From Acanthosoma haemorrhoidale (lineage: Eukaryota; Arthropoda; Insecta; Hemiptera; Acanthosomatidae): a stretch of DNA of 64,000 nt. The DNA lies in assembly GCA_930367205.1 (NCBI GenBank), contig OV884015.1:104038509-104102508 (forward strand), in the 5' to 3' direction. Below the pieces are notes generated by a model. That model saw only the letters and a list, made by a program, of their open reading frames with translations. It ran no database searches and was not told the DNA's origin. The translations under genes were made by a program, and so were the position numbers. Positions 1-64,000 of this stretch are shown here, piece by piece (position 1 is the first letter of the stretch; each line of letters opens with the position of its first letter).

Positions 1-637
1 TTTAAGATCTCTTCTTGAATTATAATATGCATTATATTGTGGTAGTTTAGTGTATTACAAAGAGCTATTAAAAGTTTTGTCAGGAATAAAAGTTTAATTT
101 TCATAATTCACGTTACTTGTAATCGGTCAGCTTACTTTACTCGCATACGCTACTATTTTATTTGTGATGCGTTTGTTTTATTTTCATTTGTCTGTGCGTT
201 AATGTATTCCATCGTTCTTTTCTCTCTCACTCCACCGCCACTTTGGAAATCTCTCCCTCCTAATATCCGCCATGGAATCTTCAAAACCATTCTAATCCAA
301 CACCTCTTCACTATTCACACAAATAATTTTTAGTTTTGACCGTTTTATTCATTTATTATATTTTCATAGTTAATTCTTTGCATTTATGTTTTTCTTTTAT
401 TATTTACTGGGCGGAACCTTATTTTGGATTTACTATTGTCTATTGAAGTTTTCAGTTAACTATAACATTAATAGTTTACTAACTTCTTTGCATTGCTTTT
501 TCTATAAAACGATCCATCTCTGATTGCTTTCTCATTTTTCTTAGGCAAGTAATGAATCATAATCCTATACAATTACTAACCTTGTTGTCCTAATGAATAA
601 TACGAAACGTTTTTTTTGATGTATCAATGAAAAGGTA
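1..637. other. AT-rich intergenic DNA
   Basis: I see no convincing exon, RNA gene or recognisable repeat in this stretch. Reading frames are short on both strands. It ends at the AGGTA target duplication of the following LTR. Confidence 0.5.
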
Positions 638-1236
638 TGTTGGGTCGTCACTAGGGGGTGCCTGATCACCCTAGCCCTGGTGACAAGTGCGGATTGTTCG
701 AGTTTATAACCTGGACCCATTTATGATAGGTATGTGCCCCGACAATGCACGATGTTCAAGAGAAGAGGCACAGAGGTTTCATAAAGAATTAGTCAAGTTT
801 TCAGAGTTCAAGCGGAAACCAAGCATCACCAAGTAAAGGTCACGGGAGACTCGCGAGGCGACTGACGAGGAGACTAAGATACTGGTTTACAGGGCCAGGA
901 GCCCTGGCTTAAGTACCCTCTCTACTTCCTGCCGGGAGGCTGCAAGGTTGCCTAGGCTGGCGGTTGGTTTTCACACCTGTCGCGAGGAACGTGACCGACG
1001 CCTAATTACCTACCCCTGGAGGTAGAGAGGCCCCAGGTTGTTATGTTTATGACTGCCAGCTGCTGACCCTCCTCAGGTTACTTGTTTGGTCCCCGTCTTT
1101 TATTGCTTAACAGATATACAATGATTTATATTTGTTATTAATACATTTAGTTCATGTTATTTTACTCGGCAATGTTATTTTTATATAGCCAATAGAGTAT
1201 AGGGTGATTTATCTTATATAGTTAGCGGTCGCTACA
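638..1236 (+). mobile_element. Solo LTR (copy 1), 5-bp target duplication
   Basis: The segment begins TGTTGGGTCGTCAC and ends GGTCGCTACA, the TG...CA pattern of a long terminal repeat. It is flanked by AGGTA at 633-637 and AGGTA at 1237-1241, a perfect 5-bp target duplication. Related copies lie at 38025, 40103 and (inverted) 53111. No gag or pol coding sequence lies beside it, so it is best read as a solo LTR left by recombination between the two LTRs of a retrotransposon. The family (Gypsy or Bel-Pao) cannot be decided without internal sequence. Confidence 0.85.
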
Positions 1237-1241
1237 AGGTA

Positions 1242-2058
1242 TTATGTTAAGGTTCGACAAAACGCATAATTGAGTTATTAAACCACACATGAGGTGAATT
1301 GTTTCTGAACAAGTGTTGATTTTGAGTAGTTTAATCAATGAAGCTACCAGTAATAGTGAAGTCAACGAGGAAATATTCTTTAAAAAAAAAGACAAGTGTG
1401 AACAATGAATAATAAGAGGGCAGTAAGGGGAGGATCTAAAGGACCTTCATAAATCCAGAGGTGTAATTACCCCCAAAATTATGAAAATTCCGGTGGCCGT
1501 TAGTCGAGAAAGCCGAAAAGGCTATAACTTTGCGGATTAAACTAATAAATCTTAAGAGAGAACGTGCTCAAGAGTCATCGGCTAATGTGATTAGAGCGGG
1601 CTATGGAAGATGTGGAAAAGTTAAACAGTGGATCCACTTAGGGCCGCCCACTATATCATCTGCGACTGGCGGCAGCTCTTATCTCCTCTGGCAAAGTCTA
1701 ATCATTCCCCGATATCTTTAATTGCTGAGCCTTAAACAGAGAGAGAGAGGCAGGAGATACTTGTCTTTAACGAACACTCGACCTGCATGAAAGACTAAAG
1801 CAACAACCTTCATCACGCTCTAAATATAACTGCCGCAATCATGTGAGAAAAAAAAACATTATCTTTATATTATTTCGCTTCTCTCCGATTTAAATTCCAT
1901 ACAGGCAGGTCCCAACACCACCCGATCTGTAAATAGGCAGATGAAGGTTTTTAATTTATTCTTGGGTACAGCACTCGCGTACTAATTTTAGACAATAAGC
2001 AAATTTTAAAATTCAAAAATATTTTTGTTTAAAAAAAATACGACGATAATTGTATTCT
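1242..2058. other. Intergenic DNA without recognised feature
   Basis: Only short reading frames are present, for example 63 codons at 1530-1721, with nothing to support a product. Composition is AT-rich and there is a short GA-rich run near 1740. Confidence 0.4.
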
Positions 2059-2071
2059 ACACAGATAATCT

Positions 2072-3194
2072 TTTTATTCCTTTATTGTGCAAATATACAA
2101 TCTGCCTTATTGAGCAATAAGTAATTAAGATAAATGCTCTCATTCATGCCATATTTACAATTCATCATTCACTCGCTCATTCATACAGTATTTACAGCCC
2201 AGAGACCTCCCAAATCCATATGTTTGTCACCTCCATCACATACGAAAGAGGAAGTGGAGTCTTGGGAAGTCCCCCACGCTCCTCCGTCAGCCGCGTCACC
2301 GGATACGAGCCAGTGGAGGGTGACCAACAGCGCGAGAGCCACAGACGCTCAGGACATGATTGGAGAACCTGGCCGCTGCCAGGACTCCCACTGTCACGCA
2401 GTTATAGCAGATCACGAGGCCACTGCCGTTTCAGTCTCCAAGGAGGTTTATAGGGATGAGTGGTGCAGTGCAATGACTGTGCTACGGGATTAGGGTGGTT
2501 GGATAGCTTGCTATAGAATTTCATGAACTTGGAAGGGATGAGATTTGAAGAATGTAGGGTATATTAAGATCGTTATGAAGGGTTTTGTTGCTGTAATAAG
2601 GGGTATTTACTATTGCTCTCAGGACTTTTGATTGAAAGGATTGGATACGCTTGATGTTCAACTTTTTGGCTGTCCCACATAGCTCTATTCCGTATGTTCA
2701 GATTGACATAAGTATAACTTTGTAGATTAGTAATTTATTTTCTATTGAGAGATGGGATGTCCTTTGAAGTAGTCTGTACAGTTGTCCAAAGCGTCTGTTT
2801 AGTTCTTGTCTTTTTAGCCTCGTATGTGGGTTCCAGGTCAGTCGTTTGTCGAGATGGAAGCCTAAGTACCGTACTGTCTTGGATACAGGGCGAGGAATGG
2901 AATTAAAATAAACTAGTAGACAGAGGGCAAAGGTAATGTGGGAACATTTTGCTTCATTAACTTTGATTCGACATTGGTTGCACTAATACTCGATCTCATC
3001 AAGGTGTTTTTGAAGGTTTTGGGATGCTATATCAGGGTCTGGATGGGATGACAAGACTGCAGTGTCATCTGCAAATGTGGCCAAGAAGGTATTGGGAGTA
3101 GAGGGGACATCAGTGGTGTATAGGTTATAGAGGATGGGGCCTAGGACACTGCCCTGTGGAACTCCTGCATTTATGGGATAGTAGGTAGAATATA
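2072..3194 (-). mobile_element. Jockey-family LINE, 5'-truncated copy (LINE-J copy A)
   Basis: This is the 3' part of a non-LTR retrotransposon lying in reverse. Minus-strand translation near 2983-3198 gives reverse transcriptase motifs AGVPQGSVLGPILYNLYT and FADDTAVL, nearly identical to the longer copy at 21438-24506. The rest is degraded ORF2 C-terminus and 3' UTR. The 3' terminus is at low coordinates (ATTGTGC...CTGCCTTATT). It is flanked by ACACAGATAATCT at 2059-2071 and 3195-3207, a 13-bp target duplication that fixes both ends. It is non-functional: only the last third of the element is present. Confidence 0.9.
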
Positions 3195-3267
3195 ACACAG
3201 ATAATCTAATGACAATAATCTAATAAGTAAAAGAAAAAATATTAAAAAAAAAAAGAAGAAAACCTAC

Positions 3268-3800
3268 CACCTCTGGCACGAATCACGACCATTAAATGCC
3301 TTGGCATTGATTGGAAAAGGTTTTCAATGAAGTCCTAAGGAATAACGTCCCACTCTTCGGCAACAGCCCTTTCCAATTCGTCAAGGGGTATTCCGACGTC
3401 ATATTCTTCAGTTGCTCTTAGACATATTGAATAGGATTTAAGTCTGGACTCCGTGGTGGCCACACCAACAGCTCAATCCCAACTTCAATCAGGCAATCAT
3501 CAACAATTCCATGCTCTGTGGGGTCTGGTGTTATCATCCATTAGCAAGAATCCCCCGCCGATGTAGGCAATAAGCAAACGGCACTACATGTTCTTCTATT
3601 ATGTCTCTAAGGTACCTCTGAGACGTTATGGATCTTCCCCACACAACAACCTATTCAGTACCAGCTCCAATGAAATACCACCCCATTGAGCCACCACGAA
3701 ATGCCACATGGGGAACCGTACAGCATGGCGCGTACCTCTCTCCTGGCAGTCTCCATATAAAATTACGGCCATCTGAACAACACTTAAGCTAATAGTTAGC
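3268..3800 (-). pseudogene. Tc1-like transposase remnant
   Basis: Minus-strand translation, with frame changes, gives the Tc1 signature pieces in order: SDGRNFIWRLPGERYAP (about 3800-3730), GGSMGWYFIGAG, LMDDNTRPHRA (about 3544-3510), WPPRSPDLNPIQYV (about 3463-3419) and DFIENLFQSMPRHLMVV near 3300. These correspond to the C-terminal catalytic half of a Tc1/mariner DDE transposase, which cuts and pastes the element. Stops and frameshifts break it. The usual glutamate of the SPDLNPIE motif reads as glutamine here, so the catalytic triad is lost as well. I found no terminal inverted repeats, and the N-terminal DNA-binding half is not evident. Confidence 0.85.
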
Positions 3801-3810
3801 TCTTCTTGGC

Positions 3811-4999
3811 CAGTCCCTTGCCATTAGTGCGTGAGGTATCATACTTTGGGATCCTTTTTTGTTCAGAAATAGTATTTTTAACAACTACTCTGAAACCCAA
3901 AAACACTGTCCAAGGTGCTGCTCCCTACCCGAAGAGTTATCGCTTATCCCTCAAACCTGTCTTTATGATGGCCAATAAAGGACCGATCAGAGCCCTTCGA
4001 AACTGAATGCCCCCCCACCCAAAAACACCCAAAAAGGTTAATTAGATGTCAGTTTTTTTGTTAATGACAACCTGCCCCACATGTGCAATATATTACTTAT
4101 ATATATTAAATTCACATGTCGGGGTAGGCCATCATATAACAGTTAATCGTCACACCACTAAGTATACAGATATATAATCCTACCAAATGTATAAATCTTT
4201 ATGGACCGCCACATTTGTACGTAGGTACTTACCTGTTATAATAAGAATAACTTTGAGGTTAATCTGACTTTAAGTACAAAGATTCGTCGGTTTTTAATTA
4301 ATATCTTGACAACCATAGTAATAATGAGTTGAGGTTAGGAAAACATTGTTTATACATCAACGCTAATAAAAATGTCTCGCTCAGTTGTATTTAACGCCGG
4401 ATCTTGTTGTTAGGATTCACTTTGTTTTGTTTTTTCACCGAAGAAGTTCTTTGAAGTATTTACCGTGTTGAAAACTTGTCTTGACTGACTACATATGGTT
4501 AATAGCATAATACTAACTAGCCTAGTTCTAATGATGCGTTTCGTCGAAAGTTGGTTTGTTTCGGGGCTTGCAAAAAGATAAAAAAAAACCCTAAGATCGC
4601 ATTCAAGATGGCTCTACTTGAAGGTCAGATATGATTGCCGCGAAGGATATTCTGCTGTAAGTAGTAAGTAATTAAAGGACACATACAGGTATGATATGAT
4701 AAGGCGTCGCTTATCATTCGTTATCACTTATAGCTAATTAGCCTAATAAGCTGTATTAATGTCATATTTAACCTGTACTTGCATGAACTGGCTAGCACTG
4801 ACCTAAGTGATCTCCAGGGTAAGATGAGACCATTTCATTACCGTACCGCTAATAATTGAATCAATGTCGAAACGGTTGACTTATCAACCATTGAATAGTC
4901 ATAGGTATACATGTTAATATATCCAATCTCGCTGTGGTAAGAAATGCACTAATATCGTTAGCCACTAAGGGTTTAGCCAAAGAGAAGCTTGGGCACTCG
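3811..4999. other. Intergenic DNA without recognised feature
   Basis: AT-rich sequence with short frames only. A short C-rich/A-rich low-complexity stretch lies near 4010-4035. No coding, RNA or repeat signature is convincing. Confidence 0.4.
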
Positions 5000-5078
5000 T
5001 GCAGGCTAGCTCACTTGGGAGAGCCCTCGACTAGAGGTTGGGAAGGCACTGGGTTTTAGCGACCCGATTCATATCCGT
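5000..5078 (+). repeat. tRNA-like sequence (pseudo-tRNA or SINE head)
   Basis: TAGCTCACTTGGGAGAGC at 5007-5024 closely matches an RNA polymerase III A box, and GACCCGATTC near 5061-5070 resembles a degraded B box at about the right distance. I cannot close an acceptor stem, so this looks like a decayed tRNA or tRNA-derived SINE rather than a working tRNA gene. Confidence 0.35.
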
Positions 5079-5296
5079 TTATTTATAACACAATGGCACC
5101 CTACTATCTTTACCATTTATGTTTTGTATAAGTATCTCCTTTCGTTTTATTACATTTCAAACTATCTATACCTTCCAAATTGTAATTCTTTCTAGCATAC
5201 TTATACCATAGATACTATTTGAACTAATAGAAGTGAAAATTGATAAGGGTTACTTATTTTTTGCTCATCAAAACGTATGAAATGTTTTTTTCTTTT

Positions 5297-6028
5297 ATAG
5301 CCCCTTTAAATTTACAGATAATTATAGATCCTCAGGCAAATTAATTTTGTATTTCCTGTAGCATCGCTACATTATATATAGGTTTTGTTATTTTATAATA
5401 ATTATATAATGAATAAACAAGTATAATGATATACATTATACGTGACTGGACTGAACTGACTCTAATAAAGGTGATGGGGCTCACTTTTTTGATCGAACTT
5501 AAAACTAACTTACATACTAATTCATAACCTAATTTTTCCCCGACAGTCTGTTGCCATCGATGTGGCAGAAGGGGTGGTGGGGTCATAGTGTTAAACACTG
5601 GGTTGGTTAGGCGCTGCACGAGTCAAAAAAACTTGATGTGTCTCCGGTGGATGATCTCTCCCACCGACGGCACACCCTTGGTGCAGGTCCGCGTTCTTTA
5701 ACCTCTCGAGAGAGGTTTGTCGGACCACTTTTCGCATAATCCCATTCTGGAAATGTTGGAGACATTTGGCTGTATTGTCAGTCAAGTGGGCGAATAGCGG
5801 GGCACATTTATAGATCATCAGTTTGAGACAAAGCGACAGGTTGGGTGAAGTTAGCAAGTGCGATAGCCGGTAAGACCTGTGTCGTACTTTTTCTATTTTA
5901 TTACTAAAATGAGTAGGGAAATGGAGATGCCTATCCATTTTTATGCCCAGATAGTGCATTGAGAAAGCTGGTGAGTTCTCTTGCCCTCCTATACTACACG
6001 ATTTTGGCAAGGCTTTTTTCCCCTTTTC
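5297..6028 (-). mobile_element. Second LINE family (LINE-2 copy 1), ORF2 C-terminus and 3' UTR
   Basis: Minus-strand translation of 6046-5591 gives GGQENSPAFSMHYLGIKMDR, LSHLLTSPNLSLCLKL and FQNGIMRKVV, matching the better copy at 62360-63395. These residues follow the reverse transcriptase in Jockey-like LINE ORF2 proteins. The 3' UTR runs down to about 5297 and contains the family hairpin (CTGTAGCATCGCTAC, about 5357-5371). Relative to copy 7 a short segment after the YKC motif is missing and frames are broken. It is a 5'-truncated, dead copy whose upstream edge abuts the foldback at 6029-6078. Confidence 0.8.
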
Positions 6029-6078
6029 ATACATCATACATTTCATAAATATGGGTTGTTATGAAATGTATGATGTAT
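6029..6078. repeat. Perfect 20-bp inverted repeat with 10-nt loop
   Basis: The arm 6029-6048 is the exact reverse complement of 6059-6078; the core of each arm is ATGAAATGTATGATGTA or its complement. It lies at the 5' edge of the reversed LINE-2 copy. Confidence 0.9.
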
Positions 6079-6415
6079 TCTCTATAGGTATAGGTAAAGC
6101 GTGTAATTTCTCCAAGGGAGAGAGGACCATTGCTGTATTATCTGTTACTATTTCTACTATTAAAACACTTGACTACTCATAAATACTTATTTCAACGTGA
6201 GTTTGATGTAGCTATGCAAATCAGCTGGGGGCTGGAACGTAACGTTATAACATAATGGTAAAGAGTTCAACAAAACCTTCTTGAGGTGTACTGTATTTTT
6301 ATTACAACCCTGACTGTGGTTATATCTCATTACTTAAAACAATAAATTCACATTATTGAATTAATATGGAAATCTAATGATTAATGTACTAGTTTCGAAA
6401 AGATCCGTTTATTTT
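6079..6415. other. Short intergenic tract
   Basis: No gene is recognised. The segment GCGTGTAATTTCTCC near 6098 loosely resembles plus-oriented LINE-2 sequence seen near 62604, which may reflect an inverted LINE piece. Confidence 0.3.
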
Positions 6416-6679
6416 GTATCTATGTAATTTTACATAGTCTTGAGGACAGTACCCTTGTTGTATCTATGTCATTTTACATAGTCTTGAGGATAGTACCCTT
6501 GTTGCATCTATGTAATTTTACATAGCCTTGAGGACAGTACCCTTGTTGTATCTATGTAATTTTACATAGTCTTGAGGACAGTACCCTTGTTGTATCTATG
6601 TAATTTTACATAGTCTTGAGGATAGTACCCTTGTTGTATCTAGGTAATTTTACATAGTCTTGAGGATAGTACCCTTGTT
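6416..6679. repeat. 44-bp minisatellite, six copies
   Basis: Six head-to-tail 44-bp units start at 6416, 6460, 6504, 6548, 6592 and 6636. Each contains CTATGTAATTTTACATAG or a one-base variant; the main form is an 18-base perfect palindrome. The units also share the segment CTTGAGGACAGTACCCTTG. Units differ by only a few substitutions, so the array is young. It lies about 330 bp before the long exon of the first paralogue, probably in its upstream region or first intron. Confidence 0.95.
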
Positions 6680-7008
6680 GTATCCTGCACAAAATTTATA
6701 ACAACGTAAAAATGTGTAAACTCCAGTGCCATTGGCCAGGTAATGGCTAAGCCATTTCTTTTAAGGGCTGATGTAATGGTATACATGTTATTTACATGAT
6801 CGGTGGTTCGCTATGTATTACACTTGATGCCTAACAATGTCATGACAAATAGAACGGGTTATAGCAACAACTAAATCTCCTTATGATTTTTTTTTTTAAT
6901 TTAAATGGTGTTTGTAAAATTTATACTAGAGCATTAGTGATTGTCATGTATTATGCCTCAGCTCAATATAAAATGGTGATGGTAAAGTGAGCATGGTCGT
7001 TGTTTCAG
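6680..7008 (+). other. Presumed intron or upstream sequence of paralogue 1
   Basis: This AT-rich stretch ends in TTGTTTCAG (7000-7008), a good splice acceptor. I could not find the preceding exon carrying the start codon. Confidence 0.5.
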
Positions 7009-9439
7009 AACATGGATCATTTTCAAGCTTTGCGTTGCCACCATCGTAGCTCACGATTGCAGGATTGAAGACCGAGACACGTTTTTCAGATTTAACGATA
7101 ACGTTAGTGACTTTGTAATAAAAAGTAAGAAAGCCATATCGATATTAAATAAAGACATAAAACGGAGTAATGAGATCCTTGACAAAGTCGCAGCCGATTC
7201 GGAGAGGATAAACCTCCTGAGCGGATTCCAAGACATTGCGATTGAAAACATCGAAAGCCTGTTAGAAAGGGGTATGCTTGACAGATTGGGGAGAGCAAAG
7301 CTGACTGAAGACGATTTAGTGACAATCCCTTGGGGCGATATGCTACAAATAGATGACAGTGTTCTATACAGAGCTGGGCACGGGCGAACGAGGAAGCCTT
7401 TCTTCAGTAAAGCTGTGACTCAAGATTGGCACCAGTACAGTTTTTTGGGTGAGCATGGAACGAAGCATGATCCTTCTATGCCATTGAATAAACAGGTAGT
7501 ATCAACTATGGTTCTTCCAATGCGACATTACAACGGTAATAACAGTATTTGTATCAATTTAGAACCGTTCTGTAAAAGCAATGAAACACAAGATAATACG
7601 AGAAAAACATCAGATGATGTCGGTTTTAGTGCGACCACAGAAACTTCCTCGAAAGGATCACATTCCACCAGGCCTACAACTAAATCTCATGACCTCGTGA
7701 CTTCCGCTGTATCACACTCTCCATCATCAGAACATAAGTCACCTTCATCCGATTCAGATGTGTCTGTCCATTCTCGTAACTCAGGCAACCCGACGTGTCG
7801 TTGGGTGTGTGACAATATAAAGATACTCTCGACTACACAAGGGAATTTTATGGTTCAAGAAGAAGTTTCTGATAAAAATGAAGCTACAACTTGTAGTTGC
7901 CAAAAATCAAAGGAGAAATTGTCTACTGAAGAAGTTGAAACAAAAGATTCCTCGAGTATTTATCCTTCCACCATTTCACCATCGACGACGGCCAAAAAAC
8001 CACACTTGACAAATTCTGAGTTATCACTAGCCGGGTCTGTCACCACCTCGTCCACTACTCACGGCGGTATAAAGTACCCACCTTTGCTAGAAGTAGACAG
8101 CCTAAATGTAGATAAAACAACATCTTCTTTTAACGTAACTGAAATACTCAATGACGGATCTTCAGCTTCTGATGACCCATCTGCAGTTTTAGCGAGAGTA
8201 GTGGCTCGATTACAGTCGAGAACGTGGGAACCACCAGGGATCAGATTCGGATTAAAAGATCTGTTTAATTTAGTATCGAAAAAGAAGGCAGCAGTGATAT
8301 CCTCATCGACTGAAGCGATAAACAGCGAAGAGATCACATTAGCCAATACTTTCAGTATTAAGACAAACTCAGAAGGAGCTGAAATAATATTTTACGCCGG
8401 TTTCAAGAAACGCAATGGAACTACATGCTTCAAGGTAGAAGAAACTACCTCGTCATTCTCCAGTGCCTTATCGTCATTGACAGATGAATCCATTGAGCTC
8501 ATGAGTAACATTATGTCAAGTATGTGCTCATCTGGTAAAACGAAAATAATGGGGAAACAGTCCACTCCAAGAGATTCATCTGACAATACAATGGAACAAA
8601 GTAGTTCAAGCACTGTTACTACCGAAGATAAACCAACGGGTGGCGGCTCAACAAACACTTCACAGTCCAATGTGCAAACGTCAAATGTGGGCACCATGGA
8701 AACAGGAACAGAACTCACAGACAACCAAACTCCATCAAATGAACTCAACCCTAGCTCGGTCACCAAGACAACTAAGTGCAAACCAATAAACCTTATTGAG
8801 ACCAACCCACCTTCTAATAATGAGCTTACGACAAGCTTGGACAACATGACTGCGGAAACACCAACAGGCCCTACAGACAACCAATCTCCAACCAATGAGC
8901 TCACTTCCGGTTCGGCTACCATAAATAAGCCAACGACGACGTGCCAAACGATAAGCCTTGTAGACGAGGCTTCCCCTTCGAGTCTACTAACAACAGAGAG
9001 CAAATCCTCTGCGGAAAGTAAAAGCACAAAGTGTGTCCCAACAACTTGCCCGTCTGTTTCCGGTGCCGCAGATGATTCCTCGACGAAACAATCAACAATC
9101 AATCCCTCACCCCCTAGGCACTTTCTAGATCTATTTATAACACTCCCTGTCTACTATAAAACATTAACGATAACAAAAAAAGAAAGTTTTTTCAACCGAA
9201 TGAACGGGCACATGAAGAAGCACGGGGCTAGAGGTAGTGCGACTACTGAGCCCCGTGGCCTGTGGTCCTTCCTCCAGGCAAAGTCTATGTCCACATCAGG
9301 CGAACAACAAGAGAGAAAGAATAAACCTTTGGAAATATTTATACTTGATCCAGACCTGGCTCTGTGGAGGAATGGTCTCAAATCGATAAAACAACAAAAG
9401 GAATTCGACTCATCAACGACTAGCTATCTGTATAAATAA
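7009..9439 (+). CDS. Unrecognised secreted-type Ser/Thr-rich protein, last exon (paralogue 1)
   Basis: The exon follows the acceptor TTGTTTCAG and stays open for about 809 codons to TAA at 9437-9439. The first base completes a codon, so an upstream exon supplies the start. The first residues (TWIIFKLCVATIVAHDC) look like a signal peptide. Residues about 18-90 are charged and heptad-like (AISILNKDIKRSNEILDKVA, DSERINLLSGFQ), suggesting a coiled coil. Most of the rest is rich in Ser, Thr, Asn and Pro, including a tandem duplication of about 52 residues (TDNQTPSNEL near 8719-8748 and TDNQSPTNEL near 8872-8901). The C-terminus has the motif PLEIFILDPDLALW. The same acceptor phase, N-terminal block and IFILDP motif recur in the next gene, so the two are tandem duplicates. 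I do not recognise the family; a mucin-like, secretory or structural role is only a guess. An ATG at 7274 opens the same frame but would drop the signal peptide. Confidence 0.75.
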
Positions 9440-9477
9440 ATTCCAAAGAGATACTTGCATTATTCCATGAATTTATT

Positions 9478-9483
9478 AATAAA
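9478..9483 (+). promoter_or_regulatory. Polyadenylation signal of paralogue 1
   Basis: AATAAA lies 39 bases after the stop codon of the first paralogue, a suitable distance for 3' end formation. An overlapping AATAAA also follows the stop directly. Confidence 0.5.
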
Positions 9484-9484
9484 A

Positions 9485-10303
9485 GTGAAGCAACAATATA
9501 ACCTATTGGCCCTCTAACCTAGCAATTTCTTCCACTATATCTTTGTCAGGTCTACATTCATCCTTCTCGTATCACGAAAGAACTCCTAGGCTTTTCAATA
9601 AAATACTGAATATTGTTCAACATAATAAGAACATCCAAGTCTTCTGATCTAGCTTTCAGTATGATGCTGCCCAGACTATCATAGCCCAATTCATTTACGA
9701 GTCCAAAATTGTTCAGTTGTTACTTCTTGTCATACCGATCTAACATATAGTCTTAATTCCTTATGAAGTTACTAGTTTAATTTATTTACCCGAAATTTCG
9801 GCTGGAAGTATGGTAGATTTAGCTCAGCAAGGACATCTCATGGGATTGAATGATTCGCCGGTGGTCGTGTCAGACAATGACAACTAACCAGATATTAGCG
9901 GTATCACTTTTTATTATTTTTATTCGTAAAGCGAAGATCCAGGATGTCATAAATTGGCCTTTCATCATCAGCCATGTCATTTACTCTAGTTATTTTTAGG
10001 ATCCAGTATTATTATTTTTAATTTATCTGTAATATATCTCATGAATATCTTTCGTTTACAACATAAATCATCTCCAATTTTACTCCTAACAATAATATTC
10101 AATCATTTATTTAATTAGTACCGGTTTTTTGCCCCATTAACGCACAATCTCCTCCTCACCACGCTGATATACTCCAATTCTGACTTGACAACTGCTATCA
10201 TTGCATTGCTGTCTCAAGCATTGCTATCCTTGGTAGCCTAAATTCGCAAATTTCAGCAATTTTAGCAAATTTCTTCTCCTCCAAAGATTCACAAATTAAA
10301 TAC

Positions 10304-10305
<2 letters not shown>
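9485..10305. other. Tract between the two paralogues
   Basis: AT-rich DNA expected to hold the promoter and first exon of the second paralogue. I could not identify a start-codon exon with a convincing splice donor in the phase required. Confidence 0.35.
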
Positions 10306-10334
<29 letters not shown>

Positions 10335-10510
10335 CTTAGCTCTCAAACTTATAAAATAGGATGTGGGAAAATTATTTTGGGCTAATGAGTGCCTTTCACT
10401 AAGGGGAGTCCCCCATTTGAAGGATGTATAAGAAGGATATAGGGTGGGGTATGCCTAAAGGAGGCGGGTGGAATCAGGAAGGTAGTGAGAGTCTACCGAG
10501 GGTGATTAAA
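10306..10510. repeat. Interspersed repeat R3, copy 1 (T-run head)
   Basis: A long T-run is followed by CTTAGCTCTCAAACTTATAA and by the segments AAGGGGAGTCCCCCATTTGAAGG and GTGAGAGTCTACCGAGGG in diverged form. The same order of motifs recurs at 15380-15570 and 49634-49826. The T-run suggests an element with a poly(A) tail lying in reverse, perhaps a SINE or LINE tail; no coding sequence is seen. Confidence 0.6.
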
Positions 10511-10695
10511 TACAACTTCGAGAAGACCCTGTTCAGAGAAATTTAAATCATTTTAAATATCGAGTAGGTGGTTTCAAAGTGTATAAAAAAACGGCATATT
10601 AATGCATTAAATAAATGTTACATGCTTATCTCTTGCCCATCCAAAAACAATGCTTCTTTCCTTTAATTGTAATTATAAAACGTTTTTTGTTTCAG

Positions 10696-12916
10696 AAACT
10701 ACTTGGTAATTACATTCTGCATGGGATTGTCTGAAAACTTAGATGACTTGAACGAGAAAACTCAGAATTTGAGTACGTTTCTTAAAGAAAGCCGACATGC
10801 ATTATCCATAGTGCAGGGGAACATAAAAAAAAACAAGAAGGTATTAGATCGGCTAGCTCTTGATTCAGAGAGAGAAGACCTTCTAAGGGGGATTCAAGTT
10901 GGGGTATTGGGAGAAATAGGAGAAGAAATTGAAGGAGGTTTTCGTAATAATTTAAACTCATTGCAACTGAACAGTGTAAATGAACAACTAAAGAGAATAG
11001 ACGTCAATGATCAGTATTTGAATAATATACAAACGGACTTTGAGGACATGCAGTCTTTGGACATTCCCAGCATCTCGAGGATTCCTCAAGAGCCAAAAAA
11101 AGAAGAACTCCAACCACTAAGAAGTAAAGCTAAACTCGCTGCTGTCAGGGCTTCTTTAGGAAATGCAATGATCTATGGGAGCACTGGCCCTGATTACAGA
11201 ACAGCAGCTCCTAGTCCAAGAACAGGTGTATTCCACATAAACGATAACATTCTTTGTTTCTCTGTCTGCTGTGGAAATCCTGGTCAGCGCAGAGGAACCA
11301 CTCGTAGACCTATAGTTAACTACGATCCAGTCCTTTACCCACCTGCAATTGCTGCTACCCAGTTTAATCAAACAACTGAAAGAACCACTACAAATGGGTC
11401 AGCTGTAGCTTCGGGTGCCAATGGTCAACATGAACGTCTTAATAAAACAGTAAATATCGAAATTGCATCCACATCACCTAAAGAAATTCCTGCCAATGAT
11501 ACTAATGCAGAATACCCAGTGACTGTTAATAATACAATATATAACAAAAGTGTATTAAAAAATAATAATAAAAATCCATTTATAAAATTGTTTTTCGGCT
11601 CGAAAGACTACAAAGGAGACATCAGCACAACTGATCGAGGAATAACCCCGAAACTGATCACACAAGACAAGGCAGGATCTGTGAGCACTGCAAGTACCAA
11701 CTTCACCAAAGAAGTAGTAACATCGGCTTCAACCCCAACCAGTCTTAATGCGAGCGACACTAACTCTATCGCTTACCCTACAAGCATGTCTCCAGAAACT
11801 GTCAGCCATGTCACAACAACCAGCGCCTCAATAAAAAATAAAGGGAAGGTGTACGTTGCTGCATACCAAACAGTCGGAGCACCTGTCAATAACCAGACAC
11901 TGGATCCACAAGGTCTCATCATATCGCAAACTGGAAATGTAACCCCTATAGACGACACTAGTGTTAGTTTTCCAGGCTTAAGATTAATACTGGCTATTGA
12001 TAAATGCACATCTCCTGCAAGCGCAACCAAAAGGGGCACATACAATCATGATGATACCAGCCGTGATGATGCAGTCTCTAGTACCACTCATTCCTTGTCA
12101 TCCTTTCATCAAAAAACCACTCATGATTTATCATCATCTGGTCGTCCAGAAACTTCCAAAGATTTCTTGCCACCCTGCCGTCCAGAAACATCCAAAGATT
12201 TCTTGCCAATTTGTCGTCCAGAAACATCCAAAGATTTCTTGCCAATTTGTCGTCCAGAAACATCCAAAGATTTCTTGCCACCCTGCCGTCCTGAAACTCC
12301 TAAAGATTTCTTGCCACCCTGTCGTCCAGAAACTTACAAAGATTTCCTGCCAATTTGTCGTCCAGAAACATCCAAAGATTCCTTGCCACCCTGTCGTCCA
12401 GAAACATCCAAAGATTCCTTGCCACCATGTCGTCCAGAATTATCCAAAGATTTCTTACCACCTTGTCGCCAAGAAACATACAAAGATTCTTTGCCACCCT
12501 GTGTCCCAGAAACATACAAAGCTTTCATGCCATTCTATCGCCCAGAAACACCCAAAGATTTCTTGCCAACCAGTAACCCAGAACCGCCTAAATATAGAAT
12601 AGAAGCGAATCAGAGTGACTCGCAAATAAGCACATCGACCAGTGACCAAAACTCGGTAGTCACAACTCCTCTTTCGTCTCTAATAAAGAAGAGTAAGAAC
12701 ATTTTCCTGAGGATATTGAATTATGAGCACTCTACAAATACAAGATGTTCAAGTACAACTCGTGCAACCATCGAGGACAATGCCGGTATTATCAACAACC
12801 GTACTTTAGAAACCCTTGAAGAAGACATGAATGACCCATTTCAAATATTTATTTTAGATCCACAAAACCTTAGAGCAGAGTTTACAAATAAAGGCCTAAT
12901 TCAAACCAAATCATAG
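10696..12916 (+). CDS. Unrecognised secreted-type protein with 12-residue repeats, last exon (paralogue 2)
   Basis: The exon follows the acceptor TTTTTTGTTTCAG and is open for about 739 codons to TAG at 12914-12916. Like paralogue 1 it starts with the last base of a split codon and then a hydrophobic segment (NYLVITFCMGL), a likely signal peptide. Next comes a coiled-coil-like block (ALSIVQGNIKKNKKVLDRLA, DSEREDLLRGIQ) that aligns with AISILNKDIKRSNEILDKVA and DSERINLLSGFQ of paralogue 1. A long Ser/Thr/Asn-rich middle has several N-glycosylation-type sequons. Twelve repeats of RPETSKDFLPPC type follow, then a C-terminal FQIFILDPQNL, matching IFILDP in paralogue 1. The stop is followed at once by a run of about 21 A. 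Function and family are unknown to me. The first ATG in frame (10721) is within the hydrophobic segment, so the true start must be in an upstream exon not found. Confidence 0.75.
12143..12574 (+). repeat. In-frame 36-bp coding repeat, twelve units
   Basis: Twelve contiguous 36-bp units encode variants of RPETSKDFLPPC inside paralogue 2. Early units are nearly identical (PPC or PIC endings); the last three are degenerate (VPETYKAFMPFY, RPETPKDFLPTS). One Cys per unit in ten units could form regularly spaced disulphides. Confidence 0.95.
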
Positions 12917-14234
12917 AAAAAAAAAAAAAAAAAAAATTGTATTCAAGTTCCTAATAACATTTATGCACATACTATATTGGTAGATGAAAAGATCAATGGT
13001 CTATATAGAATAGTTACGTTTTGAGCTCTCAAAAGATGTAGTGATTATTGTAACTGATTAATGATGTCAAAGTTCATGGTTTTAAATCCATAAATAGAAA
13101 GAGGTTTTTTTTTAAAGTGGCTGGTTCCAAATAGAGTACTTCTTACACCTTTCAGCACATATTACGTTATGAAGTAAACAATTAAACTGGAAAAGATGTT
13201 ATTACAAAATAAAATTCAAAGGTAGAAGAAGGTTTCAGTACACCGTGCCTGTTGTCTGCGCAACTAAATGTTTACTACTTTGGTGCTCGTCTAAAATTAT
13301 TTGATTCAATTCGTCCTTTGAAGCTAACAAAACCCCGTGCTACGCTGTATATGATTTGCTTAAGATATAATCTCGTGAAGTAAACCAAAAAAAGAAATAT
13401 ATTTCTCTCAATGTCGCAGCTCAAATTTTATTTAAGGTTTTGACAATTAGATGTAGTCATACAACGTTTGATCAAACGATACAAACTTTGTTTTGAGTGA
13501 TTTGACTTTTTACAAACATACTTACTATTCTATAGTAATTATATATTATAATTATATATATATATATTATATATACAAGCAGTGGTAGTATAGTACTAGC
13601 AATGCGTAACATCGTCCAATTGAAGACGATTAAATAAGGTAACATAAAACCAAATACAGAACTATCACGAAATTTTTTTTGAGAACCACCATAAGTCATC
13701 GCCTATTTATTCTCGTTCAAGTGGTTGTGCGAAAAATAAATGTTGGTCGACATTAGGAAATAGTTTTAAAATCACTTAGTTAAGAAATTAGCCATCTTCC
13801 ATCTAAGTGTCCCCTTCACTGCCTGCCTTTTATTTCTTGAATACTGGTTTCCATGGCTGTTTGTGTTTCCCTTACTTTTTTTTTCTACATAATAAAATGT
13901 AACAAGGTTTCTGCTCGAAGTATTTGTATTATTTATTCCTAATTGACAGTAAAATAATAATCATTTGATTGGCGGATGATATTAGTCTCAGCTAGTTGAA
14001 TTCATTTAAGTGAATCCAAAAAAAACGGTAGTCTCGTCACGGTTTTTTCCGAAACCAAATTACTAGATAGAAGACAATTCTAGTGGCTAGCTTGAAGAGT
14101 TCTTCCTGGGGAGTCTTTTCAACCTTCATTTCCTTTAAAAAAAGGATAATTGCTTGGAGTCTGGTCTACTAGGCCTCTTGAGGATAAATGAGCAGCTACC
14201 TGAATAAAGAAAAAGCAAATTTGGTGGAGAAACC
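12917..14234. other. Intergenic DNA downstream of paralogue 2
   Basis: It starts with an A-run of about 21 bases, contains an AT-only low-complexity tract near 13536-13576, and has no convincing coding or RNA feature. Confidence 0.4.
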
Positions 14235-14524
14235 CAGTTAAATAATCTTTGTAGAGGAGAGTCTTTTAAAAGAAAAGAACGAAAAGCATTATTATGAAGT
14301 AAAATCAAAAAATATATAAGGTATATACAAATATTAAGAGTACCTTACTACATACTGGGTGGAAGGTCTAGGGCTAAAGCTGAGACATATATGTATAAGA
14401 AAAGGATAAGATTCTGGGAAGTAGGGAGGTCTTGGAGGGATGCAGTCGCTTACTTAAAAATAACAGGGAACCATCAGTGACTTCCATGAAGTCCACGATG
14501 CAGGTATACAGTTCTGCTCAAGCC
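14235..14524 (+). repeat. Duplicated repeat R4, copy 1
   Basis: This segment starts CAGTTAAATAATCTTTGTAG and ends TACAGTTCTGCTCAAGC. It matches 16311-16584 in direct orientation at high identity. No coding sequence or terminal inverted repeat is visible, so its class is unknown. Confidence 0.8.
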
Positions 14525-15379
14525 CTTTATACTTGTTCTTAGCAAGATTATAAAACTCCCGAATTTAATGATATTAGCTAACGCCTATGATGAGTTGGCT
14601 CATCTTATTGTCGAATGCTTTGTTATGCTAAAAATAATATAATATAATTGTACAATCGGCCAGAAAATATTTAATAATATCTATTGATTGTTTTAGAGAT
14701 TAGAAAGATCGCACTATGTTTGCTGCGCGGAAGAACACATTTTTGTACATTTTATAAAAAAAAAAAAGATTATAACTGAATGCTGGGAGCTTGAATTCAG
14801 TTTTAAAACGACTAAGAATAGTCTTGTTTTACATTTTTATCTCTCTCTCTTACCCCATTTCTAATTTCCCAAGACAAGGACTGGCCTCATGACGTGAAAT
14901 AATTGGATTTTCTCAGTTCTTTAACCACGCTTCCGAGTCGAGCTAGGCCAGGGACAGAAGGGGGATGTTTAAAACTGCGACGGTTCGGGGGGGGGGGGCT
15001 GAAAGAGATTGAGGTAAAAAGCTGTAAAAAATAAAAGAATGTAATTTAAGAGGCTCAAGTTAATACAACCGGTGCCGGGAGACGGTTACATGGAGATTTA
15101 TACGTAAAGTTGAGATGTGTGGCCGAAGCTGCGAGAAGGATCTGGAGGGGAATGAAGAAAGGAAGTTTGAGCCGCCAAGAAGCCGAAAAGTTGGCCGTCA
15201 TTCCCAGCTTATTATATATTAAAGTTGGCAGGAAGTTTATGTTAAATGTAGCGAACGGCCGTTTCTCACTGCAAACCTCTTCCGGTAAACATCTATACGG
15301 CTAATCATCCGCTTCTTCTTTCTTTTTTGTCTTCCTCTCCCTCTTGTCCTCATTGTTCAACTTCTAACCTATTCTAAAG
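14525..15379. other. Intergenic DNA without recognised gene
   Basis: Contains a run of 11 G near 14987-14998. A 64-codon frame at 15110-15304 has no feature supporting a real product. Confidence 0.4.
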
Positions 15380-15570
15380 TTTGTTTGTTTTTTTTCTTAG
15401 CTCTCTCATTATAAGATTAAGAATGAAGGAAAAATATAGGAATATTTGGGTTGAGCGGATCCTTGTACTAGGAGTACCTGCTTGAAGGTGGTGTGAGAGG
15501 ATTAAGGGGTGTGGGAAGCCTCGGTGGAGGTTGATTATTGCGGTACAGTGGTGAGAGTCCACTGGTGGCT
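15380..15570. repeat. Interspersed repeat R3, copy 2
   Basis: A T-run followed by CTTAGCTCTCTCATTATAAG and, further on, GTGAGAGTCCACTGGTGG parallels the copies at 10306 and 49634. Confidence 0.6.
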
Positions 15571-16310
15571 TGGCCTAGAGTCCCTCTAGGCATGTAGTGC
15601 AGTCTTATTCAGTTGGAAAGCAGTGATGGGTGCCCATCAGAGGCTTGTTGTTGGTTGGCCAAGCGCCGTGATGTCCACCATTTGGTCTGCTTTACTAGAT
15701 CTTGAGAGTTGCCATCTTGCCGGTAGCGGTGGGGGTGTCATGTCTCGGAATAGAGGGTTTTGGCTGTGTTTCATCGAGTCGAAGAACATGATGTGTCTTC
15801 TTTTGATGACGTCGGTGATGGTGGGGAGCTGGAACTTTTATGGTGGATGTCGGAAGCCTTCATTTCACGAAAAGGGGGGTATGCCATAGTGCCGTGCGCA
15901 GGATGTTGTTATGGAAGCTCTGGAGTCGAGTTATGGTGCTGGCATGTAGAAAATGCTTCATATTCTAAAGCTTTACCCAAAAAGAGATTATACACGACTG
16001 TATCTGCTCTGATTCGTTGAGAATAAGTTGAACACCTTTATAAGGTCACTATTCCCTGCCATGACTCAAATGAGCTCACCCTTTTTAATTAGAAAATTTT
16101 GAAACATTATGATCCTCATTTTGAACTTTTGACCACGTTGGAAGGCCTGACAAAAGCTCTGTTTCTTTCGCTAATAATTACATTTTATTTATGAACTACT
16201 CAACAATACGAGGTATGACCCCCGATCGTGTTTTGCAACTGGTCAATTTACTATCGTCTAAAGCAGGAATAAAGAGACGCAATTTTATTCACTAAACGTT
16301 GTTTTATCGA
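15571..16310. other. Intergenic DNA without recognised gene
   Basis: Relatively GC-rich between 15600 and 15950, with overlapping frames of 86-88 codons, but nothing I can relate to a family. Confidence 0.35.
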
Positions 16311-16584
16311 CAGTTAAATAAACTTAGTAGAGGAGAGTCTTTTAAAAGAAAAGAAAAAAAAGCTTTATTATGAAGTACAATGGTATATACAAATATTAAG
16401 AGTACCTTACCACATACTGGGTGGAAGGTCTAGGGCTAAAGCTGAGCCATATATGCATAAGAAAAGGATAAGATTCTGGGAAGTAGGGAGGTTTTGGAGG
16501 GATGCGGTTGCTTACATAAAAATAACAGGAACCATCAGTGACTTCCATGTCTTCACGAGGCAGGTATACAGTTCTGCTCAAGCA
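16311..16584 (+). repeat. Duplicated repeat R4, copy 2
   Basis: Direct repeat of 14235-14524, starting CAGTTAAATAAACTTAGTAG and ending ACAGTTCTGCTCAAGC. It lacks a short A-rich insertion present in copy 1. Confidence 0.8.
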
Positions 16585-16638
16585 CCTTCTACTTTTAGCA
16601 TTATATATAATATTAGCGCACTGCGCATAAAGGAGACA

Positions 16639-16823
16639 ATGAGTTTTCCCTCGCATGCGAAAGAGGAAAGGGAGTCTTGGGAAGTTCCTCCGTCAGCCGC
16701 GGATACGAGCCAGCGGAGGCTGACCAAGAGCGCGAGAGCCACATATGCTCAGGACATTATTGGAGAAACTGGCCATTATCAGTACTCCTACTATCACGAA
16801 GTTATAGCGGGTCAACATTGTTA
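16639..16823 (-). mobile_element. LINE-J 3' UTR fragment (copy B)
   Basis: The stretch CCCTCGCATGCGAAAGAGG through TTATAGCGGGTCA matches the 3' UTR of LINE-J copies such as 20104-20423 and the reverse complement of 24150-24330. The terminal hairpin region is missing, so it is truncated at both ends. Confidence 0.8.
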
Positions 16824-17985
16824 GTGCATTACTCTGTTTCACCAGTTAAATAGTTTTTGTGTTGGGACTTAAAAGGGAACCGAATTTATTCATGTTTTTT
16901 GTTTTAATAATTTTTTGCCAGTTACTATATTGAAACCTACCTCATGTTTCCCCATTTCCCTTTCTACTTTATTTGATCAATTTAACTTAACTAATTTGGC
17001 AGGTCCGTCATGAGATCTTTAATTCAAATTGTATTATGTCTTTGAGATAGGAATTTATCCCGATTGAATCGCCCAAACTCAAGGCTAATGTTGTAGTTAT
17101 TAATAAATTGAGAAACTAGGAATTGTGAAATATATTCAAATAAAATGGTTATAACAAATAATTATAATTGACATAGATTATTGACAAAAGTATAAAAAAA
17201 TATTCAATTCCTTTTAAATTAGGATAATTACTACTAATTACAAACATGAATTTGAGCTCAATTTCTTTTAATGGATCCATAATAAGAAACAATATTAATA
17301 TCACCCAATCGATGATCTTCCTGTAATCCAATCAACGTTACTTTCTGCTGTTGGTTCTTCTCCTCTCTTACTGTATGGTAACCGCCAATTCGGGAGCTTG
17401 CTAAGTCCGCTTTTCTTGACGGTTGCGCTAAGGCTGCCCGTTTATCTCATCCCCACTCCTAGGAGCATAAGGGAAAATGCTTACCAGATGTGAGGGTTCC
17501 TGATCTTTATTCTCAAATATCATGAATGTTACAATATATTAACCTTATCATATAATTACCCTATTATAATCATCTTATTTTATGATATCGTAGAACATAT
17601 CTTTAATATTTGAGATCGATTTAATTTTTTTTTTTTTTTTTTTTTATGGGCACAACCGAATAACACCAAGGCAACCAGACTGACCAACATTGGCGGACAT
17701 TGTCCCAAACCCGTTTCACAGTCAAGCCTCTCCCTTCGGACTTATTAGTAACGAGTACAAATCAATCCAAAATAAACATACAAGTTGCCAATGGCTGCAG
17801 TCATTGGCTGAAGGAACGTAGGGCTTTAGCAACGCTCGAGTTAGATCGATGTGGTTAGGCTGAGAGTAGTCAGAGAGTCCTCTAAGAGAACGCACAAATG
17901 AATAACCTTGATGACTGGCCTACGAAGCTTCAGAGGGAGCAGGTAAATTATATTGTGCTATACATATGTAACATCTGACTCATGA
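16824..17985. other. Intergenic DNA without recognised gene
   Basis: AT-rich, with a T-run at about 17622-17645. No coding signature found. Confidence 0.4.
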
Positions 17986-17989
17986 ATCA

Positions 17990-18125
17990 TTTATAATATA
18001 TACAGACAGTATAATATTTTACGTCATATATGCACAATATTATAATATATTACGTCATATATGTACAATAGTATAATTCATTAAGTCATATCTGTACAAT
18101 AGTATACTATTACATCATATATGTA
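17990..18125. repeat. Small AT-rich tandem repeat, about 31-bp period (left part)
   Basis: Variants of ACGTCATATATGTACAATAG recur at about 18021, 18052, 18083 and 18113. A further unit (AGGTCATATATGTACAATAG) resumes right after the mariner element near 18995, so the array was split by the insertion. Confidence 0.8.
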
Positions 18126-18977
18126 AAGTGTGTCCCAGAATTAACGCAAGATTTGATTTAAATAGAAAATACAGTTTTTAGTATTTTTGTTGTTATTTTT
18201 TTATTGAATTATAAAGTAAATAGCATAGGATTATTTATGGAATAACACAACGGGCAAATGGCTTCCACGACTTTGTTGGCACATACGCACTCTTTTGTCG
18301 AAATTTTCCATGTCCATTTGGCATAAATGTGGTTGAATTTCCTCTTTTAATGCACGGGTGGATGTGGGCTTGTTGACATACACCTTTGACTTCAAATAAC
18401 CCCATAAAAAGAAATCTAAAGGGGTTAAATCACACGATCTAGGGGGCCAGTTCTGATCACCGAAACCAGAGAGTACACGACCTGGAAATGTCTCATGCAG
18501 TATTTTAATTGTTTCATGGGCTGTATGGCATATGGCACCATCTTGTTGAAACCACATATTCGCATCATCAATATCATCCAATTTCGGCACAAAGAACTGT
18601 GTTATGGATTTTCAACAACACTCTCACGCACTGCTTCGATATTGACATTTGAACGGCTTGATTTGGACGACCAGTGTGTTTAGTGTCTCCAACTGATCCA
18701 GTCTCCCTAAATTTTTCAATTAATCTCTTCACAGTTGATGAAGTCAAAACACCATTCCGACCATATTTTGTATGAAATTTTTGAACTGCGGCCGCCAAAC
18801 TTTCATTATTTTTGAGATAATGTTCAACAATAAAGACATGTTGTTCTGTCGTGTAACGATCCATTTTCACTAACCCTAAACTGTTAGCTGTCAAATTATT
18901 TTTTTTTTTGGGTTGCAAGCACTTTACTGCACAAATGGTGGCAAATTCAAACCATGCGTTAATTCTGGGACACCCTT
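18126..18977 (-). mobile_element. Internally deleted mariner/Tc1-superfamily element with intact TIRs
   Basis: Terminal inverted repeats of about 27 bp share GTGTCCCAGAATTAACGCA; the element is flanked by TA at 18124-18125 and 18978-18979. On the minus strand the right half encodes the N-terminal DNA-binding part (EQHVFIVEHYLKNNESLAAA, VLTSSTVKRLIEKFRETGSV) and the left half the C-terminal catalytic part (ANMWFQQDGAICHTAHE, NWPPRSCDLTPLDFFLWGYL). The middle of the transposase, including the first catalytic Asp region, is gone, and the two halves are out of frame at the junction near 18585. At 852 bp it is a non-autonomous deletion derivative. With intact ends it could have been moved by a full-length relative. 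Confidence 0.92.
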
Positions 18978-18979
18978 TA

Positions 18980-19829
18980 CCATAGTATAATATATTAGGT
19001 CATATATGTACAATAGTGGACATTGGTGTACTGATATATCTAAGTTAGGTAGTTTCTCTCAGGGTTCGCATAGGTGGGTTTAAATATACAAGCAACCTTG
19101 ATGACCTGAGGGTTTTACACCAAAATAAACCCCACAAAACAGATACACTAATAGTGTAGTGAATGGTAAAAGGACTGAATAGGCATGGGGAAGTGAACTG
19201 TGTAATGTATTAGGAAGAGTGTCATTCGAAACAAGAAAACTAGTCAGTTGTTTAGACATAAGAGAGTGCAGTTGTTACGAAGACTCTAGTATAGTTGCCT
19301 TGAGAGAGTAACGATGTTTATGTGTTCAGATTTAAATATGCCCATAGCCCTTGGGGATACATTGACATATCAGTAATATATGTCAATGTAATATATGTAA
19401 TTATTCAGCGATGACAAATGTCAAACATTTTAGTCAGTGAAAAATATTATCTAAGTTTATCTATCTAAGGCCAATGAAGAAAACGATGTAGGTATTTTTC
19501 ATTTACAATAGCTTCAAGCCTTTAATTGAGTGTAAAGAACCAACCTAAGATACTATATCCTAAAATAATGTTAAATATTTTGTTTTCAAACAAATCTCAT
19601 GTTTGCTTAAACATTTTCAAAAATGGCACAATAAGAAAAAAAATTTTTTTAAATTTAAATACCAAATCCTGCTTTAGTTAAAAAACCACAAACGCTTTAT
19701 TTGTTAAAAATGTTAGCCTGATGTTCTTTTTTTTTTTTTCGATAGCACTTTTGTACCTTAGCTAATAATAGTTTTAACCTTTAATATATGAACGTAATAA
19801 AACTAACATTGAACATTTAAATGTTGCAG
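18980..19829. other. Tract upstream of the first recognised dynein exon
   Basis: Starts with the resumed 31-bp tandem repeat and is otherwise AT-rich. The promoter and any earlier N-terminal exons of the dynein gene should lie here or further upstream, but I cannot identify them. Confidence 0.35.
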
Positions 19830-19949
19830 AAGTTGCGGAACCAGGTGGAAATAGGCAGGAAAAGGCTAGAGGAAGCACTGGGCAAAGTTGCCGAAATACC
19901 TGATCCTTCAAAATTGCCAACCAAGTCCCAGCAAGAACGTCTTGCGCAG
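19830..19949 (+). CDS. Dnai1: Dnai1 exon a (first recognised)
   Basis: Flanked by the acceptor TTGCAG and donor GTGAGT and exactly 40 codons, starting KLRNQVEIGRKRLEEALGKV and ending QQERLAQ: a charged helix. Membership of the dynein gene rests on phase and proximity, as this N-terminal part is not conserved. The upstream ATG at 19821 is in frame and could be an alternative start if no earlier exon exists. Confidence 0.6.
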
Positions 19950-21397
19950 GTGAGTCTTACACAAAGGTTCGTTACTTATTCGACGCCAATGCCACTAAGT
20001 AACCAACAAAATATACTTTGAGCATCACGGTGAATGCCCAGTGGCCCGGCCCGCAACGGTTGTATTATTTTTATCTAACTAAATAAGTACTGAATTTTAA
20101 TTAGGAACAACTTCATTATGATACAATTACAATCTGCCTTATTGGGCAATAATTAATTGTGATAAATGTTTTCATTCATACCATATTGACAATACCTGAT
20201 TCACTCGCTCATTCATACAGTATTTACAAACAGCCCAAAGACCTCTGAAATCTACATGGTTGTCGCCTCCCTCGCATGCGAAAGAAGAAACAGAGTCTTG
20301 GGAAGTCACCCATGCTCCTCCGTCAGCCGCGTCACTGCATACGAGCCAGCGGATGCTGATCAAGAGCGCGAGAGCCACATACGCTCAGGACATGATTGGA
20401 GAAACTGGCCATTTCCAGGACTCAGTACTGAATTAAAAAAAAATACAACATACTATTTACATTGTCATAGTAACATTAATAAATTAAAATAAAAAAAATT
20501 GGAACAAATCACTTACGGCCGATGCTAATATATAAATGTTTATTTTTCAGGTGAAAACAGTTTTGGAAAAACGTGATAAGTCAGGCATAGAATCTGAAAA
20601 GTACGATGGCTTTTACGTACGCCTCTTCGAAACTAAACTATCCCCTTGTTCGAGATGACGCCAAAATACTTTATCGAAGGAACTGAAGAGGCAGATAATG
20701 TTCGAAAAACCAATGAAGTTTTCGAAGAAGTATGGTTATTATATGAAACATCACAGCATACATTAGTTGGTAGTCGGTTATAGTTAGTCGGAGATATAAT
20801 ATATATTTATACTATATATTATATAGGTGGTTGTCGTTTAAAGACAGTAAAACTAAGCACCTTTTTTGAAATATTTTTTTTACAAGTTTGAAACTTGTAT
20901 TTTTAACTATTTTTTATCTGTAGCTTAGAGGAGTCAAACTCATAAGAGGATGTTATGGATAGATTAAATAGTTATATTTATTATTATGCAGAAGCCGCAT
21001 TAACCAAAAAATATTACTTCAAATGAATTGCCAAGCCACGAGGCATAAGGTTTACCTTCAAACTTATACAGTTCTCTCTGCGTTTGTATGCTTTCATGAG
21101 GAGAGTAGCTTTAAAAATTATTTCAACGGTCTGCACGTTCAAAGGCACGTTATAAAAATATCTTGGGATGTGCTTTATTATATCTTTGGTTCGGGTACGA
21201 TCAAACATAAAAACCTTGTGCCTCGTAACAGCCTAAGATCGTAACAGCCCAGACCAACTTCTTTGTTTGTTTTTTTTTTTTTTTCAATAGTCCCATGTTT
21301 AAGGACACTTTAAATTGTCGGCAAGAAAAAAATTCTTATCTATTATCATTACAACTAATTACGATGAGTTTGTTTGGAGAATACATTAACTATGTCC

Positions 21398-21430
<33 letters not shown>

Positions 21431-24400
21431 GTTAAGACGCCCCCGCCAGAAGTTTGAGGCCTTCAGTATCTTTTGCTGACGCAGTTCGGAACATAGAGCA
21501 GTCACAGGCATTGCCTACTCCTCCTCCCCAAGTTCTTCTTCCCCAGCACTCCATTCATCTCAGCAACCAGCAAACTCAATCCCATCCTCAACCACACATC
21601 TCGCATATCCCGCCACCTTCAAGCTCTTCAGATCTCACCAGCCTCTTAACCTCATTCCTAACAGAGTTCAGAACCCTAATTACCCCTCTTATTTCCCTTC
21701 TTACAAATCTTGTCTCCTACCTTATCCCCGTTAAACAAAATCCATAAGTGGATCCTTCCGACTCCTTATCCATTCTCCTTTGGAATGCGAATGGTGTTCG
21801 CACCCACACTAACGAACTGACAGCATTACTCCATGACAAAAACATCGATGTAGCTCTTATTACTGAAACAAGACTCACAAGTAAACGATCATTTACCGTT
21901 CGACAGTACCAGACTTATCGAACTGATCACCCAGATGGAAGAGCTCATGCAGGCACCGCTGTCATTGTCCATAACTCCATATCCCATCACATAGTTCCTT
22001 TGGTAGCACATGATTTCCTTCAATCCACTGCAGTGTCAATCACCACCCTCACTTTTCCCCTAACTCTAGCATCAGTGTACTGCCCTCCCAATAAATCCAT
22101 TTCCGATTCCCAATTCATCTCCTTTCTAGACTCCATAGGGCATCGTTTCCTTGTGGGTGGGGACTTTAACGCAAAGCACCAGCACTGGGGCTCAAGATCC
22201 ACAAATACACGAGGACGTGCTTTGCTGTCTGCACTCACACGGAGACATTGCTCCACTATCTCTCCTGACACAGCTACCTATTGGCCATCAGACCCCAACC
22301 GAAATCCAGATCTCCTTGACTTTTTCTTCTGCAATAGTTTAGGAACACTAAACTATTCACTCAAGCGCCTCGATGACCTCTCCTCCGACCATAGTCCCTT
22401 ATTATTAACCATTTCCCTAAATCCAATTCACAAACTGCCTCCTCCTTCATTTATTAGGGGCCCAGTTGACTGGGACCACTTCCGTCAGATTCTTACAGAC
22501 TCTGTAGACCTCAAAGTACCACTGAAAACATCCCAAGACCTAGATGATGCAGTGCATTCCTTCACTACTCTGATCCAGAGGTCGGCCTGGGAGGCATCGT
22601 CACCCCATCGTCACCTAAAAATTCACAATCAAAATCCTTTACCTCAGTATCTCAAAGACCTAATCAAATCCAAACGCCACTCCAGAACAGTGTGGCAAAG
22701 ATCCCGACATCCTGCTGATCGTCGCTCATACAATCAGTACTGCAGGCTTGTAAAGCGGCAATTGGCATCCTTCCGTTCCGATTCTTTCAATTCCTATCTC
22801 TCCTCCCTGTCTACCAGGGACAACTCCCTGTGGAATGTAACTAAGAAAATCCTAAAATATCATCCTGTTTCACACCCACTCCGTCGTGATGACGGGTCCT
22901 GGGCGGCTTCGGATGGGGATAGGTCGGAGGAATTTGCACTGCATCTTTCCCGTACTTTCACTCCTCATCTTACCCCTCAAAACAGTAATCACCGTCCAAC
23001 TGTCGAAGATTTTCTCACTTCCCCTATCCCTCTCTCACTACCACCAAAAGCCGTTAACCCCTCTGAGGTTAAATATCTTCTGAAAAAATTACCTTACCGA
23101 AAATCTCCAGGATATGATCTCCTTACTCCTCGAATCCTCCAACAACTTCCTCTTAAAGCCATAATCTTCTTAACCTATATATATAATTGCATTATCCGAA
23201 CGACGCACTTTCCTCTCCTCTGGAAACATTCCATTATTGTCCTATTCGCCAAACCCGGCAAACCACCCAATGACGCCTCATCTTACCGTCCAATTTGTCT
23301 ACTCCCTATCCTCTCAAAAATTTTTGAAAAACTCCTATTAAAACGCCTACTTCCAATCGTTGAATCCAAAAACCTTTACCCTACTCACCAGTTTGGTTTC
23401 CGCCAACGACATTCCACAGCTCAACAAGGCCTTCGCGTTGTTGATCACATATCCTCAGCCCTTGAAACCAAACAGTATTGCACTGCTGCCTTTCTGGACA
23501 TAGCTCAAGCTTTTGACAGGGTCTGGCACGCGGGTTTGCTTTACAAACTCAAAGGAAATTTACCGCAAACCCTATTCCTAATCCTACAATCCTACCTTTC
23601 AAACCGTTTCTTCCAAGTCCGCTGTGGTTTGGAATATTCTAACTACTATCCCATTAAAGCAGGAGTTCCACAGGGCAGTGTCCTGGGTCCCATCCTCTAT
23701 AATCTATACACTGCTGATGTCCCCTCTACTACCAATACCTTCTTGGCAACATTCGCAGACGACACTGCAGTCCTGTCAACCCATCCAGACCCTGATATAG
23801 CATCCCAAAACCTTCAAAAACACCTTGACGAGATCGAGTATTGGTGCAACCAATGGCTAATCAAAGTCAACGAAGGAAAATGTTCCCACATAACCTTTAC
23901 CCTCTGCCGCAAGTCCTGTCCGCCAGTCTTTTTAAATTCAATTCCTCTCCCTGTGTCTGAGACAGTACGGTATTTAGGCTTCCATCTCGACAAGAGACTG
24001 ACATGGAACCCACACACGAGACTAAAAAGACAAGAACTAAACCGACGCTTTGGACAACTGTACAGACTACTTCGAAGGACATCCCACCTCTCATTGCACT
24101 GCACCACTCATCCCTATAATCCTCCTCGGAGACTTAAACGGCAGTGGCCTCGTGACCTGCTATAAATAAGTGACAGTGGGAGTCCTGGCAATGGCCAGTA
24201 TCTCCAATCATTTCCTGAGCGTCTGTGGCTCTCGCGCTCTTGGTCAGCCTCCGCTGGCTCTTATCCAGTGATGCGGCTGAGGTAGGGGCGTGGGGGACTC
24301 CCCAAGACTCCGCTTCCTCCTTCGCATGCGAGGGAGGTGACAACCATGTGGACTTGGGGGGCCTCTGGGCTGTTTGTAAATATTGTATGAATGAGCGAGT

Positions 24401-27400
24401 GAATGATTAATTGTAAATACGGTATGAATGATGACACTTATCTCAATTACTCATTGCCTAAGGCAGATTGTAATTCTATCTTAATAAATTGATGTTTTCT
24501 CTCTCAAATTGTTAAGAAATCCATTTACAGTAACCAGTCTGGTAAACAAATATCTCGTGATATAATTTATTACGTTTCCATGTCCTAAATAGTTTACATA
24601 TATACCTAATTTATATTTAATTTGATATTTCATGAAATAAAATTTAATTCGCAGCAGTATGAATAAAATAGCGAGAATACTGATTCTTGAATAAACCAAT
24701 AGGAGTATCATTTTTGCCAATAATGGCCATAATGATATGCTATACTTTATTATTTATTTACCATATAATTAATTTATAAACATTTTTTCGATCGCATTAT
24801 TTAAATAAAGTTGATTATATTCTTCAATAAATTTTAACAGAACAAGAACAAATGTACAGAAACAGTGAGATACAAAACTGGGTACAGTCAGGTCTTTCCA
24901 GCACACACTTACTTGGAATTGATACTCACCGACCCCATTGTAATGAAGGTAAGTTTGAATTGCATTGTTCTCCACCAGCTTGGATAGTTTAAGAGCCATG
25001 AAACCTTTGTACGTGTTTATGTCTAGAGAACACGATTAGTAGTTTGAACGAGATTGATTTAATTTTGTAGCATCGCGATATGATAATGCATAATAATAAT
25101 CGAATCAATTTAATGTTTCAGGACGTAGGTTGTAGTGCTTCAAACTGGCTTCTCTATGATGCTTACAATCAAGAAAAATCACCGGATGAGCAAGAAGGTA
25201 ACATAGAGATGTTACAAAAATTGGTAAAGCTACCCTCAGATCGACTAGTTCATTTTGAACCTTCACAATAATGTGGATTGTGCAGCAATACCCTTCTTAA
25301 ATATTTTCCAATAACACTTTGTTGAAGATTTTCCATTGTTTAACAACGATAACAGCGCACAAAGAAATATTTCTATATATAATATGTAGCGGTAGTCAAT
25401 CATATTTGATTGTATGATTAGTTCTGTTTGATGCGTTACTACGCTATCTAACCTCTGTTTATTTATTATTTATAAATATTAATCAAAGGATAACATTAAC
25501 ATTTGAGGAGTGTTAATACTAATAATAATAATGAATTGATTTAAAATGATTGTGCTCAATTTAACATTGAAAACAGAGTAATAATTAACTTATGGGATCA
25601 CAAATGAACCGGTTTGACATCGATCGAGTAAACCAATTACAGCTTATCTACAATAGACGTATTACAATTAATAAGTATTAACTCATGATTGATACTTGTA
25701 TTGTATTGTACATAATTACTTACTGACTAACTTGTCAGTTGAATGAATGGTTTCGTGTAAAAAGGCTATCAGTCACATTTTTATCGTGAATGGGATCTCG
25801 ATTGTTTTCGTGTCATGGAGGCACAGTACTCTTTTTCGTTTTTATTATGCATGTTTTAGTTACGTTTTTCCTACTGCTAAATACTTCCACCATTAAATAC
25901 ATTACCAAAATTATTGCAGTGTATACACCCATACATGTAAAGGTCTCAATGACGACAATGTTATAATTTGTGATTCTGAACAATAATGTGAATTATGTTA
26001 ATAATAAACTTTACAAAAAACAAAAAACAAGACTTTTTCATGAAAGAAGGGAAGAGTTTTATGTTAGAGAGTTTTATGTGGAGTGACGGAGTCCAGGCTT
26101 TTTAAAAATTAGCCAAAACTCGCTGTAGCGTCACTTCTTATAAACCGATTACATAAATACAACATAATGTTCTGTTTAAATGGAATTGTTAATTGTCTTC
26201 ATAACCCATTATGGGATGTCCAATTTTTTTCTGATTTCCCAAAATTTGCCACGATTAGATTTCTTACTAACTAATGACTGGTGACATTGTTAAGTCAAGC
26301 CATGCGGTTATACTATGTAATAATATTATATATAAAATTCCTTTATTGTGCTAAAATTACAATATGCCTTGCTAGGCAATAAGATATACGATCATTCATA
26401 CCATATTTACATTTCATCATTCACTCGCTCATTCATTCAGGACATGATTGGAGAAACTGGCCATTGCCAGGACTCCCACTGTCACTTGATTATAGCAGGT
26501 CACGAGGCCACTGCCGTTTCAGTCTCCGAGGAGGATTATAGGGATGAGTGACGCAGTGCAGTGACTGTGCTACAGGATTAGGGTGGTAAACTATGTAATA
26601 ATAAAATACCTAGCCAGCCTACCTGGTCCGTGATCGTCTTGTGAAAAGCTGCCGGGATTAGCCGAGTCTGTGCCTTCTCAGCTGTTCGAATATTCTATTA
26701 GTGTTGCAAAGAAGGGTGTCATTGTAGTAGTGTAACATTTACCCAAAGGCAGCCATCATGAAATCTGTTTGGAGACCACTCACAATAAGTGTGTTCTGCC
26801 GGAAACAATCTAGTCCACTGCTACAATAATATATTACTATTATAGTAATAGTGTCGGGGGCACCCACCGGTGGAGGTCTCGTCGACCCATCCCCTCTCCG
26901 GAGGGCGTCAGAAAGATATAAATAAATCTCTTGTCTTCGACCTTTGCTGGGGACCTATTCTTATATTATATTATTCTTATCCTGTGTGAACCGGTAGAGA
27001 CAGACTGGAACGTTGGGTGAGAAGCTACTAGGTAGATTTTGTAGGGCCCAGGAGATCGCCGTTCACATGGAAGCGATCCCTTCCTAGGATGTGCTACTTT
27101 TAGCGGTACAAACTAGGAAGGTGTGGGGGTCTGACAAACCCGGACTAAAACATAGCAAGGGTAGGAAAGAGAGGTGCAGAGGTAGTTAAATAAGAAAGCC
27201 ATGGTTCGAGTAGAGCAGCAGGTGCCAGCGCAGAGAGAGAAAGAGAGAGAGGAGTGTTTAAGTGTCCCCCTATCTCTTTAGTGACGCTGAAGATTTATTG
27301 ATAAAATATAAAAAGGTAGGTGGGTGTTTTCTGGTCCACGAAGAGGGTAACTTCTATTTATTTGTGGAGAAGTAATTGGCACAGTAACAGTAGCTGCAAG

Positions 27401-30400
27401 TAAATAGAAACTTTAGTATCTAGTAATAGAAACTATGTGCTCCGTCTGCCGCCCCTGCGCTTAATAACGGATCAATCACTTCAGCCACTCAGGACTAAGA
27501 CAATGATCTTCATCTCCTGTAGGTATGTGGAAAATATTCTATGTCATATTCGAGTTATTTCAATAAAATAAATAAAACTCACTTTAAATAATGAACAAAA
27601 TGTCCATTAACCGAGTTTTGTATATTGTCTTTCGAAGCCACTCAAATATCTGGAGTATTTGCCTTCAAAATATATATTTTTCATAAAAAGTATTTGAACA
27701 GGTTATCATGTAAGTTAATATGAGTAAGTATGGATTGGTTTGTTATGTTTAATGCCAAAAACATTCTCATATACATGTCCTTATGTGTCAGATCATTGGT
27801 ATTTGCTCTGCCTAGTCGTTTGAAAAATCCTACCAAATCGATATTAACAATCGATAATATTACAGCAGGGACTCTAGCCGGAGGAGAAGAAAACTGCAAA
27901 CTCAGAAACGGAGTTGATAAGATATTTTCTGAAGGGTCGCTGAAGAGTTTCCAACAAGCGGCCATGATCACTTGTCGTGTCCTATCGTCCAATACTTACC
28001 AGTCTCAGCAGATCCAATTTTCCAAGAAGCACCAACCCAGTAAGCAAGTATTTATAATAAGTAAAACTCCTCAAAGATTAGTAAGAATATTTCCAATAAA
28101 GTTACTTATTTTCATTTCTTGCCTTGCACATATTACTCTAATGTATATGCAAATTTAACTACCATCAGTATATCATTATTTGTATAGAAGTATTTTACAA
28201 CATTTTATAACAATTAAATAGTGATAATAAAAATAAATAAACAGAACATTGTTTGCGTTTATAGTATAGTTGATAGAAGATCGCAACATCTGTTGATAAG
28301 TTCTTTTATTTTCCTTTTACATTGGTAGTACATTTTGCCAATTTTTCAAATTCTTTAACGAACCGGGGAGTACCCGGCAGTGGCCGTTACTGTGTCTAGT
28401 ACAATGGTAACATAAAGGACAAAGTTATCAATCCAATCAGTTGATAGCGATACACAAATAGCAATTATCTATTGGTGGCTTCGTAGTTTGAAAAGCTTTG
28501 TTCAGAAGATTGACACTTTGATTAGTTTAAACTTCCATCATTTTAATCAGGATCCATCACTTGATTGACCTCTGAAGGTCTGTGATGGAAGCTTTAATGA
28601 TCTCTCAGAGTCACGTAGGATTAGGCTGTCATCGGCTAACATAGAAAGGGTCGCTATTGGTAAGGGGAGATGGGAGCAGAATAACCTAAATAGTAGAGGG
28701 CTTAAATTTTGCTAAATCGACTGTTTGCTGTAACAAACAACGAGTCAATGCTATAGCATAGTATACAATACTGTAAAATAGGTTATAATAGCCAGAATAT
28801 GCCAGATGGTGCCTAATGTAGATTTTATATCCAGGAAATCTCCATTTGTTGGTCTATGGACAACTTTTGACGTTAAATTGGTTGCGTTGGAATTATGTCC
28901 TTGTTATTCGCCAAACAGCAAATACTACAAATAGTTTTAGGTAAAAGGCACTAAGATATAATAACAGTTGTTCTTTTTGTTTACAGGTCGTAGTATCGCG
29001 TACAAAATGGAACTGTTATGGACTTTAGCCGGACCGAAATTGGGCACTGTCCAACACATATGTCTGAACCCTAGCAACAGTGTAAGTACTCCACAGATTT
29101 ATGGAATGACTGTTGTATCTCAATGTATCATCTTGATTTGTGAAGTATGCGAAATAGGCACAGAAAATGGAAACCCCTTCCTGTCATAATAAAGTTGCTA
29201 TTGTAGAAGAACGCTATTTCTAATAAATTTATCTTTATATTGATTTAGCTGAAACATTTTGTTGTCCTATCCCGTAGAAAGTTATTGGAGTCGGTTACGG
29301 TGAAAGAGAAGGTCCAGGTACCCTGAAGATATGGCACGTCAAAAACCCGGAGACTGCAGAACGAGAGATCTCGACAAAGAGGGCAGTAACTTGCCTTCAG
29401 TTCTCGAAGACTCAACCACGCTTGTTGGCAGCAACTACCAAGGATGGCTCAGTCCTGCTCATCGACATTACCAGCTACTGTACCATCCATTCAGTAGTCA
29501 ATGAGTAAGTTGTACAATGACTAATCAGCTACGTATTATGCAATGACTAACCAGGTACATATTATACAATGACTATCCCTGTACATATTATACAATGACT
29601 AACCAGGTACATATTATACAATGACTAACCAGGTACATATTATACAATGACTATCCCTGTACATATTATACAATGACTATCCCTGTACATATTATACAAT
29701 GACTAACCAGGTACATATTATACAATGACTATCCCTGTACATATTATACAATGACTAACCCGGTACATATTATACAATGACTAACCATGTACATATTATA
29801 CAATGACTAACCAGGTACATATTATACAATGACTATCCCTGTACATATTATACAATGACTAACCAGGTACATATTATACAATGACTATCCCTATACATAT
29901 TATACAATGACTATCCCTGTACATATTATACAATGACTAACCAGGTACATATTATACAATGACTATCCCTGTACATATTATACAATGACTAACCCGGTAC
30001 ATATTATACAATGACTAACCATGTACATATTATACAATGACTATCCCTGTACATATTATACAATGACTAACCCGGTACATATTATACAATGAATAACTAG
30101 GTACATATATGCAATGACTAACCGGGTACATATATACAATGACTATTCATTTACATATTATACAATGACTAACCAGGTACATATTATACAATGACTATCC
30201 CTGTACATATTATACAATGACTAACCCGGTACATATTATACAATGACTAACCAGGTACATATTATACAATGACTATCCCTATACATATTATACAATGACT
30301 ATCCCTGTACATATTATACAATGACTAACCAGGTACATATTATACAATGACTATCCCTGTACATATTATACAATGACTAACCCGGTACATATTATACAAT

Positions 30401-33400
30401 GACTAACCATGTACATATTATACAATGACTATCCCTGTACATATTATACAATGACTAACCCGGTACATATTATACAATGACTAACCATGTACATATTATA
30501 CAATGACTAACCAGGTACATATTATACTTTGACTAACCATGTACATATTATACAATGACTAACCAGGTACATATTATACAATGACTATCCCTGTACATAT
30601 TATACAATGACTAACCCGGTACATATTATACAATGACTATCCCTGTACATATTATACAATGACTAACCAGGTACATATTATACAATGACTACCTCGGCAC
30701 TTATTATACAATGACTAACTAGGTACATATTATACAATGACTAACAGAGTACATATTATAAAATGACTAACAGGGTACATATATACAATGACTAACCAGG
30801 TACATATTATACAATGACTAACCGGGTACATATTATACAATGACTAACTAGGTACATATATACAATGACTATTCATTTACATGTTATACAATGACTATTC
30901 ATTTACATATTATACAATGACTAACCAGGTACATATTATACAATGACAATCCCTGTACATATTATAAAATGACTAACCAGGTACATATTATACAATGACT
31001 ACCTCGGCACTTATTATACAATGACTAACTAGGTACATATTATACAATGACTAACAGAGTACATATTATACAATGACTATTCATTTACATGTTATACAAT
31101 GACTATTCATTTACATATTATACAATGAATAACTAGGTACATATATGCAAGGACTAACCGGGTACATATATACAATGACTAACCAGGTACATATTATACA
31201 ATGACTAACCGGGTACATATTATACAATGACTAACCAGGTACATATTATACAATGACTAACCGGGTACATATTATACAATGAATAACTAGGTACATACAT
31301 GCAATGAATAACCGGGTACATATATACAATGACTATTCATTTACATATTATACAATGACTAACCAGGTACATATTATACAATGACTAACCCGGTACATAT
31401 TATACAATGACTAACCGGGTACATATTATACAATGAATAACTAGGTACATATATGCAATGACTAACCGGGTACATATATACAATGACTATTCATTTACAT
31501 ATTATACAATGACTAACCCGGTACATATTATATGAACCCACAATGTTGCTACTTTATTATTATTTATTATTAAAACATGATGCAATTTGCTAGAGCACTT
31601 CACTTAGTTGATAAGGACTAAAACTGACCTATGTTATCTGTGGCTACAGGGAATATGTGGATAAGACGGATTAACCTCAAAACGCAACAAGTTTGACGAG
31701 CCTTTGTTTGCCAATACAGAAACGAGGATACAAATATTTTATTCACAATTTGATTCATAATTAAATTTGTTGCAAAATTAATATTACATGTTCCGGTATC
31801 CATGCTGTAGATATTGTCCCCTGCACGGTGGCAGTACAGCAGGGCAGACGACTAAATGTCATGACTACGAGTTATAGAGAGAGAGGGGTGAAGTGTAATT
31901 TTGAGTTGAGTATATAGTAAAATTGAGAAATTAAAGAGTTTGTGGAGAAAGAACAATATTTGAAATAAAGGCTTTAAATGTTGTTTATATCGTTTACAGA
32001 GAAACGATATTCATTGGATAAATACCTAGAACAACTGATTATCCAGATAAATAAAGTCATATTATAAATATTTACAAATTACATAATAATAAATAAAAAT
32101 GTTTACAAGTTAATAATACTATTTTTAATATAGTAAAAATATTTAAAACTTAAAAAGTATTTAAGTTAAGGGTAATTTAAGTTAACTTACCACTTAAATT
32201 TATCAGCAGATTTGGGTAGATCATATATGAATGTATTTTTTGAGTGATTGTGTTTTGACATGGCCGGTGTAAACTAATATCCGAATTAGTGTATTTAAAG
32301 AAGCTATTGTTTTTAATGATTTTGAGTGCGTTTAGTCCCTAATAGTGCGAAAAGTATTAATTTTTTTCACACATAATTTTCAACTTCAAAAATATATGTT
32401 TTTAGGCTCACCTATTTGTGCTTAAAAGTGCATAAGTTAGCTCCGGCCATGTTAAAATTGTTATTTTAATTGCTAGTTGGGTAAATATTAAGTAAGGTAT
32501 TACTGGCAGTGATTTGAAAAAACAAGAAAGCCAAAAACCTTTTTTTGTTTTGCTTGCGTGAGTAAGTAATTGTAGAAGATTGTTTAAAATTTATACCAAT
32601 GTTGCATAAATACTGCCATGTAAACAAACGATTGTTTCGTACGAGTTCACAGACGTACCTCTCGTCTTTGGGCTATGATTATTATTTTCGAATTTAAATA
32701 AAAATAACAATTCTATGTTAGCCAATAACTAAGTATAATTAAAAAGAATACATATTGTTATTTTTTTTATTAAATTTTAAATTTAACTTATTATCTGAGG
32801 TTTTAGGTTCTGTTAATAAAGGAATAACTCTGGCAAAAAGAGAAATTTAATATTACAAAAACTTTCTTAAATTAATTATATAAGTACGTATTTACGAATT
32901 TGCTTCCTCTTCTTCTTCAATCAAAATCAATCCTTCTTCTTGGCGTGAAACTTCTCTTCCGTTCTGCTTTAAGCCCAATAACTATTAACTAAAATAATTT
33001 TTTTATTTTTTACTACTCTCAATATCTTTACATAACATGTCTCACGGGCTGATCCAAACTAGAGATACGCTAACGCGGTGTTCCCAGCAGAACAACAACA
33101 GCCATCTTGTTTTTCATAACCTTCACTCCTTTGTTTTGATCGCCTTCTTGATACACGGTTCGATTAAACCTTTTTATTTCAAATTCTTGATAAATAAATT
33201 TTACAATATCAAATATAATACAATATATTATAGAATTACCTTTGACATATTATTGTTCTGACCCGTAGAGAAGAGCTGAGCCCTTATCCGGAGCCTCTGT
33301 GGGCACTGACATGGGTCGTAATGGACGAAGGAGAACGCCTGCTGACGGTGGGAGAGACCGGGCTTCTCTGGATGTGGGACCCTATCAACAAGCAGCACCA

Positions 33401-36400
33401 CAAGCGTGAGTCGCAAATGAGCATTTGATGGTGAGGCATTCGATCCTCGGAATCGCTAGTTAGGTTGTTATTTATTATCGTATCTTAGACTAATCTACAA
33501 GTCTCTGGCCCATTCCGTACTAGTCTTGATCTAGGTCACTGAAAGCACTTCATGAATGCAATTAATTACCATTCTCTTTGTCCCTGATGTCCACTAGAGG
33601 TATCTAAAACTAATTCTAGATTAAATTGCAGAAATAGCGAGATTAAGCTTCATCGCGGGACCGGACCCAGAAATGAACGTCAAATTCCAGAAAGTGCTGG
33701 AGGAATGTCTAGACAGTGACAGTGAGGAAGAGACTGGGAATGAAGATTACTTCCTGGAAGTACCATACATCGGCTTGTCCATCTGCATCGGTGAACCTCA
33801 CAAGATCTTTGTGACTACGGACGTTGGCTGCGTATTGTGTGTCAGTACATACTTTATATATGCATCCTATATATATGTAACAGCCCTGTGGAGTAGCTAG
33901 GTAACTATGTGTCGATATTTTTAACCGAAATGACGGAAATAAAAATATACTAAGATAAATTTACAAACTATAATTCATATATTTTTTTTAACCCTGTTCT
34001 ACCAACTACTTCACCACGAATAAATAGAAGTTACCCTCTTCGAAGGGCCAGAAAACACCAACCTACCTTTCCGAAGGATTCAATAAATCTTCGGCACCCG
34101 TATAGAGGACAGGGAGGACTAGTTCACGATCCCAAACGGCCGGAGCCCACTAGGGCTCTGATATAGCACGGCCTCTGACCTGCCTATATAAGGCCGAATT
34201 CGGAGCTTTTTTCATTCACTCGACACTTGAAATGAACACTGCTCTCCCTCTCTCTCTCTCTCACTCTCTTTGTCTCTCTCTCTTTCTCTCTCTCTATGCA
34301 CTAACGCTTGTAGCTGCACCTCTATATCCTAACCTAGCTATCTTTAGACCGGCCTTGTCATACCCCACGCCTTTCTAGTGGGATTCTCTGGCTTCGTCTC
34401 TCTAAAACTAGCACATCCTTGGAAGGGATCCCTCCCAAGCAGACGACGGTCTCTGGGGCATTACAAAATGTATCTGGTAGCCTCTCTCCGGTTCACACTC
34501 GCCTTTGGGATCCGGACGGTTTTCGGCTACTCTCACATACCAAATGTGAACTCGTGGTTATTTGTACTAACATCACGTAAACTATCTATAAAACCTAGCC
34601 TGTACCTCTTCTCCGGAACATAGTGTACTACCGGGGCACATATTTTAAGATCTTATGGAGTCAGATCAATAAAAAAAATACGAATTGAGCTACCCGCCGA
34701 CTAGGCCGCCAGCAAAGGTCAAATACCATAGGTTTATTCATTTATCTATTTCTGACGCCCGTCTCTGACGAGATCTTCCCCCGGCGGGTGCCCCCGAAAA
34801 ATGTAATCATCAAAACCTTTAATAAAATAACACAAAAAGTTTTCACTATTTTAGTTCTTATAAACATTCCTTAAGTACTCGATTGCTTGCTGTAAAGAAC
34901 TGATCGTCTGAGACTGAAGCACGTGAGAGTGGCAGACGAGGGGCGTTCGTTGAAAAATCTAGATCAAAATAAAGAAAAGCTGGGTTCTCCTTATTCTCCT
35001 TAAGAGGTCTTCCTATGGAAAATAAACTAATATTTTTGTCATCACGTTCCAGGTGAACACTAGAAAAGCAGGGAACGCCTGGGAAAAATTGGGCGGGCAC
35101 AAACTTGCTGTATTCGGAATGGCACACTCCCCGTACATCGCCTCCGTGTACTTGACACACTCCGCCGACGCAGAGGTCTGCATCTGGATGCACGGCATCA
35201 AAGAGCCTCTAGTCCACCTTCGGGTCTCTGACCTCAGCCTGGTGAGTGATCCATTGGCTCTTGACCAGATTGGTAACAAGTCGTCATTCACTAGTTATTT
35301 TTACAAATGTTACAGTTTAGCATCGACAGTGCAGCTTGGTCTCCCAGCCATAGCTCTATAATCGCCAGTGCTTCCAGTGATATGGTCTGCATCTGGGACA
35401 TCAGCAGGAAAACGGATTGTCCAATGGCCACTCTCACCGGAAGACATTACACATTCGTCTGCTTCTCGGAGTCGGGGACGGTGAGGAACTAAAATTGTAT
35501 TTTTATCTTATCTTAGTACGGTTAGGCGTCACAGAGCCTTTAAATGCGCCTAGTTTTATAAAAGTTAATGTATTTGTTTTAAAGGGCATTTCAAGCAGTA
35601 GGATCAAAATGACAACTCATCAAAATTTCATTCATCACCGTAGAAACCTTTAGAAGTTGAAATAATCTCTTCGACAGAGTACAGCCCTCGTTTAGCAATT
35701 ATCCGAAGTCTGTGATATCCAAGACATTCGCTGATAATGTATACAAAAGAATGTTTTAGTGATGTATGTCTGTAAATGATTGGGTACAGTAATCACACCT
35801 TGATCATTTTCTCCTAGTTTTTTCATTGTGCTGCTTGTGGAGGTCAATCGTGTGGTCATAACATTCACAATGATAACTAAATTACATTTGTCGTTAGTAA
35901 GGTGACCGGTTTTTTTTTTTAATTTATTTCAAACAACCTGGAAATTTTTAATAACTACTGAATAGCATTCTGTACGTCAATTTTTCCTTGATTGCCCTCG
36001 AATCAGTATTCGCATTAGCCATCGCAAAGAGATTACATAAGCCAACCGTGTTTAAATAAATCACCACTTTACAATTTGAATAATACATAAATACATAAAA
36101 ATACTGTACTAATTTTGCAAATATCAGCAAAAAATTTGATATGATTGTAGAAACGACTTAGACTTTTAAGATCTACGTATTTAAGAATCAATTGTAGTAA
36201 TAATGGATATGACCTATATTTTTAATTTATCTTGAAGGTATTAAAAACACCATACTCGGTAATTTTTAACCTTTTTAATATTCTTTAGTAACATTACGTT
36301 GTACATATTTTATTGCTTCCGACATTCAGAATTTTATGTATTTTCAAGGCATGTGAACTTTTAACGTTTTTAATCGTTAATAATTTTTTTAAGAAACTTC

Positions 36401-39400
36401 TTTATTGTACTAAAATTACAATCTTCCTTATTAGACAATAAGTAGGAAGTAGAAAATATTTAGCTGTGTGGCCTCTTGTGTATAATTATATATTGATATA
36501 TGATGTTTTGCTCTTGAAAGCAATATTATGTTACTTGACCACATGATCGTTTAGGGTGTTAAATTTTTTAACATTTGATAATTTCAGTGTGAAATAAACA
36601 TAATTTTCGGGCAGTGCTTTTTTCTATGGCGAATACTGAATAATTGATTGGAAGTTAAAATCATTAATTGTACTACAGGCGATAAACACACTATGTTACA
36701 TTTCTAACGAGGCGTTGCACTCTGACAAACTCATATTAGCGTACAAGAGGCTATATGCAAGAGATACGAGACCACCCTTCACGGCGAACCATTAATCACT
36801 CTAAACGCATTCTACCTGGGACCCCTCTCTCTATAGATTTCACAGTACCCTGCCCAATAAATACCCCTCAGGGGCCTTACTGGTTTTTTCATGTTATTTT
36901 TTTTTATTTACATATTTACATTGTAAAAAATATGATAGTATATATGAATTCAATTAGTTTGTTTTCTCTCTCTTTGTTCCGTTGTATTCATCGCAAATTA
37001 GAGTCGATATAAAACACAGTAACACACCCCTGTTCATACGAATTCACAATCTAGTAAAATTCAATTCGCTGATGCGAACAAGTGACCGGGTTACTATCTA
37101 AGCACGTTTATTAAAACATTGATTAGATTTAACTTGTGTATTGATTCTGCCTGTAGAACCTTCTAGTGGGATGCAATGACGGCGATGTTCTGGTTTATCG
37201 ATTGTCGGATATGCCACACCGACCGCACTTGCAGGTAATAATCTCCACATTTATGTAATAATTACATGACATTTCAATTAATCAGATTTAGTTTTAGTAA
37301 ATATTTCAGAATAAGTGAATCTTATATATTTTAGTATATAGTTGTGCATAGAGCAAACAATATTGTCTAGTCCTTTGGCTAGTGAGATGTCAAATGACAG
37401 AGAGTTTTCTATAAATTACCTATTTATATAAAACATACTTTTGTTCATAATTAACAGTATCCCCTTATTACGTCAGTAACAAAACCCTTGATCACTATCA
37501 TAATACACCCTTACACTCTTGAACTCATTCCATCCAAGTTCATAAAATTCCATGGTAGCCTATCCAACCACCCTAATCCCCTAGCACAGTCATTAAACTG
37601 CGCCACTCATCCCTATAATCCTCCTCGGAGACTAAAACGCCAGGGACCTCGTGACCTGATATAAAAAATTAACAGCCAAAGAAAAAATTCTAATCCGGAA
37701 CATAAAGAGTATCAAGCATGGGTTCTACATGTTGAGAGCATTAAATAATAGTGTTTAAATTTTTAAATATAATAATTTAATCACTATAAGATTTCTTGTG
37801 TATATTTTCTTTAATATTTTCTGTGTCTGTATATAATCATGAAGGCTGTGAACCTACCATAAGGTTATGCAGGGGTTATTTGCTCTCCCGCGCGGCCGTG
37901 TGTGTCCGGTCATTTCGCTCTACTATAACTTTATATGAATGTTTAAAGCTTCAATTACATGATTAGATACAATGAACCTTAATTGCTTTTATTCATCGAT
38001 TGCCTAATAATACTTCATAACTACTGTCGGGGGCGCCACTAGGGGAGTGCCTAATCACTCTAGCCCTGGTGACAAGTGCGGATTGTTGTAGTTTATAACA
38101 TGGACCATGTTCCATGTCGGCGTTAATATCTGACTCCATTTTATTGATAGGGATGTGACCCGACAATACACTGTGTTCAGGAGAAGAGGTTCAGAGGTTC
38201 ATAAAGAATAAGACCAGTTTTCAGAGTTCGAGCGGGAGATCGGCAGCGTAATAGTTACGTCGTCAGAAGGTCGGCTAGAGGCTGTGAGCCAGGATGACGG
38301 CGCGGAGGTGCGGCAGAGAAAGTAGTCTGTCGAGGAGTCTGCGTGTCTACCCTTCCAGGACCAAGCGGCCCTGGCGTATAGCGACAGAGTAGAGCGGCTG
38401 AGGAGACTGGGAAAGAGTGTCTTTACAGGGCGAAACTCCTTGATTTAAATACTGTACCCCCTTCCTAGTGGTAGGCGGAGTCGGCTGCAGGGGGTATGTT
38501 TTATGATGCCCAGGTGGCCAATCCCTCTTAAGTTTATGACTGTTGGAGTAAAAGGGTGTGTTTTATGGCTGCTAGGGACTCACCTACTTAGGTTTTATGA
38601 CCACCTGAAGGCGACCAAAGGTCTACCGTGTTGGTTTTATTAGGGGCAGGTGGCTTACCCTCTCAGGTTTTATTGCAGGATCTTCGACCCTCTGTGCCTT
38701 GTTATACGAATTCCAACCTCTCCATGATTTATACCAGAATAGCATGTTTTACATCTAATTACAATACATTAGTTGCACCAGAGTATAGGGTAATTTACAT
38801 ATATGGTTGGCGCTCGCTACACACCATCTTAGCAGCCCTGCCTCTGCAATATTGCCAGTTTATTAGTTTGTACAACTGCAGTTAAGTTTATGCACGAATC
38901 CAACTAAAGGGTGAAACGATCGTCATTGGGCCCCTCTATACTTGAAGTAGATCATGCAGAACTTTTATCTATAGATCATTCCCCTACAACTCATCTACAG
39001 TTCATTCCCTCACAACTCATCTACAGATCATTCCCGCACAACTCATCTACAGATCATTTCCCCACAACTCATCTACAGATCATTGTCCCACAACTCATCT
39101 ACAGATCATTCCCCCACAACTCATCTACAGATCATTGCCCCACAACTCTTCTACAGATCGTTGCCCCACAACTCATCTACAGATAATTCCCCCACAACTC
39201 ATCTACAGATCATTGCCTACAACACATCTACAGATCATTCCCCACAACACATCTACAGATCATTCTCCCTAACACATATACAGATCATTCCCCACAACTC
39301 ATCGACAGCCCATACCTAACTATCTTTGTCTACTTTAACCAGCCACCCTTCCTATGTAGCGTCTTTACTCTGAACTATCCCATTAATAACTTTTTATTAA

Positions 39401-39652
39401 TAAAGTGTTATCAAGCCTTCCCGCTCTTGCCAATATTTGTTTCTTTGGCTGTTAATTATAAATTATTATAAATATTAGAGGGCTCAATATCTCATAATTT
39501 TTTCTAGTTATATGTTTCCATTAGGTTTTTTTTTCTCAAGCTAACTATTGACTGTGTTCCAGAAAGAACACCTGGAGAAGTCCCTAAGGAAAGCACTGGA
39601 GAAGAAGCCTTCGATGTTGAAGGAGCTAGAGATTGTTCTTACAAAAATTTAA
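19830..39652 (+). CDS. Dnai1: Axonemal dynein intermediate chain 1 (DNAI1-type), whole gene span
   Basis: Twelve exons at 19830, 20551, 25122, 27866, 28987, 29278, 33269, 33632, 35053, 35316, 37157 and 39563 join with matching codon phases at all eleven junctions, giving about 580 codons. The protein is an outer-arm dynein intermediate chain: it scaffolds heavy and light chains in axonemes of sperm and sensory cilia. Family marks in order are SASNWLLYDAY, QAAMITCRVLSSNTY, ELLWTLAGP, GVGYGEREGPGTLKIWHVKN, PEPLWALTWVV, LLTVGETGLLWMWD, KIFVTTDVGCVL, AAWSPSHSSIIASASSD, VCIWDISRK and NLLVGCNDGDVLVYRL, i.e. a WD40 domain followed by a short charged helix. DNAI1 is favoured over DNAI4 because of the segment before the WD domain. 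It is shorter than typical DNAI1 proteins (around 700 residues), so N-terminal exons are probably missed. The frame is broken at 20642-20645. Confidence 0.85.
20086..20434 (-). mobile_element. LINE-J 3' UTR copy (copy C) with target duplication
   Basis: A 3' end fragment in reverse, inside the intron between exons a and b. It is bounded by AGTACTGAATT at 20086-20096 and 20424-20434, an 11-bp target duplication, so the insert is about 20097-20423. It holds only 3' UTR with the terminal hairpin CTGCCTTATTGGGCAAT. Confidence 0.9.
20551..20729 (+). CDS. Dnai1: Dnai1 exon b, with apparent 1-bp frameshift
   Basis: Preceded by TTTTTCAG and followed by GTATGG. The first frame reads VKTVLEKRDKSGIESEKYDG through LFETKLSP and then hits TGA. 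The second frame starts just after CCCC (20642-20645) and reads LFEMTPKYFIEGTEEADNVR to the donor in the phase needed by the next exon. One extra base in the C-run would make a 180-nt, 60-codon exon. The break may be a sequencing error, a polymorphism or real damage. Confidence 0.65.
21454..21747 (+). CDS. LINE-J ORF1 C-terminal fragment (gag-like)
   Basis: The 97-codon frame contains PSVSFADAVRNIEQ and a Pro/Ser/Gln-rich stretch, followed by a Leu-rich tail ending IPVKQNP. This resembles the C-terminus of Jockey ORF1 nucleic-acid-binding proteins after the zinc knuckles, which are lost with the 5' end. It ends in TAA directly before the first codon of ORF2, in the same frame. In an intact element ORF1 coats the RNA in the retrotransposition particle. 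Confidence 0.7.
   Translation: MRPSVSFADAVRNIEQSQALPTPPPQVLLPQHSIHLSNQQTQSHPQPHISHIPPPSSSSDLTSLLTSFLTEFRTLITPLISLLTNLVSYLIPVKQNP
21748..24165 (+). CDS. LINE-J ORF2: endonuclease-reverse transcriptase
   Basis: An 805-codon frame. The N-terminal apurinic-like endonuclease shows NANGVR, ITETR (Glu about 40), GGDFNAKH (about 137) and SDHSPL (about 213). The reverse transcriptase follows with SYRPICLLPILSKIFEKLLL, FGFRQRHST, AFDRVW, AGVPQGSVLGPILYNLYT (about 639) and the catalytic FADDTAVL (about 669). Both enzymatic domains look intact; the protein nicks target DNA and copies LINE RNA there. The frame opens with GTG at 21748 where related elements would have ATG, immediately after the ORF1 stop. 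After HLS near residue 783 the protein jumps to LHCTTHPYNPP, because about 275 bp present in other copies are deleted, replacing the normal C-terminus. Confidence 0.88.
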   Translation: MDPSDSLSILLWNANGVRTHTNELTALLHDKNIDVALITETRLTSKRSFTVRQYQTYRTDHPDGRAHAGTAVIVHNSISHHIVPLVAHDFLQSTAVSITTLTFPLTLASVYCPPNKSISDSQFISFLDSIGHRFLVGGDFNAKHQHWGSRSTNTRGRALLSALTRRHCSTISPDTATYWPSDPNRNPDLLDFFFCNSLGTLNYSLKRLDDLSSDHSPLLLTISLNPIHKLPPPSFIRGPVDWDHFRQILTDSVDLKVPLKTSQDLDDAVHSFTTLIQRSAWEASSPHRHLKIHNQNPLPQYLKDLIKSKRHSRTVWQRSRHPADRRSYNQYCRLVKRQLASFRSDSFNSYLSSLSTRDNSLWNVTKKILKYHPVSHPLRRDDGSWAASDGDRSEEFALHLSRTFTPHLTPQNSNHRPTVEDFLTSPIPLSLPPKAVNPSEVKYLLKKLPYRKSPGYDLLTPRILQQLPLKAIIFLTYIYNCIIRTTHFPLLWKHSIIVLFAKPGKPPNDASSYRPICLLPILSKIFEKLLLKRLLPIVESKNLYPTHQFGFRQRHSTAQQGLRVVDHISSALETKQYCTAAFLDIAQAFDRVWHAGLLYKLKGNLPQTLFLILQSYLSNRFFQVRCGLEYSNYYPIKAGVPQGSVLGPILYNLYTADVPSTTNTFLATFADDTAVLSTHPDPDIASQNLQKHLDEIEYWCNQWLIKVNEGKCSHITFTLCRKSCPPVFLNSIPLPVSETVRYLGFHLDKRLTWNPHTRLKRQELNRRFGQLYRLLRRTSHLSLHCTTHPYNPPRRLKRQWPRDLL
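25122..25197 (+). CDS. Dnai1: Dnai1 exon c
   Basis: Acceptor AATGTTTCAG, donor G|GTAACA. It reads DVGCSASNWLLYDAYNQEK and ends one base into a codon. The SASNWLLYDAY stretch corresponds to the SATANQWEIYDAY-type motif of DNAI1 proteins just before the WD domain. The frame continues to 25271, so an unspliced or alternative end is possible. Confidence 0.75.
26325..26589 (-). mobile_element. LINE-J 3' fragment (copy E) with target duplication
   Basis: Reverse-oriented 3' UTR with an internal deletion, bounded by ACTATGTAATAAT at 26312-26324 and 26590-26602 (13 bp). The terminal hairpin reads ATGCCTTGCTAGGCAAT. It lies in the intron between exons c and d. Confidence 0.9.
26852..27420 (+). mobile_element. 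LTR, divergent subfamily (copy 5)
   Basis: Starts TGTCGGGGGCACCC and shares the internal segment GACAAACCCGGACTAAAACA with the copies at 40103 and 33876. The right end is unclear: no CA terminus with a matching 5-bp duplication is visible. A GA-rich tract lies near 27230. Within a dynein intron. Confidence 0.6.
27866..28039 (+). CDS. Dnai1: Dnai1 exon d
   Basis: Acceptor AATATTACAG, donor A|GTAAGC. Reads AGTLAGGEENCKLRNGVDK, then SEGSLKSFQQAAMITCRVLS and NTYQ. The QAAxI...NTY pattern is the DNAI1 segment that precedes the first WD repeat. This acceptor was chosen because its phase joins exon c exactly; acceptors at 27792 and 27816 do not. Confidence 0.7.
28040..28986 (+). other. Dnai1 intron without recognised insert
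   Basis: Begins GTAAGC and ends TTTGTTTACAG. I see no repeat family or RNA gene in it. Confidence 0.5.
28987..29081 (+). CDS. Dnai1: Dnai1 exon e
   Basis: Acceptor TTTACAG, donor GTAAGT. Reads RSIAYKMELLWTLAGPKLGT and ends LNPSNS. This is the strand leading into the WD40 propeller, equivalent to the LLWTF...AWNP motif of the family. Confidence 0.85.
29278..29504 (+). CDS. Dnai1: Dnai1 exon f
   Basis: Acceptor TCCCGTAG, donor GTAAGT. Contains KVIGVGYGEREGPGTLKIWH, AVTCLQFSKTQPRLLAA and DGSVLLIDITS, the first WD repeats. The GVGYG and W.VKNP pattern is typical of dynein intermediate chains. Confidence 0.9.
29510..31530. repeat. 26-bp minisatellite, about 2 kb, within a Dnai1 intron
   Basis: Roughly 75-80 head-to-tail copies of a 26-bp unit around GTACATATTATACAATGACT, with variants AACCAGG, ATCCCTG, AACCCGG, AACCATG, ATTCATT and AATAACTAGG between. 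A block of nine variant units recurs about 388 bp apart (ATCCCTATAC at 29887 and 30275), showing higher-order duplication. The first unit-like sequence begins within the first bases after the splice donor of exon f. Confidence 0.97.
31809..32003 (+). repeat. Interspersed repeat R5, copy 1
   Basis: Shares with 49437-49630 the order GGTGGCAG, GAGTTATAGAGAGAG, GAAGTGTA, TTTTGAGTTG, GAACAATATTTGAAAT and CGTTTACA. No coding capacity. Class unknown. Confidence 0.65.
32004..33268 (+). other. Remainder of Dnai1 intron f-g
   Basis: Very AT-rich DNA with short frames only; the intron ends GTTCTGACCCGTAG. Confidence 0.5.
33269..33405 (+). CDS. Dnai1: Dnai1 exon g
   Basis: Acceptor ACCCGTAG, donor C|GTGAGT. 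Reads LSPYPEPLWALTWVVMDEG and RLLTVGETGLLWMWDPINKQ. The PxPLWALTW segment corresponds to the D-P-V-W-Q-V-x-W strand of the family's second repeat. Confidence 0.9.
33632..33840 (+). CDS. Dnai1: Dnai1 exon h
   Basis: Acceptor AAATTGCAG, donor GTCAGT. Contains RLSFIAGPDPEMNVKFQKV, an acidic loop (CLDSDSEEETGNEDY) and GEPHKIFVTTDVGCVLC, equivalent to the F-LVGTEEG-IY-C strand of DNAI1. The acidic loop is an insertion compared with the vertebrate proteins I know. Confidence 0.85.
33876..34796 (-). mobile_element. LTR, divergent subfamily, inverted (copy 6)
   Basis: Runs from TGTAACAGCCC to GGGTGCCCCCGA and is the reverse of copy 5 and, in the middle, of copy 2 (CGCCTTTGGGATCCGGACGG is shared). 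It contains a CT-rich microsatellite at about 34238-34296. Its outer end has lost the canonical ACA and no target duplication is seen, so ends are approximate. It sits just after exon h in the dynein intron. Confidence 0.65.
35053..35241 (+). CDS. Dnai1: Dnai1 exon i
   Basis: Acceptor GTTCCAG, donor GTGAGT, 63 codons. Reads VNTRKAGNAWEKLGGHKLAV, SPYIASVYLTHSADAEVCIW and ends LRVSDLSL: a complete WD repeat. Confidence 0.9.
35316..35480 (+). CDS. Dnai1: Dnai1 exon j
   Basis: Acceptor ATGTTACAG, donor GTGAGG, 55 codons. Reads FSIDSAAWSPSHSSIIASAS, VCIWDISRKTDCPMATL and ends CFSESGT. The AWSP...VCIWD pattern corresponds to the AWAPYSSTVFAAVTTDG repeat of DNAI1. Confidence 0.9.
35481..37156 (+). 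other. Dnai1 intron j-k
   Basis: AT-rich. Contains only the minimal LINE-J tail at 36392-36440 and otherwise nothing recognised; ends TGCCTGTAG. Confidence 0.5.
36392..36440 (-). mobile_element. Minimal LINE-J 3' tail (copy F)
   Basis: About 50 bp: TTCTTTATTGTACTAAAATT and CTTCCTTATTAGACAATAAG match only the last part of LINE-J in reverse. An extreme 5' truncation. Confidence 0.7.
37157..37234 (+). CDS. Dnai1: Dnai1 exon k
   Basis: Acceptor TGCCTGTAG, donor GTAATA, 26 codons. Reads NLLVGCNDGDVLVYRLSDM, the last WD strands (compare IIIVGDDRGHIISLKLS of DNAI1). Confidence 0.9.
37458..37666 (+). mobile_element. LINE-J fragment truncated at both ends (copy G)
   Basis: Covers the end of ORF2 and start of the 3' UTR (CTTGAACTCATTCCATCCAAG to CGTGACCTGATATAAAA) and is flanked by AATTAACAG at 37449-37457 and 37667-37675. 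A target duplication around a copy lacking the normal 3' end suggests reverse transcription from an internally ended RNA. Confidence 0.85.
38025..38821 (+). mobile_element. Solo LTR (copy 4)
   Basis: Starts TGTCGGGGGCGCCACTAGGG and ends GGCGCTCGCTACA, clearly related to copies 1 and 2 (GAGTATAGGGTAATTTACAT near the end). No matching 5-bp duplication is visible, so it may be older or rearranged. In the last dynein intron. Confidence 0.8.
38965..39312. repeat. 25-26-bp minisatellite, about 14 copies
   Basis: Repeats of ACAACTCATCTACAGATCATT with a C-rich linker of variable length. Because most units are 26 bp, the reading frame rotates each unit and two overlapping frames stay open (for example 38911-39186 and 39083-39319). 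These frames are repeat artefacts. Located about 250 bp before the last dynein exon. Confidence 0.95.
39563..39652 (+). CDS. Dnai1: Dnai1 exon l (last)
   Basis: Acceptor TGTGTTCCAG, then KEHLEKSLRKALEKKPSMLK and the ending IVLTKI before TAA at 39650-39652. The charged C-terminal helix parallels the C-terminus of DNAI1 (KLDKLLNLVREV). Confidence 0.85.
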   Translation, partial: KEHLEKSLRKALEKKPSMLKELEIVLTKI

Positions 39653-39797
39653 TGATATTTTTTTTACCAGTTGATTATTCTCTTTTGTCTCCTTTTAAAA
39701 TATCTTTTCTTCTATACAAATCGTTATACTGCCTACAACTCAGTATACTACTACCTATTTTTTCGTAATAGTAATAATGTTTTGTAATACAATTCAA

Positions 39798-39803
39798 AAT
39801 AAA
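39798..39803 (+). promoter_or_regulatory. Dnai1: Polyadenylation signal of Dnai1
   Basis: AATAAA about 145 bases after the stop codon, in AT-rich 3' UTR sequence. Confidence 0.55.
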
Positions 39804-40102
39804 ACTATTTTTCTTAATTGAAGTTTACACTTTATTTTATTTCGTTATTTTTTTTTTAGCTCGAATTTATTTGTCTTTAACTGGGCTTTATTACTATTAA
39901 GAGGGTACTCAGTGCCTGAATAATTTGTTTTTCTTTTTATTTATCTGATGGTCTCCTGAGAGATAAATGAGATAACGAAAAAAAGGTAAAATTATACTGA
40001 GGATAAGGGGGGGGGGAAATTAAATGAAGCGATAAATCTGCAGCTTTTTGAAGGAAATGAGAAATAGGGAAGGGCAGGGGTTGGCCTACAATAGAAACCA
40101 CT

Positions 40103-41052
40103 TGTCGGGTCGTCACGAGAGGGTGCTTGGTCACCATAGCCCTAGTGACGAAGTGAGGGTTGATTAAGCTATGACCTGGACAATTGCTTCATGACGGGTG
40201 TTTCTGACTCTATATCTGATAGGTATGTGCCCTGACAGTGCACTATGTTTAGGAGAAGAGGTGTAGGGTAGGTATTGTAGGTAGTTTATGTGGTCTTGGA
40301 ATGACCACGAATTCACAATCGGTATCTGAGGGTATGCGAAAACCGTCCGGGTCCCAAAGGCGAGTGTGAACCGGAGAGAGGCAGTCTAAGTCACTGGGGG
40401 AGACACTACTAGGTAAAGTTCGTAGGGCCCCAGGTGACCCTCGTCCGCAAGGAAGAAATCTCTTCCAAGGAGGAGCTACTTTTAGCGAGACGAAGGTAGA
40501 GAATCCCACTAGGAAAATGTGGGGTCTGACAAGGCCGGACTAAAACATAGCGAGGTTAGGAAAGAGAGATGCAGAGGTTTTCATAAATGAGATGGCCAAA
40601 TCTAGAAACATGAGTGCAGCTGCAAGTACCAGTCCAGAGAGTCATAGTTAGATTGACTTATCGGCTAAAACTAGGGGGTATATACAGCCCTAAGTAGCCA
40701 ATGGGCTGGGGTCTTATTCTGGCCAATCGCGTCCAGCCAATGAGGCGAGGTTTTATTCTGGCCAACCACATTGCAGGCCTGGATGAAGCTCGTATGTTTA
40801 GACCAAGACCCAGCCCCTCCAAAGGGTCCAGAGCCCTTTTTAACTGACCCGTGTCTCTGAGCTGGTTTTGTAGCTGCGTCTTTTATTGTTTAAAATATTT
40901 ACACTGATGTGACTTATGGTTTTGTAATAATAAATGTTGTAATTATTTACATTTGTTTAAATTAATTTACTACTTATTATAACCAATTTACAATATATAT
41001 ATATACAGTAGAGTATAGGGTGATTTATCTTATGTAGTTAGTGGTCGCTACA
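40103..41052 (+). mobile_element. Solo LTR (copy 2), 5-bp target duplication
   Basis: A 950-bp segment from TGTCGGGTCGTCACGAG to AGTGGTCGCTACA, flanked by CCACT at 40098-40102 and 41053-41057. It carries the internal CCGGACTAAAACATAGCG segment shared with other copies. No coding sequence for gag or pol is present. Confidence 0.9.
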
Positions 41053-41057
41053 CCACT

Positions 41058-42379
41058 ATTGTTAACTGTTGGCACAGCTCAAAAAACGGGTCACGTTTTC
41101 ACTCAAATGTAGGTTGTATGCTATGACAATTATAAATTATAATTATTGCTGTCACCTTGCCTGCCTTTACAAAGCATTGTGATTTATAATTGTCAAATAG
41201 AAACTAATAGCTATGTTACTCGACCGCCTCTTTTACTTGGTTTAAAAAAAAAAAAAAACTTACCCTTCGGACTAGGCGATAATGGGAGGATACGAGAGGA
41301 TGGAGGAAGGCAATAGATGCCTATTGGCTATCAGTGCAATGAAATAAAGGCGGAGGTAAACGGGGAAAGAAGAATGGCTGTGGTTGCCGCAGTCGAGGCA
41401 AGCATACGAAATGAGGACACTGCTCACAGTCCAAACAGTAGCCTTCCAGAATACAACCGGCCAGTCGTACATATCCCCTTATTTCCCATATATTTAGCTC
41501 TGGTAATTCTATAGAGAAAGTATTACTTGCAAAGGGAGAGGCTCTACTTTGGAAAAGGTACGTAGTACCTAAATGTCTGTATGTTCCCCAAAAAATTATT
41601 CAATTCGACTGAAAATTCAATGTTGTTTTCCACGATAATTGTAAATATACTGCTCTGGTTAAAATGAAATAACTTTTAAAATAATACTAATTAATTTTCC
41701 AAAGAAATGGAGAGGTATCCCAAAGGTTCAGCGGGGTCAGTGAAGGGAAATTAAAGCAAAAAAAAAAAAGAGTTTTAAAAAGTGTGCATTGTGAGGCGGC
41801 AGCCGTGCATAATTAGAAATATAGCAAGTGCTTTGTCAAGGGGGCGCATTATCCCTTTGTGCCCTGTTCCTAACTAGCAAACTAACCCTATTAATTACCT
41901 ACAGGAAGGAGGTCCTCATGCTACACAAACAGTCACTTCCGGCCAACTTATCTTTTCATGGCGAGGGTGCGAAGTTTATTTGTAGCTCTTTATTCCGCCT
42001 TCATCAGCGCGCTTTTCTTCTTCTCTTCCCAGACATGGGGCGCCTTCCGTAGCCCAAACACAGTTATCAAGTGTCTATAACATCCTTTTCGTATATAAAA
42101 CCCTTTCCAAGCACAAGGCTATACTTTCAACCATTTTATCTGTTATAGACCATACTCCATTATGTACAACCAAACATAAAAGCTTCCTCGGAATGCAACG
42201 GCCGGAAAGGATAACATGCATAGAAAGGCCTCTAACTAAAACATGAAATGGATCGGCCTGAGAAGTGACACTGAGCTCTCTAGGAAATTTCGAAATTTAC
42301 GTCATTACACAAAAGTACTTCACAAATAAATGAAAATGTGTAAGTTGGCAAATCATTGAGCAAGTTTTTTTTTGTTTTT
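41058..42379. other. Intergenic DNA without recognised gene
   Basis: Frames of 65-74 codons (41272-41514, 41828-42052) have no supporting features. A-runs near 41246 and 41757. Nothing else identified. Confidence 0.4.
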
Positions 42380-42391
42380 TTTCATTAGCTT

Positions 42392-43461
42392 TTTTTTATA
42401 TACAACAACTTCATTATGATAGAATTACAATCTGCCTTATTAGGCAATAAAGAATTGTGATGAATGATCTCATTCATACCAATTTACAATTTTCATTCAT
42501 ACTATATATACAAACAGCCCAGAGGCCCCCCAAGTCCACATAGTTGTCACCTCCCTCGCGTAGGAAGGTGGAAGTCTTGGGAAGTCCCCCATGCTGCTAC
42601 GTCAGCCTCGTCACTGGATAAGAGTCAGCGGAGGCTGACCAAGAGCACGAGAGCCACAGACGCTCAGGACATGATTAGAGAAACTGGCGATTGCCAGAAC
42701 TCCCACTGTCACTTATTTATAGCAGGTCACGAGGCCACTGCCGTTTTAGTCTCCGAGGAGGATTATAGGGATGAGTGGTGCAGTGCAATGACTGTGCTAC
42801 AGGATTAGGGTGGTTGGCTGGGTTACCATGGAATTTTATGAACTTGGAAGGGATGAGTTCAAGAATGTAAGGTATATTAAGATCATTATGAAGGGTTTTG
42901 TTGCTGATGTAATAAGGGGCATTTACTATTGTTCTCTGGACTTTTGATTGTAAGGATTAGATACGCTTGATGTTCGACTTTTTTGCTATCTCCCATAGCT
43001 CTATTCTGTATTTCCAGATTAGCCTTATTATAAATTTGTAAATAAGTAGTTTATTTTCTATTGAGAGATGGGATGTCCTTCGATGTAGTCTGTACAGTAG
43101 TCCAAAGCCTCTGTTTAGTTTTTGTCTTTTTAGCCTCGTGTGTTGGTTCCGTGTAAGTCGTTTGTCGAGATGGAAGCCTAAATACCGTACTGTCTCAGAC
43201 ACAGGGAGAGGAATCGAATTTAAACAGACTAGCGGACAGGACTTCCGGCAGAGGGTAAAGGCTATGTGGAAACATTTTGCTTCATTAACTTTAATCCGCC
43301 ATTGGTTGCACCAATGCTCGATCTCATCAAGGTATTTTTGAAGGTTATGGGATGCTGCATCAGGGTCTTAATGGGATGACAAGACTGCAGTGTCATCTGC
43401 AAAGTGGCCAAGAAGGTATTGGTGGTAGAGGGGACATGAGCGGTGTATAGATTATAGAGGA
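42392..43461 (-). mobile_element. LINE-J 5'-truncated copy (copy H) with target duplication
   Basis: Reverse copy with 3' UTR and the end of ORF2 (minus-strand VRYLGFHLDKRLTRN, LSIENKLLIYKF), flanked by TTTCATTAGCTT at 42380-42391 and 43462-43473. The tail variant reads CTTCATTATGATAGAATTAC, as in copy C, marking a subfamily different from copies ending TTTATTGTGC. Frames are broken. Confidence 0.92.
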
Positions 43462-43473
43462 TTTCATTAGCTT

Positions 43474-44078
43474 AGAAAAAAGATTTCAATCGAAACTACT
43501 TCGCCTTATCGTCAGCATGTCAGAAATACTTACTAATTTACACACATGCTTACCTTCATCAATTCCATCAAAAACTACACGGGTCACATACTTGGACTAG
43601 CAACACACAAGTTCCTTGACTCGCAACGACAACTCTGGATGATCTGTAGTAGATATGCATTTATTAATTTAAATCAACTACTATCAACATATTCCTCCAT
43701 ATAGAGACGTTACTAATTCTTCTGCACACTATAATAAAAGATTATTTACATTTTCAAACTCAAAAGTTACTTTTGAACTGCTGGCGTAGTGGTTGGTGCA
43801 ACTACATCAACGTATGAAGGTTCTAGGTCAAAATAAATTATATATTTAAAAATCAATAAATGGCGATATTTTCACCACAATAAATAATTCGACGCTCAAT
43901 AAATCTGGTGAGAACAATTGCTGTTTAGTGAGAGCAAGAATTTTCTGGCTCCGGATCGGAAGCAGCGGGAGTATTCCCAAGCAATCTAGACTCCAGCGTG
44001 GGACTATAACTTAATGGTGGGACTTGAAGAAAACAGAAACCAATTCCAGCCTCGGAATAAACAGGGCAAGAATGGTAG

Positions 44079-44111
<33 letters not shown>

Positions 44112-44956
44112 GGAGGGCATGTGTAATGGGTGAAGCATTAGTGGGATTAAAATAAGAAACGGATTTGTATATGTATGTATGAGTGGGCGTGGCAGATTCC
44201 ACCAATCAGCTGTGAGATACAAAGCACGACCTAATAGGAGGGAGGGGGCACTCCGTCACTCGAGGCTGGGGCAGTATTTTTCAACTTTACTTAGGGCCAA
44301 GTCTCCGCCTTTTGTCTCGCCCTTCAAGCTTCTTTCTGAGCCATCCCTCTTCCTTTTCATTTTTTTTATATATTTTTTTTTTCGTTTTAATAAACTGCGT
44401 GAATCAAGTTTTGAAAACAAAGGGACGTTGATGAACTCCGTTTAAAGTTTCCAAGGCTCAATTGCCCGGAACTAAATACAACAGACAAGAGAAACCTACT
44501 TCCGTTAGTAAAGAAAAATCCATGACGCGTATACATCAATGGTTTCGCTTCAGCCATGTAGGTTGATCATTTTACTTGGGCATTTATGTGAAATTCTTCG
44601 TATCTTCGAACAAATATAATTAAGAAAAGTTTACATGTATATATTAACGATCGTCAGTTGTGGTATCTTATCAATCAAATAATATTCTTTTTTAAATTTA
44701 CTTTAATTAATAAAACTGATGGATGACTCTGAAGTGTGAGTTTTCTGATAGGAACTGATAAGGGGAGAAAGTGGATGAAAAGAGCAAGCAAATTGTAAGC
44801 TGTTAGCACAACTCAAAGACCTTTTTCCACTCAAACATCAATGGATAACTGAAGCTTCCACTTCCTCACCTCGATACTGGGAGAAAAAGCAGCAGGTACT
44901 TGTAAATCTTATGCCTTTACAATTATATTTTACAGGTCCTGAGAAAAATTTAAATT
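43474..44956. other. Intergenic DNA with GA microsatellite
   Basis: Contains a (GA)n tract at 44079-44113 and a tRNA-like motif described separately. No gene recognised. Confidence 0.45.
43780..43832 (+). repeat. tRNA-derived SINE-like or pseudo-tRNA segment
   Basis: TGGCGTAGTGGTTGGTGC (43782-43799) fits a polymerase III A box and AGGTTCTAGGTCA (43818-43830) a B box at proper spacing. No matching acceptor stem, so more likely a SINE head or decayed tRNA than a working gene. Confidence 0.45.
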
Positions 44957-44965
44957 TATAAATAT

Positions 44966-45739
44966 AATTTTTTTTTTTTTTTTTTATTGTGCTATAATTA
45001 CAATCTGCCTTATAAGGCAATAAGTAATTAAGATGCTCTCATTCATACCATATTTACAATTCATCATTCACTCGCTCATTCATACAATATTTACACACAG
45101 CCCAGAGGCCTCCCAAGTCCACATGCGAAGAGAAAGCGGAGTCTTGGGAAGTCCCTCACGCTCCTCCGTCAGCCGCGTCACCGGATACTAGCCAGTGGAG
45201 GCTGACCAAGAGCTTAGGACATGATTAGAGAAACTGGCCATTGCCAGGACTACCTCTGTCACGCGATTATAGCAGGTCACGAGGCCACTGCCGTTTCAGT
45301 CTCCGAGGAGGATTATAGGGATGAGTGGCGCAGTGCAAAGACTGTGCTACAGGATTAGGTTGGTTGGAAAGCCTACTGTTGAATTTCATAAACTTGGAAG
45401 GGATGAGTTCTAGAATGTAGGGTATATTAAGGTCGTTATGAAGGGTTTTGTTTCTGACATAATAAGGGGCATTTACTATTGTTCTCAGGACTTTTGATTA
45501 AAAGGATTGGATACGCTTGATGTTCGACTTTTTTGCTACCCCCCATAACTCTATTCCGTCATAACTCCGTATGTCCAGATTGGCTTGAGTATAACTTTAT
45601 AGGTTAGTAATTTATTTTCTATTGAGAGATAGGATGTCCTTTGAAGTAGTCTGTACAGTTGTCCAAAGCGTCTGTTTAGTTCTTGTCTTTTTAGTCTCGT
45701 ATGTGCGTTCCAGGTCAGTCGTTTGTCGAGATGGAAGCC
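44966..45739 (-). mobile_element. LINE-J 5'-truncated copy (copy I)
   Basis: Reverse copy from the tail (TTATTGTGCTATAATTAC, hairpin CTGCCTTATAAGGCAAT) to ORF2 C-terminal codons (minus strand GFHLDKRLTWN, LSIENKLLTYKV). TATAAATAT at 44957-44965 and 45740-45748 may be the target duplication. The hairpin stem variant TGCCTTATAAGGCA is fully self-complementary. Confidence 0.88.
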
Positions 45740-45748
45740 TATAAATAT

Positions 45749-47344
45749 TAAATAACTAGCTGTGCTACTTAAAAAAAACAACCTTAATTTAAACGACTAA
45801 TATGTGTGAAAAAGTGTGGTAAATTATCCAATTAGAGGTTTATCAATATCACTATTTATTTAGCCACTTTCACACCCACTTATATTGCATTGGCATTTTA
45901 TGATAAAATTTAATTTTTTTTATTACAATTAAGTTGATTTTAAAGAAGTAAGTTTGAAAATATCCGTATAGGTGTTTAGTATTTTGGAAAAAAACTTTTA
46001 TTACAGTGAATGTTTGTTGCTAGTAAATATCAGATGTGTGAACCAAAGGCAGAGCTGTTTAGACGCTCGGCAAAGCAACATCTGGTGCACTCTCAGTGGC
46101 AGTTTCTGTGCATTATGTGTGGTTTTCAGTTATCACACTTTCTAATACTCACTAACTTGCTTCCTAAAAGATCCTTTCTACCCATTGATTACCAAATGTA
46201 GGACTTTAAACTAGAGCAATGTCTGTTATTGTTGCATCGTGTTTTTTTTTGGGGGGGGGGGAGAATTAACTGCTCAACTATCGCAGCCGCTTACTATAAT
46301 AACTCCTTTTTGATTGATTCTACCAAATAATACAAACAAAACAATCTTTTAAGTCGTCTGAGGAACTTTAACTCACTAGATAACTGAAAATAAGTTGACT
46401 TCTGGTTGCTTTAAGAACATTGTAACGAATAGTGAAAAACGACACTAAAAATGATTTTTGTGAGGGGAAATATGGTCAAATTAGTTAGAACAATGTTAGT
46501 TGATTGTAATGGATAGTATATTACATTGACGACAATGTTTTGGCTGCGAAAAAGTTGTGAGTGGTGATTTTAATATCAGTCTTTTGTAATTATGGCCAAC
46601 TACACTTTATGTGTACTTGAAGTTCTTCAATTTAATACCCTACATAATACGAGTATTATTGGGAAAAAATTAAAATTTAGACCTCCTGGATCATCCAAGT
46701 GAAAGAGTTAATACATGCGACCATCAAATTGAATAATGGAGAACGTTACAACTTGCTGCGTCAGGACTTGATAACGAGAAAATATTAGTTGTTAAAAATC
46801 AAGTAATAAATACGTACAAAAGTAGGAATAAAAACAGGTAGATATGAGTGCGGCGAGGGTAGCTAATGAATGTATGTATGATATTAATGTATTGATAGGT
46901 TTGAGTTTTTAGAATATAAATAAACAATATATATATATATATATATATATATGTGTAAGACAATTATTGAAGGGGGTGGGGTGAATAAAATGAAATCAGT
47001 TTCTCTGTAAACAAAGTTAGCAATTTTATTCACTATATATTATATAATTACAATTATTCATATTATTTACACAATCGTACCTGTAAACAAAGAAACGACA
47101 ATTACAGTTTATAACTATTACTTCTATATTCACACTCTATTTACAAGTTTTGTTACTTAACATAACCTTCTCTATATGATAGCTGCTCCATCTAGTGGGG
47201 GCCAGTGGAAATAGCGCGGCAAATTCAAATTAAAGAGAGAATACTTTCTTTACATATATAACCATAGATATATAAAAACATAAACATAGTAGACTATAGG
47301 TGACAGTGTAACAACTGTATCTTAGTTAGTGACAGACTATGTAC
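45749..47344. other. Intergenic DNA without recognised gene
   Basis: Contains a run of about 13 G at 46249-46261 and a (TA)n microsatellite at 46927-46952. The 63-codon frame at 46010 has no supporting features. Confidence 0.4.
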
Positions 47345-47480
47345 ACAGTGGATTTGGGAGGTCTCTGGGCTGTTTGTAGATGACCTATGAATGAGCAAGT
47401 GAATGAAGAGAATTGAACATTGGTCACAATTACTTATTGCCCAATAAAAGGCTAATTGTAATTTTATCGCAGCAAAAATT
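47345..47480 (+). mobile_element. LINE-J 3' UTR fragment (copy J)
   Basis: GTGGATTTGGGAGGTCTCTGGGCTGTTTGTAG-type sequence through TTACTTATTGCCCAATAAAAG and TAATTTTATC matches the 3' end of LINE-J in forward orientation. Confidence 0.8.
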
Positions 47481-48124
47481 GTTAAATTTGAAAAAAAAAA
47501 AAAAAAAATATGTATACAAAATAAGTAGTTAATAATCAGCTGTTGGGAAACCGATATGTGCGTAGGAAGAACACAATTTGTAAGATACTCTCTTACGGTC
47601 TACTGCAGGCATACACAATATGTAGAATCTTGCTCATTGACATATTTTATGAAAACCTCTAACAGCTCTCTCCTTTAAAAATTATTCTATTCATTTTATT
47701 TTAAAAATGTTTTTAAATCGGAGACCAAGCAATTATTTAGCCTATAATATCGTCCATATATATTATATAGCCTGTAAAAGAGTATATATACTCTGTAACC
47801 AGAAACCGTTTAGAGCAACTGAGAGACCAACGGTATGTACATTGGGGCGAGACAATTTAAGCCAACTCACCACTGTCGAGGTTAATTTGAGGCCGTTAGG
47901 GAATTCATTTGTCTTGGCTCTAGAGTTACCTCTAACAACCACATCCGACCGGATGTTGCGTGAATGATGATGATAATGAGCGGGTATTTTAGACTGGGAG
48001 AGCAGCAAAAAGAACTGTTGGGCGTAGAGACGCATATGGGGCCAACGCTCAGCCTTTGTGGTATTTGCCATATGGATGGATAAGAGGTACCTCCGTTTTA
48101 GTAAGAGATACCGTTTTAGTAACC
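47481..48124. other. Tract with an unsupported 130-codon minus-strand frame
   Basis: The minus-strand frame 48155-47763 has Ser/Leu-rich residues but no motif or splice context that I recognise. It may be remnant mobile DNA. Confidence 0.3.
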
Positions 48125-48640
48125 ATTTTGCGTGAAAGTTGAAGCAAACTCGCACGAAGTTTTACCGGCTTACCCACTTACTGACTTCCCCCAATCTATC
48201 ACTGCGCCTCAAGCTCAGGATCTATAATAGTGTACTCAGGCCTACTCTGCTGTATGGTGCACAGCTTTTTCGCCATCTGACGTATACGACAGCTCGGCGA
48301 CTCAAACAATTCCAAAACGGTATACTGATGAAAATGGTCAGACATACTTCATTTGAGCAGGTGAGCAACAGTAGCTTCACGTAGACATATCAAATTTTTC
48401 GACTCCCTGCAATACCTGACAAACCATGTGTTTAACACGATAACCCCCGCTCCGTTCCCCTATCGATGACAGGACGCTGTGGAGGCAGGAACGCTTTAGT
48501 CTTAGGTTCTAGGTTTCAGGTTTCAGTTTGTAAGTTTCCCTTTATATGTAATCCGAAGGTGAGCCCCATCAAGTCCTGTATATTTGTATATTGATATTTT
48601 CACTGTAACAATAAATGTTGTATTTGTAAATCTACCCTCC
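48125..48640 (+). mobile_element. LINE-2 relative, ORF2 C-terminus fragment (copy 2)
   Basis: Translates as LTHLLTSPNLSLRLKLRIYN, LLYGAQLFRHLT and LKQFQNGILMKMVRHTSFEQ, parallel to copy 7, then degrades. Its 3' UTR differs (CTGTATATTTGTATATTGAT, ending AACAATAAATG), so it belongs to a sister subfamily. Confidence 0.75.
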
Positions 48641-49436
48641 TTCAAATGCATCTGCGTATGCAGCACGAGGAGTTATTATATTGTTAATCTTGTTCATTAT
48701 ATTTTCCATATGTTGTAAAAATGTTAAATATAAAAGGGGTTTTGAAAAAAAAAAAATTAATAAGAGGTAAGATGTTTTATGTTTTTTGGCAATTATTTCG
48801 ACGTAAAACCCTCAGGTCATTCCCACTGTTGTTTGTATATTTAAACCCATTCGGGGAGCCTACCGATGTGAAGCCGAGAGAGTACAAGTACGACAACAGA
48901 ACCCAGGTTCCTGTCGTTCCAGGAGGCCCTAGGAGGCACCCCAGTCTCACATACAGAATGCATGGAAAATAGAAAGTTAGTGATAGAACTGGCGCTAATT
49001 GACGTTGGCTTAGACCATGGTATTATTCCACCCACACACTGCAAAGTCAGTAATTACATCAGATGAGTATCTCTATGCGTTAGTATATATCTATTTTAAT
49101 TAGATTAATAATTATATTTACAATTTCATTTCATAATCATATTGATAATATTAGGATGAGATTAAGTAGCTGAATAAAGAGCAACAGAATGTTACAACAG
49201 ACTCAAACAATATTTAAAATAGTTTTTAAATATTTTGGGTCACTAATTTCAGTTTGTTGTAATAATAATATGTAACATATTATTGTTGTTTCAATTAATT
49301 CAATGCTCGAAACCTGATCTATAATCTTTCATATTATGGTACAATACATTTTGGTGTATGTGTGTGTGGGGGGGGGGGTTGTAAAGAACACGTCTTGAGT
49401 TATCGTATTTCTTAATTTAAAAATCCGCCACCCACA
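48641..49436. other. Intergenic DNA without recognised gene
   Basis: An 83-codon frame at 48721-48972 reads GEPTDVKPREYKYDNRTQVP in part, which I cannot assign. A run of 11 G lies at 49368-49378. Confidence 0.35.
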
Positions 49437-49630
49437 GATGACCTGCATGGCGGCAGCACAGAAGAGCAGACAACTGAATGTCGTTAGCAGAGGTTATAGA
49501 GAGAGCGCTGAAGTGTATCGATATAAGTGAAATTTTGAGTTGTGTAAAGTTAAAGTGAGGAATTAAAGGCTTATTTAAGAACAATATTTGAAATGAAAGC
49601 TTTAAAATGCTGTTTCTTCCGTTTACATAG
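49437..49630 (+). repeat. Interspersed repeat R5, copy 2
   Basis: Matches 31809-32003 in the same orientation and is followed directly by an R3 copy. Confidence 0.65.
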
Positions 49631-49633
49631 AAC

Positions 49634-49826
49634 TTTTGTGTTTTTTTCCCTTAGTTCTCAAACTTGTAGGATAAGGGAAAAATTAAGTAAAATTTATTTG
49701 AACTAAACGGATTTTTTTTACTAGGAGGACCTATTTGAAGGTTGGGTAAAGGAATTAAGGAGTGTGTGAGACCTCGGTAGAGGTGCTAATGTCGTGGTGC
49801 AGCGGTGAGAGTCCACTGATGGGTAG
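49634..49826. repeat. Interspersed repeat R3, copy 3
   Basis: T-run, CCCTTAGTTCTCAAACTTGT and GTGAGAGTCCACTGATGGG in the same order as copies 1 and 2. Confidence 0.6.
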
Positions 49827-49830
49827 GAAA

Positions 49831-50940
49831 AACATTACCTAAATCAAGGGATTGATTATCCATACAGATAAAATCATATTATGTGCGTATATATTATTTA
49901 TTATATCACAATTGAAGTAACCATGGCAGTGTTCTATGAACGACACGAAGGCTGAGAGTATCCAGTCCACCAAATCGTCTAGCCTTCTTTTGAAGATTTC
50001 TAATAATTATTAATTAAGAACTCATATCCAATTTCTCTTAAGTTGTCAGATGGTGAAAACAGAAGGAAACAGTTCTTGCTCAGCGAGTTTGAGCGTGCGA
50101 AGAAGTTTCCGTGTAATTTTATTAGTAAGATATTTTGAGGTCTGTTTGAAGGATTTAATTTTGTTTGTTAAGTGCTTTTTATAAGTGGAAAATTTATAAT
50201 GTCACTGCGTTAGTATTCTTAGCGTATCTGTAAATTTGGGCTCTACAAGTCCCCCGATGAATATCACATAAAAAATAACTAATTAATTTTTCAAAAGTTT
50301 CACTATCGACATAAAATACTTTACTTATAAATTTCCATAATGCTAGAGGGAACTTTGCGGTAGCGTAGAGTCTACTGTAGAGGTAACAAATATTTGCACT
50401 GGTAGCGGCCTGTGTACCTCTAGACCACCCTAGTAGGTTCCTACGAGATAACACTTTGTACAAACATCCTTGATACTTTATCGTAACTGATGGGCTGCCC
50501 GTAGGAGCTCTCAAGTTGCCAGTTTAATGGCAATAGAACGACCGGCAGCTTGTGTCATTTATGCATGTATTAAAGATTTATTTTATTTGTATCGATCAAC
50601 TCAATTCTCTGATATTTTCTAACAAGTAAAATGCACGTCTCACTTTTCACCTAGAACTCCAGCTTCCCCCCATCCTCTTTTTTGACCATTTTTTTCAAGT
50701 TTTCTCAATTTATTTCTCAGTACTTTTCGTTCTCTGTTCCACTATGCACCACCTATGTACGATTAATATAGTTTTCGAGTACAATTAAAGTGCTATGTAG
50801 CGTCAAAGTAATTCCATAGATACCTTTGAGAACTCCTCACTCCGTTTTTTGCCCTTTTACAAGTACAATGAGCAAGCAATAATACGAAAATTACATTTAA
50901 TTCAGAGCGTTCCAAATTATTTGAAAAAAAAAAAAAAAGG
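49831..50940. other. Intergenic DNA without recognised gene
   Basis: A 106-codon minus-strand frame (50514-50194) has no recognisable motif. An A-run ends near 50938. Confidence 0.4.
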
Positions 50941-50958
50941 TCAGCTCCTATAAAATAC

Positions 50959-51300
50959 AATGGGGAGGGATACGAAGAATCATTCTGATTTTGATTTCAA
51001 GTATCTGACAGCAATATTAAAAAAACAAAGTAATGTGCTTTCTTCGATATCTTTGCTACTGGCAATACAAATGAAACTAAGCGTTGATGAAGAACAAGTT
51101 ATCAAGCCCTGCTTGAAATTTTCTGCAAAACAGACGAAGGATTCTAATTTTTTTTTAACCAGTGTTCTAAATAGCTCTGTCTCGAAATGCAATGCTGCGG
51201 ATTGACGAGTTGGTAGAACATGTTGGATCTAAGTTAATTACTAAGCATTTGAGTTGCAAATATTTTTCTTTGGCTTTGGAAGAAAGTTGCGACAACACAT
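50959..51300 (+). pseudogene. hAT-like (GTF2IRD2/ZBED-related) transposase remnant
   Basis: An 81-codon frame includes AILKKQSNVLSSISLLLAIQ and VDEEQVIKPCLKFSAK, followed after a stop by SKLITKHLSCKYFSLALEES in another frame. The S-x-x-LA..xxxFSDGExxK and YYSLALDES patterns are typical of the domesticated-hAT protein group including GTF2IRD2. It is a short, frame-broken fragment; no terminal repeats were found. Assignment is from remembered family patterns. Confidence 0.5.
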
Positions 51301-52234
51301 AAATAGCCGTGTGAGGTCCATCGCGATGTTCGACAGCTCTAAAGGGAAAAGTCTCGGACAGTTTCTAAATACTACGCAGTGATGTGATGTCTCAACTTAC
51401 CTGGAAGAAAGTTTCTTTAGCGATTTCGGCCAAAAAAGGTTTGACTCCTCTGCCTTAAGGTCAGCTTCTCTTAAAATAGAAGTTAGAAAGAGGATGATCC
51501 GTTGTCGAATAAGTTCAGAGAGGCTCTTCGAGGGTACGGGAAGATCTGTGTCTAGATCACATAATCGCTTGACTTCCCTTCAAGCAAAAGGGACTATTTC
51601 ACTGTAAGTCATCTGAGATTAGTTAACAGTCATAAAATGGCCTAGAAGCTGCAGTTTTCTATTAGGAACTAGGCAGAAAGTCTTTATTTTTTTTCAATGA
51701 AGGGCCTTATGAAAAGGTTTACATTCATGCACCCACCCATTAATAAACAAGGCTGAATTTTATAATTGATTTCTTCACTAAAGCGGTTTCAAAAGATTCG
51801 GTTTGAGAAAAGCTGGGATGTGTGCTATCTGGAACTAAAGGGAGCTTGATTAATGTGCTGAGTCCAGTGTAATCAGAATTTATTATAATGGAGCTCCAGG
51901 ACAAATGACTTCTTCATGGACTATTCTTCTTTTCGCAGAAAAATTACTATTGTTGTCGGTAAACAATATTATCTATCCAAAAAAGTCAGCTCACATACCG
52001 TCAGACCTCAACATATTATTTTTTACATTAACGTTTTACTTGTTGACTGTGTCTATTTTATATTTATTATATATTATATTTATATTATATACAAATTTTA
52101 TATAATTCATGTTAGTTACAATTAGTAAGTAAGCACATTTATACGTTATCGAATTAAATTTTTCGACCCGATACTTTTAACTGGAAATGAAAAGCAAGTT
52201 TTAAAGAGTAGATAAAATAAAAAGTTTTTTTTTT
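51301..52234. other. Decayed tract downstream of the hAT-like remnant
   Basis: May contain more decayed transposase in broken frames, but I cannot align it with confidence. Confidence 0.3.
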
Positions 52235-52482
52235 TATTAATATGTAAGTTTTAAGGTTGATCAAAAAGGTGAGACCCATCACCTTTATTAGTCAGTTTAG
52301 TCCAGTCATGTATAATGTGTATCATTATACTTGTTTATTCATTATATAATTTTTATAAAATAACAAAACCTGTATATAATGTAGTGATGCTACAGGAAAT
52401 ACGGAATAATTTGTAAATAGATTCGCCTGAGGATCTATAATTGTATTTGTAATCATCTGTAAATTTAAAGAGGCTATGAAGA
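52235..52482 (+). mobile_element. LINE-2 3' UTR (copy 3)
   Basis: From ATATGTAAGTTTTAAGG to AATTTAAAGAGGCTATGAAG, containing the hairpin GTAGTGATGCTAC near 52382. Only 3' UTR is present. Confidence 0.85.
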
Positions 52483-53105
52483 AAAAAAAAAAACAATTCA
52501 ACAATCATATTATTAATTATGTGGGATGAGTATGATAAGGAAAGAACAAAGCGAACTCAATTAAATCATGAAGTTTTAATTTAACAACACTTCTTTTGTG
52601 AGTGTACCGTTTGAGAGGAATTTTACCTTAATTGCCAATCTCCCAAGCTACTGTTTTATTAAAATATGACTCGGCCTGTGAAGGAAAAATGTCTTGAATT
52701 GTAAGTCAACATTATTATTAGCTATTGCAGCGGGGGGGGGGGGGGGTAGTTTTTGATGATTTGTCTTCCTAACTTTTGAATCCTTTTAAGTTTACTGTAC
52801 TTCTTTTTCCAAGTAGAGCTCGAGCATAGCGAAGTATGGGATGGCTATCTGCGATAGGATGACTTTGATTTGTAAAGTATAAGTCTGTTTTCGGTACTAA
52901 GATGTGAATTTAGTCAAAAATACGGGAACATTATGTAGATGGATTATTTAGGTTTGTCGGTTTTCCAGTTGATACGTAGTATGAATATTGGGGATCTGTC
53001 TAGGGTCAAACCAATATTTTGGGACTGGTTTTGACCAGGGAATGTTAGTAGAGTTGCTGAAAAGATTGAAATGAGTACTGCGTTATACGAATGGCTTTTG
53101 AATTG
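52483..53105. other. Intergenic DNA with 15-base G-run
   Basis: Run of 15 G at 52732-52746. Nothing else recognised. Confidence 0.4.
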
Positions 53106-53110
53106 TTTGG

Positions 53111-54024
53111 TGTAGCGACCGCTAACTACATAAGATAAATCACCCTATACTCTATTGTATATCAATTGTAAACAAATGTAAATAACATTACCAAAATATA
53201 AATCATTGTAAATGTGGTAAACAATAAACATGCAGCTGCGAGCCAATTAGTTATATGAGCTGGCGCACCAGCTGCTAGTGGCAGGTACTAAGCGACCCAA
53301 ACCTCCGAGAGGCCCGAAGACCCTTGCCCGGTTCAGGTATCGGTGACACATCTGTTTGTCAGAGAACAAAGAACACCACATACTCAACTGGCATTGGGTA
53401 CAGTAAAACAAAAGCTGATTGGCTACTGACGAAGGCAGCTGGGTATTTAAGACCGGCGGTTTGGGGCCTGTATATCATTCTGCTGACAACTAACTGGCTC
53501 GTGGCTGCTCTGCTGTAAACCCTGAAACTTGACTTCTTTATTATGAAAATCTCTGCATCTCTCTCTCCTCACCTCGCTACGTTTTAGTCCGGCGTTGTCT
53601 AACCCCACACTTTCCTAATGGGAATCTCTGCCTTTGTCTAGCTAAATCTAGCACCTCTTTGGGAGAGACCTCTCCCTAGTGGACAACGGTTGTCGTGGCC
53701 CTGCAAACTGACCAAGCAGTATCTCCCGTGACAATTCAGTCTGCCTCTCTCCAGTTCACACTTGCCTTTGGGATCCGGACGGATTTCGCCTACCCTCAGA
53801 TACCGAGTGTGAATTTGTGGTCATTCCAAGACCACACAAACTACCTAACATCCTACCCTATACCTCTTCTCATGAACATAGTGCATTGTCAGGGCACATG
53901 CCTATCAAATATGGAGTCAGATAGTAAGACCGTCATGAAACAATTGTCCAGGTCATAGCCTAATCAACCCTCACTTCGTCACCAGGGCTAGGGTTACTAG
54001 GCACCCCCTCGTGACGACCCGACA
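53111..54024 (-). mobile_element. Solo LTR, inverted (copy 3), 5-bp target duplication
   Basis: Begins TGTAGCGACCGCTAACTAC and ends CGTGACGACCCGACA, the reverse of copy 2. TTTGG at 53106-53110 and 54025-54029 is a perfect 5-bp duplication. It keeps the internal GGGATCCGGACGG segment. Confidence 0.92.
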
Positions 54025-54029
54025 TTTGG

Positions 54030-55054
54030 ATTTATTTTTGATTTCCAATACTTGTTTAGTTTTTTTTGAACGATTTAAAAGTCAATAACTGCACAGTACC
54101 ACAGTTCATTCCTACAGTTTTTTTTTATTCGAAGGGGTCTATAACTTTTATGCACCATCTTCCTCTTAATTTACCAATTGTAGCTTTTAGCTAATAAGAA
54201 AAAAATCAAACCTATTTAGCGATTCTGCAATTTTCATTTGGTCCGCATTTTTCTTTGACCGAGTGGAGACAATCATTAAAAAAAAAAATTGAGAGAAGAA
54301 TAATGCCCCTTTCTCTGGGGCTTGGTTTGTTAGGGGAAAGTTTGAAAAAGTTTGATATGATAAATCACAGGCTTGTGCCCCTGACAGCCCTTCACTACGC
54401 CCTTAATAAATAATCGCTGTTAATAAATGTTATATTATATATGATAATGACCAGCGGCTTCACAGCACAGCGTCTCCTGGCCTCTGATATCGATTCTTGG
54501 CCCACCCGGGCTGAAGAAAGCATTCTCCCTCGATCTACTTGTACAATGAACACAATTAAAAATCACCGTTAAACAGGCTGTGTAAAATACATAATCAGTA
54601 TATCCCTGTTTGTGAAACTGATACTCTGCCACCATCTAAAATGCGGGCATCTATTAGGGAGGACCGATTGTCAGTTGATTGATATATACTATCGATCTTA
54701 TATCGATTATTTTCCAAACAACCGACGGTTTTCGCCTACTTTTGAAGTTGTCCCTACAACCCAACGTGCAAATGCAGGGATTACCTCGCCAGCAAATCTT
54801 AAAATTGACCATTTGCCTTCGAAAACACCCAGAGCTACAAAATGCTCCCATGAAAATCTCAGGTGAAACGAAACAAATGAAAATTGCACTGTTTACCTCG
54901 TAACAATATACTCGCTTATGAAACAGGACAGAAATTATCCTGAATCATGGTTGGAAAAAGGGGCATTTTCTTAGACGAAATAATGGCGAATCAGCTATCA
55001 AAAACGCAATAAAACCAAACCAGAGCCAAGTACAAGTAGTAGTGACGATTCCGC
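54030..55054. other. Intergenic DNA without recognised gene
   Basis: Frames of 60-84 codons overlap on both strands between 54612 and 54903 but carry no recognised motif. Confidence 0.35.
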
Positions 55055-55395
55055 CGTCGCAGCACCTGACAAACCCAGTGTTTAACACTATGACCCCACC
55101 AACCCTCCAGCATCGATGGCAACAGACAGTCGGGGACAAATTAGGTTAAGAGTTATTATGTAAGTTAGTTTTAAGGTTGATCAAAAAGGTGAGCCCCATC
55201 ATCTTTATTAGAGTCAGTTCAGTCCAGTCACGTATAATGTATATCATTGTACTAGTTTATTCCATTATATAATTTTTATAAAAAAACAAAACCTGTATAT
55301 AATGTAGCGACGCTACAGGAAATACACAAATAATTTGTAAATAGAGGATCTATAATTGTATATAATTATCTGTAAATTTAAAGGGGCTATGAAAG
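55055..55395 (+). mobile_element. LINE-2 3' end (copy 4)
   Basis: Starts with the end of ORF2 (CAGCACCTGACAAACCCAG, the LTNPVFNTM codons) and runs through the 3' UTR with hairpin GTAGCGACGCTAC near 55304 to AAAGGGGCTATGAAAGG. Confidence 0.85.
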
Positions 55396-57040
55396 GAAAA
55401 AAAAAATATATATATATGGATATATAAAGGTTTTCTGTTGTATCTAAATGTGGAGCAGCGAGCAGCGTTTGTTGCAATTAAGCGTTTAAAATGGCCTTTT
55501 GAAGTTCGATAGTTAGTAGTTTGATCGATTGTACAAAGTCAATAGAATCGAGACAATCGATTGTGAAGCACTATCGACCCGCCATCCCCAGTTACTGTAC
55601 CCCGCAGTTCCTTATGTCTTTGTGCCAGGGTCTACACAGTGGTTTCTAGCGGGCACTCTCCCACCCTGCGATTATTTTTGTAGTTTATTAGAAGCTCTAC
55701 TAATGAAGGAGTTTTATCTAAAGCCTATTGGGATCGTCAATAAAATGAAGGGTGAATAAATGTCTTCATGTAATATATTTCGTATTTCGACAAGACGAGC
55801 ACGGTTTGTGATTTACATTTCGAGTAGTCTGTGACTGCAGTTTTCTTTCGACACTTTCTTTTGTGAATTGAGTTCATATTAAAAGAAGTTCACAAGAAAA
55901 GAACCGAAAGTAATGACATTCGAGTGGTATTTAAGGCCTTTCAACAAAAAAAAGTTCATGGCTTTGTTTCGTTTCTTAGAAAATAAAATATTTTTTTGAA
56001 AAAATTTATGTATATTTCAGGAAAAAATAAAATAAAGCTTTACTTTACAGCACGAATGAGACCTTTACGCCTGAAAAGTCCGGATGAATTCTTGTTGAAA
56101 CTGTAGTTTCACTACACTGATTTTTACTGAGCTAGTATCTTAACTTTATTTTGAAACTTCTTTATTGTGACAAAATTATAATATGCCTTAAGGGTAATTT
56201 TAGAGATTGCATATGGGGGTTTATTTAATTTATTAGGTTTTTTAAACTTGTTTTATCCTTATGCTTTGTTTTTTTACGAACTTTACATTGTAAACATTTA
56301 GTTAGAAACTAGAAAACAACTATTTAGAGTTTTATTTATATTCGGGGCATAGTTTTAACCTTTCTAATCGTTGACGAATTTCCTTAAAGAAACGTTTTAG
56401 CTGTGTGATCTACTTTTGTGTTTTGTAACAGATGACACGTCATTTCCAGCTGTGATAACTGCACACTTGCTAATGACTGTGCGTGAAATAAATGTGATAT
56501 GAGGCTAGGCATATACACGTTAATTTTCCTTTCAACGTTTTGAAAAACGGCCCTCAGCCACATTGAGCGCAAAAAAACTCAAAAGATATTTCATGTAGCT
56601 GCGAAATATTCGTTTAGATTTATAGTGAAATCTTTGATAAGGACGACTGTAAGAAATAAATGCTTTAGGCGAAGTAAAGCTGGTTAAAGTTAACACATCA
56701 AAAGAGCGAGGAGGCACAAAGCTCTTTAATAAATGAAGATATTTCTAAATAATAAGACAAGCGAGCCTAGGAGAAACGCTGTCAGGAGAGAACCGGCGCT
56801 TTGTCTCTTTGTTTGTCTCTTCTTTCTCTTCCTTTCTCTATGTCGATCCTTTTTACAGATATATCTCATCCGCGCAGTTTCACTCTCTTATTTACTAGAT
56901 GGTCATAACTTTAATACTTCCCTCTTGTAATTTATAATGATTATTAAGATCCTGCAATCCTTCGAACCATAAAGGTAGAGAAGCTATATAATCTGCCAGT
57001 ACTTAAAATACGCTAGGTGACATACAGGCTGCAAAACGCT
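55396..57040. other. Intergenic DNA without recognised gene
   Basis: AT-rich, with only a minimal LINE-J tail at 56152-56195. Short frames, no gene recognised. Confidence 0.4.
56152..56195 (-). mobile_element. Minimal LINE-J 3' tail (copy L)
   Basis: CTTCTTTATTGTGACAAAATT and ATATGCCTTAAGGGTAA match the last roughly 45 bp of LINE-J in reverse. Confidence 0.6.
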
Positions 57041-57044
57041 TTAA

Positions 57045-57700
57045 TTCTTGACTGTGCTAAAATTACAATCTGCCTTATTAGGCAATAAGTAATTGAGATA
57101 AATGTTCTCATTCATACAGTATTTACAAACAGCTCAGAGGCCTGTTTCACATGCACCTCCCTCGCATGAGTGGCGGAGTTCAATGACTGTGCTAGGGGAT
57201 TAGGGTGGTTGGATAGGTTACTATGGAATTTCATGAACTTGGAAGGGATGAGTTCAAGAATGTAAGGTGTATTAAGATCGTTATGAAGGGTTTTGTTGCT
57301 CACGTAATAAGGGGTATTTACTAATGTTCTCAGAACTTTTGATTGAAAGGATTGGATACGCTTGATGTTCGACTTTTTTGCTGTCCCCATAGCTCTATTC
57401 CGAATGTCCAGATTGGCTTAAGTAGTTAGTAGTTTGTAGATTAGTAATTTATTTTCTATTGAGAGATGGGATGTCCTTTGATGTTGTCTGTACAGTTGTC
57501 CAAAACGTCTATTTAGTTCTTGTCTTTTTAGCCTCGTGTGTGGGTTCCGTGTCAGTCGTTTGTCGAGATGAAAGCCTAAGTACCGTACTGTCTCAGACAC
57601 AGGGAGAGGAATAGAATGTAAAAAGACTAGCGGACAGGACACGATAGAGGGTGATGGTAATGTGGGAACATTTTGCTTCATTAACTTTGATCCACCATTG
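57045..57700 (-). mobile_element. LINE-J 5'-truncated copy (copy K)
   Basis: Reverse copy with most of the ORF2 C-terminus absent from copy D: minus-strand LSIENKLLIYK, then IQSFQSKVLRTLVNTPYYVS, HNDLNTPYILELIPSKFMKF and HPNPLAQSLN. The 3' UTR has an internal deletion of the central part; the tail hairpin is CTGCCTTATTAGGCAAT. Frameshifts break it. Confidence 0.9.
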
Positions 57701-60027
57701 GTACAAATTAAATCACGACTATGGTGTAGTTGACAGTGAAGAGGATAAAGACAAGCCTAGAGTGTGGGGTGTGTATAAATGTGCTGTTTAATTCTACCTG
57801 GGGTAAAGAGGGTGGGGTTCAAGAGGTTTGTATGTTCCTCTGGGAGTATTCCATCAGCTGCAGATTCTACCTGAAGTAGGCACATCCAAGGATTATTGGC
57901 TACAGTGTATGTAGGATTAACTGTTTTATACACGTGTGAGTCAAATGCCAAAAAATGTTTTGTTTTTTTTTAAAAACAAGTTTTTTATAATAATTTTCTC
58001 CCCATTAACTTCTTTAAAGCGTTAAATTTCCAGAGTATACTTCTTTTTTTAATAACCATCTAAGAACCGCAGTAGCAATTATTCTCAAAAAATTTGTAAA
58101 CTGCCAAAAAAACTTTCATTTCCAATAAGCTTTCGGATCGAATACACGAAATTGTTATGAGAATTCAAATTTAAGAAGGAATGTATGTGAGAATGAGAAA
58201 AAAGAAAGTTACTCCGCTGCTCTTACACATAAATAGTTTTTACAAGATAAGTCGAACACATGGTATTGTTTCCAATTAGTATTGCCTATTGTTTATTGCT
58301 AGACATGTGCTTTGTAGCAACAAAAATAATAGTTAACATAAAATAAAGAATATTAGCATTAAAGAGGTTCTGTCTGTATCTTAATAATAGGTTAATAAAA
58401 CAATTTCTAATAAAATATTTTATTAATCACGTTTCATCTATTTATTAATACTTTGAACGCTACTAAATACGTGACCTGGGAACTATTATAGACCCGTGAC
58501 CGTAAACGAAGCTCAGTCTCACACACCCATCACACTATATATTGTGTATATAGGACATTAAGATGCCCTGAATTTTTGATTTTCTTAACTTAACCACCTA
58601 TAATTTTAATTTTGATTAATTTAAAATTCCTTTGGCCAATGATCGTGGGCCAGGTGGCGTTGAGGAGAGAATGGTTAGTTCACGGCTATCCTTGAGTGAG
58701 ATACGTAATCCCTTTCATAGCGACCGGTTATTTTTAAATTATCGATGATTATAATTATACTACGAAATAAATAATATTTGTACAATTAACATAGTGGTGG
58801 GGGTCGCTTCAAGAAAAAACACTGTAGATGAAGAATCATTTGACTCACAGACGAACAGAAAATCAAAATAGGAAACGAGGTATGTTACAATGGGTGGGTG
58901 TGTGTGTGTGTGTGTGACATGAATAACAAATGCAACTGTTATCAAATACAAAGGAACCCATCCAATATTACAATGCGAGTTGCGCATGCGCTAATTATCA
59001 ATTGACATCAGAGCATGTCACTCCATAATTAATTTCTACCTAAAACATTAATCAGGGATAATTATCTTGGGGAAGCTGTGGAGGGAGTTGTTTTCTCGTT
59101 ATATGCGTCAGTAATCGGACAAGAGTCAATTAAATATTGAATGAGCATTTATGACCGCAGTGACCAGCGAGTAGACAGTAGGGAAACGCAATCATTTATC
59201 AACTGACAGCAGGAAGGGCATCACAAAGGGTTAGGTTATACTGAAGCAGCGCTGGGAATCGACTTCCCGGACTACGTTATTGTTATTGTCAATTATCTCA
59301 AAGGTATTTACTTTTATTCGACGTTAAGAAATTTGAATGTACCTCACTGGCAGGCAAGTGTTATCATATTATGTTACTATTATTGTATAAGACATAAAAT
59401 CTATTAGCCCCTCATTGGCTTTCGCTCTCTGAGTTAGACCTGCCAAGGGAAGTTAAGTTCTTCTTCAACGTGCTGAGTGGAGAGAGGCCTGTTTTTTTTT
59501 TGTTTTGTTTTTTTGGTTATTCAAACTTTTACCTCGAGTGCCCCTTAACAGTTTACGTTAGCAGTTTGCTTGCAGCCTACTCTTTGCCTTTCTTCCCAAT
59601 TCCTCAACTCCTTACGAAAGCTGAAGCTCGGCCCATTCCCCATATGGTTTTCCAGATACATCAAGCCTTATTGCTTATACTTTATTTCATTTTTACGTTT
59701 TTGTTGTTTTCTAACTTTCTTTTTTGTGTTCATCAACGTTGAACCCAAAAGCCTCTCAGAGGACAAGTCAATCAGTCAGCTAATTGACCATAAGACTTTA
59801 GCATCTTAATTCTTTATGAACGCCTATTACTTAAGCGGCCAAGATAAATGAATACTTGACGCAGCACTTCGTGAAGAGGTAGGCTTTTGCCATATGTCCA
59901 TAAGTGCTAAGCGGGATTAGTGCTAGACTGTTAGCTCTCAACCTTAATTTATTTATAAGCCGTTTTTCAATTATTCTACTGGGGCATATGTGCCTCAAAG
60001 GTCTTCTTTATATATACCATAGTGATC
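57701..60027. other. Intergenic DNA without recognised gene
   Basis: Contains a (GT)n microsatellite at about 58896-58916. No frame above 90 codons has support. Confidence 0.4.
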
Positions 60028-60582
60028 GAAATTTAGAGATAATTATATACAATTATAGATCCTCAGGCAAATCTATTTACAAATTATTTTTGTATTTCCT
60101 GTAGCGTCGCTACATTATATACAGGTTTTGTTATTTTATAAAAATTATATAATGAATAAACAAGTATAATGATATACATTATACGTGACTGGACTAAACT
60201 GACTAGTAAAGGTGATGGGGCTCACCTTCTTGATCAAAATTAAAACTAACTTGCATACTAATTCTGAACCTAATTTTTACCCGACAGTCTGTTGCCATCG
60301 ATGCGGGAGGGGTGGTTAGGTCATAGTGTTAAACACTGGGTTGGTTAGGTGCTGCAACGAGTCAAAAAACTTGATGTGCAGATGAACTCACCCAACGACG
60401 GCACACCAAGCAACGGGTGCAGGTCAGCGTTCTTCAAACTCTCGAGAGAGGAATGTCGGACCACTTTTCGCATGATCCCATTCTGGAAATGTTGGAGGCA
60501 TTTGGGTGTATTGTCAGTCAGGTGGGTAAATAGCGGGGCAGCGTACAGCAGAACTGGCCGGAGGACACGTTTATATATCATC
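60028..60582 (-). mobile_element. LINE-2 5'-truncated copy (copy 5)
   Basis: Reverse copy with 3' UTR hairpin (CTGTAGCGTCGCTAC near 60099) and ORF2 codons VLRPVLLYAAPLFTHLTDN, FQNGIMRKVVRHSSLE and LLGVPSLGEF on the minus strand. Confidence 0.88.
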
Positions 60583-61065
60583 CTCCTCGTCTGTTATTCC
60601 AGGAACCTCTTATAAGATCACACAATGCAAAACAAATATTCTCGTTGTGGCGTCGTAGTAGTATGTGTATATTATAAAATAAAACGCCTTCTGTGTTTCT
60701 CCGCAGCTTTATTGATTTTTTTCTCGAACGTTCTAGACTAACTAGACCTTTATCATCTAAAATAACTAATGTATACTAACTAATTTCCCATAAAACTCTA
60801 GGATAATTTTACATGAGGTTTTCTCCTTTAATGCATTTGCATGCATAAATGACTAAGTGCTTTCCAGGTTGACGGTCAAAGAGAAGTCCAGCCTGAACAA
60901 TCCAATCAGCTTCGTGGAATTTAGAAATTTCCTCAGTTCGTTATTGATCGCCTTCCTCATCACTCAATACTAATGAAATTTCCGAGGAAAATTGACAACT
61001 GCGTCAAATATTCTTAAACTTTTTCTACAGTCAAGTAAACTATTTTTTTTTTGTGTTTTTTTTTT

Positions 61066-61187
61066 TCGAAAGCCCCTTTAAACTTACAGACAACCATATA
61101 TTATTATAGATCCTCAGGTGAATCCATTTACAAATTATTCTGTATTTCCTGTAGCATCACTACATTATATACAGGTTTTGTTACATA
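61066..61187 (-). mobile_element. LINE-2 3' tail (copy 6)
   Basis: AGCCCCTTTAAACTTACAG to ATACAGGTTTTGTTA is the last roughly 120 bp of LINE-2 in reverse, with hairpin form CTGTAGCATCACTAC. It abuts the following minisatellite. Confidence 0.8.
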
Positions 61188-61204
61188 GTTTACCTTTTAC
61201 TAAA

Positions 61205-61541
61205 GTAAACTATGTTGTACAGTAATGATCTCATTCATGAATGAAAGTAAACTATGTTGTACAGTAATGATCTCATTCATGAATGAAAGTAAACTATATT
61301 GTGCAGTAATGATCTCATTCATGAATGAAAGTAAACTATGTTGTACAGTAATGATATCATTCATGAATGAAAGTAAACTATGTTGTACAGTAATGATCTC
61401 ATTCATGAATGAAAGTAAACTATGTTGTGCAGTAATGATCTCATTCATGAATGAAAGTAAACTATGTTGTACAATAATGATCTCATTCATGAATGAAAGT
61501 AAATTATGTTGTACAATAATGATCTCATTCATGAATGAAAG
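61205..61541. repeat. 42-bp minisatellite, eight copies, open on both strands
   Basis: Eight units around GTAAACTATGTTGTACAGTA and ATGATCTCATTCATGAATGA. Since 42 is a multiple of three and the unit lacks stops in one frame per strand, both strands encode 14-residue repeats (MISFMNESKLCCTV forward, MNEIITVQHSLLSF reverse). Each unit contains the palindrome TCATTCATGAATGA. Confidence 0.95.
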
Positions 61542-62359
61542 GAAATGTTCCCTTGTTCATGGAGAACAAGCAAGTCGGCCTAGCACGGACCTCTCACTGC
61601 CTTTATGCCAGATTCTATTATTGTTATTCCAGGTATCTACTCATTCTTTTCGCGATGCCGAGTCTACCCAAGACAGACCCATATCCAACGAAAACATCCT
61701 TAGGGGTGACTGTTGTCCGTGGCTAAAAGTCAACCCAAAACATCTCTATCATTTGTCATTGGTCAAGATGTCTAAGACCTCTTCTGAGAACGTTCTACTG
61801 ATCCGTTGACCCCCAGCTGACTTTAAAACACCTAATGATCTAGGACAATGTCATTTCGTCAATTTAGCACATCTGCATTTGTAAGGGTAGGTAATTTTGA
61901 AATTGAAAGTGTAAATCAAACAACACGTATTTTGGCTAAAATATAATAGAAAACAAAATGTTACGATTCCTCAAGTCTATCAATTAGGGGTTGAGAAAAC
62001 ATTCACTGAGGACTTTAAGAATTTTTTTTTTGTCAATGTTTTAAATATTTAGGTTTTTTTTTTCATACGGTCAAATTTTTCAGACGACGTGACTGATTTT
62101 ACAAATAATATAAAATATTGTTCCTGAAATATACAGAATAGTTTTATTTTTTGTTCAATCATTTAGTTATTAAACTGGTTATTCGTCGCTCCTCAGCCCT
62201 CCAGATCTTTAAATACAGATTTTAGCAATGCCTAACTTCATTTGAGTTTAGTTAACTTACACACACTATATCATCCGTAAGGTAATTTTTTCCTCCCTCT
62301 AATTCAATCTATTTAAGCACACTCTTTATTTTTCATCCAATTTCGTAAATATTGGTTTC
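61542..62359. other. Intergenic DNA without recognised gene
   Basis: A forward frame runs from the minisatellite to 61809 with no recognised domain. The rest is AT-rich. Confidence 0.4.
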
Positions 62360-63395
62360 GTTCTTGAAGAACAGATCGGCAGGTGGGTGATTGCCTCTCT
62401 AACCCATTCCCTCTGACTTGTGGAGTTCCTCAAGGTGCGGTTCTGTCTCCGGTTCTTTTCAGTTGTTGGGACAAACTATCAGAAATCTACTGTAAAGCAG
62501 CATGAGTGCACAAAGAGCTCTTACACAGGCCGAGTCAGTTTGTAACGTTATCAGTGACAGACTGGGCATGTTAAACATCAGCGTAAACGCCGGGAAGACC
62601 GACTGCGTAATCTTCTCCCTCCAAAAGGCGAAAAAATCCTTGCCAAAATCGTATAGTATGGGAGGGCAAGAGAACTCACCAGCTTTCTCAATGCACTATT
62701 TGGGTATAAAAATGGATAGGCATCTCCATTTCTCTACTCATTTTAGTAATAAAATAGAAAAAGTACGACAAAGGTCTTACCGGCTATCGCACTTGCTAAC
62801 TTCACCTAACCTGTCGCTTCGTCTCAAACTGATGATATATAAATGTGTCCTCCGGCCAGCTCTGCTGTGCGGTGCTCCGCTATTTACCCACTTGACTGAC
62901 AATACAGCCAGATGTATCCAACACTTCCAGAATGGAATCATGCGAAAAGTGGTCCGACATACCTCTTTCGAGAGGTTGAAGAACGCTAAGCTGCACCCGT
63001 TGCTTGGTGTGCCGTCGGTGGGTGAGTTCATCCGCCGGAGACACATCAATTTTTTTTACTCGTTGCAGCACCTAACCAACCCAGTGTTCAACACTATGAC
63101 CCCACTACCCTTCCCGCATTGATGGCAACAGACTGTTGGGGAAAAATTAGGTTGAGAATCAGTATGTAAGTTAGTTTTAGGTTTGATCAAGAAGGTGAGC
63201 CCCATCACCTTTATTAGTCAGCCCTTTACCTTCATTTACTTGTTTATTCCATTATAAACTTTTATAAAATAACAAAACCTGTATATAATGTAGTGATGCT
63301 ACAGGAAATACAAAAATAATTTGTAAATAGATTCGCCTGAGGACCTATAATTATATATATTTATCTGTAAATTTAAAGGGGCTGTGAAAGAAGAA
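62360..63395 (+). mobile_element. LINE-2 5'-truncated copy with longest ORF2 remnant (copy 7)
   Basis: Near 62411-62460 it encodes LTCGVPQGAVLSPVLFS, the RT motif before the catalytic loop. The catalytic FADD region is deleted, and a 206-codon frame (62502-63122) continues with SAQRALTQAESVCNVISDRL, VNAGKTDCVIFSLQKAKKSL, SMHYLGIKMDR, LSHLLTSPNLSLRLKL, LLCGAPLFTHLTDNTAR, FQNGIMRKVVRHTSFERL and LLGVPSVGEF. The 3' UTR ends near AAAGGGGCTGTGAAAG. This is the C-terminal region of a Jockey-like LINE ORF2; the copy is inactive. Confidence 0.88.
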
Positions 63396-63760
63396 AAAAA
63401 CAAAAAAACAGGATCGAAACGAGAATAAGAGAATAATTAAACTGTTCGATTGGTCAATTGCCTGATCCGTCAGGGTGTAACCATGGTGCTTCCAAACCAT
63501 GGTGCTTAGCATTGACCAGTTCCTCCAGTTCTCCATAATCTAGCATGCCTTTTCAGATTGTTTGGAAAGTGAGAAATTCCCTAAAAGAAACAAAAGTACG
63601 TAAATATAAAAACAAAAACAATAAATTGATTTGAAATAAACACACGTAAGTTGATTATTTTTTACCTTTTACACATTCTTAACTGCCCAGAATAAACATC
63701 TTATTTTCATTTCAACAGCTTACATCTAACAACTGATTTACACCAGCGAGCCAACATACA
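63396..63760. other. Intergenic DNA upstream of the last exon
   Basis: AT-rich with a small direct repeat of CCATGGTGCTT (63481 and 63498). No gene recognised. Confidence 0.4.
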
Positions 63761-63900
63761 GACGGTCTCCCCCTACCAGTTCGTGAGTACAGCCTCCTCC
63801 TTAAAGGAAGGACAGTGGAGGGGGTAGTGAGTGGGAGGAGCCGGGGCCGGCAGTCGCGCTGGGTTCCGCAGTGAGTCGCCATGTAACCTCTCCGCCAACC
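63761..63900 (+). promoter_or_regulatory. GC-rich promoter-like and 5' UTR tract
   Basis: A sharp rise in GC content directly before a signal-peptide exon. No TATA box is evident. An ATG at 63881 is followed at once by a stop, a minimal upstream frame. Confidence 0.5.
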
Positions 63901-63940
63901 ATGATCTGCCTCTTCTTCACTGCTGCAGTCGTCCTCAACT
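63901..63940 (+). CDS. First coding exon (signal peptide) of an unidentified secreted-protein gene, partial
   Basis: ATG at 63901 in the context CCAACCATGA opens MICLFFTAAVVLN, a typical short signal peptide core, and meets a good donor CT|GTGAGT at 63941, leaving one base of the next codon. The gene continues past the window, so product and family are unknown. The short ATG just upstream (63881) is terminated immediately, which supports 63901 as the start. The phase (1) differs from that required by the tandem paralogues at 7-13 kb, so it is not obviously a relative. Confidence 0.55.
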
Positions 63941-64000
63941 GTGAGTCCACTTCCTTTACGCTCTATACTGGGATAGGATCCCGGGGGTCCCGGGGAGTCG

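Follow-up and report, generated by a model that had tools for sequence, protein, structure and literature searches.

A tandem pair of orphan exons with conserved ends and divergent middles in the shieldbug Acanthosoma haemorrhoidale

Two adjacent plus-strand exons (A and B) of Acanthosoma haemorrhoidale are best read as an orphan tandem pair encoding secreted, helix-assembled, Cys-linkable proteins. They lie in a window of 64,000 nucleotides (the whole stretch of DNA that was analysed) on chromosome 5 (104,038,509-104,102,508) of this insect, the hawthorn shieldbug, in agreement with the arthropod host supposed in the original prediction. Judged by alignment, A and B are homologous in the leader, in the helical block and in the C-terminal block around IFILDP, the middle excepted. 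That they are adjacent paralogues encoding secreted, gel-forming proteins is the reading we tentatively prefer.

Arrangement of the exons and homology of their ends

The coordinates of the exons and their parts are given in Table 1. Both exons follow the acceptor TTGTTTCAG|A (boundary 7008/7009 in A and 10695/10696 in B), both acceptors are of phase 2, with one base finishing the interrupted codon, and both carry TTGTTTCAGA; the equal codon position after the acceptor claimed for these neighbouring plus-strand exons was thus recovered. The stop-to-stop open frames extend over 6986-9439 (817 codons) in A and 10679-12916 (745 codons) in B. Retroelements crowd the surroundings of the two exons.

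Table 1. Coordinates of exons A and B and of their parts in the window
Feature	Position	Strand	Description
Exon A, terminal coding exon	7009..9439	+	809 residues and stop; open frame, periodicity, homology to B
Exon B, terminal coding exon	10696..12916	+	739 residues and stop; open frame, periodicity
Acceptor of A	7000-7008	+	TTGTTTCAG
Acceptor of B	10687-10695	+	TTGTTTCAG
A hydrophobic leader	7010..7060	+	TWIIFKLCVATIVAHDC; in-register match with B leader; short helix and break in model
B leader	10697..10732	+	NYLVITFCMGLS; in-register match with A leader; short helix and break in model
A helical block	7073..7294	+	residues 22-95; carries DSERxxLLxGxQ; homology and model
B helical block	10739..10993	+	residues 15-99; carries DSERxxLLxGxQ; homology and model
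A Ser/Thr-rich middle	7532..9145	+	residues about 175-712; unalignable to B
B 36-bp tandem array	12141..12568	+	11.9 copies; unit RPETSKDFLPPC
A conserved C-terminal block	9170..9439	+	NKPLEIFILDP, then 28-residue tail
B conserved C-terminal block	12683..12916	+	NDPFQIFILDP, then 17-residue tail and stop
A AATAAA signals	9435 (over stop), 9478; third at 9597	+	consensus match only

The elements conserved between the exons are AISILNKDIKRSNEILDKVA with its counterpart ALSIVQGNIKKNKKVLDRLA, DSERxxLLxGxQ and IFILDP, and the common block that had been described from the first three was found in both. The N-terminal similarity scored 114 (shuffles: mean 31, maximum 63) and that of the C-terminal 90 residues 54 (shuffle maximum 46); in neither comparison did any of 2000 shuffles reach the observed score, which, together with the neighbouring position of the exons, upholds their description as tandem paralogues. 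The middle scored 73 against a shuffle mean of 62, a value equalled or beaten by 39 of 300 shuffles, so that the middles are indeed unalignable. Contrary to what had been stated, IFILDP is not the end of the frames, which continue for 28 (A) and 17 (B) further residues. Directly after the stop of B there is a run of 20 A (A20), and an AATAAA lies 24 bases ahead of it, inside the coding sequence of B.

The description of the middles as Ser/Thr-rich applies to A (26.6% Ser+Thr in the exon) and less well to B, which is poorer in these residues (19.9%) and contains the 36-bp tandem array. In 40-residue windows the content peaks at 50% in A and 47.5% in B, and most windows of the A middle reach at least 30% (with a gap near residues 388-445). 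Proline amounts to 4-9% in the A middle and 6.5-15% in the B middle, and because of its low proline A is no textbook mucin. The array of B corresponds to a 12-residue repeat present about 12 times; ten of the 16 cysteines of exon B stand on this ladder, exactly 12 residues apart. Exon A has 14 cysteines and, read by eye, imperfect repetition only, clear 12-residue repeats being confined to B.

Leader, helix and the case for secretion

The leaders of A and B match in the register set by the acceptors only (9-residue score 16 at offset 0, the runner-up of 11 offsets scoring 4), and the score of the 11-residue leader comparison was reached by 113 of 20,000 shuffles. In 15-residue windows the leader of A is the most hydrophobic part of A; that of B is outside the six most hydrophobic windows of B. 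The best AlphaFold2 models of A and B (mean pLDDT 73.5 and 76.4; pTM 0.36-0.37; built on two sequences) consist of a short helix, a break and a long helix, consistent with the helical N-terminal part originally predicted; the four other models of each protein scored lower (46-62 and 47-55). A heptad check of A and B was run without a control.

No in-frame ATG lies ahead of the acceptor in A or in B; downstream of it, Met first occurs at residue 89 of A and at residue 9 of B. Scans for a first exon (ATG plus donor), confined to 2501-7005 and 3201-6990 before A and to about 9441-10690 before B, gave nothing convincing. The candidate with the top donor score (3.9), at 2757-2836, was rejected as a repeat similar to several other places in the window. 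As no start codon precedes the leaders and these intervals yielded no convincing exon 1, secretion of A and B is something we infer. A short upstream exon would supply the start and the first half of a signal peptide, and the large exons would open with its second half, which the leader of A (TWIIFKLCVATIVAHDC) appears to be. After cleavage, chains might line up laterally through the long N-terminal helix, the Ser/Thr-rich middle would carry O-glycans and take an extended form, and links between cysteines may turn the chains into a gel, a glue or a sheath, with the IFILDP block as a putative short motif for binding or assembly. Such proteins may belong to a salivary secretion, an egg glue or the seminal fluid (saliva or egg glue is a guess), and the secretory, reproductive or structural role originally proposed is a reasonable guess.

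Because the scans revealed no good exon 1 between A and B, the two may instead belong to one gene as alternative terminal exons, to either of which the same upstream exon (start and half of the signal peptide) is spliced; one promoter would then give a pair of secreted products that are related at their ends but differ in the middle. We consider this unlikely, though a serious contender. The common TTGTTTCAGA and phase of the acceptors are in its favour, as is the stretch from the stop of A to the acceptor of B (1256 bases), in which, by a generic matrix, no donor exceeds a score of 4 and the top ATG exon (10424-10443) has a donor score of 0.8; the AATAAA signals of A's own also fit. However, the matrix is uncalibrated for this insect, so a weak true donor could escape it, MYKKDIG-NYLVITFCMGLS would be a passable signal peptide, and the phase would be conserved under duplication of an exon and of a gene alike.

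The secreted-gel reading is weakened by the unsuccessful scans for exon 1, by the low proline of the A middle and by B, whose leader is short and outside its six most hydrophobic windows and which could begin at its own Met 9 and have no signal peptide. A and B might then be intracellular scaffold or structural proteins, with the hydrophobic start as a membrane anchor or buried helix, or with B beginning at Met 9; this, too, seems unlikely to us. As no exon 1 was found in the intervals scanned, the leader may lie some way from the N terminus, and the B leader, short and not among the most hydrophobic windows, agrees with the intracellular reading. On the other side, in both models a break separates the hydrophobic start from a charged helix, the two leaders agree in register, and the Ser/Thr-rich, Cys-spaced middle fits secreted proteins, in which such middles are usual.

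A more elaborate proposal, that one promoter and signal-peptide exon feeds two fast-evolving terminal exons, that splicing switches between two forms of a secreted, cross-linking polymer and that the 3' end of B was rewritten by its own reverse-transcribed mRNA, appears improbable. The polymer forms would have only their assembly ends in common.

Search for relatives and origin of the frames

The unrecognised family of the original prediction remained without a Pfam, PDB, protein-database, viral or prokaryote relative in the searches made. In the protein database, whole A had no relative at E up to 10 among the 7983 candidates scored (those with most words in common), nor had residues 1-130 of B (332 candidates). 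This search, with no C-terminal words in it, requires exact five-residue words in common, so a rapidly changing family could escape it. The control query, the retroelement frame of the window, gave 257 matches in the same database; among those listed are proteins of Ranatra chinensis, Panstrongylus lignarius and Uroleucon formosanum, so that it does contain proteins of some Hemiptera. In Pfam, A was without a match and B had two, far under the cut-off; in PDB, A had none and B three weak ones (E 0.44-0.8). By N-terminal alignment, 209 pattern matches in viral contigs and 280 in prokaryote genomes yielded no confirmed relative, and no such protein turned up in the open-licence literature.

Within the genome, at E values up to 1, 200 kb upstream plus the window contained nothing beyond A and B. 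When 50 kb downstream was added and N- and C-terminal profiles were used (7402 frames of at least 25 residues each), the best further E values were 1.0 (N) and 0.18 (C), and IFILDP- and DSER-type motifs occurred over this range in A and B alone. The 866-Mb genome gave, with A as query, at least A, B and one chance match (five candidates scored); B itself scored E 3.9e-4, so relatives farther away than B would escape this search.

A match to a known transposon or virus, originally named as evidence against a new family, was looked for, and neither a transposon nor a virus domain was found in A or B. An origin of the frames from such an element, which the retroelement-rich surroundings and the resemblance of the A20 and AATAAA at the end of B to a reverse-transcribed tail might suggest, is very improbable given the few matches (a lower bound) of A in the genome, the lack of any Pfam family above the cut-off and of any confirmed relative among the viral pattern matches, the retained intron acceptor and the lack of a target-site duplication of at least 9 bases in 9440-10760. 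B as a simple retrocopy is rejected on account of the retained acceptor and the lack of such a target-site duplication in that stretch.

The three-base periodicity was strong in both exons (chi2 of 89 in A and 85 in B, the latter 82 once the repeats were removed), compared with a maximum of 17 among 49 further, partly overlapping stretches elsewhere in the window. In the best block aligned between A and B (44 codons) there were 21, 9 and 29 mismatches at the first, second and third codon positions, which is the pattern of selection on the protein. Base shuffling of the window (20 shuffles, both strands) gave longest frames of 111-182 codons, against 817 in A and 745 in B; with this frame length, the periodicity and the codon-position bias, chance open frames or dead copies are hardly credible.

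Comparison with known secreted proteins and significance

According to PMC6352337, the Drosophila Sgs glue proteins are secreted and expressed in the salivary gland, and a shared phase 1 intron interrupts the signal peptide in the glue genes Sgs1, Sgs3, Sgs7, Sgs8 and Eig71Ee; these genes include tandem paralogues, the largest members have internal P/T/S-rich repeats, and their cysteines are suggested to cross-link. A and B resemble them as tandem paralogues with cysteines that might cross-link, and may do so in a putative signal-peptide intron (the leader being weaker in B) and in internal repeats, which are clear in B and imperfect in A; they differ in the intron phase (2 instead of 1) and in the long N-terminal helix predicted for them (the word "coiled" is absent from the main text of PMC6352337). 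The phase difference speaks against A and B being members of the Sgs family; likened by architecture and not by sequence, they may at most work like Drosophila glue proteins.

The gelling-saliva proteins of Pyrrhocoris apterus, as portrayed in PMC12825922, are species-restricted and secreted, with function unknown. Knock-down of eight of their genes reduced survival in seven and left sheath deposition unchanged, so that orphan saliva proteins are not necessarily structural (PMC12825922). A and B are like them, by description and not by sequence, in true-bug origin and seemingly restricted distribution; for the Pyrrhocoris proteins the tissue is known (PMC12825922). With insect mucins, as outlined in PMC2515642, A and B have in common a Ser/Thr-rich, poorly conserved middle and, in B, repeats; unlike them, A is poor in proline and has no clean tandem repeat, and a long N-terminal helix is predicted.

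A and B probably represent an unusual sequence of a familiar kind of gene, an orphan secreted gel- or glue-like pair. Lineage-restricted secreted proteins with fast-evolving middles are a common kind of insect gene, so the surprise is moderate; one signal exon serving two terminal exons would, if true, be more unusual. If confirmed, A and B would be paralogues that have retained their ends while the middle was replaced, and would represent, in a true bug, an undescribed protein family whose two conserved ends would provide a handle for finding relatives.

Two intact coding exons and their upstream structure

The window derives from chromosome 5 of the hawthorn shieldbug, Acanthosoma haemorrhoidale: it covers positions 104038509-104102508 of a 116,641,292-base contig in a genome of 865,609,456 bases and 72 contigs, and the assembly description gives 72 scaffolds, 865,622,309 bp, an N90 of 116,641,292 bp and 116.64 Mb for chromosome 5 (PMC9971695). 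Two neighboring terminal coding exons, A and B, lie in long open frames; in the base-shuffled window (n=20) the longest frames had 111-182 codons. By base composition at the codon positions, A reaches a chi2 of 89 and B one of 85 (82 once its repeats are removed); 49 other stretches of 2217 bases from the window, some of them overlapping, had a median of 5.6 and peaked at 17.

Coordinates of the frames and repeats (window positions, except for L026)
Feature	Position	Strand	Size
Frame A, stop to stop	6986-9439	+	817 codons
Frame B, stop to stop	10679-12916	+	745 codons
Array in B, 36-bp unit	12141-12568		11.9 copies
44-bp tandem repeat	6414-6684		6.2 copies, 95% matches
Non-LTR retroelement frame	21748-24165
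26-bp satellite	29513-31532		78 copies
42-bp tandem array	61204-61809
54-bp satellite	L026:2275-7309		93 copies, 98% matches

As originally predicted, A and B share the same acceptor (TTGTTTCAG/A) in the same phase, the last base of a codon opening each exon (phase 2 intron). No in-frame ATG precedes either acceptor, and Met first appears at residue 89 of A and at residue 9 of B; A therefore requires at least one upstream exon, and B probably has one too, unless Met 9 is its start. Upstream of A (scanned from base 2501 on) there are several weak candidates for this first exon, the top-scoring of which (2757-2836) was rejected because it sits in a dispersed repeat. The 44-bp repeat ends 324 bases before A, presumably within its intron or promoter. 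In the 1256 bases from the A stop to the B acceptor no donor scored above 4 (generic matrix), and the best in-phase ATG exon (10424-10443) had a donor score of 0.8; B may thus use a weak donor, start at Met 9 or share a first exon upstream of A, in which case A and B would be alternative terminal exons.

Directly after the B stop codon there is a run of 20 A, with AATAAA 24 bases before it, inside the coding sequence (12887-12936), so that the 3' end looks like that of a reverse-transcribed mRNA. Since only 15 A or T runs of at least 18 (8 A, 7 T) occur in 314 kb, a chance run exactly at this stop is unlikely.

Homology of A and B and the search for relatives

The ends of A and B are conserved: the N-terminal parts gave a local score of 114 (shuffle mean 31, maximum 63) and the C-terminal 90 residues a score of 54 (shuffle maximum 46), neither reached in 2000 shuffles. 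The middles were unalignable, as had been proposed (score 73, shuffle mean 62, 39 of 300 shuffles as high). In the best 44-residue block, mismatches at codon positions 1/2/3 were 21/9/29, the pattern expected with selection on the protein. The leaders, i.e., the hydrophobic exon starts (TWIIFKLCVAT and NYLVITFCMGL), align only when both begin at the acceptor (score 16 over 9 residues, against 4 at the second-best of the 11 offsets); the 11-residue score was reached by 113 of 20000 shuffles.

The original impression that no described family is recognizable was supported by the searches. In Pfam, A had no match and B two far under the cut-off; in PDB, A had none and B three at E 0.44-0.8, read as chance. 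The protein database, shown by a control query to contain proteins named from at least three hemipteran species, yielded no relative of A or of B residues 1-130, and neither did viral contigs and prokaryote genomes when searched with the N-terminal alignment. Querying the shieldbug genome with A returned at least A itself and B (E 3.9e-4), plus a single hit read as chance (E 3.81), five candidates being scored. No further copy was found in the 314 kb around the pair, where 11 other long frames, read by eye, were retroelement-like or pieces thereof (10) or satellite (1). A and B are real, intact and apparently orphan, a pair of genes or exons whose general type is familiar.

Other repeats were noted. 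On the minus strand, the 54-bp satellite reads through without a stop for 1690 residues, in units of 18 residues. The 42-bp array, also open, matches Pfam Galaxin_repeat slightly (30.3 bits, cut-off 28), probably a spurious hit on repeat sequence. For the retroelement frame, the closest protein among the matches listed (72%) carries the organism name Pantoea sp. Taur; this bacterial assembly probably includes insect DNA.

Architecture and possible function

The hydrophobic leader is present in both exons and weaker in B: it is the most hydrophobic 15-residue window of A, but falls outside the top six in B, which counts against a signal peptide there. The best AlphaFold2 models (two-row alignments) have helices at 2-16 and, after a break, 22-95 in A (mean pLDDT 73.5, pTM 0.36) and at 2-10 and 15-99 in B (76.4, 0.37); the remaining four per protein were lower (46-62 and 47-55, respectively). 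The middles are Ser/Thr-rich as predicted, at 31.5-33.5% in A (residues 201 to 749) and 22.5-25% in B (residues 201 to 679), in three segments each, and repetition of the array unit in B (RPETSKDFLPPC) places ten cysteines at intervals of exactly 12 residues. The frames had been thought to end in IFILDP; 28 (A) and 17 (B) residues follow this motif. Apart from this tail, the predicted anatomy was right, and the functional guess is reasonable and unproven.

These parts point to a secreted protein: the leader would direct secretion, the long predicted helix may let chains assemble, the extended middle would be accessible to O-glycosylation, the cysteines could form cross-links, and there is a short conserved tail. 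The nearest functional parallel may be Drosophila salivary glue, described as tandem paralogues with a signal-peptide intron, repeats rich in P/T/S, and cysteines for which cross-linking has been suggested (PMC6352337). The glue family intron is, however, in phase 1 (PMC6352337), whereas that of A and B is in phase 2, which rules out membership and leaves only a likeness of working. True bugs are reported to have species-restricted gelling-saliva proteins (PMC12825922), so that a salivary role for A and B would be reasonable, although knock-down of those proteins lowered survival and left sheath deposition unaltered; a role in egg attachment or seminal fluid would be as possible.
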